A DNA stretch of 64,000 bases from Candidatus Sulfotelmatobacter sp. (GTDB lineage: Bacteria > Vulcanimicrobiota > Vulcanimicrobiia > Vulcanimicrobiales > Vulcanimicrobiaceae), in the NCBI GenBank assembly GCA_035504415.1, contig DATJRY010000005.1:1-64000 (forward strand), read 5' to 3'. Each line of letters starts with the position of its first letter. Within the stretch, counting starts at the first letter, position 1. Below are positions 1 through 64,000 of this stretch, piece by piece. The translations under genes were made by a program, and so were the position numbers. The notes below the pieces were generated by a model that was given only the letters and a program-made list of their open reading frames with translations, had not been told where the DNA came from and made no database searches.

Positions 1-521
1 CCCTGCGCCGCCTCGATCATCGCCCGCCGCCGGATCCCCGACTCCTGCTCCGCCGGATGCTTCTCGCGAATCGCCTCGCGCTGCCGCGCAAGCTCCTCGA
101 CGAACCCGGCAAACCGCCCATCCATCGCCCGCTGCAACGCCTCCTTGAGCATCTTCCCAACCCGCGGCGCCAGCCCAGCCGTAGAAATCGCCACGCGCAC
201 CGGCCCCGCCTTCGCAATCGCCGCCATCGCCACGAAGCCGAAGCGCGGCTGATCGATGCAGCACAATAAAAAACGGTGCCGGTCCGCCCACTCTCGCAAC
301 CGCGCCGACAGCACCGCGTCCTGCGGCGTCGAGATCACGAAGAACGCATCCGCGACATCCTCCTCCTTAACCGAAGCAACGTCGGCGATCCACCGAACCT
401 GGGCCCCGCTCTCGCGCAGCGCTGCCTCCTTCTCGATCGCCTCGCGGTCGTTCGCCTCTCCAATCACCACGCACGCCCGCCCGTCGAGATTGAGCGAAAC
501 GGGAAAAAACGGCTTCCTCAT
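1..521 (-). CDS. Siroheme synthase N-terminal-type dehydrogenase (precorrin-2 dehydrogenase-like), partial
   Basis: The reading frame starts at ATG 521-519 and runs off the left edge, leaving about 173 residues. It opens with MRKPFFPVSLNLDGRACVVI, the usual beginning of the NAD-binding CysG-N/Met8p domain, and continues with a predicted Rossmann fold and a segment reading VAISTAGLAPRVGKMLKE, which matches the family's conserved region near residue 115-130. Known family members oxidise precorrin-2 to sirohydrochlorin and may insert iron for siroheme. The glycine-rich loop is altered (VVIGEAND instead of GGGxVA), so cofactor binding may differ. It lies downstream of the NAD synthetase genes on the same strand, separated by a large inverted repeat. 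Confidence 0.7.
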   Translation of the reverse strand, partial: MRKPFFPVSLNLDGRACVVIGEANDREAIEKEAALRESGAQVRWIADVASVKEEDVADAFFVISTPQDAVLSARLREWADRHRFLLCCIDQPRFGFVAMAAIAKAGPVRVAISTAGLAPRVGKMLKEALQRAMDGRFAGFVEELARQREAIREKHPAEQESGIRRRAMIEAAQ

Positions 522-534
522 GACCGGTGGCGAT

Positions 535-734
535 GCGTCCGCCTGGAGTGGCCGGCGAACTTCGGGCTCGGCCGGAGTCGGGACACGCTCCGCGAACATC
601 CTGTTCGCGGAGCTCTGCTCGTCTCGCGGGGAACAACGTTTTGAATTTGTCGCGCATCCTGCGCACCCCGGGCTCCTCGCCACGGTCCCGACCCCGGCCG
701 AGCCCGAAGTTCGCCGGCCACACCAAGCGGACGC
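535..734. repeat. Large imperfect inverted repeat (MITE-like or structured 3'UTR)
   Basis: Two 50-base arms, 535-584 and 685-734, are reverse complements with 3 mismatches by my alignment. The 100-base centre carries a perfect 12-bp hairpin at 587-613 with loop TCC, and a smaller hairpin at 653-665 (GCGCA, loop TCC, TGCGC). The element fills nearly all of the 222-base gap between the nadE stop and the siroheme-type gene. No transposase or target duplication was seen. I saw no second copy in this window. Confidence 0.8.
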
Positions 735-743
735 GCAAGCATG

Positions 744-1601
744 CTAATAGTCCACAGGGCGAAGATAGAATTCGTTGATCGCCGTGTTGGTCAGCATTGC
801 GGTCGTGGGCAGGTGGCGTTTCCAGTGCGTCGAGTCGACGCGGCGGCGGACGAGCAGAACGTCGGAGGCCGCGAACCCGCGCTCGATCAGCTGTGCGTCG
901 GAATAGCCGAGCAGCAGCAGCGATAGGATCGCGTCGGCTTTCGCATAGGTGATGCCGAGATCGCCTTCGTCGGTTTGGCCGGCTTCGAGGTCGGCGCTGG
1001 GCGCTTTATCGATGAGCTGCCCGGGAACGCCGAGGTAGCGCGCAAGATCCCAGACTTGCGTTTTGAAGAGATCGCCGAGGGGATTGAGTGGGGGCGTGTC
1101 GTCGGCGTGCCAGGTGAAGTAGCCCAGCATGCGTTCGGTTTTGTTGCCGGTGCCGATCGGCAGCGCGTCGAGCTTGGCGGATTGGTCGAAGAGGATCACC
1201 ATGCGCGTGCGCGCCATCACGTTGCCGCGGCGGCGCGCATCGGCGTCGGGCTCGAACTGCAGGTAGCCGTCGACGGCGCCGGTGATCTCGATCGTGCGGC
1301 TGTTGATCCCCAGCGCATCGACGACCAGCTGCGCGTCGGCGAGGCTCGCCGGGCTCGACGTCGCATACGGGAGGCAAAACGCGTACACGTTGCTCGAGCC
1401 GAGCGCGCGCGCGCAGAGGTACGCGGTGACGGCGGAGTCGACGCCGCCGGAGAGGCCGACGACGGCGCGGGTGACGGCGCGGCGGCGAATCAGTTCGTCT
1501 TGCAGAAACGCCACGAGCCAATCGGTTGCGACCGCGGCGTCGATGCCGGGGGGGCTGGGCGCGCCGCTGGGAGCTTCAACGACCGGAAACGGCACCGGCA
1601 C
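744..1601 (-). CDS. nadE: NAD+ synthetase, synthetase domain only
   Basis: Adenylating amidotransferase-type NAD synthetase of about 285 residues that converts deamido-NAD to NAD using ammonia. The PP-loop SGGVDSAVTAYLCARAL is near residue 55, followed by the family motifs GTGNKTERMLGYFTWHADD and NPLGDLFKTQVWDLARYLG. The frame stays open to 1682, but there it overlaps the nitrilase gene out of frame. GTG 1601 or GTG 1595, just inside the nitrilase stop at 1576, is the likely start and implies translational coupling. The glutaminase half, usually fused N-terminally, is the separate upstream gene. A sequencing indel splitting one fused gene cannot be excluded. Confidence 0.88.
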   Translation of the reverse strand: MPVPFPVVEAPSGAPSPPGIDAAVATDWLVAFLQDELIRRRAVTRAVVGLSGGVDSAVTAYLCARALGSSNVYAFCLPYATSSPASLADAQLVVDALGINSRTIEITGAVDGYLQFEPDADARRRGNVMARTRMVILFDQSAKLDALPIGTGNKTERMLGYFTWHADDTPPLNPLGDLFKTQVWDLARYLGVPGQLIDKAPSADLEAGQTDEGDLGITYAKADAILSLLLLGYSDAQLIERGFAASDVLLVRRRVDSTHWKRHLPTTAMLTNTAINEFYLRPVDY

Positions 1602-2466
1602 CTCGCGGGAGCGGCAGTTCGTCGTCGAGCAGCAGGTCGGCGAGCGCGGCGCCGAGATCGCCGAGCAGCGGCAGGCTCGCACGCGCGAGATCGATCTCGC
1701 GCAGGTCGATCGTGGCGCGGACGATGCAGGCCTCGGTCGCCGGGCCGACGACCACGACCTCGCCGCGCGGATCGATCACGCACGACGAGCCGGTCATCCC
1801 CTTGCCGCCTTCGAATCCCGTCAATCCCGCATACAAGACGTAGATGCCGTGCTCGGCCGCGATCGTGCGCAGGATGTCGCGCCAGCGTGCGATGCTGGTG
1901 AGCTCGCCGGCGCCGTCGATGCCGCGGCCCGGCGCGGCGCTGGGAACGATCAGCAGCCGCGCGCCTTTGATCGCGGCGATGGCGGGAACCAGCGTATGCC
2001 AGGCGTCTTCGCAGATCACGATCGCCGCGCGCCCGAAACGCGTCTCGAAGACGCCCAAGTGGCGCCCGCGCGAAAGGAAGCGCTCCTCGTCGAAGACGCC
2101 GTAGGTCGGCAGAAACATCTTGCGATGGCAGTGCACGATCCGTTCGCCCGACCGATCGACGTGCAGGTAGAGCGCGGAGTTGTAGTACGTGCCGCCGTCG
2201 TTCTCGTAGAACCCGGCGACGATGTCGGCGGGCGCGTCGCCGCAGGCGTCGCGCCACGTACGCGCCAGATCGGCGGCGAAGCGCGCCGCGGGGAGCGCAA
2301 CGTCGTAGACGCCGCCCTCCAGAAAGTAGCCGGTCAGGCCGGCCTCGGGCAGGACCAGCAGGTCGGGCGCGTCGCCGGCGAGCTGCGCGAAGGCTTCGCC
2401 GGCATCGCGCAGGTTCTCGGCGTAGCGCCCCTTGTGCGGCTTGGTCTGCACCAGCGCGACCCGCAC
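1576..2466 (-). CDS. Nitrilase-family amidase, probable glutaminase subunit of NAD synthetase
   Basis: Carbon-nitrogen hydrolase of about 296 residues. The Glu-Lys-Cys triad is visible as LVLPEAGLTGY (Glu), CHRKMFLPTYGVFDE (Lys) and VICEDAWH (Cys). CEDxW is typical of the glutaminase domain of glutamine-dependent NAD synthetases. Start GTG 2466 gives VRVALVQTKPHKG, the normal first beta strand, and lies 7 bases after the upstream dehydrogenase stop. It overlaps nadE by about 26 bases. I infer that it supplies ammonia from glutamine to the separate NadE; a free-standing amidase role is the alternative. Confidence 0.85.
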   Translation of the reverse strand: MRVALVQTKPHKGRYAENLRDAGEAFAQLAGDAPDLLVLPEAGLTGYFLEGGVYDVALPAARFAADLARTWRDACGDAPADIVAGFYENDGGTYYNSALYLHVDRSGERIVHCHRKMFLPTYGVFDEERFLSRGRHLGVFETRFGRAAIVICEDAWHTLVPAIAAIKGARLLIVPSAAPGRGIDGAGELTSIARWRDILRTIAAEHGIYVLYAGLTGFEGGKGMTGSSCVIDPRGEVVVVGPATEACIVRATIDLREIDLARASLPLLGDLGAALADLLLDDELPLPRGAGAVSGR

Positions 2467-2473
2467 GGCCGGA

Positions 2474-3907
2474 TCAGTCGCCGCGCGCACTGGTCGCAAC
2501 CTCCAACGCTTCGTCGCCGGGCCGGCGCTGACCGCACCGTGCGGCGCACTCCTCGGCCGGATACGTCCAGATCTCCGCGAGGGTCGGATGCAGGTGCGGA
2601 ATGCGCGTGAACTCGGCGGCCGTCGCACGGTAGGTCATCGCGACGATCACTTCGTGGATCAGCTCGGAGGCCTGCGGACCGAGAATCGACGCGCCCAAGA
2701 TGCGCCCGCTCGCCGGATCGGCCATCATCTTCACGAAGCCCTTGGTTTGATTCAAGCAGATCGCCTTGCCGTGCTCTGCGAAGTCGTAACGCCCGGTGAC
2801 GTACGGCTGGCCGCGCGCGCGCAGCGACTTCTCCGATTCCCCGACCGCCGCGTACTGCGGATCGCTGAAGACCGTGTGCGCGCTTGCGATGGTGTAATCC
2901 GCCTCCTCGGCGCCGTCCTGACAGGCGTTCCGGGCGGCGATCTCACCCTGGTAGATCGCGACGTGAACCAGCAGATACTCGCCGGTCACGTCGCCGACCG
3001 CGAAGACGTGCGGCACGTTGGTGCGCAGCGTCGCGTCGACGCCGATCCCGCGGCGCGCGTCGTAGGCTACGCCGGCTCGCTCGAGCTCGAGGCCGGCGAC
3101 GTTGGGCACGCGCCCGAGCGCGAAGAAGATCTCGTCCGCGACGGCTTCGCGCTCTTCTCCCGCGACGCGGTAGCGAACGACCTTCTTGCCGCCGCTGCGG
3201 CGCGCATCGAGCAGCGTCGTGTGCGCGACGACCTCGATGCCCTCGTCGCGGTAGTACCCCGTGAGCGCTTCGCCGATATCGTCGTCGGTCTCGGTAAGCA
3301 GATGGCCGCTGCGGATGAGCATCGTCGTACGGGCGCCCATGCGCGCGAGAAACTGGCCGAGCTCGCAGGCGGTATAGCCGCCGCCCAGCACGATTGCGGA
3401 TCCCGGAATCCGCTCGAGCTCGAGCACCGCGTCGGTATCCAGGTAGCCCGTCTCGCGAAGGCCCGGCAGCTCGGCCGGCTGGACGACGCTGCCCGTCGCG
3501 ATCACGAACTTCTCGGCCTCCAGCACGACGTCGTCGCCGACCGCGAGCTCGCCGGGCGAGAGAAAGCGCGCCGGCCCGCGGAAGAGCGGAAACTTCTCGA
3601 TGCCCTCGATGCGGTAGTCGGCGAACTCCTTGACGAGTTCGCGCTTCCGCCGCGCAATGAACGGCATATCGGTCGTGACGTCGCTCGCATGGACGCCGAG
3701 ATGGCCGCCCTCGCGGACGGCCGCCAGCAGATCGCTGCTCGCGAGAAGCGCCTTGCTCGGCATGCAGCCGCGCAGGATGCACAGCCCGCCGAGCGGTCCG
3801 TGGTCGACCAGTGCGACCTTGCAGCCGAAATCGTGCACGGTGCGGGCGGCGGCGTACCCGCCCGATCCGGCGCCGACGACGACGACCGCGTATCGATGGC
3901 GCGCCAT
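2474..3907 (-). CDS. Dihydrolipoamide dehydrogenase/mercuric reductase-family flavoprotein disulfide reductase
   Basis: 477 residues from ATG 3907. The FAD-binding start is VVVVGAGSGGYAAARTV, the redox-active disulfide is GGLCILRGCMPSK (CxxxxC), the NAD-binding GxGxxA-type segment reads VLGGGYTACELGQFLARMG, the second FAD motif is VFAVGDVTGEYLLVHVA, and the C-terminal dimer motif is HLHPTLAEIW. All key residues of the class I family are present, so it should be active with a disulfide substrate. No lipoyl-enzyme genes are nearby, so the partner is unknown. It sits 19 bases after glpX and just ahead of the NAD synthetase pair, probably in one operon. Confidence 0.85.
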   Translation of the reverse strand: MARHRYAVVVVGAGSGGYAAARTVHDFGCKVALVDHGPLGGLCILRGCMPSKALLASSDLLAAVREGGHLGVHASDVTTDMPFIARRKRELVKEFADYRIEGIEKFPLFRGPARFLSPGELAVGDDVVLEAEKFVIATGSVVQPAELPGLRETGYLDTDAVLELERIPGSAIVLGGGYTACELGQFLARMGARTTMLIRSGHLLTETDDDIGEALTGYYRDEGIEVVAHTTLLDARRSGGKKVVRYRVAGEEREAVADEIFFALGRVPNVAGLELERAGVAYDARRGIGVDATLRTNVPHVFAVGDVTGEYLLVHVAIYQGEIAARNACQDGAEEADYTIASAHTVFSDPQYAAVGESEKSLRARGQPYVTGRYDFAEHGKAICLNQTKGFVKMMADPASGRILGASILGPQASELIHEVIVAMTYRATAAEFTRIPHLHPTLAEIWTYPAEECAARCGQRRPGDEALEVATSARGD

Positions 3908-3926
3908 GGATGCCGCGCGAGCCACC

Positions 3927-4910
3927 CTAGCGCGCGGTCGGCCGCGCGCCCAGGCGATGGATCGATTCGATAAAGCGGACCGTCCCGCTCGAGTGCACGA
4001 CGATCGAATGCGTGCGCGCCTGGTTGCCGTAGAAACGCACGCCGTGCACGAGATCGCCGTCGGTGATGCCGGTCGCCGTAAAGACGACATTGTCGCTCTT
4101 GACGAGATCGTCGATCGAGAGCACGCGATCGAGATCGCCGAAACCCATCGCCTTCGCCCGCTCGGCCTCGGCTTCGTTGCGCGGCTGCAGGCGGCCCATG
4201 AAGTTGCCGCCCAAACATTTGATCGCCGCCGCCGCCAGCACGCCCTCGGGCGCTCCGCCGGTGCCCATCGCGACGTGGATGCCGGTCGCCTCGATGGCGG
4301 TCGCGATGCAGGCGTCGACGTCGCCGTCCGAGATCAGCTTGATCCGCGCCCCCGCGTCGCGCACCTCGCGAATCAGCTCGGCGTGCCGCGGCCGGTCCAA
4401 GATGACGACGCAGACGTCGTTGATCGGCTTCTCGAGGGCGTTGGCCACGGCCTCGAGGTTCTCGCGCACCGGCGCGTCGATATGCACGTAGGGCGCGGCT
4501 TTGGGCCCGACCGCCAACTTCTTCATATAAGAGTCGGGCGCGTGCAAGAGGCCCCCTCGCTCCGAGATCGCCATCACCGCGATCGAGTTGGGCAGGCCGT
4601 TGGCGACGAGATTCGTCCCCTCGACCGGATCGACCGCGATGTCGACCTCGATCCCGCCTTGGCCGACCTCCTCGCCGATGTAGAGCATCGGCGCCTCGTC
4701 GCGCTCGCCCTCGCCGATGACGATCCGGCCGGAAATCTCCATCTCGCCCAGCCACTCGCGCATTTTCTCGACCGCAGCGCCGTCGGCCGCGTCGCGTTCC
4801 CCGCGGCCCATCCAGCGGGAGGCCGCCAGCGCCGCATGCTCGGTCACCTTCACGAAGTCGAGGGAATGGACCGGATGCGCGAACGTGCTGCGAGCCGTAG
4901 AGCGTACCAT
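3927..4910 (-). CDS. glpX: Fructose-1,6-bisphosphatase class II
   Basis: 327 residues, normal for GlpX. Conserved segments include [20 protein letters not shown] and the metal-binding DPVEGTN, then [23 protein letters not shown]-type sequence split across residues 195-217, and [12 protein letters not shown]. The enzyme hydrolyses fructose-1,6-bisphosphate (often also sedoheptulose-1,7-bisphosphate) in gluconeogenesis and the Calvin cycle. This is notable because a phosphoribulokinase gene lies 11 kb away. It leads the minus-strand operon with the flavoprotein and NAD synthetase genes, and faces the mannosyltransferase gene across a 55-base divergent region. Confidence 0.93.
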
Positions 4911-4950
4911 GGCGGTGGGCTACAAGGGAAGCGGCTCATTTCCTGTTAAA

Positions 4951-4956
4951 AAGGAG
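4951..4956 (+). promoter_or_regulatory. Strong Shine-Dalgarno that fixes a GTG start
   Basis: AAGGAG lies 9 bases before GTG 4966. It selects this start over an ATG at 4909, which would overlap the divergent glpX gene and add residues of low-complexity character. Confidence 0.7.
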
Positions 4957-4965
4957 CGGCTACCG

Positions 4966-6480
4966 GTGTCCGCACGCATTCGCATCCCACCAACGTCGCA
5001 ATCACTGCGCCTCGGCGAAATCGCCGGCGGCCGGGCTCCGCTTGCGGCCGTCGCCCTCGCCGGACTCAGCCTCGGCTTCTTCGCCTGGTACGCGGTCGTC
5101 ATTCCGCGCCACCTCGGCCCGGCCGCGAACGAGCTCGCACTCATCGGCGCCGTCGCCGCCGGCCTTGCCGGTACGCTGCTCGCGTGGGTCGGCTACGCGC
5201 GCTACTTCTCGCGGCGCGCCGGCATCGCGCGCGCGCGCTCGCTGCAGTTCGACTCCCTGACGTGGGTGCCGTTCCTGCTGCTTTGGCTCACCTTCGTCCT
5301 GCCGCCCCAAGTCACGCACGGCGCCCGCATCTTCGTCGTCGCCGCGGGTCTCGCGTGCGTGGGCAAGCTCCTGATTGCGGCGCGCTTCAATCAGACCGTC
5401 CGAGAGGTCCTGGTCGATTTCGTCGCGACGCGCGCCGCGATCATCGTCATCGCGGAGCTGGCCGCCGTCATGATCGGCCAGCGCGCCGGAACCCACGTTC
5501 AAGAGTCGTCGCACGTGCTGCTCGCGGTATGGGGCCGCTGGGACGCCGTGCACTACCTCGACATCGCGACGCACGGCTACGCCGGCACCGACATGGCGTT
5601 CTTCCCGCTCTATCCGCTGCTGATCCGCATCGTGGGCGCCCTCGCCGGGAATCATCTCATCGCCGGCCTGCTCATCTCGAACGCTTCGTTCTTCTTCGGG
5701 CTGCTCTTCCTCTACAAGCTGCTCGAGAAGGAGTACGATCGCTCGGTCGCACGCCGCGCCATCTTCTACGTCTCGATCTTTCCTTCGGCGGTCTTCTTTT
5801 CGGCCGTCTACACCGAAGCGCTCTTCTTCATGCTGACCGTTGCGGCGTTCTACTACATGCGCGCGCGCAAGTGGTGGCTGGCCGGCGCGATCGGGCTCTT
5901 CGCCTCGATGACGCGGGTCGAAGGGGTTCTGCTCGTCATCCCCTTTGCGGTGGAATGGTATTCGCAGTATCGCGCCGCCCCGGGGCGCGGCCTAGCCAAC
6001 TTGGCCGCGGGCGCCCTCATCCCGGTCGGCCTCGCCCTCTACATGGCATACCTCTGGGTGCTGCGCGCCGACCCGCTCTACTTCTCGCACGTGCAGATCC
6101 ACTGGAACCGGCACTTCGCCATGCCCTGGGTGAGCGTCTGGAACGCTTTCGAGAAGATCGCTCACGCGACCGCCGGTCTCACGGTCGCCAATCAATCCCT
6201 CGAGCTCGCCTTTACCGCGCTGATGCTCGCGGTCCTCATCGGCGGATGGCGCAGCCTGCGGCCTTCGTACATCGCCTACATGGGGCTCTCGATCTTGGTA
6301 CCGATGTGCACCTCGAGCTTGATGTCGATGCCGCGCTTTGCGCTCGTGCTCTTCCCGATGTTCGCCATCCTCGCGCGCTGGGGCGAAAGGCCGTGGGTCA
6401 ACAACGTCATTCTGGCCTTCTCGCTCCCGCTGCTCGGGCTCTACACCGTCCTCTTCGCCAACTGGTATTGGGTTGCCTAA
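4966..6480 (+). CDS. PIG-V-like membrane mannosyltransferase (GT-C)
   Basis: 504-residue polytopic membrane protein with roughly ten hydrophobic segments. The segment [17 protein letters not shown] followed by [10 protein letters not shown] matches the first catalytic loop of the PIG-V (GT76-type) family, which transfers mannose from a polyprenyl-phosphate donor on the outer face of the membrane. [14 protein letters not shown] matches a second conserved segment. GtrA and another GT-C enzyme follow within a few bases, suggesting a lipid-linked sugar pathway. Donor and acceptor cannot be read from the sequence. Confidence 0.8.
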
Positions 6481-6481
6481 G

Positions 6482-6892
6482 ATGAGTTCGCTCGGAGCGA
6501 TCGCGCAGCGCCGCGGCGTGCGCCAGTTCGTCAAGTTCGGGATCGTGGGCGCCTCCGGGCTGGCCGTCAACTTCGTCATCGCCCACGCACTGCAAAAGAC
6601 GACCAGCCTCTCCGGCTTCGAAGACTTCGCCATCGGCTTCATGGCCGGCGGCGTCTCGAACTACGTGCTCAACCGCATCTGGACGTTTCGCTCTCAGCGC
6701 AATCCATTCATCGAAGGCGTTCAGTTCCTGGTGGTCTCCGCGATCGCTCTCGTGCTCGGCAAGGTCGTCTTCGTGGCCGCGGACCACTACGGCTTCCACC
6801 ACTTTACGCTGACGTGGTTCGCCGCAACGATGGCCGGCATCTTCGTCAACTTCTTCTTGAACAAATATTGGACGTTCAAGCACACCAACTGA
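6482..6892 (+). CDS. GtrA-family membrane protein
   Basis: 136 residues with four predicted membrane helices. It starts with RQFVKFGIVGASGLAVNFVI and ends with FVNFFLNKYWTFK, both typical of the GtrA/DPMS family. NYVLNRIWTFRS fits the central loop. GtrA proteins are associated with flipping or using polyprenyl-phosphate sugars. The ATG is one base after the preceding stop, so it is co-transcribed with the PIG-V-like enzyme, for which it may supply the donor. Confidence 0.88.
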   Translation: MSSLGAIAQRRGVRQFVKFGIVGASGLAVNFVIAHALQKTTSLSGFEDFAIGFMAGGVSNYVLNRIWTFRSQRNPFIEGVQFLVVSAIALVLGKVVFVAADHYGFHHFTLTWFAATMAGIFVNFFLNKYWTFKHTN

Positions 6893-8595
6893 CGGCGCCG
6901 GATACCGCCGGCGACGGGCGCGCGAAGTGGTGGTGGATCGGCCTCGGGCTGATCCTGCTGCTCGGGCTGCTGCTGCGCCTCAAGGGCATCCACGACCCGA
7001 TCCTGGATCATCCCGGCTGGCGGCAAGGCGACACGGCCAGCATCGCGCGCAACTTCGCGCGACTGCAGTTCAACGTCATGTATCCGCAGACGACCTACAA
7101 CGGGCCGCCGCCCCATTACGTCGAGCTGGAGCTGCAGATCGTCCCGTTCTTGGCCGCGTCGCTCTACAAGCTCTTCGGCGTCCATCCGATCTTCGGGCGC
7201 CTGATCTCGATCGCGTTCGGCTTGGGAACGATCGGCGTCCTGGCGCTCTTCGGCCGCTGGCTCTTTAGCAGCCGCGCCGCCGGATTGATCGCCGCTTTCT
7301 TCTTCGCCGTCTTGCCCGGGAGCGTCTACTACGGGCGAACCTTCACGCCCGACGGCGCCATGGTCTTCTTCCTCACCGCCGCGCTCTACGCGTGCGCCCG
7401 CTTCCTCGACGAAGACCAGACGCTTGCGCCGCGCGCCTTGGCCCGCGTCACGGCGCTGCTGACGTTCGCCTACCTCGCCAAACCGGTCGCCGTCGTCGCG
7501 CTCCTGCCGCTGGCGACGATGGCCTGGGAGCGTGCCCGCTCGGGGAAACCGACGCGCGCGACCGCGATCGGCGTGCTGATCGTCGTTCCGCTGCTCGTTC
7601 TTTGGCTCTACGACCGGCGCGTCGCCTCTTACGCGGAGTGGCACTGGGCCAGCGGCATCACGCAACTGCACGTTCTGCCCTCGCTGCGAGCCGCGCTCAC
7701 GCATCCGGGCGCGTTCTTCGACAAACTGCGCGACTTCGCCACCGCGCTCGGCTTGTTCCGCGATACGATCGCGGGTTCGCTCGCGTTCCTGCTCTCGATC
7801 CTCGCCTTCCTCGCGCTGCCGCGGATCGAGATGCGCAGCCGGACGCTGCTCTGGGCTTGGCTGGCCACGGGCATCGTCTACGCCTACGTCGTCGTGACGG
7901 TCGAACGCGTCGACTACTACCTGCTGCTCCTGCTGCCGCTCTGCACCCTCGCGCTCGGAGGCGCACTCGCGCGTTTCGTCGCCCTGGTGCTCGACGCCGA
8001 GGTGATGCCGCCGGCGCGGTACGCGGTTCTCGCCGCCGTCGCGGCCGTCGCGCTGGCGGTACTCGTGCAAAGCCGCAGCGCCGCCGCGCCCTACTATCGC
8101 TACAGTAAGGCGACGTACGCGAACGCCGTCCTGCTGGCGCGAACGCTGCCGCCCGGCGCGCTGGTCGTGATCGGCCACTACGGGCCCGACGTCCAGTACT
8201 ACATCGATCGCTTCGGCTGGGAGGAGGATCCGGCCGTATGGACGCCCTTCGACGAGGAGAGTGCGATCGCCAAAGGCTCGCGCTACTTCATCTCGATCGA
8301 AGACGCGCGCCTGCACCGCGACAATCCCGAGCTCTGTGCCTGGCTCTCGCGCTTTGCGCTCCTGCCGTCGCGCTCGGCGTGGCCGGTCTATCTCACCGAT
8401 CCGCGGCTCGTGCGCCCCGGCGCGCAGGCGTTTTGGCGCGGCTACCGCCGCGCCGAGCAAAACGGGGCCGGGCGCGCCTATCTCGACGCGCACCGCGTCT
8501 GCCTGCTGCCCGGTCAGCTCCCGACGACGCGGAAGGTTTCGAGCGCTTTCAAGAGAGCCTCCGGCGGCACGACGACGCCGCCGCGAAACGGATAG
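6868..8595 (+). CDS. ArnT/PMT-type membrane glycosyltransferase (GT-C)
   Basis: About 575 residues. RQGDTASIARNF after the first helix is the family's catalytic-loop acidic motif, and FTPDGAMVFFLTAALYACAR matches the next conserved loop. About ten membrane helices are followed by a soluble C-terminal domain of about 150 residues. The start is uncertain: no ATG lies near the first helix, and TTG 6868, CTG 6889 and GTG 6814 are all possible, each overlapping or touching gtrA. The last 82 bases overlap the convergent DUF4239 gene. The enzyme probably moves a sugar from a polyprenyl carrier to an unknown acceptor. Confidence 0.8.
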   Translation: MDVQAHQLTAPDTAGDGRAKWWWIGLGLILLLGLLLRLKGIHDPILDHPGWRQGDTASIARNFARLQFNVMYPQTTYNGPPPHYVELELQIVPFLAASLYKLFGVHPIFGRLISIAFGLGTIGVLALFGRWLFSSRAAGLIAAFFFAVLPGSVYYGRTFTPDGAMVFFLTAALYACARFLDEDQTLAPRALARVTALLTFAYLAKPVAVVALLPLATMAWERARSGKPTRATAIGVLIVVPLLVLWLYDRRVASYAEWHWASGITQLHVLPSLRAALTHPGAFFDKLRDFATALGLFRDTIAGSLAFLLSILAFLALPRIEMRSRTLLWAWLATGIVYAYVVVTVERVDYYLLLLLPLCTLALGGALARFVALVLDAEVMPPARYAVLAAVAAVALAVLVQSRSAAAPYYRYSKATYANAVLLARTLPPGALVVIGHYGPDVQYYIDRFGWEEDPAVWTPFDEESAIAKGSRYFISIEDARLHRDNPELCAWLSRFALLPSRSAWPVYLTDPRLVRPGAQAFWRGYRRAEQNGAGRAYLDAHRVCLLPGQLPTTRKVSSAFKRASGGTTTPPRNG

Positions 8596-9296
8596 TCCAG
8601 CGCAACCGTCAGAAAGAGCACGAGCCCGATCAGCACGCCGAGCGAACCCGTCATCACGTAGCGCATCGCCTCGTGCCGAAAACCGAAGAGATAGGTAAAA
8701 CCGACCGTCACCACCGCTCCGATCAACAGCACCAACCACATGACGCCGTCGATGCCCGTCGCGTCCATCGAGAGGCGCGTCTCCCGATCGGTCAGCGCCT
8801 CGTTCATAGCGGCGAGCATCTGCTGGTGCACGTCCGCTTGCGCCATCGTTCCAACCGGCAGCCCACGGATCGAGCGATCGATCCGTTCGATCAGCAGATT
8901 CGCCTCTTCAGACTGCTCGCCGCGCTGCATGGCCGGCCATTCCCGCCGGACGACGAGCGAGACGTAGCGCGTCAGCGAGGCGCGCAGCGCGGTCGTCTGC
9001 TGCGGAAAGTTCCCGACGTCGCGATAGACGATCGCAAGCGAACTCGCTTCATCGTACGCGCGCGCCTCGGCCTGGTTGAAGCGCTCCCACACGCTCACCG
9101 CGACGAAGGCCAGCAGCACGGCGTAGACGACGCCGATGACCGCCAAGATGAACCCGGCCAGATCGTTGTGCTCCACGCGAACCTCGTGGGGAAAGAGCAC
9201 GTCGATCAGCCAGCCGATCCCGAGCGTGAGCACGAGAAAGCCGCCCACGACGATGACGCCCGTGCCGAAGATCGGCAACGATTCGAGCCAGGTCAC
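8514..9296 (-). CDS. DUF4239-family membrane protein
   Basis: 260 residues with two hydrophobic segments near the N-terminus, a soluble helical middle of about 110 residues and two more near the C-terminus. The layout and motifs such as NDLAGFILAVIGVVYAVLLA, FRHEAMRYVMTGSLGVLIG and LDYPFRGGV match DUF4239, a bestrophin-like family of unknown function. The GTG start overlaps the stop of the TPR lipoprotein by four bases (GTGA), indicating coupling. The 3' end overlaps the convergent GT-C gene by 82 bases. Confidence 0.8.
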   Translation of the reverse strand: MTWLESLPIFGTGVIVVGGFLVLTLGIGWLIDVLFPHEVRVEHNDLAGFILAVIGVVYAVLLAFVAVSVWERFNQAEARAYDEASSLAIVYRDVGNFPQQTTALRASLTRYVSLVVRREWPAMQRGEQSEEANLLIERIDRSIRGLPVGTMAQADVHQQMLAAMNEALTDRETRLSMDATGIDGVMWLVLLIGAVVTVGFTYLFGFRHEAMRYVMTGSLGVLIGLVLFLTVALDYPFRGGVVVPPEALLKALETFRVVGS

Positions 9297-9943
9297 GGGA
9301 GCGGCAGCAGCGACGTGGTCGTACCGCTCTCTTCGGGTTCGAGCGACGGCGTGCCCGACGTCACGACTTGGCGATAGGCGATCAGCCGGTTGGTGTTCTT
9401 GGCCAGATCCAGCTGCAGCTCGTAGCTGCGCTTGATGGCGTCGGTGAGATCGTCCGCGTCGAACGTGTAGCCGAAGCGGTGCAGGCTGCGCAGCAGCAGC
9501 TTGTTGATCGTGTCGAGCTGCGCGTAGGACTGCTGAATCTGCGCTCCCGTCTCCTTGTACGACGGATAGTTCGAGATGACGATCTCTCGTTTGAGTTTGG
9601 CCGTCTCGATCTCGGTACGCAGCGCGTCGAGCCGCACGCTCGACGGGTCGATGGCGAGGCCCTCGCGGATCGTCGCCAAGGCGTCGTCGAAGGTGCCGCG
9701 GCTATACTCGCTCTGCGCGAGGCCGGCGGCCGCCTCGACGAATCCGGTGCGCGCTTGCGGATTCTTCGGATCGACGCGCAGCGCCAGGCGATAGGCCAGC
9801 TCGGCGTCGCGCACGTCGCCCCGCTCGAGCGCCACGTCGCCCTGGTGAATCCGCGTATCCACGATCCAGCGCTCGATCGAACCCGCGCATCCCGCGGTAG
9901 AGATCAGCGCAACGATCGCGAGCGTTCTTTTAAGCCCGAACAT
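9293..9943 (-). CDS. TPR lipoprotein
   Basis: 216 residues. The N-terminus MFGLKRTLAIVALISTAGC is a lipoprotein signal with lipobox STAGC at Cys19. Residues 30-110 contain two tetratricopeptide-like units (GDVALERGDVRDAELAYRLA, and YSRGTFDDALATIREGLAID). The rest is helical with no recognised domain. The start overlaps the end of amj by 14 bases, and its stop is coupled to the DUF4239 gene. Probably a periplasm-facing scaffold; function unknown. Confidence 0.75.
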   Translation of the reverse strand: MFGLKRTLAIVALISTAGCAGSIERWIVDTRIHQGDVALERGDVRDAELAYRLALRVDPKNPQARTGFVEAAAGLAQSEYSRGTFDDALATIREGLAIDPSSVRLDALRTEIETAKLKREIVISNYPSYKETGAQIQQSYAQLDTINKLLLRSLHRFGYTFDADDLTDAIKRSYELQLDLAKNTNRLIAYRQVVTSGTPSLEPEESGTTTSLLPLP

Positions 9944-10829
9944 GATTGAAGAACCTCGCCGCCTCCTCGATCAGCCACGCCGACGGATAGAAGATCGCCT
10001 GGGAGAGCAGCGTCCCGAGGATCGCCGTCAGCGAAAGATAGAACACCATCGACCGGACTTCCTCGATGCTGCGCTTGCCGTGAATCGCCTGGTCGGTGAT
10101 CATCGACGACGTCGGGTCGACGAAGAGCGTAAAGGCGATCGTGCCGATGCCGTTGATGATGCCGGAGAGCCCGAGCGCCGTACGCGCCGCGTCGATGTCG
10201 AGCACGGAGGCATAGTACGAGGCTTGGACGCCGATCGCGTAGACTCCCGTAACGAGCACGTTGAAGATCAGCATGCGTTTGGGCAGCCCGCGCCAGTCGA
10301 AGCGCCGCAATGCGGCCGGCCCCGGAAGACGCTCGGCGCGGAGCACCTCCCACACGACGCGTGGATCCAGCAGGCGCGCCAGCGAGTGCGGAACCGAGCC
10401 GCGGTGCTCGAACGAGGCGATACCACGCCGGAAGAGATACGTGAACATCGGCAGCAGCAGCGCGAACGCCACCATTCCGGCGGTCCCCGCCAGGATCACG
10501 AAGCGCAGCTGTATCTCGAAGTTGTGCTGATAAGCCGCTACGCCGCTCGGATCGCCGGCGTCGCGCAGCACCCGAACGGCCTTCCCGGCGCCGTCCGAGA
10601 GCGGGCCGATCATCACCGCCGAGAAGAGGTTCGCGAGCCGCCCGCCGGTCATGAACAGGTTGAAGAGCGAGATCGAGGTCGCGATCCGCCGCGCCTGCAC
10701 GCCGGCCAGGCGCGCGGCGTAGGCGCCGATCGTGACCCCTTGCACGACGAACGTAATCGCCATCGCGCCCACCACGCGCCACGTCCAGAGAACGGGCACG
10801 CCCACGCGCAGGGCCGCGGCGCCGTGCAT
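9930..10829 (-). CDS. amj: Lipid II flippase Amj-like protein
   Basis: Polytopic protein of 299 residues from ATG 10829, or 277 from ATG 10763, which is closer to the known family length. The segment TIGAYAARLAGVQARRIATS followed by SLFNLFMTGGRLANLFSA matches the diagnostic start of the Amj (former DUF2837) family, and about six membrane helices follow. Amj is known as an alternative to MurJ for moving lipid II across the membrane in peptidoglycan synthesis. The gene follows the M16 peptidase by about 30 bases in a minus-strand operon. No murJ is visible here, so redundancy cannot be judged. Confidence 0.78.
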   Translation of the reverse strand: MHGAAALRVGVPVLWTWRVVGAMAITFVVQGVTIGAYAARLAGVQARRIATSISLFNLFMTGGRLANLFSAVMIGPLSDGAGKAVRVLRDAGDPSGVAAYQHNFEIQLRFVILAGTAGMVAFALLLPMFTYLFRRGIASFEHRGSVPHSLARLLDPRVVWEVLRAERLPGPAALRRFDWRGLPKRMLIFNVLVTGVYAIGVQASYYASVLDIDAARTALGLSGIINGIGTIAFTLFVDPTSSMITDQAIHGKRSIEEVRSMVFYLSLTAILGTLLSQAIFYPSAWLIEEAARFFNHVRA

Positions 10830-10857
10830 CGAGGGCGGCAGCACTAGTGAGGGGCCA

Positions 10858-12114
10858 CTACGCCGCGTCGCGATTCCAGGCGATCGCCGATTCGTCCACC
10901 GGACCGATGATGCACAAGCCGAGCTCTTCATCGCGCAGCAGCTCGTCAGCGAGCTCGCGCACTTCGTCGGCGGTCACGGCGTCGATGCGCTCCTCGATCT
11001 CCTCGGGCTCGACGTTCCGGCCGAGAGCGAACTCGTTGCGGCCCAGGCGAATCATGCGGCTCGAGGTCGACTCGAGCGAGAGCGTCAGGCTGCCTTTGAT
11101 GTGTTCTTTTGCGAGCGCGAGCTCTTCGTCGCCGACCGGCGTCTCGCGCAGCGTGCGGAACTGCTCGCCGATCACGTCGATGCATTCCTGAACGTTCTCG
11201 GGCGAGGTTCCGGCGTAGACGCCGAAGAGGCCGGCACGGCGGTAGCCGGCTTGAAAGGAGTAGACGGTGTAGACGAGCCCGCGCTTTTCGCGAATCTCCT
11301 GAAAGAGCCGGCTCGACATCCCGCCGCCGAGCACGGTGTCGAGCAGCGAGAGCGCGTAGCGCCGCTCGTCGCGCAGCGAGAGCCCCGGCGTACCGAGCAT
11401 GACGTACGCCTGTTCGGTCTCGTCGACGGTGACGTCGAGCGCCGGGGTGAAGCGCGGTCGCTCGGGCACCGGCGGCTGCGCCGGCCCCGCGAAGCCGGCG
11501 AAGGCCTCGGCGACCAGCGCGACGACGGCGTCGTGCTCCAGGTTGCCGGCGGCGGTGACGAACATCGTCGCCGGCGCGTAGCGGCTGGCGCGCCAGTCGA
11601 GCAGGTGCTCTCGCTCGAGCGCGCCGACGGTCTCGGCGAAGCCGATCGTCGGATCGCCCAGGTTCGCGCCGCGCCACAGCGTCCGGGTGAAGCGGTCGTG
11701 CAACACCTCGGAGGGCGCGTCGTCGTACATCCGGATCTCTTCGAGCACCACCTGACGCTCGCGCCGCACGTCTTCCGCGGCGAACAGCGCGCGCTGCAGC
11801 ATGTCGGCCAGCACGTCCAGCGCCAGCGGCAGATGCCGGTCGACGACGTGAGCGTAGAAGCAGGTCGTCTCCTTGTCGGTCATCGCGTTGAGCTCGCCGC
11901 CGACCGCGTCCATCTGCTCGGCGATGTCGCGCGCCGTACGGCGCGGCGTTCCTTTGAAGACCATGTGCTCGAGCAGGTGCGAGACACCGCGCCGCTCGGC
12001 CGGCTCGGTCGCCGAGCCGACATCGCACCAGATGCCGATCGTCGCCGAGCGCACGTGCGGCATCGCTTCGGTCAGCACGGGCAGACCGCTCGGGAGGGTG
12101 GAAATCCGGATCAT
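10858..12114 (-). CDS. M16-family zinc peptidase (processing-peptidase type)
   Basis: 418 residues. The inverted zinc motif HLLEH (His46, Glu49, His50) lies in RRGVSHLLEHMVFKGT, and ELNAMTDKETTCFYAHV carries the conserved second region. The C-terminal inactive-like half contains GGGMSSRLFQEIREKRGLVY, the R/Y substrate-binding motif. This is the standard PqqL/YmxG-type architecture, in which a zinc endopeptidase degrades or trims short peptides. No signal peptide is seen, so it is probably cytoplasmic. ATG 12114 overlaps the upstream stop (ATGA). Confidence 0.92.
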   Translation of the reverse strand: MIRISTLPSGLPVLTEAMPHVRSATIGIWCDVGSATEPAERRGVSHLLEHMVFKGTPRRTARDIAEQMDAVGGELNAMTDKETTCFYAHVVDRHLPLALDVLADMLQRALFAAEDVRRERQVVLEEIRMYDDAPSEVLHDRFTRTLWRGANLGDPTIGFAETVGALEREHLLDWRASRYAPATMFVTAAGNLEHDAVVALVAEAFAGFAGPAQPPVPERPRFTPALDVTVDETEQAYVMLGTPGLSLRDERRYALSLLDTVLGGGMSSRLFQEIREKRGLVYTVYSFQAGYRRAGLFGVYAGTSPENVQECIDVIGEQFRTLRETPVGDEELALAKEHIKGSLTLSLESTSSRMIRLGRNEFALGRNVEPEEIEERIDAVTADEVRELADELLRDEELGLCIIGPVDESAIAWNRDAA

Positions 12115-12650
12115 CCGTCGGTCCCCTTCGACAGCGACGCCCGGAAGGCCGGGTCCCAAAAGACGCCCTGCCCGGAGCGCAGCCGCGCCGCGACGGTGGC
12201 CCGCCCGGCGCGGGGGACGGTGATCGAGAAGACGTTGGCCGAGGTCGGCTGCGCGTAGTCGCCGCTGACGACCTCGCCGCGATGAGCCGTCAAGGGGACG
12301 GTCGCCCAACAGTCGATCTCGTCGGCGCTCGGCTCGGCGGCATAGGCGCCGGCCAGCAGCGCGCTCACCTCGGCGTCCCAGCTCGCCAGGTCCAAGCGCC
12401 GGTGGAACTTGACGCCGCTGAGGATCAGCCCGCAGTCCAGGTGCGGCCCGACCCGCTCGCAGCGTACTTCGAGCAGCTGCGCCGCCGGCGGACGAACCAG
12501 CAAGGCCGCGGCGATGCGGCGCGCCGCGCCCAGGTCGGTTCCCTTCGCGCGGGCCAGCACGCGCGGATCGTCGACCGCACGCGCCGCGCACGGCACGAGC
12601 GCCAGCAGCAGCGCTACCGCAAGCGCGGCGGAGCGCAGCGCAGCGAGCAC
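12111..12650 (-). CDS. Predicted secreted protein of unknown function
   Basis: About 179 residues from GTG 12650, chosen because it gives a clean signal peptide (LAALRSAALAVALLLALVPC, then AARA) and avoids overlap with proS. The mature part has two cysteines (VRCERVGPHLDCGL) that may pair, plus beta-rich sequence. I recognise no family. It sits between proS and the M16 peptidase and is coupled to the latter by ATGA. A start upstream at 12722 inside proS is possible but would bury the signal. Confidence 0.6.
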   Translation of the reverse strand: MLAALRSAALAVALLLALVPCAARAVDDPRVLARAKGTDLGAARRIAAALLVRPPAAQLLEVRCERVGPHLDCGLILSGVKFHRRLDLASWDAEVSALLAGAYAAEPSADEIDCWATVPLTAHRGEVVSGDYAQPTSANVFSITVPRAGRATVAARLRSGQGVFWDPAFRASLSKGTDG

Positions 12651-12678
12651 CGCGACGGGTTCGCCGAAGGCGAAGCCA

Positions 12679-14112
12679 CTAATACGATTGGGCGAAATAG
12701 GCCTGGTACCGGGCCGGCTCACCGCACGGAACGCACGTGGGCGCGCGCGCGGGCTCGCGCAGGTTGCGGGTGGTCGCGCCGGTGGCCTCCTTCACTGCCG
12801 CCTCGCAGGCCGGATCGCCGCACCACGGGACGTCGATCATCCCGGCGCGCTCGCGCAAGAGCCGGAAGAACTCGTCGCGGTCGAGCGTCGCGATCGTGTG
12901 ATCCTGCAAGAACGTCTTGGCCTGCGCGAACAGGTTGTGCTGGATCTGCTCGAGCACGGTCGGGATGAAAGCGACGACCTGGTCGAGCGGAACCTGCTGC
13001 TTCTGCCCGTCTTCCTTGACCGCTTTGTCGCGGCGCACGAGGGTGACGACCCCCGCGTCGAGATCGCGATTGCCGAGCTCCAGGCGGATCGGTACGCCGC
13101 GCATGTCCCACTCGTTGAACTTGTACCCCGGCGACTGCCCCGGCCGATCGTCGAGCTTCACCCGCAAGCCCGCGTCCTTGCAGCGCCCGAACAGCTCGCG
13201 CGCGGCCGCGTCGAGCGCGGTCGTGTCGCCGCGCGGGATCGGCACGATGACGACTTCGGTCGGCGCCATCTTCGGCGGGATGCGCAGGCCGCGATCGTCG
13301 CCGTGCGTCATGATGAGCGCGCCGAGCATGCGCCACGACATCCCCCACGAGGTCGTCCAGCAGAACTGCTCGGTTTGGTCTTCGGCGCTGTACGTGATGT
13401 CGTACGCGCGCGCGAAGTTCTGTCCCAGCTCGTGCGAGGTCGCCGACTGGAGCGCGCGCCCGTCGGGCATCAGCGCCTCGATCGAGAACGTGTGGTTCGC
13501 GCCGGCGAAGCGTTCCGCCGCCGACTTCTCACCCTTGTAGACGGGGACGGCGCAAACGTCTTCGGCCACCTCACGGTACACCTCGAGCATGCGCGCCACT
13601 TCTTCCGCCGCTTCTTGCTCGCTGGCATGCGCGGTGTGGCCCTCCTGCCACAGGAACTCGGCGGTGCGCAAGAACGGGCGCGTGCGCTTCTCCCAGCGCA
13701 TGACGTTGGCCCACTGGTTGATCAGCACCGGCAGGTCGCGGTACGACTGGATCCACTCCGCGTACATCACGCCGATGATGACTTCCGAGGTCGGCCGGAT
13801 GGCGAGCCGCTCGGTCAGCTTCTCGTTGCCGCCTTCGGTGACCCAAGCGACTTCGGGCGCGAAGCCCTCGACGTGTTCCGCCTCGCGCACGAGCAAATGC
13901 TCGGGGATCAGCAGCGGGAAGTACGCGTTCTCGTGGCCCGTCTCTTTGAAGCGGCGATCGAGCTCGGCTTGCAGCCGCTCCCACAAGCCGTAGCCGTACG
14001 GTCGCAGGACCAGGCATCCGCGCACCGGCGCTTGGGAGACCAGCTCGGCACGGTAACAGGTGGCCTGATACCACTCGGAGAGATCGTCGGCTTTGGGCGG
14101 GATGCGTTCCAT
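12679..14112 (-). CDS. proS: Prolyl-tRNA synthetase, archaeal/eukaryotic type
   Basis: 477 residues. Class II motifs are visible: RPYGYGLWERLQ, then RPTSEVIIG and WEKRTRPFLRTAEFLWQEGH (motif 2), with GLRIPPKMAP near motif 3. There is no insertion domain. The protein ends with a zinc-type C-terminal domain (CGDPACEAAVK, then CVPCGEPARYQAYFAQSY), characteristic of the ProS type 3 lineage whose terminal tyrosine reaches the active site. It charges tRNA-Pro with proline. ATG 14112 or TTG 14118 is the start. It heads the proS-secreted protein-M16-amj operon. Confidence 0.95.
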   Translation of the reverse strand: MERIPPKADDLSEWYQATCYRAELVSQAPVRGCLVLRPYGYGLWERLQAELDRRFKETGHENAYFPLLIPEHLLVREAEHVEGFAPEVAWVTEGGNEKLTERLAIRPTSEVIIGVMYAEWIQSYRDLPVLINQWANVMRWEKRTRPFLRTAEFLWQEGHTAHASEQEAAEEVARMLEVYREVAEDVCAVPVYKGEKSAAERFAGANHTFSIEALMPDGRALQSATSHELGQNFARAYDITYSAEDQTEQFCWTTSWGMSWRMLGALIMTHGDDRGLRIPPKMAPTEVVIVPIPRGDTTALDAAARELFGRCKDAGLRVKLDDRPGQSPGYKFNEWDMRGVPIRLELGNRDLDAGVVTLVRRDKAVKEDGQKQQVPLDQVVAFIPTVLEQIQHNLFAQAKTFLQDHTIATLDRDEFFRLLRERAGMIDVPWCGDPACEAAVKEATGATTRNLREPARAPTCVPCGEPARYQAYFAQSY

Positions 14113-14171
14113 GACCAAACGCCCCGGGTTCGCGCAGGTCGGCGACCGTCCTCTCCGAAGCTCGCGGGGCG

Positions 14172-14795
14172 ATGCCGAAGCTCACCCGGATCTACACCCG
14201 CACCGGCGACGACGGCACGACCGGCCTGGTCGGCGGACAGCGCGTCAAGAAGAGCGCGCCGCGCATCGAAGCCTACGGCACCATCGACGAGCTCTCGTCG
14301 GCGATCGGCCTCGCGCGCACGGCGCTGGCGGACGTGCGCCGCACGCGCCCGGTGCAGGACCTGGCGCGCGCGCACGCCGTGGCCGAGGAGCTTGACGGCT
14401 GGCTGGCCTGGACGCAGGACGCCCTCTTCAACCTCGGCAGCGACCTGGCGACGCTCCCGGCCGACCGCTGGGAAGGGATGCCGCTGATCGTCTCGTCCGA
14501 CGCGCAGGCGCTCGAACGCGCCATCGATCGCGCCCAAACGGACCTCGAGCCCCTCGATACGTTCATCCTGCCCGGCGGCTCGTTGCCGGGCGCGTTCCTG
14601 CACCTGGCGCGCACCGTCTGCCGCCGCGCGGAGCGGCTGCTGGTGATGCTGCGCGAGGACGAGACGGTCTCGTCAGACGCGGTGCGCTACGTCAATCGCC
14701 TCTCGGACGCGCTGTTCGTGTGGTCGCGCTGGATCAACCACGCGCTCGACCAACCCGAGCACCGCTGGAATCCGAACACCGCGCCGCCGGGCTGA
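14172..14795 (+). CDS. pduO: Cob(I)alamin adenosyltransferase, PduO type
   Basis: 207 residues. The ATP-binding start is YTRTGDDGTTGLVGGQRVKK, followed by YGTIDELSSAIGLAR and, near the C-terminus, HLARTVCRRAERLLV and YVNRLSDALFVWSRW, all signatures of the PduO/MMAB family. It transfers adenosyl from ATP to cob(I)alamin to form adenosylcobalamin. It is monocistronic, divergent from proS and nearly touching the convergent NUDIX gene. No B12-dependent enzyme is seen in the window. Confidence 0.95.
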   Translation: MPKLTRIYTRTGDDGTTGLVGGQRVKKSAPRIEAYGTIDELSSAIGLARTALADVRRTRPVQDLARAHAVAEELDGWLAWTQDALFNLGSDLATLPADRWEGMPLIVSSDAQALERAIDRAQTDLEPLDTFILPGGSLPGAFLHLARTVCRRAERLLVMLREDETVSSDAVRYVNRLSDALFVWSRWINHALDQPEHRWNPNTAPPG

Positions 14796-14808
14796 CGAAC
14801 CCGCGCGG

Positions 14809-15420
14809 TCAGCCGCGCAGCACGCGCGCCGCACGCAGCAGCGCCAGCGCCGTCACGGTGTCGTCGAGACGACCGTCGGCGCAGGCAGCGAGCGCATCGT
14901 CGAACGGCATGCGCACGATGGCGATCTGTTCAACCGCTTCCGGCGGCAGCGGCGCCGCCGTGAGCTCGCGCGCGAGAAACAGCGCGACGGGATCCTGCAC
15001 GAGCGAGGGAATCTCGTAGGCCTCGCCGAGGACGTCCCAGCGCGCGGCGACGACGCCCGCCTCTTCGCGCACCTCGCGCACCGCACACGCCTGCGCGTCC
15101 TCGCCGGGGTGGCGGCCGCCTTTGATCACCTCGAGCACCTCGCGGTCGAGTGCGAAGCGCGCCTGTCGCGCCAGCAGCACGTCGGTGCCGTCGAGCACCA
15201 CCACCGCGCACGCCGGCGGCGTGATGATGAGCCCGTGCTCGCCCGGCACGCCGGTCGGATGGACGATCGCGTGCGCTTCGAAGCGCACCCACGGATTTTC
15301 GTAGACCACGCGGTGCGCGGTGCGCCGGTAGCCGGTCGAATGGTTCACGACCGGCGTCTTCTTCGCGGTGCCATGTTCTTCGTTGTCGGCTCGAGCCGCG
15401 CGCTTGGCAACATTGCGCAC
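14809..15420 (-). CDS. NUDIX hydrolase, ADP-ribose pyrophosphatase-like
   Basis: About 203 residues from GTG 15420. The Nudix box GGRHPGEDAQACAVREVREE continues AG, fitting GX5EX7REUXEEXGU exactly. The preceding beta strands (ENPWVRFEAHAIVHPTG, ACAVVVLDGTDVLLARQARF) and the segment after the box resemble ADP-ribose/NDP-sugar pyrophosphatases. The N-terminal 30 residues are basic and may not be translated; GTG at about residue 26 is an alternative start. It is divergent from the STAS gene. Confidence 0.85.
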   Translation of the reverse strand: MRNVAKRAARADNEEHGTAKKTPVVNHSTGYRRTAHRVVYENPWVRFEAHAIVHPTGVPGEHGLIITPPACAVVVLDGTDVLLARQARFALDREVLEVIKGGRHPGEDAQACAVREVREEAGVVAARWDVLGEAYEIPSLVQDPVALFLARELTAAPLPPEAVEQIAIVRMPFDDALAACADGRLDDTVTALALLRAARVLRG

Positions 15421-15433
15421 GCTCGCTTATGCT
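15404..15433 (+). promoter_or_regulatory. Candidate sigma70-type promoter for the STAS gene
   Basis: TTGGCA (15404-15409) and TATGCT (15428-15433) are separated by 18 bases, upstream of the STAS gene. A short perfect hairpin (GTACGC, TG, GCGTAC; 15457-15470) lies in the predicted leader. Confidence 0.4.
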
Positions 15434-15501
15434 CGGCTCGCGCGCACGAGGAGAACGTACGCTGGCGTACCGAAGGTCGGCGTAATCTCAGTATTCATGG
15501 C

Positions 15502-15861
15502 ATGCACGCGGGTATGCAGACTTCCGACGAGACCGTGCACAACGACTTTCAAGTACTCTCCTTTCGCGGCGACCTCGACATCTCGCGCTACCCCGAGTTC
15601 CGAGCGGCCTTCACGGACGTCGGGCACGCGGCGCCGGTTCTCGTCGATCTCACCGAGGCGACGAGCGTCGACTCCACCTTCCTTTCCGAGCTGCTGCTGT
15701 TCAAGCGGCGCCGCCACGGATCGGTCGCGATCGTGATCGCGCCGGCCGGATCGGTTCCGCGCATCTTCGCGCTCGCCAACATCGGCGAGCGAGTCGGCGT
15801 GTTTCGCACGCGCGAAGAAGCGATCGACTTCCTGTTCGAGCGCTCCCCCGACGTGACGTAG
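15502..15861 (+). CDS. STAS-domain protein, anti-sigma factor antagonist-like
   Basis: 119 residues from ATG 15502, or 115 from ATG 15514. The fold pattern matches STAS proteins: a first strand FQVLSFRGDLDISRYPEFR, then VLVDLTEATSVDSTFLSELL, where the Ser/Thr of DST sits at the usual phosphorylation site of SpoIIAA/RsbV-type antagonists, and a final segment FALANIGERVGVFRTREEAI. Such proteins bind anti-sigma kinases to release a sigma factor. No kinase or phosphatase partner is adjacent, so the partner is unknown. Confidence 0.82.
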   Translation: MHAGMQTSDETVHNDFQVLSFRGDLDISRYPEFRAAFTDVGHAAPVLVDLTEATSVDSTFLSELLLFKRRRHGSVAIVIAPAGSVPRIFALANIGERVGVFRTREEAIDFLFERSPDVT

Positions 15862-15866
15862 CGGCG

Positions 15867-16790
15867 CTACGCGGCGATCGCGTCGGCCAGCTCGTCCAGC
15901 ACCAGACAGATTCGGCGCGCGATCAACAGCTGCGCGAGCGCCAACGGGTGCGAGATGCGCTCGCGCGCGCCGTCGCTGAACCGGCCGACGCCGTCGACGT
16001 CCAAGCCGGCATGGCGCCACCCGAGATGGCCGACGATCTCGGCGCGGACGGCCCGCGCCGTCTCGTCGTCGATGTCGCCGTCGAGCTCGATGACGGTGGT
16101 CGGATAGGATCCTTCACCCTCGCTGGTCTGCCGCAGATGCGTCGAACGGCTGGCGAAGTGCGCGTAGTCGAGCGGACGAAAGCGCGGGCCCTTGACGATC
16201 TGCGCGTCGAGCCGCGCGTTGTCGACCTCGGGCGCGCAGCGCGAGAAGCGCACGCGCAGGTCCGCGTGCGCTTGCTGCGGACTGATGTGGGCGTCGATGT
16301 CCGCTTGGCGGCGGGCGATCTCGGCGCGCACGCCCGGTTCGGTGTAGCCGCGCTGCGCGAGGTCACGTTGGATCTTCCACGCGATCTTGAGCTCGAGCTG
16401 CGGATCGAGCCAGACCGAGACGTCGAACAACGAACGCAGGGTGCGCGTGTAGAGCGGGAAGAGTCCGTGCACGATCACGATCGGTTTGGCCTCCAACCGC
16501 TCGCGCGCCCCGAAGGTCCCGTCGCGATGGTCGTAGACCGGTTTCTCGATCGTCTGCCCGTGGGCGATCCGCCACAGATCTTCTTCCATCGTCGCGAAGT
16601 CGTTGGCGCGCGGGTTGAGCGCGGTCAAGCCGACGGCCGCCCGCTGGGCGCGATCGAGGCTGTGGTAGTCGTCCAAGCAGACCTCGGCGATCCGCTCGGG
16701 GCCGAAGATCGCGTGCAAGCCCGCGCAGAGCGTCGTCTTGCCGGTGCCGGAATCGCCGCCGACGGCGACCATGATCGGTCGGTGCATCAC
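15867..16790 (-). CDS. Phosphoribulokinase-family protein, Walker B Glu replaced by His
   Basis: 307 residues from GTG 16790. The phosphoribulokinase hallmarks are present: P-loop GGDSGTGKTT (residues 11-20), CLDDYHSLDRAQRAAVGLTA, NPRANDF, KPVYDHRDGTF and IAWKIQRDLAQRG. The usual VIEGLHPL reads VIVHGLFPL here, so the Walker B glutamate is His108 and the following His is Phe. The family phosphorylates ribulose-5-phosphate for RuBisCO; whether this copy does so is open. The GTG start is supported because the related 114-residue gene at 19470-19814 has the same start and the same upstream motifs at identical distances. No RuBisCO gene is in the window. Confidence 0.82.
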   Translation of the reverse strand: MMHRPIMVAVGGDSGTGKTTLCAGLHAIFGPERIAEVCLDDYHSLDRAQRAAVGLTALNPRANDFATMEEDLWRIAHGQTIEKPVYDHRDGTFGARERLEAKPIVIVHGLFPLYTRTLRSLFDVSVWLDPQLELKIAWKIQRDLAQRGYTEPGVRAEIARRQADIDAHISPQQAHADLRVRFSRCAPEVDNARLDAQIVKGPRFRPLDYAHFASRSTHLRQTSEGEGSYPTTVIELDGDIDDETARAVRAEIVGHLGWRHAGLDVDGVGRFSDGARERISHPLALAQLLIARRICLVLDELADAIAA

Positions 16791-16799
16791 GAGCCTAGC

Positions 16800-16855
16800 C
16801 TACCGGCCGGCGCCGTGCTCGTCTCGCCGGCCACCCCGAACTGCGCGAAACGGCC
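16800..16855 (-). promoter_or_regulatory. Upstream element shared with the pseudo-phosphoribulokinase gene
   Basis: Three blocks recur upstream of both genes: CTACCG (16800-16805), CGTCTCGCCG (16820-16829) and TGCGCGAAACGGCC (16842-16855), written on the plus strand. The first two lie 10 and 30 bases from the GTG, exactly as at 19824-19870. This could be a duplicated promoter or operator. Confidence 0.55.
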
Positions 16856-16883
16856 CGCGACCTGCGCGGAATCCGCCGCGGAC

Positions 16884-18401
16884 CTAGGCGTACTCCTCGA
16901 GGCCGGCCGGCTCGACGACGGCTTCGATCTGCTCGGGGTTCGACTTCCAGAACCCGTAGCTGAAAAAGAACACCAGCCCGACGACCAGCGCCAGCACGAA
17001 CCAGATCCAGGTCGTGCGCGAGAGCCCGAAGATCGCCAGGAACAGCGAGAACACGATTCCCAGGATCGGGAAGAGCGGGACGAACGGGACGCGGAACGCG
17101 CGCGGAATGTCGGGCTTGCGCGCGCGCAAGTAGAGCACGCCCGCGCACACGACCGTGAACGCGATCAGCGTGCCGATGTTGACCAGGTTGAGCAGCTCGT
17201 TGAGCGGGACGATCAGCGCCAGGATCGCGACCGCGATCCCGGTCAGCGCGGTCGTCGCGACCGGCGTCTTGAAGCGCGGGCTGACGTGCGCGACCGCCGG
17301 CGGCAGCATCTTGTCACGCGCCATCACGTAGAAGATGCGCGACTGTCCCAGCAGCGAGGCCAAGGCGACGCTGGTCGTGCCGGCGAGCACGCCGATCGTG
17401 ATCACCCAGGTCAGGATCGGGAGGTGCAGCGGCGCCAGCGCGTAGACCAGCGGGTCCTTGGCGGGGACGTGCGTCCACGGCACCGCGCCGACCAGCACGA
17501 TCGCGGTCGCGCAGTAGATCACCGTCCCGATCGCGAGCGCGCCGATCACGCCCAGCGGCACGTCGACTTGCGGGTTCTTGCATTCCTCGGCCGTCGTCGT
17601 CGCGGTGTCGAAGCCGATGTAGCTGAAGAACACGAACGCGGCGATCGGGATGATGCCGTACGGCTGTGAAGACTCGACCGCCCCGCCGAACGGCACCAGC
17701 GCGCCCCAACCCTTGGGGTTGAATTGGGCGAGGTTGGCGCCGTGGAACAGGAAGAAGCCGGCGATGATGAAGACGATCAGCGCGGAGATCTTCAGCACGA
17801 CGAAGACGTTGTTCGCGCTGGCGGACTCGCGAATCCCGATCGCCAGCAGCGCGCTGAGCGCGAGCACGAACGCCGCGCCGACCACGTCGCACTGCGAGTG
17901 GGCCAGGTCGTAGCTGCCGGGCAGCCACCACGGCCCGTTGATGACCAAGTTCGACTGCTGCGCCCAGGTCGGCAGCACCATGCCGATCCCCTTGCCCAGG
18001 TCCTGCACCGCGGCCGAGAACTGCTGCGCGACCGGCGCCGCGCTGATGCCGTACTCGAAGATCAGCGCGAAACCGATGATCCAGGCGAACAGCTTGCCCA
18101 TCGTGGCGTACGCGTAGGTGTAGGCGCTGCCGGCCACCGGGACCATCGCACCGAGCTCCGCGTAGCACAGCGCGGCGAAGAACGAGGTCAGTCCGGCGAT
18201 CAGATACGAGATGATCACCGAGGGGCCGGCGCCCTTGACGCCGGTCCCGATGGTGGTGAAGATGCCGCCGCCGATCATCGTGCCGAGCCCGATCGAGACC
18301 AGGTCCTTGGCCGTCAGCGCGCGCCGGAGCGTCTTGCTCTTGCTCTGCTCGCGCAGCTTCTCGACGGAACTGGTAGCAAACAGGCGGGAGGCAAACGACA
18401 T
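16884..18401 (-). CDS. APC-superfamily cationic amino acid permease
   Basis: 505 residues with about 12 membrane helices. The start LVSIGLGTMIGGGIFTTIGT is the conserved helix 1 of APC transporters, and FFSYIGFDTATTTAEECKNP carries the loop motif typical of the CAT/YfnA-like cationic amino acid group. ATG 18401 begins MSFASRLFATSSVEKLREQS, as in that family. It lies 40 bases after the pseudo-aldolase gene and upstream of the phosphoribulokinase on the same strand. Substrate is not determined by sequence. Confidence 0.9.
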   Translation of the reverse strand: MSFASRLFATSSVEKLREQSKSKTLRRALTAKDLVSIGLGTMIGGGIFTTIGTGVKGAGPSVIISYLIAGLTSFFAALCYAELGAMVPVAGSAYTYAYATMGKLFAWIIGFALIFEYGISAAPVAQQFSAAVQDLGKGIGMVLPTWAQQSNLVINGPWWLPGSYDLAHSQCDVVGAAFVLALSALLAIGIRESASANNVFVVLKISALIVFIIAGFFLFHGANLAQFNPKGWGALVPFGGAVESSQPYGIIPIAAFVFFSYIGFDTATTTAEECKNPQVDVPLGVIGALAIGTVIYCATAIVLVGAVPWTHVPAKDPLVYALAPLHLPILTWVITIGVLAGTTSVALASLLGQSRIFYVMARDKMLPPAVAHVSPRFKTPVATTALTGIAVAILALIVPLNELLNLVNIGTLIAFTVVCAGVLYLRARKPDIPRAFRVPFVPLFPILGIVFSLFLAIFGLSRTTWIWFVLALVVGLVFFFSYGFWKSNPEQIEAVVEPAGLEEYA

Positions 18402-18441
18402 TCCGGGGTGGCTTCGCAGGGGGCGCCCGTCCCCCTCCGGC

Positions 18442-19473
18442 TCAGGCTGCGAGTGGGAACGCGAGCGTCCGCGGGTCCTCGAGCTTCGCGCTGTACGCGC
18501 CGCACGCGGCAGCATTGGCGCAGTAGGCGCGGTGCAGCAGCAGCCGGCGCGCGTCGGCGACGCGCTCCTCGCGCCCGCGCCACGTCTCGAGCGCGGCGGT
18601 GCGCAGCGCGGCACCGTACGAGAACGTGAGCGGCCAGGGGCGCCGCCGCGGCATCGCGCGATTGAGCGCGCACAGCCGCTGCGCCGCCAGCGCCGGCGGT
18701 TGTCCGTCGATCAGAAACGCGATCCCCGCCACCGCGACCGGGACCGTCGCTCCGAGCACGCGCAGCGTCTCCGCCACGACCTCGGTGACGTCGTCGTTGG
18801 CCGGGGCGGACCGTCCGGCGGCCACCATGGTCGGTGCCAGCAGCAGCCCGTCGAACGCGACGCGTGCCGCGGCCAGCTCCGCAATCGTGCGGCGCAGGAC
18901 GCGCTCGGCCGACGCCGCCGCGACGGTGACGTCGTGATCGCCCTCGTCGCGCAGCTCGAGCTCCAGCACCGGGACGAGCCCGTTCTCTTGCGCCAGCGCG
19001 GCGCAGCGCGCCAAGGCGTGCGCGTTGGCCGCGACGGCCTCGTCGGACGGTTCGGCGCGAAACACGGCGCGCCAGGTTCCGAAGCCCGCGCCGAGCAGCG
19101 CGTACTCGGTCAGCCGGCGGCGCAGCCCGTCGAGCCCTTCGGTGACCGGCTCGCCGAGCGTCCCCGGCAACGGCGCGGCGCCGGCGTCGAGCGCGACGCC
19201 CGGCACGATCCCCCGCGCGCGCAGCGCCGCGACGACGCTGCCACGCGCGCCGGTGCTGCGGATCGACTCGTCCGAGAGGATCGCGCCGCCGGCGAAGCGC
19301 TCCCAGCCGGGCGCCTCGAGGGCGACCTCACGCCAGGCGCGCCGCACCTCCGCCGTGTCGGGCAGCTCGAGTGCCGCGAAACGGCGGCTGCGCGCCGGTT
19401 CGTCCAGCGCGACCACGCCGCGCCCGCCCGCGACCAGCGCGGCGGCCAACGCCGCGACGCGATCGGCCCTCAT
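18442..19473 (-). CDS. Class I fructose-bisphosphate aldolase-fold protein lacking catalytic lysines (pseudoenzyme)
   Basis: 343 residues that align end to end with class I aldolase: RGVVALDEPARSRRF (Asp24 = Asp33), LPGTLGEPVTEGLDGLRRR, ANAHALARCAALAQENGLVP, EGDHDVTVAAASAERVLRRT, LTFSYGAAL. The Schiff-base lysine site LLKPNMV reads LLAPTMV (Ala213); the FAKWR lysine is Thr133 (FGTWR); both lysines of KVDKG are lost (ALDAG, Ala97); the SYGRAL arginine is Ala288; and the phosphate-loop FLSGG reads FLIDG. The acidic pair ELE (171-173) remains. It should not cleave fructose-bisphosphate by the known mechanism. ATG 19473 overlaps the upstream pseudo-phosphoribulokinase stop (ATGA). The open frame and conserved core argue for a functional protein rather than a decaying gene. 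Confidence 0.85.
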   Translation of the reverse strand: MRADRVAALAAALVAGGRGVVALDEPARSRRFAALELPDTAEVRRAWREVALEAPGWERFAGGAILSDESIRSTGARGSVVAALRARGIVPGVALDAGAAPLPGTLGEPVTEGLDGLRRRLTEYALLGAGFGTWRAVFRAEPSDEAVAANAHALARCAALAQENGLVPVLELELRDEGDHDVTVAAASAERVLRRTIAELAAARVAFDGLLLAPTMVAAGRSAPANDDVTEVVAETLRVLGATVPVAVAGIAFLIDGQPPALAAQRLCALNRAMPRRRPWPLTFSYGAALRTAALETWRGREERVADARRLLLHRAYCANAAACGAYSAKLEDPRTLAFPLAA

Positions 19474-19814
19474 GCCGCCGCTCCCGCCCGCGCGCCCAGC
19501 GCGCGAGCGCGGTCCGCGACGAAGCGCACCGCGTCGCGCGCGCCGACCACGGTGCCGTCGCGCGCGACGATCCACACGCCGCCGTCGTACCGCACCCGCA
19601 GGTCGGCCAGGCGCGCTTCCGGGGCGACGCCCTCACCCTCGAGCCAGACGGTCAGATCGAAGGCGGCGCGGAGCGTCCGCGAGACGACGCTCCCCGAGCC
19701 GCGCACCACGCGCGCGTGGACGCCGCGCAGCTCGGCACCCAGGTCGGCGGCGAACGCGTGGATCTGCTCGGAGACGTCGCCGGCGACGGCGATCAAGATC
19801 GGTCGTGTAGGCAC
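19470..19814 (-). CDS. 114-residue phosphoribulokinase-derived protein without P-loop
   Basis: GTG start, 114 residues. Its first strand PTRPILIAVAGD aligns with MHRPIMVAVGGD of the neighbouring phosphoribulokinase, but the following residues are VSEQIH instead of SGTGKTT. The central part VVSRTLRAAFDLTVWLEGEG aligns with LYTRTLRSLFDVSVWLDPQ. The stretch between these blocks, including the substrate and lid region, is missing. The last 40 residues form two short strands and a helix. I infer a shrunken paralogue that cannot bind ATP through a Walker motif. It is translationally coupled to the pseudo-aldolase. Confidence 0.7.
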   Translation of the reverse strand: MPTRPILIAVAGDVSEQIHAFAADLGAELRGVHARVVRGSGSVVSRTLRAAFDLTVWLEGEGVAPEARLADLRVRYDGGVWIVARDGTVVGARDAVRFVADRARALGARAGAAA

Positions 19815-19823
19815 GCCACCACG

Positions 19824-19870
19824 CTACCGTCGCCGGGCAGCCCCGTCTCGCCGCGGTGCGCGAAACGGCC
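19824..19870 (-). promoter_or_regulatory. Second copy of the shared upstream element
   Basis: CTACCG (19824-19829), CGTCTCGCCG (19844-19853) and TGCGCGAAACGGCC (19857-19870). The first two are 10 and 30 bases from the GTG, as upstream of the phosphoribulokinase; the third is 9 bases closer. The rest of 19871-20034 shows no clear motif. Confidence 0.55.
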
Positions 19871-20034
19871 GAATCGCGGCGCGAAATGCGCACCGCCGGC
19901 CCCGGGCTCGCTCGATCACCTCCCCGACCAAAGCGCAGAAACCGTGTTCGAGCGCACGCCGGGCGTCAAACTAAGGTCAAGTCGGGCCAAGATGGTAGTC
20001 AGGTGGAGGGTTGTTTGCCGATATCTCGTGTAGC

Positions 20035-20697
20035 ATGGGAGCAGTGCAGCTCTTCGATCAGCTCTTCGGCAAGCGCGACTCGCTCTGGTTCGAAAACGGG
20101 GCTGCCGGCGCACGCCAAGGGAAGTTCCAAGCCATGGCCATCAGCGGCGGCCGTTCGGTCACCGTCATGGGCATGGCCCTGGCCCGCGAAGGGCTGGCGT
20201 TCGTCTCGCCGGTGCTCTTGGGCGAGCCCGAGCTGCAGATGACCTTGGCCGTCCGGGCCCGCCGGATCGCCACCCGCGTCCGCGTCGACCGGACCGAACC
20301 GATGAAGTCGCCCGACCGCATCGTGCACCGCTACTTCTGCAGCTTCATGGCGATCGCGGCCGACGATTGGGATGCGGTGGTCCGCTACGTCGAGAACAAG
20401 CCGGAACCGAAGACCGTCGAGTTCGCTCCGACCATCGACGACGATTTCCGCTCGCTGCCGATGTCGGTCCAGAACGACATCGTGCGCTACCTGGTGCGCC
20501 AAGGACGACTGCAGCCGCCGGGTCAGGGCCAAGCGCCGCTGATCCGCGTCGAGACCAGCGCCCCGCGCGACCTCGGCAACGGCCGCGTCGCGCGCGACGT
20601 GCTGATCCACAGCCGCATCACCAAGCACCAAGAGACGCACTCGTTCGACACGCGGTTCCGCGTCTTCTCGACCAACCAAGTCCAAGCGCTCGACTGA
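20035..20697 (+). CDS. Hypothetical protein, possibly PilZ-like
   Basis: 220 residues from ATG 20035 (MGAVQLFDQLFGKRDS); a TTG at 20011 would add eight. The region from about residue 30 to 125 is beta-rich, with GMALAREGLAFVSP where PilZ domains have their DxSxxG turn, then strands ending in VHRYFCSFMAIAADDWDAVV, which resembles a PilZ ending. The N-terminal RxxxR arginines of c-di-GMP binders are not obvious, so binding is doubtful. The C-terminal 60 residues form another beta-rich piece. It is divergent from the pseudo-phosphoribulokinase gene and convergent with the LytTR regulator. Confidence 0.5.
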   Translation: MGAVQLFDQLFGKRDSLWFENGAAGARQGKFQAMAISGGRSVTVMGMALAREGLAFVSPVLLGEPELQMTLAVRARRIATRVRVDRTEPMKSPDRIVHRYFCSFMAIAADDWDAVVRYVENKPEPKTVEFAPTIDDDFRSLPMSVQNDIVRYLVRQGRLQPPGQGQAPLIRVETSAPRDLGNGRVARDVLIHSRITKHQETHSFDTRFRVFSTNQVQALD

Positions 20698-20703
20698 CGA
20701 TCC

Positions 20704-21423
20704 CTAGAGGCCGAGTGCCCTTCTGACCGCCGGGAGGTATCCGCGCGAGACGGGGACCTCGCTGCGCTGCTTGTCGTCGACGCGCAGCAGGTACGTGCCG
20801 CCGAAATAGGGCTCCACCTCGGTCACCCGCTCGGGGTTGACCAGGTAGGCGCGATGCACGCGCAGGAACCCGGCCGGCTCGAGCCGCCCGGCCGCGTCGG
20901 CCAGCGCGCCTTTCCAGCGCAGCTCGCCGTCGAACAAGCGCGCGGTCACGACGTGACCGTTGGCCTGCACGTAGCGGATCTCGGCGATCTTCACGAGGCG
21001 CGTGCGCTCGCCGTCCTCGAGCGCGACGCGCGAGAGCGGCTTGCCCGCGTCGCGCGCCACCGCGCCGCGCGAGGCGCGCAGCCGCTCGATGGTGCGCGCC
21101 AAACGTTCCTGCGAGACCGGCTTGACGACGTAGTCGGCCGCCGCCAACTCGAACGCGTCGACCGCGTGCGTATCGTGCGCGGTGACGAACACGACCTGCG
21201 GCGCGGCCGGCATCGCGTTGATGACCTTCGTCGCCTCCAAGCCGCTGAGCCCCGGCAAGTTGATGTCCAGGAAGACGACGTCGTACGGCTGGGCGGCCAA
21301 CGCCGCCAGCGCTTCGACGGCGTCGCCGGCCTCGGCGATCTCGACGTCGTCGGCGACCGTGCCGAGCACGTAGACCAGCTCGCTGCGCACCAGCGGTTCG
21401 TCGTCGACGATCAGCGCGCGCAT
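20704..21423 (-). CDS. LytTR-family response regulator
   Basis: 239 residues. The receiver domain (1-120) begins MRALIVDDEPLVRSELVYVL with phospho-acceptor Asp in VVFLDINLPGLSGLEA, the Thr switch in VVFVTAHD and Lys in YVVKPVS. The LytTR DNA-binding domain (about 140-239) has IRYVQANGHVVTARLFDG and FLRVHRAYLVNPERVTEVEP. It pairs with the LytS-type kinase just upstream, whose stop overlaps this ATG (TGATG). Family members bind imperfect direct repeats upstream of cell-surface or metabolic genes; its targets are unknown here. Confidence 0.93.
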   Translation of the reverse strand: MRALIVDDEPLVRSELVYVLGTVADDVEIAEAGDAVEALAALAAQPYDVVFLDINLPGLSGLEATKVINAMPAAPQVVFVTAHDTHAVDAFELAAADYVVKPVSQERLARTIERLRASRGAVARDAGKPLSRVALEDGERTRLVKIAEIRYVQANGHVVTARLFDGELRWKGALADAAGRLEPAGFLRVHRAYLVNPERVTEVEPYFGGTYLLRVDDKQRSEVPVSRGYLPAVRRALGL

Positions 21424-22490
21424 CAGCGCGCCGCTGCCGGCATCGACGCGGGCACGTAGAAGCGCACCGTCGTCCCCGCGCCCGGCCGGCTCGTCACCCG
21501 CAGCCCGCTGGCCGGACCGAACAGCTTGGTCAGGCGCTGGTTGACGTTGTCCATCCCGATGCCGTTGCCGCTCGGAACCGCCGTGCCGGGCGAGAAGCCG
21601 ACGCCGTCGTCGCTGACGGTGATCTCCGTCCCCTCGCCTGCCGGACGCGCCCCGATGCGCACCGTGCCGCGGCCGCCCTTGGGCGCCAGGCCGTGTCCGA
21701 TCGCGTTCTCGACCAGCGGCTGCACCGAGAGCACCGGTACGGGCGCGACGCGCGCGCGCGGATCGACCTCGAACGCGACGTGCAGTCCGGCGAAGCGCGC
21801 GTGCTCGAAGCGCAGGTACTGCTCGACGTGCTCGAGCTCCTCGTCGAGCGAGACGAACTCGCTGTGCGGCGCGAGCGAGTCGCGGAAGTACTCGGCGAAG
21901 TCGACCACGAGGTCGTGCGCGCGAACGGGATCGGTGCGGGTCAACGACGCGATCGTCGTCAGCGTGTTGAACAAGAAATGCGGCGAGACGCGCGCGCGCA
22001 GCGCGTCGAGCTCGGCCTTGGTGACCAGCGCCTCGCGCGCGTCGAGCTCCGCCGCTTCGAGCGAGACCGAGAACACGCGCGCCAAACCGATCGCGACCCG
22101 TTCGTCGTCGGCCTCGATCGGCGTGCCGGCGCGGTACAGCTTGAGCGCGCCGACGACGGTCCCGCGCACGACGAACGGCGCGATCGTCACCGACGTGAGC
22201 GGACAGGTCGCCTCCGGACACCCGATCTCCTCGCGCGCCCGTGCGGTGATGACCTCGCCGGTTGAAAGCGCGCGGTGGGTCAAGCCCGTCAACGAAGGGC
22301 CACCGACCAGATGATGGTCCTCGCCGCGTCCGACGTACGCCAACACGTGCTCGACGTCGACGACGGCGCACGCGTCCAGGCTCAAGTTCTCGTAGAGCAA
22401 GCGCGCGGTGAACCCGGCGGACTCCGGGCCCAGGCCGCCGCGCAGGTGCGGGATCGCTTCGACCACCAGGTCCAGGACGTTATGGCTCAT
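21423..22490 (-). CDS. LytS/YehU-type cytoplasmic sensor histidine kinase
   Basis: 355 residues. A GAF-like sensor (about 10-160, containing CPEATCPLTSVTIAPFVVRG with two cysteines) precedes the His_kinase domain with SPHFLFNTLTTIASL (phospho-His) and an HATPase domain with VQPLVENAIGHGL, SDDGVGF and GNGIGMDNVNQRL. There are no membrane segments, so it senses a cytoplasmic signal, unlike classical LytS. ATG 22490 is only 18 bases from the divergent comB start. It is coupled to its LytTR regulator. Confidence 0.92.
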   Translation of the reverse strand: MSHNVLDLVVEAIPHLRGGLGPESAGFTARLLYENLSLDACAVVDVEHVLAYVGRGEDHHLVGGPSLTGLTHRALSTGEVITARAREEIGCPEATCPLTSVTIAPFVVRGTVVGALKLYRAGTPIEADDERVAIGLARVFSVSLEAAELDAREALVTKAELDALRARVSPHFLFNTLTTIASLTRTDPVRAHDLVVDFAEYFRDSLAPHSEFVSLDEELEHVEQYLRFEHARFAGLHVAFEVDPRARVAPVPVLSVQPLVENAIGHGLAPKGGRGTVRIGARPAGEGTEITVSDDGVGFSPGTAVPSGNGIGMDNVNQRLTKLFGPASGLRVTSRPGAGTTVRFYVPASMPAAAR

Positions 22491-22508
22491 GAGGCGCAGT
22501 AGCGCCGG

Positions 22509-23237
22509 ATGCGCCGCTCGATCGACGTCCTCCTCGCACCGCCCTGGCCCCCGGAGAACCTGCGCGGTACGCAGACGGTCGTGTTCGACGTGCTGCGCGC
22601 GACCTCGACGATCGCCGCCGCGCTGGCCAACGGCGCGTCCGGGGTCATCCCGGTCGTCGAGCCCGACGAGGCCGTCGCGCTCGGCGCGCGGCTGGGCCGC
22701 GATCGCGTGCTGCTGTGCGGCGAACGCAACGTGACCCGCTTGGCGGGCTTCGACCTGGGCAACTCGCCGGCGGCGATGACGCCCGACGTCGTCACCGGCA
22801 AGACGATCGTGATGACGACGACCAACGGCACGCGCGCGATCCGCGCCGCCGCGAACGCGCAGGCCGCGTCGGTTCGAACCTGTGCGCTGCTCAACCGCAC
22901 CGCCGTCGCGGACGCGCTCGCCGTCGACGACGGCCCGATCGCGATCGTCTGCTCGGGCGAGAAGGGTGCGTTCGCGTTCGAAGACGCCATCGGCGCCGGC
23001 GCGCTGGTCGACGCGCTGCTCTCGCTGATCGACGAACCGGAGCTGCACGACGGAGCGCGAGCCGCGGCGTTGCTGTACCGTTCGGTCGCGAGCCGTTTGG
23101 CCGACGCGATCGCCAGTTCCGACCATGCGCAAGAGATCGCCGCCAAGGGCTTCGCCGCCGACTTGACGCGCTGCGCGGCGCTCGACCGTCTCGCCGTGGT
23201 GCCGACGCTGCGCGAGGGCGTGCTGACGGCCGGCTGA
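22509..23237 (+). CDS. comB: 2-phosphosulfolactate phosphatase-family protein (ComB-like)
   Basis: 242 residues. TQTVVFDVLRATSTIAAALA and IVMTTTNGTRAIRAA are the two family signatures, with GERN and FDLGNSP between them. ComB hydrolyses 2-phosphosulfolactate to sulfolactate in coenzyme M synthesis in archaea; many bacteria carry homologues without the rest of the pathway, so the substrate here may differ. The start lies 18 bases from the divergent kinase gene, so their promoters must overlap coding sequence or the mRNAs are near-leaderless. Confidence 0.88.
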   Translation: MRRSIDVLLAPPWPPENLRGTQTVVFDVLRATSTIAAALANGASGVIPVVEPDEAVALGARLGRDRVLLCGERNVTRLAGFDLGNSPAAMTPDVVTGKTIVMTTTNGTRAIRAAANAQAASVRTCALLNRTAVADALAVDDGPIAIVCSGEKGAFAFEDAIGAGALVDALLSLIDEPELHDGARAAALLYRSVASRLADAIASSDHAQEIAAKGFAADLTRCAALDRLAVVPTLREGVLTAG

Positions 23238-23309
23238 CGCCGGCTTCTCATCGAATTCTCTCGTGCGCACGCAGGCGCCGCACGGGGCGGCGCGGGAGTA
23301 GTCGCGATC

Positions 23310-24671
23310 GTGCTGCCCATCGTGTTGGCGCTCGCCGTCTCGAGCGCGGCGCCGTTGTCGGCGTTCGCCGCCTCAGACCCGGTCTACGCGACGGTCACCA
23401 TCGGCGGAATGACGAGCAGCGGACGCGCGGGCTCGGCAGAGTTCGGTGCCGGCGAGATCGTCGCGCGGCGCGCCGACGGGACGCTGCTGGTGCTGACCGC
23501 GAAGCACGTCGTCGCCGACCTGGCGGCGCCGCGCGTGTACTTACGCGACGACGTGCCGACCGGCAGTTGGGTGCAGCGCTTCTTCTCACCGCGGACCGGA
23601 CGCGCCGCGGCGATCGTCGCCGTCGCGCGCGCGCAGGATCTCGCCTTGCTCGCGGTGCGCCCGCTGCCTGGCGACCGGTACGCGATCGCGCGCTTCGGCG
23701 ACGATCAACCGGCGGGCGGCACCGTGATCGGCGATCCGTACGGCGCCGCCTGGACGACCTCGACCTTCGCGCTGCTGGACGCGCCGCCCGGCGAGCTGCT
23801 CGTGCGCTGCGCGCGCTGCGGCCCGGGCGATTCCGGCGGCGGCGTCTTCGACGCCGACGGACGGCTGGCGGGGATCCTCATCCAGCGACAGACGCGCATC
23901 GTCGACGGCCGTTCCGACGCGACCGGCGTCTTCAAGGCGATCGCATTGGCGCCGGTGCGGCGTTTCGTCGCCGGCGTCGCGCCGCGACGGATCCCGGCAC
24001 GCGCGCTCGCGAACGCCGGCGGCGTCGCGAACAGCGCGGCCTGGGCGCGCTTTCGCGCCGCTCGCGGCGGTCCGGAGCGCTCAATCCGCCGGCGCGTCCT
24101 CCAGCAGCCCCGCTTTCGCGAGGTTGGTGAGCAGCGTCTGCACGTCGTCCCACGCGTAGGCCGCACCGTTGTCGCTCCACTGCGCGGCGTCGGCGGCGCG
24201 GAACTCGCGCGCGGCCAGGACGCGGCGCACGAAGTGCACCGCCGGCCCGACCAGCTCCAGCTCGCGGTTCGTCCCGATCAAGAGGCACAGCGTCCGGCCG
24301 CCGTCGGCCAGCGTCGCGGTGAGGTTCCCGTCGGAGCGCACGCGCAGGCGCTGCTCCGGCTGCACCGGCGTCGTCACGTGCGCCTGCGCCAGCGGCATCG
24401 CGGCGGCGACGGTGCCGTTTTGCACGAACGACTGCCACAGCCGCACGACCGCGGCCGCGTCGCCGCTGAGCGATTGCAACACCTCGGCCGCGCGCGCCAG
24501 CTGCGCCGAGATCGCGGCGACGCCGTCGGCGTCGACCTCGCCCGGCGTCGCGCCGGGCAGCACCGGCGCGGGTCCGCGCCAACCCGCTTCGGGCAACAAC
24601 GCCGCGTCGAGCAGCTTGCCGACCAGCTGCGTGTACGAAACCGGCGTGAACGAAAGGTTGAGCGCCAGTGA
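23310..24671 (+). CDS. Secreted trypsin-like serine protease with open frame running antisense to the next gene
   Basis: GTG 23310 gives a signal peptide (LPIVLALAVSSAAPLSAFA). The protease domain spans about residues 25-245 with an intact triad: His66 (LTAKHVVADL), Asp110 (RAQDLALLAV) and Ser175 (CGPGDSGGGVF), with a likely CARC pair. The domain ends near 24080, but no stop occurs until 24671, so the frame continues for about 196 arginine-rich residues antisense to the cupin gene. Either the protein really has this tail or an indel hides the natural stop. The call is firm for the protease and weak for the tail. Confidence 0.75.
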   Translation: MLPIVLALAVSSAAPLSAFAASDPVYATVTIGGMTSSGRAGSAEFGAGEIVARRADGTLLVLTAKHVVADLAAPRVYLRDDVPTGSWVQRFFSPRTGRAAAIVAVARAQDLALLAVRPLPGDRYAIARFGDDQPAGGTVIGDPYGAAWTTSTFALLDAPPGELLVRCARCGPGDSGGGVFDADGRLAGILIQRQTRIVDGRSDATGVFKAIALAPVRRFVAGVAPRRIPARALANAGGVANSAAWARFRAARGGPERSIRRRVLQQPRFREVGEQRLHVVPRVGRTVVAPLRGVGGAELARGQDAAHEVHRRPDQLQLAVRPDQEAQRPAAVGQRRGEVPVGAHAQALLRLHRRRHVRLRQRHRGGDGAVLHERLPQPHDRGRVAAERLQHLGRARQLRRDRGDAVGVDLARRRAGQHRRGSAPTRFGQQRRVEQLADQLRVRNRRERKVERQ

Positions 24672-25427
24672 GCCGCCGCTGCCGCCGCACGCTTCGTGCC
24701 ACACGCCGGCCGGCAAGATCAGCAGATCGCCCGGCTCCATCAGCACTTCGGTGACGTCGTCCTCGTCGAACGGCGTCAGTCGCTCCCACGGCTGCGCGCT
24801 GACCGATGGGTCGGCGTATTGCGGCGTGCCGTCGGCGCGGATGCTTCCGTTGGCGCGCGGCCACGTCAACGCGGGGTGATTCGAGAAGCGCCAGGTCTTG
24901 GTGCCTTCGATCTGCAGCGTGCTCGCGATGCGCCCGTCGAAGTGCCAGTTGTATCCCGAGCCCTCGGGCGAAAGATAGGCGTTGAACGAGACCTTGCCCG
25001 GAAACCCGAGCTGACGCTTGATCGCGGCGACGAACGGCGCGAGTTCGGTGACGCGGGTCTCGATCTGCGAGACGCACAGCGTCGCACCGGCGTCGAACAG
25101 CGGCACCGCTTGGTCGAGGCCGGCGCGAAACGCGCTCGAGCGCAGCTCGCCGGCGGCGCGCGGCGCGCCCGACGTGCCCGCCTCGGTCTTCTGGTCGAAG
25201 CTGGCGCGCAAATAGTCGGGTGCGACCGGGCCCGGCGCGAGCGCGCGACCGAAGGCCTCGCGGTCGAAGAAACCGGCATACTTGCCGGGAAAGCCCTTCA
25301 CGTAGAGCGGCTTGCGCGCAAAGTACTCGCGCACGAACGTCTCGGGCGTGACCGGCGCCAGCCAGGCCCGCAGCTCCTCGCCGCTTTTCGCGGCCACCAG
25401 TGGGGTGGGGGAAACGCTCGTCGTCAT
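24081..25427 (-). CDS. JmjC/cupin-4 family 2-oxoglutarate oxygenase
   Basis: 448 residues from ATG 25427. The iron triad is visible: GYNWHFDGRIASTLQIEG (His162, Asp164) and LLILPAGVWHEACG (His244), with WRFSNHP as the co-substrate region. The C-terminal 150 residues form a winged-helix-like tail, as in bacterial ribosomal oxygenases of the RoxA/YcfD group. Known members hydroxylate ribosomal proteins; natural-product oxidation is another possibility. It lies 46 bases after the paoC stop on the same strand and may be co-transcribed. Confidence 0.82.
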   Translation of the reverse strand: MTTSVSPTPLVAAKSGEELRAWLAPVTPETFVREYFARKPLYVKGFPGKYAGFFDREAFGRALAPGPVAPDYLRASFDQKTEAGTSGAPRAAGELRSSAFRAGLDQAVPLFDAGATLCVSQIETRVTELAPFVAAIKRQLGFPGKVSFNAYLSPEGSGYNWHFDGRIASTLQIEGTKTWRFSNHPALTWPRANGSIRADGTPQYADPSVSAQPWERLTPFDEDDVTEVLMEPGDLLILPAGVWHEACGGSGGSLALNLSFTPVSYTQLVGKLLDAALLPEAGWRGPAPVLPGATPGEVDADGVAAISAQLARAAEVLQSLSGDAAAVVRLWQSFVQNGTVAAAMPLAQAHVTTPVQPEQRLRVRSDGNLTATLADGGRTLCLLIGTNRELELVGPAVHFVRRVLAAREFRAADAAQWSDNGAAYAWDDVQTLLTNLAKAGLLEDAPAD

Positions 25428-25473
25428 CGCGGTGCGCTCACCGTTCGGCGCGACGAGCGCCCCTGCCCCTGCC

Positions 25474-27663
25474 CTAGGCCGTGAGCAGGGCCGCCGGCGT
25501 GATCGGCAGCACGCGCACGCGCACGCCGGTCGCATGGTAGACGGCGTTGGCCGTCGCCGCCGCGCTGCCGACGTTGCCGATCTCGCCGATCCCCTTGATG
25601 CCCAGCGGGTTGACCTGCGGGTCGGCTTCGTCGACCAACACGATCTCGACGCTGCCGATGTCGGCGTTGACCGGGACCAGGTAGTTCTCGAGCGTCGCGT
25701 TCATGATCCGGCCGCTGCGCAGGTCCTCCTGCGAACCCTCGTGGAGCGCCATCGAGACGCCCCAGACCGTGCCGCCCAGGAACTGGCTGGTCGCGGTGCG
25801 CGCGTTGACGATGCGGCCGGCGGCGAACGCGCTGACGACGCGCGCCACCTTGACCATCCCGAAGTCCGGGTCGACGTGCACCTCGACGAAGTGCGCGCCG
25901 AACGCGTGCGCCGCGTACGGCTTGGGCGTCGAGCGATCGGCGACGGTCTTCGCCGTCCCCGTGATCGACGTTCGGCCGGCGCGCTGCAAGATCGCCGGAT
26001 ACGTCTCGCTGCGGCCGGCGTCGTGCGCGAGCGCGACGCGGCCGTCGGCGAAGACCAAGTCGTCGTAGCTCGCGCCGTGCAGCGGCCCGTCGGCGCCCGA
26101 GACCAGCGCGGCGAGCTTGCGGCGCAGGTCTTCGCCCGCCGCGGCGACGGCGTTGGCGACGCTGGCCGTCAGCTGCGAGCCGCCGGCCACCGGCGCGTCC
26201 GGCAGCTCGGTGTCGCCCAGCACGAACCGCGCCCGGCTCACCGGCACGCCGGCCGACTCGGCCGCGATCTGCGTGAACGCGGTGTACGCGCCGGTGCCGA
26301 TCTCCACGCCGGCGCTCGAACCGACCACGCTGCCGTCGGCGTTGAGGGTGACGTTCGCGGCCGCGGTCGACCGGTTCGACGGATACGTCGCGGTGCCCAT
26401 GCCCATCCCGACCAGCAGCCCGTCCGGCGTGCGCATCGAGCGCGGCGCCGCCGTGCGACGCGACCAGCCGAACCGCTCGGCGCCCTGCAGATAGCACTGG
26501 CGCAGCGACTTCGAAGACCACGGTTTGCCGCTGTCCGGATCCGACTCGGCGTAGTTGCGCAGCCGCAGCTGCACCGGATCGACGCCGGTCGCGTAGGCCA
26601 GCTCGTCCATCGCCGACTCGAGCGCGAACGACCCGCTCGACTCGCCCGGCGCGCGCATGTAGGTCGGCGTGACCACGTCGTAGCGCACGCCACGGTGGGT
26701 GGTGACCTGATTGGGGACCGCGTACAGCATGCGCGTGATGACCGCGCAGTTCTCGATGAAGTCGTCGTAGCGCGAGACCGACGTGCGCACGTCGTGCGCC
26801 AGCGCGACCAGCGTGCCGTCGTGCCGCGCGCCGATGCGAATGCGCTGCTCGGTGTGCGGCCGGTTGCCGAAGCCGCCGAACATCTCGGGCCGCGTGAGCA
26901 CGATCTTGACCGGGCGCCGCACGATCTTGGCCACCATCGCGGCCAGCAGCGTGTGCGGGTTCGTACCGCCCTTCGACCCGAACGCGCCGCCGACGAAGCG
27001 GGTGATGACGCGCACGTCGGCCGGCGCGATGCCGAGCACCTTCGCGATCGAGTCGCGCCGCGCATCGGGCCCCTGCGAGGCGTCGTAGACGGTCAGTCGC
27101 TCGCCGTTCCAGACGGCCTGCGTCGCATGCGGCTCCATCGGGTTGTGGAACTCGCGCGGCGTCACGTAGTGCAGGTCGAGCTGCACCGGCGCGCCCGCGA
27201 ACGCGGCGGCGAAATCGCCACGGCTGGTGTCGGGCGGGTTGCGGTTGGCGCTCTTGGGCGTGAACTCGTCGGCGCCGCGGCCGTCGATCGTCGTCGTCGG
27301 CGGCTGTTCGACGTAGTGGACGCGCAGGCGCGAAGCGGCGTCGGTCGCGCGTTCGAACGTGTCGGCGACGACCAGCGCCACCGGTTGACGGTCGTACCAC
27401 ACGCGGTCGTCCTGCAGCAGCTTGAGCTTGCGATCCCCCGCGTCGGCGTTGACCTTGGGCGCGTTCTTGAAGGTGAGGATCTCGAGGACGCCCGGTACCG
27501 CGCGCGCTTCGCGCTCGTCGATCGCGACGATCCGGCCCAGCGTGATCGCGCTGGGGACGATGACGCCGTAGACGACGCCCGGCAGCGGCTCCTCGTACGA
27601 GTAGCGCGCCGCGCCGGTGACCTTGGCGACGCCGTCGACGCGCGGGACGCCCGGCCCGATCAC
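25474..27663 (-). CDS. paoC: Molybdopterin-binding subunit of aldehyde oxidoreductase (PaoC-like)
   Basis: 729 residues, a full-length xanthine oxidase-family large subunit. Markers are PRVDGVAKVTGAARYSYEEP at the start, FVGGAFGSKGG near residue 240, MRAPGESSGSFALESAMDEL (Moco and active-site region) and NPLGIKGIGEIGNVGSAAA, which carries the base-catalyst Glu (GIGE). PaoC oxidises aldehydes to acids. GTG 27663 overlaps the FAD subunit stop by four bases, so the three subunits form one operon. Confidence 0.9.
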   Translation of the reverse strand: MIGPGVPRVDGVAKVTGAARYSYEEPLPGVVYGVIVPSAITLGRIVAIDEREARAVPGVLEILTFKNAPKVNADAGDRKLKLLQDDRVWYDRQPVALVVADTFERATDAASRLRVHYVEQPPTTTIDGRGADEFTPKSANRNPPDTSRGDFAAAFAGAPVQLDLHYVTPREFHNPMEPHATQAVWNGERLTVYDASQGPDARRDSIAKVLGIAPADVRVITRFVGGAFGSKGGTNPHTLLAAMVAKIVRRPVKIVLTRPEMFGGFGNRPHTEQRIRIGARHDGTLVALAHDVRTSVSRYDDFIENCAVITRMLYAVPNQVTTHRGVRYDVVTPTYMRAPGESSGSFALESAMDELAYATGVDPVQLRLRNYAESDPDSGKPWSSKSLRQCYLQGAERFGWSRRTAAPRSMRTPDGLLVGMGMGTATYPSNRSTAAANVTLNADGSVVGSSAGVEIGTGAYTAFTQIAAESAGVPVSRARFVLGDTELPDAPVAGGSQLTASVANAVAAAGEDLRRKLAALVSGADGPLHGASYDDLVFADGRVALAHDAGRSETYPAILQRAGRTSITGTAKTVADRSTPKPYAAHAFGAHFVEVHVDPDFGMVKVARVVSAFAAGRIVNARTATSQFLGGTVWGVSMALHEGSQEDLRSGRIMNATLENYLVPVNADIGSVEIVLVDEADPQVNPLGIKGIGEIGNVGSAAATANAVYHATGVRVRVLPITPAALLTA

Positions 27664-28646
27664 GCCGCACCCCCGACCAGCGCCAGCGCGCGCACCATCG
27701 CGTTGCGCGCCAGCGTCGTCTTGAAGGCGTTGAGCCGCTGCGGTTTGGCGGCCGCCAACTCCGCCTGGGCGGCGGCCAGGTACGTCGCTCGGCTCGCCGG
27801 CTTGCCGATCAGCGCCGCCTCCGCCGCATGGGCCCGCCAGGGCTTCGCGGCCACGCCGCCGAGCGCGAGCCGCGCGGCGCGGATGACGCCGTGGCGCACG
27901 TCCAGCCCGGCCGCCACCGAGACGAGCGCGAAGGCGAACGAGTTGCGATCGCGCACCTTGAGGTACGCGCTGTTGCGCGTCAGCGCGGTGGGCACGAAGC
28001 TGATCGCTTCGATCAGCTCGTCGCGGCCGAGGATCGTGTCGCGCTCAGGGTCCTCGCCCGGCAGCCGGTGGAAGCCGTCGAACGAGAGGGTGCGCCGGCC
28101 GTGCGGGCCCAGCAGATGGATCGTCGCGTCGGCCGTCAGCAGCGCGACGGCCAGGTCCGAGGGATGGACGCAGATGCAGCGCGGGCTGGCCCCGAAGATC
28201 GCCATCTGCCGGTCGTCGCCGCCGATGGCGGTACAGCCCTCACCGTTGCGGCGCTTGTTGCACGCTTGGGTCACGTCGCGGAAGTACACGCAGCGCGTGC
28301 GCTGCATGACGTTGCCGCCGATGGTGGCCATGTTGCGGACCTGCGGCGAGGCGCTCAGCGCCAGCGCCCGCGCGATCGCCGGCGCCGCGGCGCGCACGTG
28401 CTCATCGTCGGCGACGTCGTTCATCTTGGCCAACGCGCCGATCCGCAGCGTCCCGTCGGATCGGGTCTCGATCTGCGCCAGCGGCAGCGCGCCGATGTCG
28501 ATCAGCGTCGCCGGCGTCGCGCAGCCGATCTTCATCAGGTCGATCAGCGTCGTGCCGCCGGCCAAGAACGCGGCGTGCGGCTGCGTCGCGAGAGCGCGCT
28601 GCGCCTCGTCGGCGCCGGTGACGCGCACGTAGGCGAACGGCCGCAT
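27660..28646 (-). CDS. paoB: FAD-binding subunit of aldehyde oxidoreductase (PaoB-like)
   Basis: 328 residues. FAD contacts are FLAGGTTLIDLMK near residue 30 and MATIGGNVMQRTRC near residue 110. The following CVYFRDVTQACNKRRNGEGC is the cysteine-rich insert that holds an extra 4Fe-4S cluster in the PaoB/HcrB group, absent from ordinary xanthine dehydrogenases. It relays electrons between the Fe-S subunit and the molybdenum site. ATG 28646 overlaps the paoA stop by one base (TGATG). Confidence 0.9.
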   Translation of the reverse strand: MRPFAYVRVTGADEAQRALATQPHAAFLAGGTTLIDLMKIGCATPATLIDIGALPLAQIETRSDGTLRIGALAKMNDVADDEHVRAAAPAIARALALSASPQVRNMATIGGNVMQRTRCVYFRDVTQACNKRRNGEGCTAIGGDDRQMAIFGASPRCICVHPSDLAVALLTADATIHLLGPHGRRTLSFDGFHRLPGEDPERDTILGRDELIEAISFVPTALTRNSAYLKVRDRNSFAFALVSVAAGLDVRHGVIRAARLALGGVAAKPWRAHAAEAALIGKPASRATYLAAAQAELAAAKPQRLNAFKTTLARNAMVRALALVGGAA

Positions 28647-29248
28647 CAGCCGGCACCGCCGGCCGCGCGCACCGCCGCGACGATGTGCGGGTAGGCCCCG
28701 CAGCGGCAGATGTTGCCGCTCATCTGCTCGCGCACGCTGTCCGCGTCGAGCGGCCGTTTCTCGTTGAGCAGGCCGACCGCCGAGCAGATCTGTCCGGGCG
28801 TGCAGTAGCCGCACTGGAACGCGTCCTGGTCGATGAACGCCTGCTGCACCGGGTGCAGCGTGCCCTCGTGCGCCAAACCCTCGATCGTGGTGACGGCTTT
28901 GCCTTCGACCGCGATCGCCAGCGTCAAGCAGCTGTTGACGCGGCGGCCGTCGACCAGCACCGTGCAGGCGCCGCACTGGCCTTGATCGCAGCCCTTCTTC
29001 GTCCCGGTCAACCCGAGCCGTTCGCGCAACGCGTCGAGCAGCGTCACTCGCGGCTCGATGGTCAGCGCACGCCGCTGGCCGTTGACCGTGAGCGCGACCG
29101 CGACCGGGCGCGGGCCGCGCGGCGCGACGGTGACGGCGACGATTTGACGCGCAACGAGCAGCTGCGGTCGCAGCCCGATGCCGAACGCGACGGCCGGCAG
29201 CGCGGAAGCGACCAGAAACCGGCGGCGCGAGAGCTTGCCTGACGGCAC
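28646..29248 (-). CDS. paoA: 2Fe-2S subunit of aldehyde oxidoreductase with Tat signal (PaoA-like)
   Basis: 200 residues from GTG 29248. A twin-arginine signal (KLSRRRFLVASALPAVAFG) implies export of the folded complex. Two 2Fe-2S clusters are bound by CDQGQCGACTVLVDGRRVNSC and by CGYCTPGQICSA with NICRCGAYPHIV. GGGAGG-type Shine-Dalgarno sequence sits 7 bases before the start. As first gene of the operon it controls PaoABC expression. In E. coli the homologous complex detoxifies aromatic aldehydes in the periplasm. Confidence 0.92.
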   Translation of the reverse strand: MPSGKLSRRRFLVASALPAVAFGIGLRPQLLVARQIVAVTVAPRGPRPVAVALTVNGQRRALTIEPRVTLLDALRERLGLTGTKKGCDQGQCGACTVLVDGRRVNSCLTLAIAVEGKAVTTIEGLAHEGTLHPVQQAFIDQDAFQCGYCTPGQICSAVGLLNEKRPLDADSVREQMSGNICRCGAYPHIVAAVRAAGGAG

Positions 29249-29282
29249 GAGCGATCCTCCCTGACAGATCGCTGCTGGTATA

Positions 29283-29297
29283 CCCCGCGCGGCGGGG
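29283..29297. terminator. Hairpin between paoA and the upstream small gene
   Basis: CCCCGC, loop GCG, GCGGGG forms a 6-bp stem 9 bases after the stop of the 112-residue gene. There is no T-run, so it is a weak intrinsic terminator or a leader structure for paoA. Confidence 0.3.
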
Positions 29298-29305
29298 CCT
29301 CGACG

Positions 29306-29644
29306 CTAAGGAGCCGTCGGCCGGCGCAGCTCGACGTTCCCGCGCGGCGGGAACGTGAGCGCATTTTTCCCCGGGATCCCGACCGAGGTGTAGGTGTCGC
29401 CGGTGCGCACCCCGACCGCGAACGCCGGCCGCACGTCCGGCCCCTCGTCGGCCCATCGCCGGGTGGGCCCGAAGCAGATCTCGACCCGATCGCCGGTGCG
29501 CACGTTCTTCAAGAACCCCTTGCCGTTGTCGTCGCCCCAGACCTCGAAGGCCGTGCCGTCGGCGAGCGTGACCTCGCCGACCTGATAGTGCGCCGGTCCG
29601 GTCGGCTGTCGAATCGCGGCCACCGGCCCCGCATCGCAGATCAC
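29306..29644 (-). CDS. Hypothetical protein
   Basis: 112 residues from GTG 29644. The sequence looks like a small beta-barrel (VGEVTLADGTAFEVWGDD, then FLKNVRTGDRVEICFGPTRR), with no signal peptide and no family I recognise. It lies between the stalk-domain gene and paoA on the same strand, 34 bases after the former. Codon use resembles its neighbours, so it is probably real. Confidence 0.5.
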   Translation of the reverse strand: MICDAGPVAAIRQPTGPAHYQVGEVTLADGTAFEVWGDDNGKGFLKNVRTGDRVEICFGPTRRWADEGPDVRPAFAVGVRTGDTYTSVGIPGKNALTFPPRGNVELRRPTAP

Positions 29645-29678
29645 GGCGTCATTCTAGCGACGAATCGTGTGGAGCGCG

Positions 29679-30132
29679 TTACGGTTCGTCGTCGGAGGCG
29701 CCGGCGACGAAGACGCCCGGCGAGCGGACGACTACGCGATCGCGGCGCGCGTCGAAGCGCACCGTCGAACCGAAGGCCGTCGCGATCGTCGCGCTGGCGA
29801 CCATCGTGCGGCCGCGGACCGTGAACGGCGCGTGCGCCAAAACGATGCGGTGCCCGTTGAGGTTGGCGCGATCGGTCCCGGCACGCATCACGAGCACGTC
29901 GGTGCCCTTGCGCACCGTGATCGCGCCGCTGTGCGTATCGAAGCTCATCTGGGCGCCCGAGGCTTCGGCGACCGCGCGCAACGGCAAGAAGGCGCGGCCG
30001 TCCGCGGTGGTGACCGGCGAGACGTCCGAGGCGATCCGCTGCCCGTCGACGCTGACCGAGGCCGGGGTCGACAAGGCGACCGCCAGTGACGCGACCAGGG
30101 CGGTCACGGCGGTGGCGATCACTAGGCGGAGG

Positions 30133-30152
<20 letters not shown>
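29679..30152 (-). CDS. Exported stalk/copper amine oxidase N-terminal-like domain protein
   Basis: 157 residues from GTG 30152. An N-terminal hydrophobic segment (VIATAVTALVASLAVALSTP) acts as signal or anchor. Two repeats of the stalk domain follow: VSVDGQRIASDVSP with RAFLPLRAVAEASGAQMSFD, and NGHRIVLAHAPFTVRGRTMV with VASATIATAFGSTVRFDARR. The domain is common in secreted proteins that bind cell-wall material. The start overlaps the ispG end by 20 bases, so it is the last member of the rpsB-ispG cluster or rides on it. Confidence 0.72.
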
Positions 30153-31287
<1,135 letters not shown>

Positions 31288-31318
31288 TTTAACGGCGCTC
31301 CGCCCCAGGCTCCGCGCC

Positions 31319-31337
31319 CCCCACGCCATGCGTGGGG
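31319..31337 (-). promoter_or_regulatory. Perfect hairpin upstream of ispG with an ATG in its loop
   Basis: CCCCACGC, loop CAT, GCGTGGGG is an 8-bp perfect stem. On the minus strand the loop is ATG, the more distant candidate start of ispG. It could terminate rseP transcripts or limit ispG initiation; there is no T-run. The remaining bases between rseP and ispG (31338-31446) hold a 36-codon frame (31289-31399) of doubtful meaning. Confidence 0.4.
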
Positions 31338-31446
31338 CCCCCGAACCGCCCTCGCCGCGACGTGTCGAAGCGGGGACGATTCTTCTGCGCTCGGTCCATC
31401 ACGGTAATCTCTACGAGAAACACGGGCTGTTCGACCTTCCCTGGCG

Positions 31447-32547
31447 TTAGAACGCCGTTTGGCCCGCCAGGGCCGAGGCGATGTCGTGGAACGAGACCAG
31501 CAGCATCAGCACGATCAGGACCGCGATGCCGCCGAAGTGCACCAGCGCCTCCTTCTCGGGGTCGACCGGTTTGCCGCGCAGCATCTCTACCACGATGAAC
31601 GCACCGCGACCGCCGTCGAGTGCCGGGATCGGCAACAAGTTGAAGATGCCCAGCGAGGTCGAGATCATCGCCGCGATCGCGACGAAGAAGAACGGGCCGA
31701 ACTCCTGTGCCTGACTGGCCGCGCGCGCCATCCCGATCGGGCCTTGCACTTGGCCGATGACCGACGCGGGGTGGACGATCAGACCGCCCAGCGCGCCGAG
31801 CGTCGCCGACCACACGAAGGCGAACTCGCGCCAGCTGTAGCTGAGCGCCTCGGCGATGCCGACCCGCTGCGTGGTGGGCAGCGGCGTGAAGCCCAGGTGC
31901 CCGTTCTTCGGATCCGCCGCCATGCCGACCGGCGTGAGCGTGAGCGCGTGGTCGACGCCGTTGCGCTGATAGACGACGCGCAGTGGCTTGCCGAGCGCGC
32001 CGTGGATCGTTCGCACCAGCACGGTTCCGTCGGTCATCGGCTTGCCGTCGATCGAGACGATCTTGTCGCCGGCTTGCAGGCCGGCGTTGGCGGCCGGCAG
32101 GTGCGGGACCAGCTCGTAGATCGTCGTCGTCGGCGCTTCGGCCGGAATCCCGAACGCGAGCGCGCCGCCGAACAGCAGCACCAGCGCGACGATGAAGTTG
32201 GCGATCGGCCCGGCCAGCACGATCCCCAGGCGCGTCAACGGCGTCTTGGCCTGGAAGTTGTCGGGATCGTGCTTGACGCCGGTGCGGAACTCGCGCTGCT
32301 GCTCGGCCTCGTTGGTCTTGCCGTCCTCGCCCTTCATCTGGCAGTAGCCGCCGATGGGGAGCAGGTTGAAGCGGTAGTTGGTCCCACTGCGCGGCGAGGT
32401 CCACTTGGCCAGCGTCGGCCCCATCCCGACCGCGAAGTCGGTGACCTTCACGCCGGAACGGCGGGCGACCAAGAAGTGGCCGTATTCGTGGAGCACCACG
32501 AGCACAGAGAGCATCAGCAGGTAGACGACCAGGCGTTCGAGGGTCAT
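31447..32547 (-). CDS. rseP: Site-2 intramembrane zinc metalloprotease
   Basis: 366 residues. The first helix carries HEYGH (His20, Glu21, His24), a PDZ domain covers about 140-220 (LPAANAGLQAGDKIVSIDG), and the last catalytic helix contains NLLPIPALDGGR. This is the RseP/YluC layout. It cleaves membrane-embedded anti-sigma factors or signal peptides after a first cut by another protease. ATG 32547 overlaps the dxr stop by four bases. Its placement after dxr is the common bacterial order. Confidence 0.95.
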   Translation of the reverse strand: MTLERLVVYLLMLSVLVVLHEYGHFLVARRSGVKVTDFAVGMGPTLAKWTSPRSGTNYRFNLLPIGGYCQMKGEDGKTNEAEQQREFRTGVKHDPDNFQAKTPLTRLGIVLAGPIANFIVALVLLFGGALAFGIPAEAPTTTIYELVPHLPAANAGLQAGDKIVSIDGKPMTDGTVLVRTIHGALGKPLRVVYQRNGVDHALTLTPVGMAADPKNGHLGFTPLPTTQRVGIAEALSYSWREFAFVWSATLGALGGLIVHPASVIGQVQGPIGMARAASQAQEFGPFFFVAIAAMISTSLGIFNLLPIPALDGGRGAFIVVEMLRGKPVDPEKEALVHFGGIAVLIVLMLLVSFHDIASALAGQTAF

Positions 32548-33698
32548 GAGCTCCGTACGGTTCCGGCCGCCCGCGCGTCCACGAACGCTCGCGCCGCTTC
32601 GCGAGCCGAGCGGTCTGCGACGCGCACCGCTGCCAGACTCAAGTCTTCATAGTCGACCCGTTCGAGCGCGGTTTCGATGCACGGGGCGATCTCACCGAAG
32701 CGTAACGTCCCCGCGACGAACGCGGCGACCGCCACCTCGTTGGCGGCCGAGACGACCGCCGGCGCGGTCCCGCCGCGGCGCAGCGCCTCGTAGGCCAGTC
32801 CCAGGCACGGGAACCGTTCGAGGTCGGGCCGTTCGAAGGCCAGCGTCGTGGCCGGCATCCCGCGCTCGCCGCCCAGCGCCGCCAGCGCGTCCGCGAAGGG
32901 ACGGTCGGCGAGCCGGTCCGGATAGGCCAGGGCGTAGCCGATCGGTAGCCGCATGTCCGGCGCGGCCAGCTGGCCCAGCACGTTGCCGTCGGTGAAGACG
33001 ACGAAGCCGTGGGCGACCGAGGTGCGGTGCACCAGGACCTGGACGCGCTCGCCGGGGACTCCGAACAGCTGCGAGGCTTCGATGACTTCGAGCCCCTTGT
33101 TCATCATCGTCGCGGAGTCGATGGTGTTCTTGACACCCATCTGCCAGGTCGGGTGGGCCAGCGCGTCGGCCACCGTCGCGTCGGCCATCTCCGCGCGGCT
33201 GCGCGTCCAGAACGGGCCGCCGGAGGCGGTCAGCACGATCGCGGCGACCCGCTCGGGCCGCGCGCCCTGCAGGCACTGGAAGATCGCCGAGTGCTCGCTG
33301 TCCACCGGCAGCAGCTTGGCCCCGCTGCGCGCCGCGTGCTCGACCAGCAAATGGCCGGCGGCGACGATCAGCTCCTTGTTGGCCAGCGCGACGTCGGTGC
33401 CCCGATCGACCGCCGCGAAGACGGCTTCGAAGGCGACCGCGCCGTCGGTGGCGGCCAGCACGACGTCGGCGCCGGTGCGCGTCGCGACCGCCATCAACCC
33501 GTCCGGCCCGTCGCCCGCGGTGGTGGCGATCCGCGGGCCATGCCGGGCAGCCTGCTGCGCCAGCAGCTCGGCGTTGCGCCCCGCCGCCAGCCCGACCACC
33601 TCGAAGCGCTCGGGGTGCCGTTCGATCACGTCCAGCGCCTGCCGCCCGATGCTCCCCGTCGAGCCGAGAATGGCGACGCGCTTGCGCGAGCCGGTCAT
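32544..33698 (-). CDS. dxr: 1-deoxy-D-xylulose-5-phosphate reductoisomerase
   Basis: 384 residues from ATG 33698. It starts with RVAILGSTGSIGRQALDVIE (NADPH fold), then VALANKELIVAAG, LPVDSEHSAIFQCLQG (metal-binding Asp/Glu), KNTIDSATMMNKGLEVIEA and VLVHRTSVAHGFV, a variant of the flexible-loop region. It converts DXP to MEP, the committed step of the MEP pathway. It overlaps cdsA and rseP by four bases at either end. Confidence 0.95.
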   Translation of the reverse strand: MTGSRKRVAILGSTGSIGRQALDVIERHPERFEVVGLAAGRNAELLAQQAARHGPRIATTAGDGPDGLMAVATRTGADVVLAATDGAVAFEAVFAAVDRGTDVALANKELIVAAGHLLVEHAARSGAKLLPVDSEHSAIFQCLQGARPERVAAIVLTASGGPFWTRSRAEMADATVADALAHPTWQMGVKNTIDSATMMNKGLEVIEASQLFGVPGERVQVLVHRTSVAHGFVVFTDGNVLGQLAAPDMRLPIGYALAYPDRLADRPFADALAALGGERGMPATTLAFERPDLERFPCLGLAYEALRRGGTAPAVVSAANEVAVAAFVAGTLRFGEIAPCIETALERVDYEDLSLAAVRVADRSAREAARAFVDARAAGTVRSS

Positions 33699-34576
33699 GA
33701 ATTGTCCCAACGGTACTGCGAGATCACGCCGATGAGATACAACGCGAAGTAGAACGCGATCCCGCCGAACAGGTAGGAATCGAAGCGGTCCAGGACGCCG
33801 CCGTGGCCGGCGATCAGCGAGCCCGCGTCCTTGACCTTGGCGTCGCGCTTGAGGGCGCTCTCGACCAGGTCGCCGGCTTGCGCCGCGATCGAGGTGATCG
33901 CCGCGACAATCATCCCCTGCCACCAGGAGACGTGCACCCACGGCACGAGCACGATCGCCGCACCCGCCGCCAGCGCCGCGACGAAGCCGCCCAGCGCGCC
34001 CTCGACGGTCTTCTTCGGCGAGAGGCGGGTGAGTTGGTGACGGCCGATCGCGCTGCCGACCAGCATCGCGAAGATGTCGGTGAAGGCGATGATCACGATG
34101 ATCCACGACGTCCACACGATCCCGTCGTGCAGCGCGCGAATGGCGATGAAGTACGTGATCAGCTTGCCGACGTAGAGCACGCCGAGCAGCGTGAACGCGC
34201 TGCGCGCGAGGTAGCCGGAGTCGGCGGTGAAGGTCGCGACGCCGAGCGCGACGACGATCGTCGCGCCGAGCAGAATCCCCTCGTAACGATGAATGAGCCC
34301 GAAGTGCGTCAGCACGACGTACGCCCACGTCGCGGCCATCGCGACCGGCAGCTCGAGCTGCGCGCCCTTGCGGGCGGACAACCCGGCGAACTCGTACAGA
34401 CAACCGGTCGCGATCAGCAGCACCAGCACGGTGAACGCCGGCGACCAGGCGACGCACGCGAAGCCGACGGCCGCGAGCAGCAGCCCGATCAGGATGCGCC
34501 GCGCGCCGATCCCGCCCGAACGGCGCGGTTCGTTGGCTGTGGTCGCGGCCGGCGCGGTCGTGGTCGTGGTCGTCAC
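33695..34576 (-). CDS. cdsA: Phosphatidate cytidylyltransferase
   Basis: 293 residues with about eight membrane helices. The signature near the C-terminus is KRDAKVKDAGSLIAGHGGVL followed by DRFDS, with SPKKTVEGALGGF before it. It makes CDP-diacylglycerol for phospholipid synthesis. The N-terminal 25 residues are a Thr/Ala-rich tail before the first helix. Overlaps with uppS and dxr (ATGA at each end) show that phospholipid and isoprenoid genes are translated together. Confidence 0.95.
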   Translation of the reverse strand: MTTTTTTAPAATTANEPRRSGGIGARRILIGLLLAAVGFACVAWSPAFTVLVLLIATGCLYEFAGLSARKGAQLELPVAMAATWAYVVLTHFGLIHRYEGILLGATIVVALGVATFTADSGYLARSAFTLLGVLYVGKLITYFIAIRALHDGIVWTSWIIVIIAFTDIFAMLVGSAIGRHQLTRLSPKKTVEGALGGFVAALAAGAAIVLVPWVHVSWWQGMIVAAITSIAAQAGDLVESALKRDAKVKDAGSLIAGHGGVLDRFDSYLFGGIAFYFALYLIGVISQYRWDNS

Positions 34577-35307
34577 GATGCGGCCCGCCGGCGCTGGAAC
34601 TCGGCGATCGCCTCGGCGAAGCGGTCGCGGTCGAAGTCGGGCCAGTACGTCTCGCGCAGGACCAGCTCCGCGTGCGCGACTTGGTAGAGCAAGAAGTTCG
34701 AGAGCCGCGACTCGCCGCCGGGCCGGATAACCAAGTCGGGGTCCGGCATCCCGGCGGTGGTCAGATAGCTCGCCAGCGTCTCTTCTTCGATCCCCTCGGG
34801 CGCCAGCCGGCCGGCGCGCACGTCGTCCATCATCCGGCGCACCGCGTCGCGCAGCTCGCTGCGCGCGCTGTAGTTGACCGCCAGGTTGAGCACCAGCCCG
34901 GTGTTGCCGGCCGTCGCCGCGGCCAGCTTCTCGAGCGCGTCACGCGAGGCGCGGGGGAACTGCTCCCAGCGGCCGATCAAATTGACCCGCACGCCGTTAC
35001 GCGAGAGCTCCGCCAGCTCCGTTTGCGCGAAGTACACGCTCAGGTCGAGCAGCAATGAGATCTCGGTCGCCTCGCGCTTCCAGTTCTCGGTCGAAAAGCC
35101 GTACACGGTCAGCATCGGGATGCCCCAGTCGCTGGCCGCGCGCGTGACCTCGCGCAACGCGATGATGCCGCGCCGGTGGCCCTCGATGACGGGAAGCCGG
35201 CGGCGGCGCGCCCAGCGGCGGTTGCCGTCCATGATGATCGCGACGTGCGCTGGGAGCCGGCTGGGGTCGAGGGTCACGCCGCGCGGCGGCCGCAAGAGCG
35301 CGGGCAT
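34573..35307 (-). CDS. uppS: Undecaprenyl diphosphate synthase
   Basis: 244 residues. The family hallmark VAIIMDGNRRWARRRRLPVI (catalytic Asp) near residue 25 is followed by HRRGIIALREV, TVYGFSTENWKRE and the C-terminal PDLVIRPGGESRLSNFLLYQ. It builds the C55 lipid carrier used in peptidoglycan and O-glycan export, which is relevant to the glycan locus at 40-63 kb. ATG 35307 overlaps the stop of the 68-residue gene (TGATG). Confidence 0.95.
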   Translation of the reverse strand: MPALLRPPRGVTLDPSRLPAHVAIIMDGNRRWARRRRLPVIEGHRRGIIALREVTRAASDWGIPMLTVYGFSTENWKREATEISLLLDLSVYFAQTELAELSRNGVRVNLIGRWEQFPRASRDALEKLAAATAGNTGLVLNLAVNYSARSELRDAVRRMMDDVRAGRLAPEGIEEETLASYLTTAGMPDPDLVIRPGGESRLSNFLLYQVAHAELVLRETYWPDFDRDRFAEAIAEFQRRRAAS

Positions 35308-35513
35308 CAGAGACGTTCGTACCCGTCGTAGCCGACCGCGAGCTCGAAGGCGCCGTCGTGCGCCCCCGTCAGCGGGCGTACCCGCAGCAGACGGAGCACC
35401 CCCAGGCCCAGCGCCGGATACGGCGGGGCCACGACCCGGAGGCGAAGGGGGTGATCTCCGAGCGCAGCGCGAGCCTGCGTCCACGGGAGCATCGTGAGTG
35501 ATTCGAGGTTCAT
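35307..35513 (-). CDS. Small conserved-looking protein between frr and uppS (PASTA-like?)
   Basis: 68 residues from ATG 35513. The pattern LPWTQARAALGDHPLRLRVV, a Pro-rich turn, then VLRLLRVRPL and a final FELAVGYDGYERL resembles a single PASTA-like mini-domain (helix, strand, turn, two strands). It has no signal peptide. It is translationally coupled to uppS and follows the hairpin array after frr. I do not know a function; its position in an essential operon suggests it is expressed. Confidence 0.55.
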   Translation of the reverse strand: MNLESLTMLPWTQARAALGDHPLRLRVVAPPYPALGLGVLRLLRVRPLTGAHDGAFELAVGYDGYERL

Positions 35514-35527
35514 GGGGTCATTTCATC

Positions 35528-35634
35528 GGCGGATCGGCCGCGGCCGAACGGCGACGGCGGATCGGCCGCAGGCCGAACGCGACGGCGGATCGGCCGCAGG
35601 CCGAACGCGACGGCTTCCGACGCAGTCGGAAGCC
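35528..35634. repeat. Three 28-base tandem repeats plus a related hairpin next to frr
   Basis: Units at 35528-35555, 35556-35583 and 35584-35611; the last two are identical and the first differs slightly. Each of the last two contains TCGGCC, loop GCA, GGCCGA. They are followed at 35612-35634 by GGCTTCCGAC, loop GCA, GTCGGAAGCC, a perfect 10-bp stem ending one base before the frr stop codon. In the transcribed strand the loops read TGC. This could act as an attenuator or mRNA-stabiliser between frr and orf68-uppS. Confidence 0.75.
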
Positions 35635-35635
35635 A

Positions 35636-36941
<1,306 letters not shown>

Positions 36942-37550
36942 CTAGTCCTCGCCCAGCCCGAACTTGGCGTAGCGGCGCACGGCGATCTTCTCGCCGAGCA
37001 CGCCGCTGACCGACTTGACCAGCTCGCCGATGGTCTGCGCGTCGTCCTTCACGAACGGCTGCTCGAGCAGCGTGTGGTCCTCGTACCACTTGTTGAGCTT
37101 GCCTTCGAGGATCTTTTCGACCACGTTCGCCGGCTTGCCGGGCGGCACGGTCTTCTCGAGCTCGAGCTTGACTTCGGCCAGCACGTCGGAGGGCACCGAG
37201 TCCCGATCCAGGTAGGCCGGCGACATCGCCGCGATGTGCATCGCAACGTCGCGCACGAGCTCCTTGAAGCGCTCGTTGCGGGCGACGAAGTCGGTCTCGC
37301 AGTTGATCTCGACCAGCACGCCGATCTTCCCGCCGGAGTGGATGTACGAGCCCACCAGACCCTCGTTGGCGGTGCGCTCGGCGGCCTTCTTCTCGGCCTT
37401 CGACTGTCCGAGCTCGCCCAGGCGGGCCTTGGCCTTGTCCTGATCGCCCTCGGCCCACAGCAGGGCGTTGCGGACGTCGGACATCCCGGCGCCCGTCTCC
37501 TCGCGCAGGCGCTTGATCTCGTCGGCGGTCGGCTTGTATGCGGTATTCAC
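36942..37550 (-). CDS. tsf: Elongation factor Ts, short form
   Basis: 202 residues, the short type without the second dimerisation insert. The UBA-like start KRLREETGAGMSDVRNALLW and the core SYIHSGGKIGVLVEINCETD FVARNE (written in two parts) are diagnostic. It recharges EF-Tu with GTP. The GTG start (37550) lies 37 bases after the rpsB stop, in the same transcript. Confidence 0.97.
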   Translation of the reverse strand: MNTAYKPTADEIKRLREETGAGMSDVRNALLWAEGDQDKAKARLGELGQSKAEKKAAERTANEGLVGSYIHSGGKIGVLVEINCETDFVARNERFKELVRDVAMHIAAMSPAYLDRDSVPSDVLAEVKLELEKTVPPGKPANVVEKILEGKLNKWYEDHTLLEQPFVKDDAQTIGELVKSVSGVLGEKIAVRRYAKFGLGED

Positions 37551-37587
37551 GTGTTTCTCTTCGGCAGCTTGCGGTGGTCGGTGGTCG

Positions 37588-38355
37588 TCAGACGCCGGCC
37601 TCGACGGGCTCGGGCGCCGCTTCTTCGGCGTACTGCTGGTCGTACTCGGCGGCGTCGTAGGAAGACTCGGTCTCGGTCTTGCCTTCGATGATCGCGTTGG
37701 CGAGCGTCGAGACCATCAGGCGAACGCTGCGGATCGCGTCGTCGTTGCCCGGCACCGCGTAGTCGATCTCGTCGGGATCGCAGTTGGTGTCGATGACGGC
37801 GATGATCGGGATGTGCAGCTTACGCGCCTCGGCGACGGCGATGCGCTCCTTCTTCGGGTCGACGATGAAGATCGCGTCCGGCAGACGGTGCATGTCCTTG
37901 ATGCCGCCCAGGAACTTCTCGAGCTTCTCAAGCTCGTCGGTCAGCCGCGCGACTTCTTTCTTGGGGAGCAGATCGAAGGTGCCTTGCTGGCGCATCCCCT
38001 CGAGCTCGCGCAGGCGCGAGATGCGCTTCTGAATCGTCGCGAAGTTGGTGAGCGTGCCGCCCAGCCAGCGCTGGTTGACGAAGAAGGTGCCGGCGCGCTC
38101 CGCCTCTTCCTTGACCACGTCCTGGGCCTGCTTCTTGGTGCCGACGAAGAGAATGACGCGACCTTCGCGCGAGAGCTGCTTGACCGCGTCGTAGACGTGG
38201 TTGAGCATCGTCAGCGTCTTGCCGAGGTCGATGATGTAGATACCGTTCCGCTCTTGGAAGATGTACGGCTTCATCTTCGGATTCCAGCGGCGGGTCTGGT
38301 GTCCGAAGTGGACGCCCGCCTCCAGAAGAGCGCGCATGGTAACGCCTGAGGCCAT
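37588..38355 (-). CDS. rpsB: 30S ribosomal protein S2
   Basis: 255 residues. [20 protein letters not shown] opens the S2 fold, followed by [54 protein letters not shown] and [20 protein letters not shown]. The C-terminal 25 residues are acidic ([20 protein letters not shown]), as in many S2 proteins. It is the first gene of the translation-isoprenoid cluster, behind an extended -10 promoter and a leader of about 120 bases. Confidence 0.97.
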
Positions 38356-38420
38356 GATGGGATAGGGTCCTTTCTGAGCCCGCGTCGACCGTCCGTGGTC
38401 CCGTGGTGGGCGCATGCACC

Positions 38421-38438
38421 CCGGCCGCTCCGGGCCGG
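38421..38438 (-). promoter_or_regulatory. Hairpin in the rpsB leader
   Basis: CCGGCC, 6-base loop, GGCCGG lies in the predicted rpsB 5' leader. S2 leaders in several phyla bind S2 for feedback control; that function here is only a possibility. Confidence 0.35.
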
Positions 38439-38482
38439 TGAAATGGTCGCCGCGAGCCGAGGGCCCGGGGCGCAACCGCTCG

Positions 38483-38512
38483 AGTATAGCACGAAGGCGC
38501 CCCCGGGCCCAA
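38483..38512 (-). promoter_or_regulatory. Extended -10 promoter for the rpsB cluster
   Basis: On the minus strand, TGCTATACT (extended -10, hexamer at 38483-38488) is preceded after 18 bases by TTGGGC (38507-38512). It is the best promoter match upstream of rpsB. The remaining bases to 38567 show no clear motif. Confidence 0.55.
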
Positions 38513-38567
38513 TGGGTCCGAGGCCGCTCGGCAGGACGCTCGCTTGCTTTTGTCCGGGAGGGGGCGG

Positions 38568-40628
38568 CTAGTAGGTGCCGACCATCGTGAAGAGCTCACC
38601 GCCCGAGCCCTGGAGTTGGAACTCGCAGCTCAAGGCACCGCCGGCGTTCGCGTCGCCGAGGGCGTCGATGTCCCACTGCGCGGCCTGGTACGGCGGATTC
38701 ACGCCGGGGGTGAAGTACTCGATCGGCATGTAGGCCGGCCCGGTACCATACCCGTTGTCCGCTGTGCCGGGCAGGTAGCAGGTATTGCCGAGGATCGTGA
38801 ACGTGCCGTTGCTCTCGTCCGCGTTGATCGTGCCGAGCGGGGCGATCTGAGCGGTCACGTCGAGGTTGACGCTCTGGGTCACGGGGCTGCCGGCGACGAC
38901 GTTCCAGGTCTGGCCGAGCATCGTGACGTTCAGCGGTCCCGGCGGAGCCGGCGTCGGCGAGGGGCTGGCTGTCGGCGTGGGGGCCGGAATGGGCGTGCCG
39001 GGTGCGGTCGGCTGATAGAGCGCCGCCACCTGCGCGGCGGTGAGGGCGCTGGCGAAAATCGCGTAACCGCCGATCTCGCCCGCCAGGCCCGCGCCGCCGG
39101 CCGAATACGACACGCGGCCGCTGATCGAGGCGTCGCTGGCGTACATGATGTCGTTGCTGCCGCCGCAGGGTTCGAGTTCGCTCAACGTCTGCACGCCGTC
39201 GACGTAGAGATACATTTGGCACCCGGCGGCGCCGGTGTAGTGCACGGTCTCGGCGATGAAGTGCGCGTTTCCGTCCGCGAACGTCGTGGCCGTGGAGGTC
39301 CAATTGTTGGTGGGGTAGAGCCCGATGAACGGCTGCGTCCCCGCGGTGGAACCGTTCTTCCACACGCCGATGTAGTAGTCGTTGATCTCACCGAACTCCG
39401 CGATCTGCGCGCCATTGGGCTTCGCCCAGAGCGCCACCGAGAAATCACTGGCCCACGCGCCGCTGCTTTGTTTCGCAAGCGGCATGGTCGGCAGCGCGAC
39501 GCGTGGTGCGGCCGGACTGGGGAGCGCCGCGAAGCTCTCGAACGAATCGCTCAAACCCGGCACGATGCTGGTCTGACCGAGCAGGTAGTTCGTTCCGCTC
39601 TTGCCCTTGTAGGTGCCGTTGCGACCGTTGCCGGACGAGTCATAGGCGATGGTTCCGGTCGTCTCGTCGAGACGATAGTACGCATACGGCTGCAAGAACT
39701 GCACCGCGGCGTCGTAGCCGATGCCGGCCGGCGGAGTCGGTGCCGGCGTGGGCGTCGGCGTCGGCGTCGGCGGCCCGGCGCCGTACAAGCCTGCGATCTG
39801 CGAGGCCGTCAGTGCGCTCGCGAAGATCGCGACCCCGCCGATCTCACCCGCGAGCGGGTCGTAACCGGCTTGATAGGAGACGCGACCGCTGACACCGGCG
39901 TTCGAATTCGCATATCGGATCACGCCGGTTCCGCAGCTCGTCTCTTGCGTGCTGCCGGCGAGCGCGCCGTCGACGTAGAGCTGGTCCAAGCAGCCCGAGC
40001 CGCCGTTGTGCACGGTCATCGCGACGAAGTGGATGCCGCCGTCGGAGAACGTCGCCGAGGGCGCGGTGACGGTCGCGCTCGGATAGTCTTGCATCACCGG
40101 GGTCGTGCCCGACTCGCCCAGCCAGAAGTCGTTGACCTCGACGAATGACGCGGTCTGCGCCGTTGCGCCCGGAAGAACCCATGCGGCGACGGTGAAGTCG
40201 CTCTCCCACGTCCCGCCCGACATGCCCAGCGGCATCCACGCCAGCGCGATGCGCGGAGCGCTCAGCGCGCTCGACGTGGTCTTCACCGACCACGGCAATC
40301 CCGGCGCCACCGGGTTCTCTGCCAGCAGGTAGTTCGTACCGGCCGTGCCTTCATAGGTTCCGTTGAGGTTGTTGCCGGACGCGTCGTACGCGACCGTCCC
40401 GCTCGTCTCGTCGAGCCGGTAGTACGCATACGGTCCAAGCGCGAGTACCGCTGCGTCGTACGTGCTGCCGGGGACGGCCGAGGCGATCGCCGCTGCGTGT
40501 CGACGCGCATCGTCGGGCACGGCTTTGCCGGCCCCCGTGTGGCCGCCGGGGGAACACGCCGCAGCCAGGGCAAAAAGACCGAGGGTACCGGCCAACCACG
40601 ACGCGCGCACCCGTGCTGACGGCTTCAT
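38568..40628 (-). CDS. Lipoprotein with two LamG (concanavalin A-like) domains
   Basis: 686 residues. A signal with lipobox LAAAC (Cys about 25) leads to two LamG domains of about 235 residues. Each begins [19 protein letters not shown] or [19 protein letters not shown] and ends in a [17 protein letters not shown] motif. Linkers rich in PT ([17 protein letters not shown] and [17 protein letters not shown]) separate them, and a C-terminal beta domain of about 120 residues follows. LamG folds bind glycans or other surface ligands. ATG 40628 has AAGGCGG 7 bases upstream, inside a hairpin. It is divergent from the ATP-grasp gene and probably surface-exposed. Confidence 0.85.
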
Positions 40629-40673
40629 AACGATACCGCCTTCGGCCCCGGCAAGGCTGGCCTTTGCCGAAAG
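40629..40673 (-). promoter_or_regulatory. Leader hairpin that could mask the ribosome-binding site
   Basis: Arms 40639-40646 and 40666-40673 (CTTTCGGC and GCCGAAGG on the minus strand) pair, covering four bases of the AAGGCGG ribosome site at 40636-40642. A competing stem, 40649-40656 with 40661-40669, uses the same bases 40666-40669 and would free the site. Mutually exclusive folds suggest a regulated leader. No known riboswitch class fits. Confidence 0.4.
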
Positions 40674-40721
40674 CGACGTTTCCAGGTCCGTCCTAGCAAT
40701 ATTGGTAATCAAAGCCGCAAC

Positions 40722-42098
40722 GTGCAGCTCGATATCCCGGCGCAGCTCGCAGCCGCGCGTGCCTGCGCCGAAAACGGACGACGCGCCGACGCCATCGCCG
40801 CCTATGCGCGCCTCCTGCGCGATGCACCGGGGACGCTCGACGCGATGCTGCCGCTGGCCGGGTTGTTCGTCGCCGAGCGGAACCTGGCGTTTGCGCGCTC
40901 GGTGCTCCTCGAGGCCGCTTCGCTCCACTCCGAGCGCGCCGACGTGTGGGCGCTGCTCGCCAACGTCCTGGTCGACCTCGACGAACCGGCGGCCGCGCGA
41001 ACTGCCTACGAGCGCGCGCTGCAGGTCGATCCCGACCTGACGGTCGCGCACCTTGGCCTCGCGGTGCTTGGTGAGCGTGCCGGCGACGCGGAGGCGGCAC
41101 GCCCCCATTGGCAGCGCGGCTATGCGCGCGGCGTCACCGCGGGCCCGAACTGGCATGCCCCGGGCGTGACGCGCATCCTGTTGGTCAGCTCGGCGGTCGG
41201 CGGCAACGTCCCGCTGCTGCCGATCCTCGACGATCGGCGCTTCGTGCGCGCCGAGATCTTCGCCGAGGGCTACACGCCTGCGATTCCGCTGCCGCACGAC
41301 GCGCTGATCGTCAACGCGATCGGCGACGCCGAGCGGAGCGGGCGCGCGCTGGACGCCGCGGACCGCATCATCGCCGATCTGGCCGGCCACGTCGTGAACG
41401 CGCCCGGCCGCGTGCGCGCCACGACCCGCGTCGCCAACGCCGCGCGGCTGGCCACGATCGACGGAGTCGTCGCTCCGCGCGTGCGCGCGTTCGCGCACCA
41501 GCAGCTCACGGGCCCCGGCGGCGCCGAGCTGCTCGCAGCCGCGGGCTTCGCGTTCCCGTTGCTGTTGCGTGCGCCCGGCTTCCACACCGGGATGTACTTC
41601 GTGCAGGTCGAGAACGCCGACGCACTGGCCGGCGCGGCCGCGCAACTGCCGGGGCCCACGCTGCTGGCGATGGAGTTCGTCGACACCGCGGCAGCCGACG
41701 GTACCTACCGCAAGTACCGCGTGCTCGGGATCGACGGCGCGCTCTACCCGCTGCACCTGGCCGTTTCACGCAGCTGGAAGGTCCACTACTTCAGCGCGGC
41801 CATGGGCGAGAGCGAGCACTATCGCGAGGAAGAACGCGCGTTCCTCGACGCGCCGCGCGCGGCGATTGGTGCCGGCGCGTACGCCGCGCTCGAACGCGTC
41901 GTCGACGCGCTTGGGCTGGATTACGGCGGCGTCGACTTCGGCCTCGACGCCACCGGCCGCCTCGTGGTCTTCGAAGCCAACGCGACGATGCTCATCGCGC
42001 CGATCGACGCCGACCCGCGCTTCGCGTACCGGCGTCACGCCTTCGCCGCCGCGACCGAGGCGGCACGGGCCATGCTCGTGGCACGCCGACCCGCCTAG
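40722..42098 (+). CDS. TPR-ATP-grasp fusion protein
   Basis: 458 residues from GTG 40722. Residues 1-140 form about three TPR units (GRRADAIAAYARLLRDAPGT, DEPAAARTAYERALQVDPDL). The C-terminal 300 residues look like an ATP-grasp ligase: LLAMEFVDTAAADGTYRKYR for the ATP-binding strand, and YGGVDFGLDATGRLVVFEAN, whose Asp-Glu-Asn triad fits the metal site. A peptide or amine ligation to a glycan is possible. It opens the glycan locus and converges with a sulfotransferase gene (4-base overlap). Confidence 0.72.
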   Translation: MQLDIPAQLAAARACAENGRRADAIAAYARLLRDAPGTLDAMLPLAGLFVAERNLAFARSVLLEAASLHSERADVWALLANVLVDLDEPAAARTAYERALQVDPDLTVAHLGLAVLGERAGDAEAARPHWQRGYARGVTAGPNWHAPGVTRILLVSSAVGGNVPLLPILDDRRFVRAEIFAEGYTPAIPLPHDALIVNAIGDAERSGRALDAADRIIADLAGHVVNAPGRVRATTRVANAARLATIDGVVAPRVRAFAHQQLTGPGGAELLAAAGFAFPLLLRAPGFHTGMYFVQVENADALAGAAAQLPGPTLLAMEFVDTAAADGTYRKYRVLGIDGALYPLHLAVSRSWKVHYFSAAMGESEHYREEERAFLDAPRAAIGAGAYAALERVVDALGLDYGGVDFGLDATGRLVVFEANATMLIAPIDADPRFAYRRHAFAAATEAARAMLVARRPA

Positions 42099-42787
42099 AA
42101 CTCGTAGCCGAACATCTCGATCTCGCGGGCGAATTCCCGCGCCACCAGCTCGCGTGTGTGCGGCGTGTAGTACTCGCGATAGTTGGCCCGGGGCAGCCGG
42201 TTGAGATGGGGCAACGCGATCTCGCGGCCGATCCGCCGCCCGATCTCGGCCATGTCGGCGTCGACGGTCTCGACCCGTCCCACGAAGTCGACGATCAGCT
42301 CGCCGCGCTTGTCGGTGATGAACGGCAGGTACCCCGGCTCACTCGCGAAGTACGGCCGAGCCCGAACGTAGTTCGAGAAGTCGACGTTGGTGCTGATGAA
42401 CGCGATGTCCGCAGCCGTCTTCGCCGTCTCGGGATACTGCTTGAAGATCTCGTGGAAGTACACGTACGTCGAGACGACCAGGTCCCACGGATTGCGCACG
42501 AAGGCGAACTTGAAGTAGTTCGACCAGACCTCGGCCGGAACCATCTGACGCAGGATGCGCGCCGGCAGGTGCTGCTCCATGAAATGCGAGATCTGGTTGA
42601 GCGCAAAGAATCCGCGCATGTCGCGGAACATCTCGACGCCGTTCGGGCTCTCGAAGAAGCGCGGCCACGCGTTCTGGTTGAGGAACTCCCACGCGGCGTC
42701 TTCGGTGTGCAGAGCCTGCAGCATCGAGCTGCCCGCGGTCTTCGGGATGTGAATGAAGATGAACTGGTAGCCGTGCGAGACCGGCAT
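42095..42787 (-). CDS. Sulfotransferase family 2-like protein (downstream copy)
   Basis: 230 residues. The 5'-phosphosulfate loop IFIHIPKTAGSSMLQAL and the 3'-phosphate motif FAFVRNPWDLVVSTYVYFHE identify a PAPS-dependent sulfotransferase. Its partner gene upstream is the same length and very similar throughout. Likely it sulfates a sugar of the surface glycan. ATG 42787 overlaps the stop of the upstream copy (TGATG). Confidence 0.85.
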   Translation of the reverse strand: MPVSHGYQFIFIHIPKTAGSSMLQALHTEDAAWEFLNQNAWPRFFESPNGVEMFRDMRGFFALNQISHFMEQHLPARILRQMVPAEVWSNYFKFAFVRNPWDLVVSTYVYFHEIFKQYPETAKTAADIAFISTNVDFSNYVRARPYFASEPGYLPFITDKRGELIVDFVGRVETVDADMAEIGRRIGREIALPHLNRLPRANYREYYTPHTRELVAREFAREIEMFGYEF

Positions 42788-43479
42788 CAGAAGCGGTACC
42801 CGAAGCGTTCGATCTCCGGGGCGAAGTCGGCAGCGACGATCGCGCGGGTCTCGTCGGTGTAGTACTCGCGGTACTGCGCGTGCTCGGAGCGGTTGCGGTG
42901 CTCGAGCGGGATGTTCAGGCCGACTCGGCGGCAGATCTCGGCGAGGTCCGCCTCGATGTTCTCCACCTTGCCGACGAAGTCGACCAGCAAGTTGCCGCCC
43001 TGGTCGGTGACGTGCGGGAGCAGGCCGATGCTGTTCGCCATGAATTTCCGCGCCCGCACGAAATTCGTGAAGTCGACCGACGCCATGATGTACGCAACGT
43101 CGATCGCTTCCATCGCGACGCGCGGATCCTCGCTGAAGGTCTTCTTGAGAAAGAAATAGCTCGAGACGACGAAGTCCCATGGGTTGCGCACGAAGGTGAA
43201 CTTGAAGTAGCTCGACCAGACCTCGGCCGGAACCATCTCGCGCAGCACGCGTGCCGGATAGTGCTGCTCAGGAAACAACGCCATCGGGTTGAGCGGATAA
43301 AAGACCCGAAGTTGCCGGAACAGCTCGGCGCCGCGCGGGTGCGCGAACAGCCGCGGCCAAGCGTTGCGCGCCATGAAATCCAGATTCGGCCGGACGGTCA
43401 AGAGCGACTCGACGATCGAGCTCCCCGCGGTCTTCGGGATGTGGATGAAGATGAACCGGTCGTCGTGCGAGATGGGCAC
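42787..43479 (-). CDS. Sulfotransferase family 2-like protein (upstream copy)
   Basis: 230 residues from GTG 43479. IFIHIPKTAGSSIVESLLTV and FTFVRNPWDFVVSSYFFLKK are the PAPS-binding motifs. It shares long blocks with the adjacent copy (REMVPAEVWSSYFKFTFVRN against RQMVPAEVWSNYFKFAFVRN), so the two arose by tandem duplication. Differences cluster in the central acceptor region, so the two may sulfate different positions. It follows the reductase gene by six bases. Confidence 0.85.
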   Translation of the reverse strand: MPISHDDRFIFIHIPKTAGSSIVESLLTVRPNLDFMARNAWPRLFAHPRGAELFRQLRVFYPLNPMALFPEQHYPARVLREMVPAEVWSSYFKFTFVRNPWDFVVSSYFFLKKTFSEDPRVAMEAIDVAYIMASVDFTNFVRARKFMANSIGLLPHVTDQGGNLLVDFVGKVENIEADLAEICRRVGLNIPLEHRNRSEHAQYREYYTDETRAIVAADFAPEIERFGYRF

Positions 43480-43485
43480 CGTGAT

Positions 43486-44307
43486 CTACTTTCCGATCGC
43501 GAGCGGCAGGGCCGCCTGGAAGGCCTTGAAGTAACCGGGCAGCTCTGCCAGCGGATCGCGCAGCGCGCGCGGGAAGGTCGCTTGCACCAAACCGGCGTCG
43601 ATGGCGGTGACGACGATCTCGGGCGAGGCGTCGGCCACGACGACGCTGACCGGTGCGATGCGGGTGAGGACGCCCAGCAGCTCGCCGTGCGCGAGATTGC
43701 GGCCTGCCGCGAGGTTGAGGATGCGCGGGCCGCCGGTCAGCGCGAGATCGACCGTCCATGCGGCCACGTCCCGCACGTCGATGTAATCCTTCGACGAGGT
43801 CAGCGCACTGCGTACGCGCACGATGCCCTCGCTCGCGGCCTGCCGCAGGATATCGCTGAGGAACAGCTCGCTGCGCACCGACGGGCCGGCCACGTTCGAG
43901 AGGCGCGCGACGAACGCCCGCGGCGAGACCGCCAGGACCGCGCACTCGCCGGCGACCTTGGAACTCACGTAGGGATCGCTCCCGCCCGGGAGCACGCGGA
44001 CACGCGCGTCTTCCCGGGTCGCGTCGGCCCCGTCGTAGACGCGCGTCGAGCTGAGGTAGACGAAGGAACGATGCGGCACCGCGGCCCAGCGCACGGCGTC
44101 GCCGACGTGGCGGCGGAACGCGAGCTGCGGATCGCGTGCGGCGCCCGACGCCACGCCGCCGGCGTAGACGATCGCGGCGTCGGCGTCGCCGGCGGCTTCG
44201 TCGTCGGTACGCCGCTCGAGTACCGCGAGCCCACGCGCGCGCGCTTCCGCGACGATCGCGCCGCCGACGAAGCCGCGCGCTCCGACGACGATGACGTGCG
44301 TGCTCAC
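43486..44307 (-). CDS. NAD-dependent epimerase/dehydratase-family (SDR) nucleotide-sugar reductase
   Basis: 273 residues from GTG 44307. HVIVVGARGFVGGAIVAEAR is the Rossmann loop, RSFVYLSSTRVYDGAD the first catalytic region, and DPYVSSKVAGE the YxxxK pair. It is a short extended-SDR like the reductases that finish 6-deoxyhexose synthesis after a 4,6-dehydratase. With rfbF, rfbG and the rfbC-like gene it may reduce a CDP-4-keto sugar. It overlaps the CmcI-type gene by GTGA. Confidence 0.8.
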   Translation of the reverse strand: MSTHVIVVGARGFVGGAIVAEARARGLAVLERRTDDEAAGDADAAIVYAGGVASGAARDPQLAFRRHVGDAVRWAAVPHRSFVYLSSTRVYDGADATREDARVRVLPGGSDPYVSSKVAGECAVLAVSPRAFVARLSNVAGPSVRSELFLSDILRQAASEGIVRVRSALTSSKDYIDVRDVAAWTVDLALTGGPRILNLAAGRNLAHGELLGVLTRIAPVSVVVADASPEIVVTAIDAGLVQATFPRALRDPLAELPGYFKAFQAALPLAIGK

Positions 44308-45041
44308 CGCAGGCGGCGCAGGTACCCGCCGGGGGCGTCGCTCAGGACGAGCCGATCGTCGACGTCGCGTGCCACGGCGAACTCGGGGTGCTTCGGCAGC
44401 CAGTCCGCCAGCGCCGTGCCGGGATTGCGCTCGGGCCCCCACGGGCGGTTCAGCGCGAGGTCTGCGGGCAGATCGGCGACCGAGGTACCGTAGACGATCA
44501 GGTAGCTGCCCGGCGTCACGAAGGGCGCGTAGAGGTCCAGCTCCTCGGCGACGTGCTCGTGCGTATGGTGCGAGTCGAGGATCACCAGCGTGCGGGCGGA
44601 GTCTCGCGCACGCGCCGCGACCTGCGCGACGATCGCCGGATCGGTCGACGAACCGTCGAGGATCGTGATTCCGGCGGCGAGGGGGTGAGCGTTCAGCCGC
44701 GCGCGGTTCGCATCGCGCATCGCGAGCTCGACGCCGACGACCTGCGGCTCGATCCCGGCCAGCCGCAGGATCGACGCGTACAGCACGAGCGCGCCGCCGA
44801 AGGCGACGCCGGTCTCGACCACCAGTGTCGGCTTCACTTCCCAGAGGATCTCGACCAGCGCGAGCACGTCTTGCGGCCACTGGATGATCGGGATGCCGAG
44901 CCATTCGAAGTTGCGGTGGTAACCGTACTCGAACCCTTTCGCCATCAAGGTGTGGCGGGCGTCGCCGACCGCTCGATCCTCGCGCATGGCGCGCAGCAGG
45001 TCGGGGTTGCGGGGATCGTTCGGCGAGCGGGGCGGTGTCAC
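44304..45041 (-). CDS. CmcI/cephalosporin hydroxylase-family methyltransferase
   Basis: 245 residues from GTG 45041. LVVETGVAFGGALVLYASIL is the SAM-binding loop, VVGVELAMRDANRARL the acidic ribose strand and LVILDSHHTHEHVAEELDLY the family's metal-binding motif. PWGPERNPGTALADWLPKHP closes the family region. Homologues are usually sugar O-methyltransferases in polysaccharide loci despite the hydroxylase name. GTG overlaps the GT2 gene stop by four bases. Confidence 0.85.
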   Translation of the reverse strand: MTPPRSPNDPRNPDLLRAMREDRAVGDARHTLMAKGFEYGYHRNFEWLGIPIIQWPQDVLALVEILWEVKPTLVVETGVAFGGALVLYASILRLAGIEPQVVGVELAMRDANRARLNAHPLAAGITILDGSSTDPAIVAQVAARARDSARTLVILDSHHTHEHVAEELDLYAPFVTPGSYLIVYGTSVADLPADLALNRPWGPERNPGTALADWLPKHPEFAVARDVDDRLVLSDAPGGYLRRLR

Positions 45042-46858
45042 GGGTATTGCGATCCTCTCATCGTCGTCTCGAGCACGGGGGCATGCTGCAACCACGGTTT
45101 CATGGCCAGCCCGGCAAGTTGCACGGTCCCGTCCAAGACACGCGTCGGTTCGCGCAGCGACGGTACGCATGCGGCGAGGGCGGCGAGATAGGCCGCGCGT
45201 GCCGGCGCGAGCCGGCCGTCCTCGCCGGCCGCGCGCTGGTGGACCAGGCCGACGGACGCCGCGAGATGCGGCAAACGGCCGGCTTCGATCTGATCGTACA
45301 CGGCCGGCCGCCAGTGCCGCTCCGCCGTGCGGGCATGCGTGAAGGCAGCCCGCGTCTGGGGAGCGATGCGCGCCAAAAAGTCCCAGCCTTCGTCGATCGC
45401 CAAGCCAGCGGCAAAGGGCCCGTACCGGTCGACCAAGCTGCGCCGGTGCGCGACCGCCACCAGCGGCACGCACGGCGCGACCGCGAGCGCCGCGCCCCAC
45501 GTCTCGGTCGGATACTGCCACGCCACGCTCGCGAGCGGCACGAGCCGGCCCGAGAAGTGGCTCTCGCGCGCTTCGACGAGCAGGCTCACGTCTGCGAGCG
45601 CGACGTCGGCTCCCGCGACGATCGGAGTGACGAGCGTGGCCAAATGGGTGGGCGCGAACCGATCGTCATCGTCGAGATAGGCCACCACGGTGCCGGCCGC
45701 CAAACGAAGCGCGGCGTTGCGCGCGCTCGCCGGTCCGCCCCCACCCATCGCTCGCACGAAGCGCAAGCGCGGTTCGCCGACATACCGCGCGAAGACCGCG
45801 CTCAAGTCGGCGTCGCCGTCGTTGACGACGACGGCTTCCCAGTGCGCGTACGTCTGCGCTCGCACCGACTCGAGCGCCGTCAGCAGCTCTCCGATTCGTT
45901 TGCCCGCGGTCGGGATTACGACCGACACCAGCGGCTCGGTCGGAAACGGCCGCGCATCGGATGCTTGCAGCAGTGCGCCGATCTGCGCGATGGCCGGACC
46001 GCAATCGCGCGCGGTGGCGGCACGATGCTCGGGAGCGACGTTCCGCAGGTAACCCCGCAGCATCGCCGTGATGGCGAACTCCCGCTCGCGCACCAGGTCG
46101 GGGTGCGCCGCGATCACGCGCTCGTAGATCCGTGCGAAGTCGCGCACCAGGTCGCCGGACCGCATGAAATGCTCGCCGGACGGATTCGTCCCGTGGAACC
46201 GAATGCACACCAACGCACGGTTGAGAAACGCGACCTTCTTGCCCATCGCGATGAGCCGCAGCTGCAGGTCAAAGTCCGCGGCGACGTTCACGGATTCGTC
46301 GAAGCCGCCCGTCTCGTCCAGGAACGAACGCCGCAGCAGCATCGTCGGAAGCCACATCGAGCTGCTGCTGGCGAGCAGGTCGGCGAACTCGTTACGGCCC
46401 GGGCCGTACTCCTCGACCTCGATGACGCCGAGCAGCTCGTTGACTCGAATCGGCCGCCCCTCGGCATCCACCTCGACCGCTCGCGCGTAGGTGAGGTCGG
46501 CGCCGGGGTACCGGTGCACCAGGTCCTCGAGCGCGTCGAGGTGCCCGGGTAGCAGAAAATCGTCAGCCGAAAGGAAGACGACGTACTCCCCGCCGCTGTG
46601 GCGCCAGCCGATGTTGTGATTCGCGTTGCGCCCGACGTTCTCGGCGTTGAAGATCAGCCGGACGCGCGGATCGCTCGCGTACCGCTCCATGACCGCGCGT
46701 GAGCCGTCGGTCGACGCATTGTCGACCACGACGAGCTCCAGGGCCGGGTACTCCTGGGATAAGACGCTCTCGATCGCCTGGCCCAAGAAACGCTCGTAGT
46801 TGTACGATGTGATGACGACGCTGATCGTCGGTCGCACACGCACGGTATCGGCGCTCAT
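45038..46858 (-). CDS. Tandem-domain GT2 glycosyltransferase
   Basis: 606 residues with two GT-A domains. The first (10-235) has PTISVVITSYNYERFLGQAI, DNASTDGS and the DxD-like SADDF. The second (about 335-560) has PLVSVVIPTAGKRIGELLTA, VNDGDAD and YLDDDDRFAP. The layout suggests two transfer steps by one protein, like chain-extending enzymes. It is coupled to the TylF gene upstream and the CmcI gene downstream. Confidence 0.87.
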   Translation of the reverse strand: MSADTVRVRPTISVVITSYNYERFLGQAIESVLSQEYPALELVVVDNASTDGSRAVMERYASDPRVRLIFNAENVGRNANHNIGWRHSGGEYVVFLSADDFLLPGHLDALEDLVHRYPGADLTYARAVEVDAEGRPIRVNELLGVIEVEEYGPGRNEFADLLASSSSMWLPTMLLRRSFLDETGGFDESVNVAADFDLQLRLIAMGKKVAFLNRALVCIRFHGTNPSGEHFMRSGDLVRDFARIYERVIAAHPDLVREREFAITAMLRGYLRNVAPEHRAATARDCGPAIAQIGALLQASDARPFPTEPLVSVVIPTAGKRIGELLTALESVRAQTYAHWEAVVVNDGDADLSAVFARYVGEPRLRFVRAMGGGGPASARNAALRLAAGTVVAYLDDDDRFAPTHLATLVTPIVAGADVALADVSLLVEARESHFSGRLVPLASVAWQYPTETWGAALAVAPCVPLVAVAHRRSLVDRYGPFAAGLAIDEGWDFLARIAPQTRAAFTHARTAERHWRPAVYDQIEAGRLPHLAASVGLVHQRAAGEDGRLAPARAAYLAALAACVPSLREPTRVLDGTVQLAGLAMKPWLQHAPVLETTMRGSQYP

Positions 46859-47625
46859 GCCGGCGGCTTCAAGAGCAGCGCCTGCCCGGTCGGCATCGAG
46901 AGAATCACGCATCCCTTCTCGCGCGCGAACGCGTCGAGCGCGGCGCGCTGCGCCTCGTGTCCCGGAACGTACGCGTAGTCGTCGAACACGACCGGAGCGC
47001 CCGGCACGAGCTTGTCCCAGAAGTACTCGATCGCCGCTCGTTCCGGCACGACGGCGTTCATGTCGATCATCAGGTAGGCGACCTTCTCCGAGCGAACCTG
47101 CGTCAGCGTCTCGGGAACACGTCCCTTCACGAGCACGACGTTCGGGTAGGCCGCGAAATTGCGACGCACCAGCTCGTACGTGTCGCCGTAGTACGCGTCG
47201 TAGTACTCTTCCAGGCCAGCGGCCCGCTCGGCGTCGGTGAGCTGCTCGGCCGGAAACCCCGCGAACGTGTCGAGCAGGTAGAAGCGGCGATCCGAAAGCC
47301 GCTCGAAGCCGACGTACGAGCAGACTGCCCGGGATACCATCCCGGTGTCGACGCCGCACTCCACGAAGTCGCCTTCGAGCCGGCTAGCCAGTGTCGCGGC
47401 CCAGCACGGCAGGTAGATGCGCCACTCCACGTGCAGGTTCGCGCCGAAGCGGTGGCCGCTCGAAACGGCCGCTTCGTACGCCCGCACGAAGCGCGGATCG
47501 TGCATCCACTCGACCGAATGGCGCGTCGCCATCCCGTCGGTGTTGTAGCTCAACGGCCCACGCACCAGCGTGCGGCCGTCCGCCAACGGAAAGCTCAGCG
47601 TGATGTCGAGGCGGTCGAGGCTCAT
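46855..47625 (-). CDS. TylF/MycF-family sugar O-methyltransferase (copy 1)
   Basis: 256 residues from ATG 47625, with AAGGA 7 bases upstream. LEGDFVECGVDTGMVSRAVC is the SAM loop, RRFYLLDTFAGFP the TylF hallmark, KVAYLMIDMNAVVPERAAIE the metal-binding Asp region and PVVFDDYAYVPGHEAQRAAL the end. These enzymes methylate sugar hydroxyls using a divalent metal. A second copy lies at 56641-57405 with very similar sequence. Confidence 0.88.
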   Translation of the reverse strand: MSLDRLDITLSFPLADGRTLVRGPLSYNTDGMATRHSVEWMHDPRFVRAYEAAVSSGHRFGANLHVEWRIYLPCWAATLASRLEGDFVECGVDTGMVSRAVCSYVGFERLSDRRFYLLDTFAGFPAEQLTDAERAAGLEEYYDAYYGDTYELVRRNFAAYPNVVLVKGRVPETLTQVRSEKVAYLMIDMNAVVPERAAIEYFWDKLVPGAPVVFDDYAYVPGHEAQRAALDAFAREKGCVILSMPTGQALLLKPPA

Positions 47626-48131
47626 GCCGGGGTCCTTTCGTCCTGGCCGCGGACGCCGACCGGGACGGCGCGGTTGCCGGCGACGATCGTGAAGGGCGGG
47701 ACTTCGCCGCGCACGACCGAGCCGGCCGCGACGACCGCACCGCGGCGCAGGATCGTACCGTCGAGCAGTACCGAGCCGGCACCCACCCAGACGTCGTCCT
47801 CGATCGTGATGCCGCCCCGGCTGGGGCGAAACCCTTGCAGCCGCACCGGAACCTCGCGGTCGCCGTATTCGTGATCGGTCGGCGCCAGCACGCAGTTCGC
47901 CGCAAGCAGCACGTCCCGCCCCATCGTGATCCCGTTGCCGGAGTAGAGCACGCAGCCGCTGTTGACGTAGCACCAGTCGCCGATGATGACGTCGCCGAGG
48001 CCGCCCGAGAAGACGACCTTGACGAACGCATCGATCATGACGTGCTCGCCGATGACCAGGCGCGACCCCTTCACGCTGTCCTCGAGATCGCACAGGGGCG
48101 AGATGCGCGCCGTGGCGGCGATGCTATGCAC
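47622..48131 (-). CDS. Left-handed beta-helix (hexapeptide) acyltransferase
   Basis: 169 residues from GTG 48131. Hexapeptide repeats run from IGEHVMIDAFVKVVFSGGLG through ITIEDDVWVGAGSVLLDGTI and LRRGAVVAAGSVVRGEVPPF. ANCVLAPTDHEYGDREVPVR carries the catalytic His loop of the Maa/WbbJ O-acetyltransferase group. Probably it acetylates a glycan sugar. It is coupled to the TylF gene and overlaps the rfbC-like gene by eight bases. Confidence 0.87.
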   Translation of the reverse strand: MHSIAATARISPLCDLEDSVKGSRLVIGEHVMIDAFVKVVFSGGLGDVIIGDWCYVNSGCVLYSGNGITMGRDVLLAANCVLAPTDHEYGDREVPVRLQGFRPSRGGITIEDDVWVGAGSVLLDGTILRRGAVVAAGSVVRGEVPPFTIVAGNRAVPVGVRGQDERTPA

Positions 48132-48666
48132 GCAAGAACTCCGCGAGGCTCGGCGCGGCGGCGTCGCGCGGCGAAACGATCGGATCGGCCAGCGGCCAGG
48201 CGATGCCGAGCGCGGGATCCGACCAGCGGATCGAGCGGGCCGCCTGCGGGGCATACCGGCTGCTCATCGCGTACAGCACGTCGGTCTCATCCTCCAGCGT
48301 TTGATAGCCGTGCGCGCAACCGGCCGGCACGAACACGGCGTCGCCGCGCAGCGCGTCGAGCACGACCGCGACACCCTGCAAGTACGTCGGCGATCCCGGC
48401 CGCAGATCGACGAACGCGTCGAAGATCGCGCCGGCGACGCAGCGCACGAACTTCGCCTCGGCGTGCGGTTCGACTTGCAGGTGCATTCCGCGCAACGTCC
48501 CGCGACGCGTGCTGCGCGCCAGCGACTGCTGGACGAAGTCGACCGCGATGCCGGCACCCGCGAGCTCGTCGGCGCACCACGTGCGGGCGAAGAAGCCGCG
48601 CTCGTCCGCGACCGGCTCGAGACGGGCCAGGAACGCCCCCGTGACGGCGAGCGGCTCGAAGATCAC
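48124..48666 (-). CDS. rfbC: Nucleotide-4-keto-6-deoxyglucose 3,5-epimerase-like (RfbC family)
   Basis: 180 residues from GTG 48666. RRGTLRGMHLQVEPHAEAKF carries the catalytic His and Arg, FVPAGCAHGYQTLEDETDVL the second conserved loop, and YAMSSRYAPQAARSIRW the catalytic Tyr region. The family epimerises C3 and C5 of dTDP-4-keto-6-deoxyglucose, but here the neighbours are CDP-glucose genes, so the substrate is probably the CDP form. No dTDP-glucose genes are present. Confidence 0.85.
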   Translation of the reverse strand: MIFEPLAVTGAFLARLEPVADERGFFARTWCADELAGAGIAVDFVQQSLARSTRRGTLRGMHLQVEPHAEAKFVRCVAGAIFDAFVDLRPGSPTYLQGVAVVLDALRGDAVFVPAGCAHGYQTLEDETDVLYAMSSRYAPQAARSIRWSDPALGIAWPLADPIVSPRDAAAPSLAEFLRA

Positions 48667-49721
48667 CGCGGCACCAGCGCGCCGAGCTGTTCGAGCGTCA
48701 GCGCGGTCAGGTCGTCGCGGCCGCCGCCGGCGGCGCGATACCACGCCGCCGTCGCCGCGGCCGCCGCGGCGACGTCGTAGCGCTGCCGCCAGCCGAGCTC
48801 GCGCTCGGCCAGCGCCGGGTCGAGCGCCAGCGTCGGCGCTTCTTCTTTCCCGTCGGCGCGGGGCACGATCTCGATTCCGACGCCACCGCCGAGGCCGTCG
48901 ATGAGCGCGCGGGCCAAGTCGGCCACGCTGCGACGATCGCCGGGCGGCGGTCCGAAGTTGTACGCACCCGACGCGACACCCGTTCCGTCCAGCAGACGCT
49001 CCGCGATCAGCACGTAGCCCGACAAGGCGTCGGCGACGTGCTGCCAGGGGCGCACGGCGGTCGGATTCCGCAGCACGACCGGCTCGCCGCGCTCCCAGGC
49101 GCGCACGATGTCGGGGACGATCCGGTCCGCGCTGCGGTCGCCGCCGCCGATCACGTTGCCGGCCCGCGCCGCGACGACCGGCACGCCGAACGCCGCCCGG
49201 TACGATGCGGTCACGAGCTCGGCGCACGCCTTGCTGGCGGAATAGGCGTCGATCCCGCCCAGCGGATCGTCTTCGCGAAACGCGCGCCCGGCGCCGTCGT
49301 TGCGATACACCTTGTCGGTGGTGACCATTACCACGGCGCCCACGCCGGCCCGGCGCGCCGCTTCGAGCACGTTCAGCGAGCCGACGACGTTCGTCGTGTA
49401 CGTTCCGAGCGGATCGTCGTACGAGGCACGCACGATCGGCTGCGCGGCGAGATGGAACACGATCTCGGGCCGTGCCGCCGCGAACGCGGCGGCAACCGTG
49501 GCGGGGTCGCGCACGTCGCCGATGCGCGAGTCGACGCGGCGGCCGATCGCGAGCTGTTCGAACACCGACGGATCGGTTGCCACCGGCAACGCCAGTCCGG
49601 TCACCCGCGCGCCGTGCTCGTGCAGCCAGAGCGCGAGCCAGCCGCCCTTGAATCCGGTGTGGCCGGTCAGCAGCACGCGCCGGCCGCGCCACAACGCGGT
49701 CCGGCTCACCAGGTCCGCCAC
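48663..49721 (-). CDS. rfbG: CDP-glucose 4,6-dehydratase
   Basis: 352 residues. RRVLLTGHTGFKGGWLALWL is the RfbG-specific Rossmann loop, FHLAAQPIVRASYDDP and TTDKVYRNDGAGRAFREDDP follow, and IDAYSASKACAE holds the catalytic Tyr-Lys. AVRPWQHVADALSGY completes the pattern. It makes CDP-4-keto-6-deoxyglucose from CDP-glucose. GTG 49721 overlaps the rfbF end by 16 bases. Confidence 0.95.
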   Translation of the reverse strand: MADLVSRTALWRGRRVLLTGHTGFKGGWLALWLHEHGARVTGLALPVATDPSVFEQLAIGRRVDSRIGDVRDPATVAAAFAAARPEIVFHLAAQPIVRASYDDPLGTYTTNVVGSLNVLEAARRAGVGAVVMVTTDKVYRNDGAGRAFREDDPLGGIDAYSASKACAELVTASYRAAFGVPVVAARAGNVIGGGDRSADRIVPDIVRAWERGEPVVLRNPTAVRPWQHVADALSGYVLIAERLLDGTGVASGAYNFGPPPGDRRSVADLARALIDGLGGGVGIEIVPRADGKEEAPTLALDPALAERELGWRQRYDVAAAAAATAAWYRAAGGGRDDLTALTLEQLGALVPR

Positions 49722-50473
49722 GGAGCCTCGCCGCTCGCCCAGTGCTCTTCGAGGATCGTCTTGTCGCGCACGGTGTCGAGCGGGTGCCAGAAGCCTTCGT
49801 GCCGGTATGCGGCCAACCGCCCTTCGGCCGCGAGCCGCTCGAGCGGCTCGCGCTCGAAGTGCGTCTCGTCGCCGGCGATCACGTCGAACACCTCGGGCTC
49901 GAGCACGAAGAAGCCGCCGTTGATCCAGCCGCCGTCACCGTCGGGTTTCTCGCGGAAGCGCTCGACCAGCGACCCGTGGATCTCGATCGCGCCGAACCGG
50001 CCCGGCGGCTTGACCGCCGTCAACGTCGCCGATGCCCCGGCCGCCCGGTGGTGCGCGAGCAGCGCACCCAGGTCGACGTCCGACACGCCGTCACCGTAGG
50101 TCGCGTAGAACGTCTCACCGGCCACGTAGTCGCGAACGCGCTTGAGCCGTCCGCCCGTCATCGTCGTATCGCCGGTATCGACCAGCGTCACCCGCCACGG
50201 CTCCGAGGCGGTGCGATGGACGGTCACGTCGCTGTTCGAGAGGTCGACGGTGACGTCCGAGTTGTGCGCGTAGAAGTTGAGGAAGTACTCCTTGATCGCG
50301 AACCCCTTGTAGCCCAGGCACAGCACGAACTCGGTCACGCCTTGCTGCGCGAACCCTTTCATGATGTGCCACAGAATGGGCCGACCGCCGATCTCGACCA
50401 TCGGCTTGGGACGCACGGTGGTCTCCTCGCTGATGCGCGTACCCAGCCCGCCCGCCAAGATGATCGCTTTCAT
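49706..50473 (-). CDS. rfbF: Glucose-1-phosphate cytidylyltransferase
   Basis: 255 residues. MKAIILAGGLGTRISEETTV is the nucleotidyltransferase start, RPKPMVEIGGRPILWHIMKG the phosphate-binding segment and FYATYGDGVSDVDLGALLAH the metal Asp region. VLCLGYKGFAIKEYFLNFYA is typical of RfbF rather than RfbA. It makes CDP-glucose from CTP and glucose-1-phosphate, the first step of the CDP-6-deoxyhexose route whose later enzymes are the next genes. Confidence 0.95.
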   Translation of the reverse strand: MKAIILAGGLGTRISEETTVRPKPMVEIGGRPILWHIMKGFAQQGVTEFVLCLGYKGFAIKEYFLNFYAHNSDVTVDLSNSDVTVHRTASEPWRVTLVDTGDTTMTGGRLKRVRDYVAGETFYATYGDGVSDVDLGALLAHHRAAGASATLTAVKPPGRFGAIEIHGSLVERFREKPDGDGGWINGGFFVLEPEVFDVIAGDETHFEREPLERLAAEGRLAAYRHEGFWHPLDTVRDKTILEEHWASGEAPWRTW

Positions 50474-50480
50474 AGCCCTT

Positions 50481-51386
50481 TCACGCGGCCTCGACGACGG
50501 TGCGGAGCAGCCGCAACCGCGCGAGGTCGTCCACTTCTCCGGGCACCAGACCGTGCTCGCGCAGGATCACGGTGCACAGCACGTTGTTTTCGAACGCGAC
50601 CGTGCGCGCGAGCGTTCCGAGCACGTCGCGTTCCACCGCCACGCCGAGCGCGGCACGGCGCACCGCGGCGGCGACGCCGCGCAGCATATCCGTATGCGGT
50701 CGGGTCGGCGTCGTCGTTCCCGGGTCGAACTGCGCGATATAGGTCGCGGGGTCCTTACCGCCGCTGCGCTCACGAAAGATGAACAGCGGTTCGGGGACGC
50801 GCACGACGTCGCCGGCCAGCAGCCACTCCGCCGTCTTGACGACGTCGGCGCCGAACGCTTTGCCGAACGGGCCGCACGCCACCAGCTTCTCGCGCCGCGC
50901 GACGCCGTACGTCGCGTACCAGCCGAAGGTCGCGAGGTGGACGTGCATCCGCTGCTCGGACGTCAAGCCGACCATGTCCGGCTGCGCGATGATGCGCTTG
51001 GGCACGCCGCGCTCGTCGACGGCGCAGACGTCGGCCGCGGCGATGACGGCGTTCGGGTGCGCCAAGAGCGCCGCGCGCGTGCGTTCGAGGAACGTCGGCG
51101 CGCACAGGTCGTCGGCCGCGAACCACGTGAACAGCGGCGTGCGCGCCTGGGCCAGGACGTACTGGAAATTCTCGATCGCGCCGCGGTTGTGCGGCTGGCG
51201 CACGACGTGCACGCGCGGGTCGCGGCGGGCGTACTCGGCGAGGATCTCCGGCGTCTGGTCGGTCGAGGCGTTGTCGCTGACCAGGATCTCGAACGCCTCG
51301 TACGTCTGCGCCAAGAGCGCGTCGAGCGTCTCGCGCAGCGTGCCCGCCGCGTCGTAGACCGGGATGCCGACCGTCACGTCCGGCAT
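50481..51386 (-). CDS. GT2 glycosyltransferase
   Basis: 301 residues from ATG 51386. DVTVGIPVYDAAGTLRETLD, LVSDNASTDQTPEILAEYAR and FTWFAADDLCAPTFLERTRA give the GT-A fold with its acidic metal site (ADD). The C-terminal 90 residues are helical. It probably adds one sugar to the glycan. The ATG overlaps the stop of the double GT gene (TGATG) and the stop is seven bases before rfbF. Confidence 0.87.
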   Translation of the reverse strand: MPDVTVGIPVYDAAGTLRETLDALLAQTYEAFEILVSDNASTDQTPEILAEYARRDPRVHVVRQPHNRGAIENFQYVLAQARTPLFTWFAADDLCAPTFLERTRAALLAHPNAVIAAADVCAVDERGVPKRIIAQPDMVGLTSEQRMHVHLATFGWYATYGVARREKLVACGPFGKAFGADVVKTAEWLLAGDVVRVPEPLFIFRERSGGKDPATYIAQFDPGTTTPTRPHTDMLRGVAAAVRRAALGVAVERDVLGTLARTVAFENNVLCTVILREHGLVPGEVDDLARLRLLRTVVEAA

Positions 51387-53698
51387 CACGCCGACACCAG
51401 CCCCATCGCGCGTTCGCCGATCAGTCCGTGCACGGCCCGCGCGTCCAGCGGCCCCGCGCGCCGCGCCAAGCGCGCGCGCAAGCGCTCCGCCCCGAGCTCC
51501 GCTTCGAGCGGCTCGGCCAGTACGCGGCGCAGGCGCTCGGGCAGTTCGTCCGGCTCCGCGATCTCGGCCTCGAGGCGATCGGCGATTGCCCAACCGCGCG
51601 CCGCGCGCGGCGTGCACAGCAGCGGCAGACCCGCCCCGACGTAATCGGCGATCGCGTACGAGATACCGCTCGGCGCGGCGGACGGATGGACGGCCAGGTC
51701 GGCGATCGCGAACACGGTCGCGAGCGTGGCGGCGTCGTTGCCGGCGAACTGCACGTTGCCGGGCAGCTCCGCGCCGAGCGCGGTGCGCGCCGCCGGCGCC
51801 GCGGCCCCGACGACGACGAACAAGACGTGCGGCGTCTGCGCCGCGATTCGGCCGAGCGGCGCCAGCGCCGACGCGTCGCCCGGCGTGGCGAGCACGCACA
51901 CCGCGACGGTCCGGCCCGCTAACGTCGAACCGGCCTTCGCGGCCTCGCGCTGCGCCCGGGAGGCATACGGCGGCGCGCCCGCCAGGCCGGGCGGCACCAC
52001 GGTCACGCGGGCGGGATCGAGATCGTAGAGCGCGACCAGCAGCTGCGCATCCTCCTCGCACGCGCACAGCACCGCGGCGGCGTCGCGCGCGCACGCGCGC
52101 TCCGACTCGGCCACCCGCTGCAGCGACGCCGCCGGCGCGGCCGTCGCGAGCGCGGCGAGATACGCCACCTGCGGCGCGTCGTAGACCAACGGGCCAGGCC
52201 AGGTCGCGCGCAGCGCGCGATGGGCGAACGGGCCGACGCTGACCGCGAGCACCGCACCGAGCGAGGCGTGCGCCAGCGCGTCGGTGAACGCCGGGTTGAG
52301 CCACGGCACATCCGACCCCGCCGCACCGCGCGCCGTTTCGACGCTCGTCGGCGGCACCCGTCGCACCAGGACGTCGGACACCACGAGCTCGTCGGCCTCT
52401 TGGACCGCGTCGGTGCGGCTGCACACGACGACGTCGAGCGCGTCCTGCCGTGCCCCGTAGCGTGCGATCGCGCGCCCGGAGTCGGCGCCGGCCGCCACCA
52501 CGACGCGGGGCACGGCCGCGCGCGAGCCTGGACCGGCGACGGCCACCAGCTCGCGCAGACAGCCGGCGAGGGCGCCGACGATCGGCCCGCGCCCGTGCAC
52601 GCTCGCGAGCGCGCGCTGCGATGCGTGCACGCGCGCTTCGAGCTCGGCGTCCGGCGCCGCCAGGACGCGCTCGATCGCGGCCGGCCAGCCGTCGGGCGCC
52701 GCGACCTCGACGCTCGCGCGCAGCGCGCCGAGCGTATCGAGCACGGCCGGCGCGACCACCACGGCTGCGCCGCCGGCGACCGCGTCGAGCACGGTTCCGG
52801 TCTCTCCGGCCAGCGGGCAGAGCGCGACGTCGACGGTCGAGAGCATCCAACGGTAGCTCTCCTCGTCGTCGCCGTCGACCAGCGTGACGCCGGCCGGAAC
52901 GCCCCTGCCGGCCAACGAGCGCGCCGCCTCACCGCCGACGATGAGCTGCACCGCGGGGAGTGCAGCGGCCGCGAACGCGAGCCGTTCGGCTGCCGCCCCG
53001 ACGTCGGCGCCGGCGTCGGCGTCGGCGTAGAACAGCGCGACGGGTCCGCGGGCGTAGGACTGTCGCTTCAGCCGGCGCGGGGCGCGCTCGACGCTGCGAA
53101 ATCCCGCCGGGTCGACCAGTATCGGAACGACCACGATCGCGTCGCGCGCGACCACACCGTGCGCCGCGAGCACATCCGCCTCGTCCGCCGACGCGGCGAG
53201 CACGAGCCCGGCGCGCCGCACGCCGCGCAGCTCGAGCGCGTGCAGCGCTCGCCCGTAGGTCGTTCGATCGCTCGACGATGCGCCCGCCGCATCGTAGACG
53301 AACGGACCGTCCCACGACGCCGCGACCGACTCGACGAGCGCGGGGCCGTTGACGATCGCGACGTCGGCGGCGCGGAGCGCGTCGCGCAGCACCGCACCGA
53401 AGCGCGGCGTCAGGCTCAGCGCGTCGACGGCGACCAGCTCCTCGCACGGGCGGCCGAGTTCCGCCGCGACCCGCGCGTCGGTGGCGGCGTGCTCGTCGCT
53501 GCGCGCGACCACGACCTGTCGAACGCCGTGCGCGAGGCGGGTCCAGCGCGTCCCGGTGCCGCTCGCGCCCAGCGCGACGACGGTGACGTCGATCCCCTGC
53601 TCCGCTAACGCGACGCACAGCGAGGCCATGCGGCGGCCGGAGCCCCCACGCAGCGGACCAACCGCTCGGGTCGTTACCACGACCACCCGCAGCGCCAT
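51386..53698 (-). CDS. Large double GT-B (GT4-like) glycosyltransferase
   Basis: 770 residues from ATG 53698. Two GT-B-like halves, about 1-395 and 396-770. The first starts LRVVVVTTRAVGPLRGGSGR (glycine-rich acceptor loop) and has nucleotide-side AGETGTVLDAVAGGAAVVVA. The second ends SAAPSGISYAIADYVGAGLP. Neither shows the clear E-x7-E of active GT4 enzymes, so one or both halves may be degenerate. The region is very GC-rich, with a long open antisense frame that I treat as a shadow. Confidence 0.7.
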   Translation of the reverse strand: MALRVVVVTTRAVGPLRGGSGRRMASLCVALAEQGIDVTVVALGASGTGTRWTRLAHGVRQVVVARSDEHAATDARVAAELGRPCEELVAVDALSLTPRFGAVLRDALRAADVAIVNGPALVESVAASWDGPFVYDAAGASSSDRTTYGRALHALELRGVRRAGLVLAASADEADVLAAHGVVARDAIVVVPILVDPAGFRSVERAPRRLKRQSYARGPVALFYADADAGADVGAAAERLAFAAAALPAVQLIVGGEAARSLAGRGVPAGVTLVDGDDEESYRWMLSTVDVALCPLAGETGTVLDAVAGGAAVVVAPAVLDTLGALRASVEVAAPDGWPAAIERVLAAPDAELEARVHASQRALASVHGRGPIVGALAGCLRELVAVAGPGSRAAVPRVVVAAGADSGRAIARYGARQDALDVVVCSRTDAVQEADELVVSDVLVRRVPPTSVETARGAAGSDVPWLNPAFTDALAHASLGAVLAVSVGPFAHRALRATWPGPLVYDAPQVAYLAALATAAPAASLQRVAESERACARDAAAVLCACEEDAQLLVALYDLDPARVTVVPPGLAGAPPYASRAQREAAKAGSTLAGRTVAVCVLATPGDASALAPLGRIAAQTPHVLFVVVGAAAPAARTALGAELPGNVQFAGNDAATLATVFAIADLAVHPSAAPSGISYAIADYVGAGLPLLCTPRAARGWAIADRLEAEIAEPDELPERLRRVLAEPLEAELGAERLRARLARRAGPLDARAVHGLIGERAMGLVSA

Positions 53699-53776
53699 AT
53701 CCCTTGAGTGATCGGCAAAAGGGCACATCGCCCCTACAGCGGGTTCGCCCGACCGGCGAGCCAATAGGGCAGGCGC

Positions 53777-56671
53777 ATGAACCGGCTCGACCTGCGCTTT
53801 CGGCTGCGCGACGGACCGCCGCGGTTGCGCACGCTGGCGGCGGCGCGGTTGCGTTCGCTCGGTCTTTCGCCTGCCGAGGCGGCCGCGGACGAGCCCGAGG
53901 TGCTCGCGACCATCGACCCGCGCGCGATCCTCGACGTCGACGACCTGCGCGCGGCGGCGGCCGCGGCGGTGGCCGGCCGCCGCACGATCGAGCACGCGGC
54001 GTACGACGTCGATCGGTCGGCACACGGCATCGCGGTCACGCTCGCACCGCGCGCGAGCGAGGGCGTCGTCCACGACGGTGTTCCGCTGGGTGTCTGGATG
54101 CCGGGACCCGATCCGTTGCAGCTTCCCGCGGGCCCCGCGCAAGCGACGATCTACGGCATCTTCGACGAAGCGACCGGATACGCGGCGGTGGGGCGCAATC
54201 TGGTCTTCGGGTTGGCCGCGCACGGGATGGCCGTCGCGGCAAAAGCGGTCTGGTGGCCCGAGGCGCGCAACGCCGGTCTGCCGCCGGGCGAACACGCGAT
54301 GCTCGCGCACGCGGCCGCGCTTCCGGCCGACCGAGCCGGACCATCGGTGCTGCTGCGTCCCGCCGGCGATGCGAGCGGCAGCCCGTCGTTCAGCGAGTTC
54401 GCCGCCACCCGGCTGAGCGGGCTGACCTGCGCGTACACGATGTTCGAGTGCGACGACGTGCCGGGGCTGTGGGTGCGCACCCTGCGCGAGCTCGATCAGG
54501 TCTGGGTGCCGAGCACGTTCAACCTCGAGACGTTCGCGCAGGCCGGCGTCCCGGCGGAAAAGCTGCGCCTGATCCCGATCGGCATCGACACGCCGCTGTT
54601 CGCACCCGACGGTCCGCAGCTCGAGCTGCCGAACCGGCGTCGCACCGCGTTCCTCTCGGTCTTCGATTGGAACGAACGCAAGGGGCCCGACGTCCTGCTG
54701 CGCGCGTGGGCGCGCGCGTTCGGTCCCGACGACGACGTCGTGCTGTATCTGCGCACCGGGCGCAGCACCGTCGGCGCGCACGGCGGTCCGCTCGACGAGG
54801 TTCGCGGTCTGGGCCTGGACCCGGCGCGCATGGCGCCGGTCGAGATCATCACCGCGCCGTTGCCCGTCGACGCGTACGCGGCGCTGTTTCGCAGCGTCGA
54901 TGCGTTCGTGCTCACCTCGCGGGGCGAGGCGTTCTGCATCCCGTTGCTCGAAGCGATGGCCAGCGGCTTGCCGGCGATCGGGACCGGCTACGGCGGCAGC
55001 GCCGACTTCCTCGACGAGGATACCGGCTATCCGATTCCGGCGCGGCTCGTCCCGGTCGCGCGCAGCCTGGCCGACCGTATCCCGTACTACGCCGGTCAGC
55101 GCTGGTCCGATCCATCGGTCGATGCGACCGCGCAGGCGATGCGCCGCATCGTCGACGATCCGCACGACGCGCAGGCCCGCGCGGCGGCCGGCTTCGCGCG
55201 CGCGCACGCCGCGTTCGATCGGCGCGCCACCGCCCGCTTCGCGCAGCGCGCGCTGCGCGAAGCGCCGCCGGCACGGACGGTGCGCACGGCCGGGCGGACG
55301 CTGCTCGCCGGTCCGGCTCTGGCCGACGCAAGCGCCGGGCGGGCAACGCGCGGGCTGTTCGCGGCGCTCGAAGCGACCGGCGCGATGCCCCGTCTGCTGA
55401 CCGTGGGCGCACCGGGCGTCGAGCTGGACCCGGTGCAGGCGCGCCACCTGCGCCGCGGCGCGCGGTTGGCGCCGCATCCGAACGAGGCGCTCATCACCGT
55501 CGATCACGTGCGGCCGGGCGCGCGCGCCGTCTTCGTGAGCAGCGTGCCCGACGACGTGCGCGCGCTGGCCGGCGCGGAGCGGATCTGGACCGACGATCCG
55601 GCGGTGGCGCGCGCGCTGCACGCCGCCGGGATCCCACCGGCGCGCATCACGCACGTGCGGCTGCCCGTCGACGTGACCGCCTGGACGCCCGATGCGCACG
55701 GCGCGATCCCGCCGCAGCGGACGGTCTACGTCGCGCCGGAGCCCGATCGCATCGCGGCGCTGAGCGCGTTCGCCCGGCTCGTGCAGCCCGACGAGGACGT
55801 CGTCCTGTTCCTCGCTCCCGCCGCGGACCGGCCGCTCGTGCCCGCGCTGTTGGACGCCGAGCTGGACCGGGCGATGCGCGACGCCGGCGTCGCGCGCTGG
55901 AATCCGCGCGTCATGGCGCTGCCCTCGCCGCCTCACGCGCGCGAGAGCGTCGCGGCGCTGGCCGGCGCGACGCTCGCCATCGCCGCCGATCCGGCCTGGC
56001 GGGACCATGAGCTCGCCCGCGCGTGCGGCGTCCCCGTCCTCGGACTCGACGAGCTCGAGCGTGCGCGGCTGTTGCTCGCCGACGCCGGCGCGCGCGATCT
56101 CGCCGGCATCCAGACGCGGCGCGCCGCCGTCGCGCAGGCGCGCTCGGACGCCGCCGCGCTGCGGGCCGCCTTCGACGCGATCGCGCTGCTTGCGCCGGTC
56201 GAGCGCGCGGTACGCCCGATCCGCATCGCGGCCGTCTTCTCGCCGGAGGTCGCGGAGCCGGCGCGCGTGATGGCCGAGCTTTGCGCCCGGGCGATGCACG
56301 AGATCGTCGGCGTCGAGGGCGACTTGCGCGGGATCGACTACGTCGTGCGCGTCGAGCGCGCGGTCGAGACGGTCGACGGGTGGGACGAAGCACTGATCAA
56401 CGCGTTGGAAGCACACGGCGTCAACGTCGCCGAGAGCTTCGATTGGGACGCGATCGCACCGAACTTCCCGGACACGAGCTTCGAGCAGCTACGCGAGAGC
56501 GCCTTGCTGGCGCGCAACTGCGAGGCCGGCGCCAGAGTGGCGCGGGCGTCGGGCGCGCTGCAGCTCGTGCGCGCGGTCGACGCGACCGCGGTCGGACCCG
56601 CCTGGCGCGCCGTGGCCGGCGCCGTTCGTCCGCTGGCCGCTCAGCGCGGCGGTTTGATCAGGAACGCCTGA
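53777..56671 (+). CDS. Very large GT4-domain glycosyltransferase
   Basis: 964 residues. A clear GT4 domain spans about 115-495: YGIFDEATGYAAVGRNLVFG, VWVPSTFNLETFAQAGVP, FLSVFDWNERKGPDVLLRAW and GEAFCIPLLEAMASGLP, which has the two catalytic-region glutamates. The second half (about 510-780) looks like a degenerate GT-B unit, and the last 150 residues (ending ALINALEAHGVNVAESFDWD and beyond) are unassigned. The last 31 bases overlap the convergent TylF gene. It is divergent from the double GT gene across 78 bases. Confidence 0.78.
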   Translation: MNRLDLRFRLRDGPPRLRTLAAARLRSLGLSPAEAAADEPEVLATIDPRAILDVDDLRAAAAAAVAGRRTIEHAAYDVDRSAHGIAVTLAPRASEGVVHDGVPLGVWMPGPDPLQLPAGPAQATIYGIFDEATGYAAVGRNLVFGLAAHGMAVAAKAVWWPEARNAGLPPGEHAMLAHAAALPADRAGPSVLLRPAGDASGSPSFSEFAATRLSGLTCAYTMFECDDVPGLWVRTLRELDQVWVPSTFNLETFAQAGVPAEKLRLIPIGIDTPLFAPDGPQLELPNRRRTAFLSVFDWNERKGPDVLLRAWARAFGPDDDVVLYLRTGRSTVGAHGGPLDEVRGLGLDPARMAPVEIITAPLPVDAYAALFRSVDAFVLTSRGEAFCIPLLEAMASGLPAIGTGYGGSADFLDEDTGYPIPARLVPVARSLADRIPYYAGQRWSDPSVDATAQAMRRIVDDPHDAQARAAAGFARAHAAFDRRATARFAQRALREAPPARTVRTAGRTLLAGPALADASAGRATRGLFAALEATGAMPRLLTVGAPGVELDPVQARHLRRGARLAPHPNEALITVDHVRPGARAVFVSSVPDDVRALAGAERIWTDDPAVARALHAAGIPPARITHVRLPVDVTAWTPDAHGAIPPQRTVYVAPEPDRIAALSAFARLVQPDEDVVLFLAPAADRPLVPALLDAELDRAMRDAGVARWNPRVMALPSPPHARESVAALAGATLAIAADPAWRDHELARACGVPVLGLDELERARLLLADAGARDLAGIQTRRAAVAQARSDAAALRAAFDAIALLAPVERAVRPIRIAAVFSPEVAEPARVMAELCARAMHEIVGVEGDLRGIDYVVRVERAVETVDGWDEALINALEAHGVNVAESFDWDAIAPNFPDTSFEQLRESALLARNCEAGARVARASGALQLVRAVDATAVGPAWRAVAGAVRPLAAQRGGLIRNA

Positions 56672-57405
56672 CCCGTCGGCATCGAAAAGATATCGACGCC
56701 GCGGCTCGCCGCGAACTCGCCGAGCACGTGACGCTGCTCGACGTGCTCGGCGAAGGCGAAATCGTCGAGCACCACCGGCGCACCGGGAACGAGCTTGTCC
56801 CAAAAGAACTCCAGCGCCGCGCGCTCCGGCACCGCCGCGTTCATGTCGATCAACAGGCAAGCCACCTTCGTCGCGGGCACGTCGGCGAGCGATTCGGGGA
56901 TGCGCCCCTTGATCAGCTTGACGTTCGGGTAGTCGCGCATGTGTTCGCGCACCAGTTCGTACGTGTCGCCGTAGAGGTGCGTATAGCCGCCCAATCCCAG
57001 CGCGCGCTCCTTCTCCGTGAGCTGTTCGACGGGATACCCGGCGTAGGTGTCGAGCAGGTAGAGCGTGCGATCGGGGAAGCGCTCGAAGCCGACGTAGGAA
57101 CAGATCGCGCGGGCGAACATTCCGGTGTCGACGCCGCACTCGACGAAATCACCTTCGAGCTTGATGCCCACGGCGGCCGCCCAGCACGGTAAGTAGACGC
57201 GCCACTCGATGTGCAGATCCGCGCCGAACCGGTGCCCGCTGCTCATCGCGAGCTGATAGGCCTTCGCGAACCGCTCTTCGCGCATCCAGTCGACGGCGTG
57301 CGTGGTGAACAGCCCGTCGGCGCTGTAGGTCAACGGGCCTTTGACCAGCGTGCGGCCGTCCGGCAGCGGAAAGTTGACCGTCAGGTTGAGCTTCTCGTCG
57401 TTCAT
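56641..57405 (-). CDS. TylF/MycF-family sugar O-methyltransferase (copy 2)
   Basis: 254 residues from ATG 57405 with AGGA just upstream. LEGDFVECGVDTGMFARAIC, RTLYLLDTYAGYPVEQLTEK, KVACLLIDMNAAVPERAALE and FFWDKLVPGAPVVLDDFAFA match copy 1 block by block. The two sit about 9 kb apart in the same locus, so they are duplicates that may methylate different sugars or positions. Confidence 0.88.
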   Translation of the reverse strand: MNDEKLNLTVNFPLPDGRTLVKGPLTYSADGLFTTHAVDWMREERFAKAYQLAMSSGHRFGADLHIEWRVYLPCWAAAVGIKLEGDFVECGVDTGMFARAICSYVGFERFPDRTLYLLDTYAGYPVEQLTEKERALGLGGYTHLYGDTYELVREHMRDYPNVKLIKGRIPESLADVPATKVACLLIDMNAAVPERAALEFFWDKLVPGAPVVLDDFAFAEHVEQRHVLGEFAASRGVDIFSMPTGQAFLIKPPR

Positions 57406-57412
57406 CGCTTCC

Positions 57413-58531
57413 TCAGCGGGGGATGGCGGCGGCCAGCCGCGTGCGTTCGGCGGCAACCGCGGCGCCGCGCTCCCACGTCCACGCGGTTCGCGCGCGTCGC
57501 GCGGCCGCCGCGCCGAGCGCCGGCAGACGCCACCGCTCTTCGACCACCAGACGCATCACCCGGCTGAGCAAGGTGACGTCGACCTCGAGGGTCCATGGCG
57601 GTTCCACCGTCGCCGGCATGTCGCTCATCTCGATCGGCGTGCGCTTGGCGGGCAACAGTACGCCCACGCTGCCGTCGACGAAGTCGTCCGTCGCGCCGCC
57701 GGCGCTGACCAGCGGCGGCGTTCCGCAGGCCATCGCCTCGAGCGCCGTCAGCCCGAAGCCTTCGCCACGGTACGGCAGCACCAAGACGTCGGCGGTACGG
57801 TAGAGCGCCGCGAGCGAAACGTCGTCGAAGACGTCGTCGCTGTAGATGATCTCGGGCAAGTCGGCGCGCCCCAGCAGCGGCTCGATCGACGGCTTCATCG
57901 TCTGATCCTTGTAGACGGAAGAGCCGCCGACGTCCTTGACGATCAAGCTCACGTCGTCGCCGGGGCCGAACGCGTTCAAGAACGCGTTGATCGCGAGGTC
58001 CGCGCCTTTGCGCCAGATCGCGCCGCCGACGTAGAGGAAACGGAACGATCCGCGCGTGGGCAGCGCGGCGAGCGGGCCGTCGGGGCGGAACACCGCGGGA
58101 TCGACGCCGAGCGGAACCGTGATCAATCGCTCCGGCGCGAAGCCGGCACGCTCGTACATCCCGCGCACGAAGCTGCCATAGCACCAGATCTCGTCGGCGC
58201 CCCGCAAGCCGTCGATCCACGCGCTGGGCAGCTCGCCCAACTCGTACGGCTGGACGTGCGCGTAACGCCCGTACTCGGGCCGCGCGAACTCGGGCGGCCA
58301 GCGGTGACGCACCGTCAGGTCGGGCGGCCGGTCGAGCGCGATACCGGTCAGCGCGACGAGCCGTTCGACCTCGGGCGTCGCGCGCTGCAGGTAACTGCCG
58401 AGCAGCGGCGCCGACAGCGCCAGGTCCACCTCGCCGCGGCGGAGGAGCGCCAGCACCAGTTCCCGGTTGACCCGCGCCAGCGAGATCTCGGAGAAGACCT
58501 CGCCGTCCAGGACCAGCAGCGGGCGTGCCAA
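57413..58531 (-). CDS. GT4 glycosyltransferase
   Basis: 372 residues from TTG 58531. ADEIWCYGSFVRGMYERAGF, LITVPLGVDPAVFRPDGPLA, FRFLYVGGAIWRKGADLAIN and YRGEGFGLTALEAMACGTPP (E-x7-E) show an active GT4 GT-B enzyme using a nucleotide sugar. It lies ten bases after the double GT2 gene and eight bases before TylF copy 2. There is no good Shine-Dalgarno sequence, consistent with coupling to the upstream gene. Confidence 0.87.
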   Translation of the reverse strand: MARPLLVLDGEVFSEISLARVNRELVLALLRRGEVDLALSAPLLGSYLQRATPEVERLVALTGIALDRPPDLTVRHRWPPEFARPEYGRYAHVQPYELGELPSAWIDGLRGADEIWCYGSFVRGMYERAGFAPERLITVPLGVDPAVFRPDGPLAALPTRGSFRFLYVGGAIWRKGADLAINAFLNAFGPGDDVSLIVKDVGGSSVYKDQTMKPSIEPLLGRADLPEIIYSDDVFDDVSLAALYRTADVLVLPYRGEGFGLTALEAMACGTPPLVSAGGATDDFVDGSVGVLLPAKRTPIEMSDMPATVEPPWTLEVDVTLLSRVMRLVVEERWRLPALGAAAARRARTAWTWERGAAVAAERTRLAAAIPR

Positions 58532-58540
58532 GGCGCCGGG

Positions 58541-60349
58541 TCAGCCGGCCGCGACGGCTAAGCCGCGGCCCGCCAGCGCGCAGGCGAACTCGGCCAAGCC
58601 GCGCGTCGTCGCGGTGCGCTCGGTCAGTTCGCCGAGGAGCTGCGCGATCGCGGTACGGTGCCGCCGCCGCTCCTCCTCACGCGCGGCATCGACCGGATAC
58701 GCGGCATGGATCGCGTCCATCGACGCCAGCAGCGCCGCACGGCGGTCGCCGACGCGCTGCGCGACCAAGCCGATGCGCGCGCTGACCGACAGCGTCGCCG
58801 CGCGCGTCGGGGCGACGCGCGTCCCGCGCGTGAGGCGCAAGGCGAAGTCCCAATCGTCGAACAACGGCGCACCCGGATTGAAGCGGCCGACGCGATCGAA
58901 CAGACCTCGGTAGACGACCAGCGCGTCGAGCGGGACGCTATGCGCGATCTCGAGTGCCGCGAGGTCTTCTTCCCCGCCGCCGAAGGGCGCGATCACACCC
59001 AAGTCGTGCCAGACGATGCCGTCGCCGTCCGCCTGTTCGAAGACGAGGCGGGAGGTCGCGAGCACGGCTTGCGTCCGCTCGCGCGCGATCGTCTCGACCG
59101 CGCTCGCGAGGTGCTCGGGGGCGAACCGGTTGCCCGGCTCGAGGAAGGTGACGTACTCGCCGCGCGCCATGCGCAGGCCGAGGTTGCGGGCCGCGCCCGC
59201 CGGCTGCGTGGACTCGAAACGAATGTGGGACGTGCGCTCCCAGACCGGGTGCGCCCGCAGCAGGCCTTCCAGCGGGACGAACCCGTGGTCGACGACGACG
59301 AGCTCCCAGGCGGGCCACGTCTGCGCGACCAGCGTATCGAGCGATCGCGTCACCAGCGCCGGCGGCGCGCTCGTCTCCATGACGACGGTGATGGTCGACT
59401 CGTGCACGCGCGCCGGCTCGTAGACGACGGCGCGCGACAACAACCGCTCCTGCAAGTCGCGCACGCGAGCCTGCTGCTCCTCGTCCAGCCGCGTCGTGCC
59501 GCCGTTGCGGTCGGCGTTGTCGCGCAGCAGGGTCGCGAACAGTTGCGCGACGCCGATCTCGCGACCGCGCATGCGCCGCACGAACTCCGGGTGGTCCATG
59601 TAGCGCTCGACGAACGCGGCGAAGTCCAAGATGTTCGTCCCCGGACCGTGATACGCGGCGCCCGAGTGTTGGTCGTCGTGCAAACGCACGGCGACGCTCG
59701 GCTCCGCGACGTACGCGAAACGCCGCCCGGCGAGCGCCAGCCGGATGACGATGTCCCAGTCGGAGGCGATCACCGTGCTGCCGGACGTGCTGGCGAAAGC
59801 GTAGCCGCGAAGCGCCTCGCGGCGCACCAGCATGCACGGCATGCAGACCGGACAGGTGGTGGTGAAGTTCTCGACCAGCTCGTCGCGCGCGTCCGTGTAG
59901 CTGACGGGGAACTGGCCCGCCATGTTGCGCACTCGGAAGACCAGGCCGTCCGCCCGCGCGAAATAGGCGTTGCCGTACACGACGTCGAGGGTGGGGTTGG
60001 CGAGGAAGCGCGTCATCAGACGCTCGACGTGCGTCGGGTAGAGCACGTCGTCGGAGGAGAGCCACATGACGAACTCGCCGCGAGCCAGCTCCAGCACGCG
60101 GTCGAAATTCGGTCCGATGCCGAGGTTGCGCTCGTTGCGCGACAGCCGCACGCGCGGTTCCTGGCCGAACCGCTCGTTGAGCAGCTCCCAAGCGCCGTCG
60201 GTCGAGCAGTTGTCGCTCACCACGACCTCGACGTTCGGGTAGGTCTGACCCAGCGCGCTGGCGACGGCTTGCTCGACGTACTGCGCGTAGTTGTAGTTCG
60301 GGATCAGGATGCTGACCAGTGGGAGGTCCACCACAGTGATATCGGCCAC
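58541..60349 (-). CDS. Tandem-domain GT2 glycosyltransferase
   Basis: 602 residues from GTG 60349, fixed by a perfect AAGGAGG at 60359-60365, nine bases upstream. The first GT-A domain has PLVSILIPNYNYAQYVEQAV, DNCSTDGAW and the acidic LSSDDVLYPT. The second (from about 330) has TITVVMETSAPPALVTRSLD, VVDHG and FLEPGNRF, so its metal motif is altered (EPG) and it may be inactive. Organisation parallels the gene at 45038-46858. Confidence 0.86.
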   Translation of the reverse strand: MADITVVDLPLVSILIPNYNYAQYVEQAVASALGQTYPNVEVVVSDNCSTDGAWELLNERFGQEPRVRLSRNERNLGIGPNFDRVLELARGEFVMWLSSDDVLYPTHVERLMTRFLANPTLDVVYGNAYFARADGLVFRVRNMAGQFPVSYTDARDELVENFTTTCPVCMPCMLVRREALRGYAFASTSGSTVIASDWDIVIRLALAGRRFAYVAEPSVAVRLHDDQHSGAAYHGPGTNILDFAAFVERYMDHPEFVRRMRGREIGVAQLFATLLRDNADRNGGTTRLDEEQQARVRDLQERLLSRAVVYEPARVHESTITVVMETSAPPALVTRSLDTLVAQTWPAWELVVVDHGFVPLEGLLRAHPVWERTSHIRFESTQPAGAARNLGLRMARGEYVTFLEPGNRFAPEHLASAVETIARERTQAVLATSRLVFEQADGDGIVWHDLGVIAPFGGGEEDLAALEIAHSVPLDALVVYRGLFDRVGRFNPGAPLFDDWDFALRLTRGTRVAPTRAATLSVSARIGLVAQRVGDRRAALLASMDAIHAAYPVDAAREEERRRHRTAIAQLLGELTERTATTRGLAEFACALAGRGLAVAAG

Positions 60350-60358
60350 TGGCCAGGG

Positions 60359-60365
60359 CCTCCTT
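60359..60365 (-). promoter_or_regulatory. Perfect Shine-Dalgarno for the double GT2 gene
   Basis: AAGGAGG on the minus strand, nine bases before GTG 60349. It is the strongest ribosome site I saw in the glycan region and marks the start of a three-gene minus-strand unit. Confidence 0.7.
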
Positions 60366-60444
60366 ACGGACACGCTTGGTCGCCGGCCCTCCCACGGCGG
60401 CCGCGAATGTCCGGTCGTGCGGGGCGTCGAAGCCAGCTTCCCGG

Positions 60445-61365
60445 ATGACGCCTTATTTCCGGCACTTCGGGTTGGAGCGCGATCCGTTCCTCGACACGGC
60501 GGACCCGCACTTCTACCGGACGACGCCCGCGCTCGCCCGAGCCCGGACGCGGTTGATCGGCGGGGTGCTCGAATCGCGCGGGCTGCAGGTCGTCGTCGGC
60601 GATCCCGGGACCGGCAAGACCAGCCTGATGGCGCAGGTCGAACGCGAGCTGCTGGGCCGGGACGAGGTGCGGCTGGCGAAGATCCTGGACCCGTCCTTCG
60701 CGAGCGAGACCGAGTTCTTGCTCGGCGTCGCGCGCGCGTTCGGCTTGGCCCTCCCACCACGTTCGCCGGCCGCGCTGAAGAACGCGCTCAAGAACTATCT
60801 CTACGACGCGGCGGTGCTCGACGGGCTGACGTTGGCGCTGCTGATCGACGAGGCGCAGAACGCCAGTGATGAGATATTCGAAGTCATCCGTCTCTTGCTG
60901 AACTACGACGTGCCGCAGCGCAAGCTGCTCAACGTCGTGCTGTTCGGCCAAAGCGAACTGCGCGCGCGGGTCGAGAGCCGCCGCAACCTCGCCGATCGCG
61001 TCGACGGCTGGATCTCGCTCGATCCGCTCGATGCCAGCGAGTCGCGCGCGCTGTTGGCCTATCGACTCTCACGTGCGGGCGCTGGCGATCTGACCGCCTT
61101 GTTCGACGAGGACGCGGTCGAGGCGATCGTGGCCAGCGCGGGGGGGACGCCGCGGCGCCTGCTGACGCTGGCTCACGCCTCGTTGCGCGACGCCGCGACG
61201 CAGGGGCGACCACGGGCAACCCGGCTCGACGCGGACGCCGCGGCGCGAGCGCGCGGCTTGGCCGCCGGGGCGCAGCGGCGCGGAGGACGCCCCGCGGCGA
61301 TGGCCGACGGCGCGGCCGTGCCGCAGCGGCGGCGCTTCCCCTGGCTGCCGCTGCGGGCGCGATGA
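60445..61365 (+). CDS. ExeA/GspA-like AAA+ ATPase
   Basis: 306 residues from ATG 60445. MTPYFRHFGLERDPFLDTAD is the classic ExeA-type start, QVVVGDPGTGKTSLMAQVER the Walker A and LALLIDEAQNASDEIFEVIR the Walker B. The C-terminal 50 residues are basic and of low complexity. ExeA-type ATPases help assemble secretin or pilus machines through peptidoglycan. No peptidoglycan-binding domain is seen. It is coupled (ATGA) to the next gene. Confidence 0.85.
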   Translation: MTPYFRHFGLERDPFLDTADPHFYRTTPALARARTRLIGGVLESRGLQVVVGDPGTGKTSLMAQVERELLGRDEVRLAKILDPSFASETEFLLGVARAFGLALPPRSPAALKNALKNYLYDAAVLDGLTLALLIDEAQNASDEIFEVIRLLLNYDVPQRKLLNVVLFGQSELRARVESRRNLADRVDGWISLDPLDASESRALLAYRLSRAGAGDLTALFDEDAVEAIVASAGGTPRRLLTLAHASLRDAATQGRPRATRLDADAAARARGLAAGAQRRGGRPAAMADGAAVPQRRRFPWLPLRAR

Positions 61366-62750
61366 GCGGTCGCGAGACCGACGTCGACGCGCTCTTCGAG
61401 CGCGACGCCGACGCGCGTCTGCTCGACCGCCGCCGCCGAGAAGAGCTCGGATTGCCCTCGACACCGCAGCCGCCCTCCGCCGCGTCGCCACGGTTCGGCG
61501 CCGAGTCGCTGGCCGAGGACGACGACTCGCCGCGGCTGGTACGGCCCGCTGCGTTGCGACTGGCGCTGGAGGCGCGGCCCGATCGCGAGCTGATCCCCGG
61601 CGCGCTCGTGACCGTCGTCGCGACGCTCCACGATGACGGTGACCGCGAGGTATCCGACGCGACGCTGCGGGTCACCGTCCCGCCCGAGGCCGAGCCCGTT
61701 CCGGGATCCTTCTCCCGCGACGAGGTGCAGATCGACGGCGAGGCACTGCTCGGAATCGGCTTGCGGCTGGGCACGATCCCGCCCAACGGCGCGGTCCGGC
61801 TGCGCTTCGCGCTGCGGATCCTACCGGGGACCGCGCCGCTCGACGTCTTGGCGACGGTCTGGGCAGAGGGCGTGCCGGCCGTCGCGCCGCCGGCGCTCCG
61901 CTTGCGCCGCCGCGCCGGCCACGCCGCTTACGAGCAGCCGCGACCGTTCTACGAGCTCGAGGAAGGCGAGGGGCTCGACCTCGGCGAGACGGCACCCGCG
62001 CCTTCCGTCGTCGACGCGCGCAGCGTCGCTCCCGCCGCCCCCGAACCGCCACCGACGCCCGAGCCCGTGCTGCCGCCGCCACCGCCCGAGCCCGTGCTGC
62101 CGCCGTCCGCGGCCCTGCCGGTGCTCTACCGGCGCATCGACGGCGACGAGGTACGAGCGCTCGAGCGCGTCTACACGGGCGCGCTGCCGCACGGCCTGGC
62201 TGCACTCGCGCTGCTTTCGTCGATCGCCGCTGCCGACGGCGCGGTCGGCGAAGCGCTGGGCCTGAGCACCTTCGCGCGCAGCGTCTCCGCCGCGCTGCCG
62301 CGCGCGCTGGTCGCCGCGCGGATGGGCCGCCCGACGCCGCCGGTGGTGACCGAGGAGGCTCTGGCGGTGCTCCGTCCCGCCGGCGCCCCGCCGCTCACGC
62401 CGTCACCGGCCCCGGAATCCCTCGGCCCGCACCTCGTGGTCGCGCTCGACGCGCATGGCCTCGAGGGACTGCGCGGCGTGCTCGGGCGGCAGTTGGCGGA
62501 CCCGTTTCTGCGTGGCGTCCAGGTGCTCTTGGCGGTCGCGCCACGCCGCATCGACGGCGTCGGCGCGCCGACGGTGCGCTTCGAGGACGCCGTGGCGGCC
62601 TTTCGGGTCGCGGCCGGAGGCTGGCTGATGCGGGTGACGGTGCGGCGAACCGTCGACCGGCGCTTCGATCCGCTGACAGCCGACGATGCGGGCCTACACG
62701 CCGCCGGCCGCAGCGTCGTCGAAGCGCTGCGCGAGGTCATCCCGACATGA
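61362..62750 (+). CDS. Hypothetical protein with a DUF11-like beta domain and proline-rich linker
   Basis: 462 residues. Residues about 60-185 look like a bacterial Ig-type conserved-repeat (DUF11-like) domain: PDRELIPGALVTVVATLHDD, REVSDATLRVTVPPEAEPVP, IPPNGAVRLRFALRILPGTA. A proline-rich linker (about 225-255) leads to a C-terminal helical-beta domain with no family I know. There is no signal peptide. It is coupled to the ATPase before and the glycosyltransferase after (ATGA at both ends), so the three probably act together. Confidence 0.6.
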   Translation: MSGRETDVDALFERDADARLLDRRRREELGLPSTPQPPSAASPRFGAESLAEDDDSPRLVRPAALRLALEARPDRELIPGALVTVVATLHDDGDREVSDATLRVTVPPEAEPVPGSFSRDEVQIDGEALLGIGLRLGTIPPNGAVRLRFALRILPGTAPLDVLATVWAEGVPAVAPPALRLRRRAGHAAYEQPRPFYELEEGEGLDLGETAPAPSVVDARSVAPAAPEPPPTPEPVLPPPPPEPVLPPSAALPVLYRRIDGDEVRALERVYTGALPHGLAALALLSSIAAADGAVGEALGLSTFARSVSAALPRALVAARMGRPTPPVVTEEALAVLRPAGAPPLTPSPAPESLGPHLVVALDAHGLEGLRGVLGRQLADPFLRGVQVLLAVAPRRIDGVGAPTVRFEDAVAAFRVAAGGWLMRVTVRRTVDRRFDPLTADDAGLHAAGRSVVEALREVIPT

Positions 62751-63517
62751 AGCTCCTCATCGGCATCCCGACCGGCGGTCAGCCGACACAGCCGTTCCTC
62801 GACGCGGTCCCGCACCTCGCGTTGCCGCCGGGCGCGCTTGCGGACCGGCTCATCTGGAGCGGCAACTCCGTCGCCGTGCAGCGCGAGATGATCGCGCGCC
62901 ACGCAGTCGCAAGCGGCGCCGACATCCTGCTCATGATCGACGATGACGTCGTGCCGCCTCCGGACGCGCTCATCGCCCTCGTGCGCGCGCTCGAGAACGA
63001 TGCGCGCGCGGCGGTCGCGGGCGCGCTCTACTACAGCCGCGACGGCGCCCGGCCGATGGCTGTCGCGCGCTGGAGCTCGACCGACACGACCGAGGGCGCG
63101 ATTCCCGCCTTTCGCAACGGTGAAGTGACCGACGTCGACGGCGTCGGTTTCGGCTGCGTCGCGCTGCGGGTCTCGGCGCTGCGAGCGTTCTCGACGCCGT
63201 ACTTCGCGGCGCACGTCTTCGTCAACGAGGCGACGCGCTCGGTCCGGCAGGCCGACGAGGACTACCTGTACTGCGAGCGCGTGCGCACCGCCGGGTGGCG
63301 GGTTCTGCTGCACGCCGGCGTCCGCGCCGGTCATTACGACCGTGCCACGAACCGGCTCTCCCCCGAGCGCTGGGAGGACGACGTCCAGACCGACCGCTTG
63401 CGCATGATCGTCCGCGACGCGGACGGGCGAACGCGCATGATTCCGTACGACGCGGCGCACCCGCGCGCGGACGAGCGCCAGGAACCGTTCCCGCTGACGC
63501 TGCTGTTCGGCGCCTAG
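62747..63517 (+). CDS. GT2-like glycosyltransferase
   Basis: 256 residues. KLLIGIPTGGQPTQPFLDAV starts the fold, VQREMIARHAVASGADILLM and IDDDVVPPPDALIALVRALE give the acidic DDD site, DVDGVGFGCVALRVSALRAF and ADEDYLYCERVRTAGWRVLL the acceptor side. It resembles short GT2 enzymes that read a list of residues with an internal DxD. Its stop interlocks with the convergent flagellar gene (shared bases 63514-63517). Confidence 0.75.
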   Translation: MKLLIGIPTGGQPTQPFLDAVPHLALPPGALADRLIWSGNSVAVQREMIARHAVASGADILLMIDDDVVPPPDALIALVRALENDARAAVAGALYYSRDGARPMAVARWSSTDTTEGAIPAFRNGEVTDVDGVGFGCVALRVSALRAFSTPYFAAHVFVNEATRSVRQADEDYLYCERVRTAGWRVLLHAGVRAGHYDRATNRLSPERWEDDVQTDRLRMIVRDADGRTRMIPYDAAHPRADERQEPFPLTLLFGA

Positions 63518-63894
63518 TAGGTGCTGTTGACGACGTGCGCGGTCGGGGGACGTTTGCCCACCGCGCGCGAGAGCCGGCGCATCTTCCCGATCGACTGCAG
63601 ACGCTCGGCCAGGTTGTCGCGATACGCCTGCAGCCGCCGCAGCTGGTCCTCGCGATAGGCGTACACGCCGCGCAGCCGCTGCGCGACTTTGGCGTCGGCG
63701 GCGGGCGCGACGTCGGGCACCGCGGCGAACAACGCGGCCAGTTCGTCCGTCAGCCGCCGCTGCGTGCCGAACGCCTTACGCACGTCCGGCCAACGCCGCT
63801 CGACCAGCGCCGCCTCGGCTTCGAGGCAGGCACGCTCGAGGGCGATGATCGTGCGAACGGCGATCGCGTGCGGAGTCTCAGCCGACGAGGGCAT
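63514..63894 (-). CDS. FlgN/FliT-like flagellar chaperone (candidate)
   Basis: 126 residues, almost entirely helical with heptad-like spacing (AIAVRTIIALERACLEAEAA, LRGVYAYREDQLRRLQAYRD, NLAERLQSIGKMRRLSRAVG). It follows fliS with a 17-base overlap, which is the normal place of FliT-type chaperones. The C-terminal RPPTAHVVNSTY resembles the short tail of FlgN-like proteins. Assignment rests on position and shape, not a clear signature. Confidence 0.6.
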   Translation of the reverse strand: MPSSAETPHAIAVRTIIALERACLEAEAALVERRWPDVRKAFGTQRRLTDELAALFAAVPDVAPAADAKVAQRLRGVYAYREDQLRRLQAYRDNLAERLQSIGKMRRLSRAVGKRPPTAHVVNSTY

Positions 63895-64000
63895 CGAGCT
63901 GCGGCGCGGTGGCGGCCTCGGTGCGATACCGCTTGACCGCTTCGGACCAGGTCTCGCGCAGTTCGGTGACCATCGGCAGCAGCTCGCGCACCCGCTGCGG
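63878..64000 (-). CDS. fliS: Flagellar secretion chaperone FliS, C-terminal fragment
   Basis: About 40 residues run off the right edge. The sequence RVRELLPMVTELRETWSEAV resembles the last helix of FliS (…LxELRxTWxEA…), followed by a short tail ending APQLDALVG. FliS binds flagellin and escorts it to export. It links the glycan region to the flagellar genes beyond the window. Confidence 0.7.
   Translation of the reverse strand, partial: PQRVRELLPMVTELRETWSEAVKRYRTEAATAPQLDALVG

Follow-up and report, generated by a model that had tools for sequence, protein, structure and literature searches.

The window (the whole 64,000-nt stretch analyzed here) contains a gene, fbaA* (18442-19473, minus strand), that encodes a 343-aa catalytically dead homologue of class I fructose-bisphosphate aldolase, and the question is whether such a protein is decaying or is kept, and if kept, what it does. 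The setting is a group of soil bacteria, within the lineage Eremiobacterota/WPS-2, now Vulcanimicrobiota, from which the key CO2-fixing enzyme has been lost; the retention of a dead aldolase there, with its conserved surface shifted to the opposite face, suggests a different, non-catalytic job. Dead enzymes under selection are well known in eukaryotes, but from the central carbon metabolism of bacteria there is little documentation of them. A literature search yielded no description of a pseudo-aldolase of the PF00274 family, and, as far as could be found, a maintained one in bacteria would be the first. New here are the dead clade of five genomes, the selection tests, the tie to the absence of RuBisCO, and the inversion of the conserved face.

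Fold and active site of fbaA*

The translation of fbaA* has no internal stop, and its codon-based coding score per residue resembles that of its neighbours. PF00274 matches it over 325 residues (E 5.4e-80, 269 bits against a cut-off of 22.2), and solved class I aldolases align with it end to end (the best being 3mmt, about 40% identity in the structural alignment), as the initial annotation had proposed. The AF2 model (pLDDT 91.3) has all eight strands of the predicted (beta/alpha)8 barrel and superposes on solved aldolases with TM 0.91-0.93 and rmsd of about 1.6 A. The NCBIfam equivalog NF033379 scores 302.7 bits, that is, above its cut-off of 250, and therefore automatic pathway reconstruction would credit these genomes with an aldolase that is absent (an annotation trap).

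Positions were numbered by their rabbit equivalents, mapped through aldolase C and intact relatives. According to the alignment with aldolases, the Schiff-base Lys229 is replaced by Ala213 (18835-18837, minus strand), and Lys146 by Thr133 (19075-19077, minus strand). The alignment with intact relatives shows Ala94 for Lys107 (19192-19194, minus strand), Ile255-Asp256 for Ser271-Gly272 of the phosphate-binding loop (18706-18711, minus strand), and Ala288 for Arg303 (18610-18612, minus strand); S35 has become P26. Retained are D33 (D24), E34 (E25), R42 (R31), R148 (R135), E187 (E171), E189 (E173), S300 (S285), and G302 (G287). The readings of the initial annotation at these sites (Ala213, Thr133, Ala288, FLSGG changed to Ile-Asp, and the persistence of Asp24 and of the acids E171/E173) were all verified in this way. 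It had also counted both lysines of the KVDKG motif as lost. The first loss (K107, now A94) is genuine, while the second lysine is not catalytic in PF00274 aldolases, and since intact relatives read KVDTG or LDTG, its absence is uninformative. The only lysine in the whole protein is K330 in the C-terminal tail, hence the aldolase site can support no Schiff-base chemistry. None of these active-site positions varies among 12 intact relatives.

The four other dead orthologues come from the genomes G003, G004, G007, and G008. Position 229 is A/Q/Q/T/A across the five; S271 is lost in all of them, and K107 in all four that cover this position. For fbaA* alone, active-site columns are not lost in significant excess (10 of 17 kept, against 70 of 93 other invariant columns, P = 0.23), while in each of the other four they are lost more than other invariant columns (P = 0.006-0.034). 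The only pocket residue invariant in the dead clade is R148; the copy from G003 has D33 and E189 deleted, and that from G004 has Val for E187. The persistence of K146 in G008 and G004 might be taken to mean that such members are still aldolases, with K146 or a shifted lysine as the nucleophile, but K146 is Ala or Arg in two other dead copies and the window copy has its single lysine in the tail, which makes this explanation very improbable.

Compared with class I fructose-1,6-bisphosphate aldolase (PF00274, NF033379; 3mmt, rabbit aldolase A), fbaA* thus shows whole-length homology and the barrel (TM 0.92), and it descends directly from intact copies of its own genus; unlike a functional aldolase, it lacks Lys229, Lys107, Lys146, Ser271/Gly272, and Arg303. 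Further differences are an inverted conserved face and, in one dead member, the loss of up to 80 loop residues.

Distribution, descent and selection

Across 11 genomes of the genus, a dead orthologue occurs in five (the window genome and the four named above, so that the gene is retained in 5/5 genomes of the subclade), an intact copy in two, and neither in the remaining four. No further dead copy was found among 99 genomes of the family; two lower-scoring matches, in G107 and G109, have the Schiff-base lysine. Weak PF00274 matches in other genera (L023, L110, L111) were considered as dead copies and rejected, since they look like an ordinary second type of class I aldolase with lysines present; the actinobacterial L062, considered as a relative of the dead copies, is an intact aldolase.

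In the tree, the dead copies form a single clade (support 100/99, stem of 0.28 changes per site), sister to the intact aldolases of the congeners G005 and G010. A concatenated tree of neighbouring genes unites the same five genomes, with moderate support within the group. Read parsimoniously, these trees imply a single loss, after which the residues at the replaced positions drifted. The independent loss of active-site residues, suggested earlier, is therefore unlikely, because the dead copies share one stem branch, though the replacing residues at K229 differ. Orthologues with the lysines retained, which had been named as a way to refute repurposing, are seen only in the two congeners outside the dead clade; the five dead orthologues have no Schiff-base lysine. 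As intact ancestors, dead copies, and graded loop losses coexist in one genus, the transition of an enzyme to a non-enzyme can be traced stepwise.

Genome searches found neither another PF00274 aldolase nor a class II aldolase in the window genome, and there is no intact PF00274 copy in the other four dead-copy genomes. For this reason, fbaA* cannot be a regulatory subunit serving an intact PF00274 aldolase. The window genome encodes a DhnA-type aldolase, which can supply the housekeeping aldolase function.

In the branch codon model, omega is 0.12 in the dead clade, compared with 0.04-0.06 in intact copies, and omega = 1 for the dead clade is rejected by 156-159 lnL units. These omega values are approximate, because synonymous sites are saturated on deep branches, while the rejection of neutrality is not in doubt. 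For the window branch, omega is 0.13 (2dlnL of 39 against omega 1), and the two copies that have been shortened most have omega of 0.27 and 0.15 (2dlnL of 12 and 15). In the closest dead pair, G008 and G004, both with Gln at K229, a comparison of 225 codons yields omega of 0.041, and omega 1 is rejected with a likelihood ratio of 171. The check for dN/dS near 1, which had been named as a way to refute repurposing, thus resulted in rejection of neutrality.

All gaps in the dead copies are in frame. Nine stretches, 80 residues in total, are missing from the 262-aa copy of G003; the core strands are spared (2 core-strand residues lost, 11 expected, P = 0.035), and the AF2 model of this copy still has eight strands (pLDDT 91). 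For the two deletions in G007, the random-placement test was not significant (P = 0.38).

A decaying relic, drifting toward deletion after the loss of the Calvin cycle, with an open frame that is an accident of GC-rich sequence, would be consistent with several observations: the losses accompany the absence of RuBisCO, a phosphoribulokinase relic adjoins fbaA*, the replaced residues differ between copies, two copies are shrinking, and omega is two to three times as high as in intact copies. It is strongly disfavoured, and we consider it unlikely, given that omega = 1 is rejected on all branches tested, that omega is as low as 0.04 between two copies already sharing K229Q, that no genome of the subclade has lost the gene, that indels are in frame and mostly outside core strands, and that a new face has gained conservation (see below). 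The dead aldolase is kept, not decaying. With its essential catalytic residues gone and the gene maintained by selection, the classification of fbaA* as a pseudoenzyme is supported, and the suggestion of a repurposed one fits the single clade of five dead orthologues under purifying selection, with in-frame changes only and with conservation shifted to the opposite barrel face.

Conservation of the two barrel faces

Barrel faces and loops were assigned from the AF2 model of the window protein, the alignment was derived from the same model, and the analysis rests on four divergent dead sequences. Identity of catalytic-face loops decreases from 0.64 in intact copies to 0.43 in dead ones (0.27 counting gaps), while that of opposite-face loops increases from 0.53 to 0.77. 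The helices, taken as the baseline, are alike in both groups (0.57 and 0.52), and the intact pair of the same genus has the normal order (0.71 for the catalytic face, 0.59 for the opposite one). The real split is the most extreme of all 6435 ways to divide the 15 loops (exact P = 1/6435).

The strongest gain is observed in the loop that precedes strand 8, on the side of the barrel facing away from the old active site (MPRRRPWP in fbaA*, 18631-18654, minus strand). Aligned over dead and intact copies, this (M/T)PRRRPWP loop shows 94% identity in the former and 30% in the latter, the first position being M or T and the rest invariant in all five. C268, R194-R195, and V246 are also fixed and clade-specific. 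Identity at four-fold sites in the conserved loops is no higher than elsewhere, hence the constraint acts on the protein; constraint at the DNA level (an RNA element or an overlapping gene) was rejected on the same grounds.

Since only R148 is invariant in the pocket and whole pocket loops are deleted in two members, the catalytic pocket is most likely no longer the functional part of the protein, and the opposite face, as assigned from the model, most likely is. This bears on two explanations that retain the pocket. The initial annotation had suggested a regulator or sugar-phosphate sensor, in which the old pocket would bind a sugar phosphate without catalysis and signal. The presence of D33, E187, E189, R42, and R148 in fbaA* (all five copies have R148) and the LytS/LytTR pair nearby agree with this. 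The phosphate sites have lost S271, G272, R303, and K107, conservation within the clade is lowest in the catalytic-face loops, most of which G003 and G007 no longer have, and the acids D33 and E189 in G003 and E187 in G004 are themselves gone, so a sensor is not supported and its probability is low. The other explanation is a new enzyme, in which the remaining acids and Arg would serve a lysine-independent reaction in a remodelled pocket. TIM barrels are good hosts for new activities, and fbaA* still has D24, E171, E173, and R135, but in the dead clade only R135 is invariant and the pocket face is the divergent one, so that a new activity appears improbable.

Probable former Calvin-cycle context and possible partners

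In G038, the intact aldolase closes a PRK-GlpX-aldolase operon, which has a LysR gene, a LytS/LytTR pair, and RuBisCO as neighbours; G107 also has the PRK-GlpX-aldolase arrangement. Of the 99 family genomes, 17 have an intact aldolase, and form I RuBisCO is present in 10 of these; not one of the remaining 82 has it (Fisher P 1e-9). None was found in the five dead-copy genomes (drafts, 74-97% complete), G003 having only a weak, form IV-like match. A complete Calvin cycle is known from Vulcanimicrobium alpinum WC8-2 (PMC9758169).

The window retains several genes of this kind. Immediately upstream, overlapping the start codon of fbaA*, there is a 114-aa ORF (19470-19814, minus strand), a shrunken phosphoribulokinase relic with an open frame and no P-loop. 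It aligns collinearly with five phosphoribulokinases (z 5.0-8.8, none of 500 shuffles being as good), has no Pfam or NCBIfam match, and is present in the window genome only. Relics of a phosphoribulokinase or an aldolase were also looked for in front of the dead copies of G007 and G008 and in front of the G010 permease, and none was found; the gap searched there contains a divergent 2-hydroxyacid dehydrogenase. Downstream are an APC-family amino-acid permease (16884-18401, minus strand), 40 bp from fbaA*, an intact phosphoribulokinase with the Walker A motif GGDSGTGKTT (15867-16787, minus strand; NF005655, 270 bits, cut-off 236), and a conserved neighbour, a NUDIX hydrolase (14809-15420, minus strand). 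A LytTR response regulator (20704-21423, minus strand), whose counterpart pair adjoins the intact operon in G038, and its partner, a GAF/LytS-type histidine kinase (21423-22508, minus strand), lie on the other side. GlpX, a class II fructose-bisphosphatase (3927-4910, minus strand), which adjoins the aldolase in G038 and G107, is here apart from the fbaA* locus.

On balance, we favour the explanation that fbaA* is a former Calvin-cycle aldolase whose catalysis was lost once and which is kept as a folded, non-catalytic, partner-binding barrel. The class I fructose-bisphosphate aldolase would originally have served the Calvin cycle, and catalysis would have been lost in the ancestor of the Vulcanimicrobiota subclade that now has no form I RuBisCO, the protein being retained afterwards as a (beta/alpha)8 barrel without catalytic function. 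It may bind its partner through the opposite face, by the LGAG and VPVAVA segments and, above all, by the Arg-rich PRRRPW loop; an invariant loop of basic character points to docking, either on another protein or on an anionic surface. The partner would most plausibly come from the neighbourhood of the gene itself, chiefly the APC permease. The permease is the first candidate, since it starts 40-75 bp downstream of the dead copy in four of the five genomes. The link is suggestive only, because G007 has two reverse-strand genes between the dead copy and the permease, and other genomes have the permease with no aldolase gene beside it (G006, G009, and G010, the last with an intact aldolase elsewhere). 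A more specific version is possible, though tentative: the aldolase barrel would work upside down, the catalytic face being abandoned and partly deleted, and the N-terminal (stability) face with PRRRPW docking on a partner from the same locus, e.g. the permease.

Two known systems are comparable to a retained barrel of this kind. The barrel of PDX1.2 has a lysine-using (beta/alpha)8 fold. In plants, PDX1.2 is a pseudoenzyme paralogue of PLP synthase that acts as a regulator (PMC6829848); as in fbaA*, its key active-site residues are not conserved and it is non-catalytic. PDX1.2 is reported, in work cited by that paper, to form complexes with its catalytic homologue PDX1.3. In contrast, the window genome has no catalytic PF00274 homologue, so that the partner of fbaA* must be another protein. 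Form IV RuBisCO-like proteins, one of which is encoded in the same genome, resemble fbaA* as homologues of a Calvin-cycle enzyme retained after loss of the original chemistry. As far as is known, the well-studied ones are enzymes with another reaction; here, no residual active site is conserved.

RuBisCO-like proteins of form IV are found in most examined genomes of the genus (L048:1114-2232, minus strand, G000:C19; L091:8590-9693, plus strand); the models nearest to them are those of 2,3-diketo-5-methylthiopentyl-1-phosphate enolase, with scores far below the cut-offs. The window genome has two intact phosphoribulokinase-type genes (15867-16787, minus strand, in the window, and L090:7451-8254, minus strand) and no detectable form I RuBisCO. 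The solved relatives nearest to the former include the "cyanobacteria-specific" phosphoribulokinases 9qkn and 9qko.

Beside the LytTR regulator, the window encodes a 217-aa protein with no Pfam match (20044-20697, plus strand), which has counterparts of about 50% identity beside this regulator in G005 and G010. The genomes G008 and G007 have, at the same locus, a gene for a glycoside hydrolase of family 47, alpha-mannosidase type (L031:7072-8463, plus strand; L032:7185-8588, plus strand), that is absent from the window. To our knowledge, bacterial members of this family are rare. Elsewhere in the window, a glycan-synthesis cluster contains a tandem pair of paralogous sulfotransferase-like genes (42095-43479, minus strand; FIFIHIPKTAGSS).
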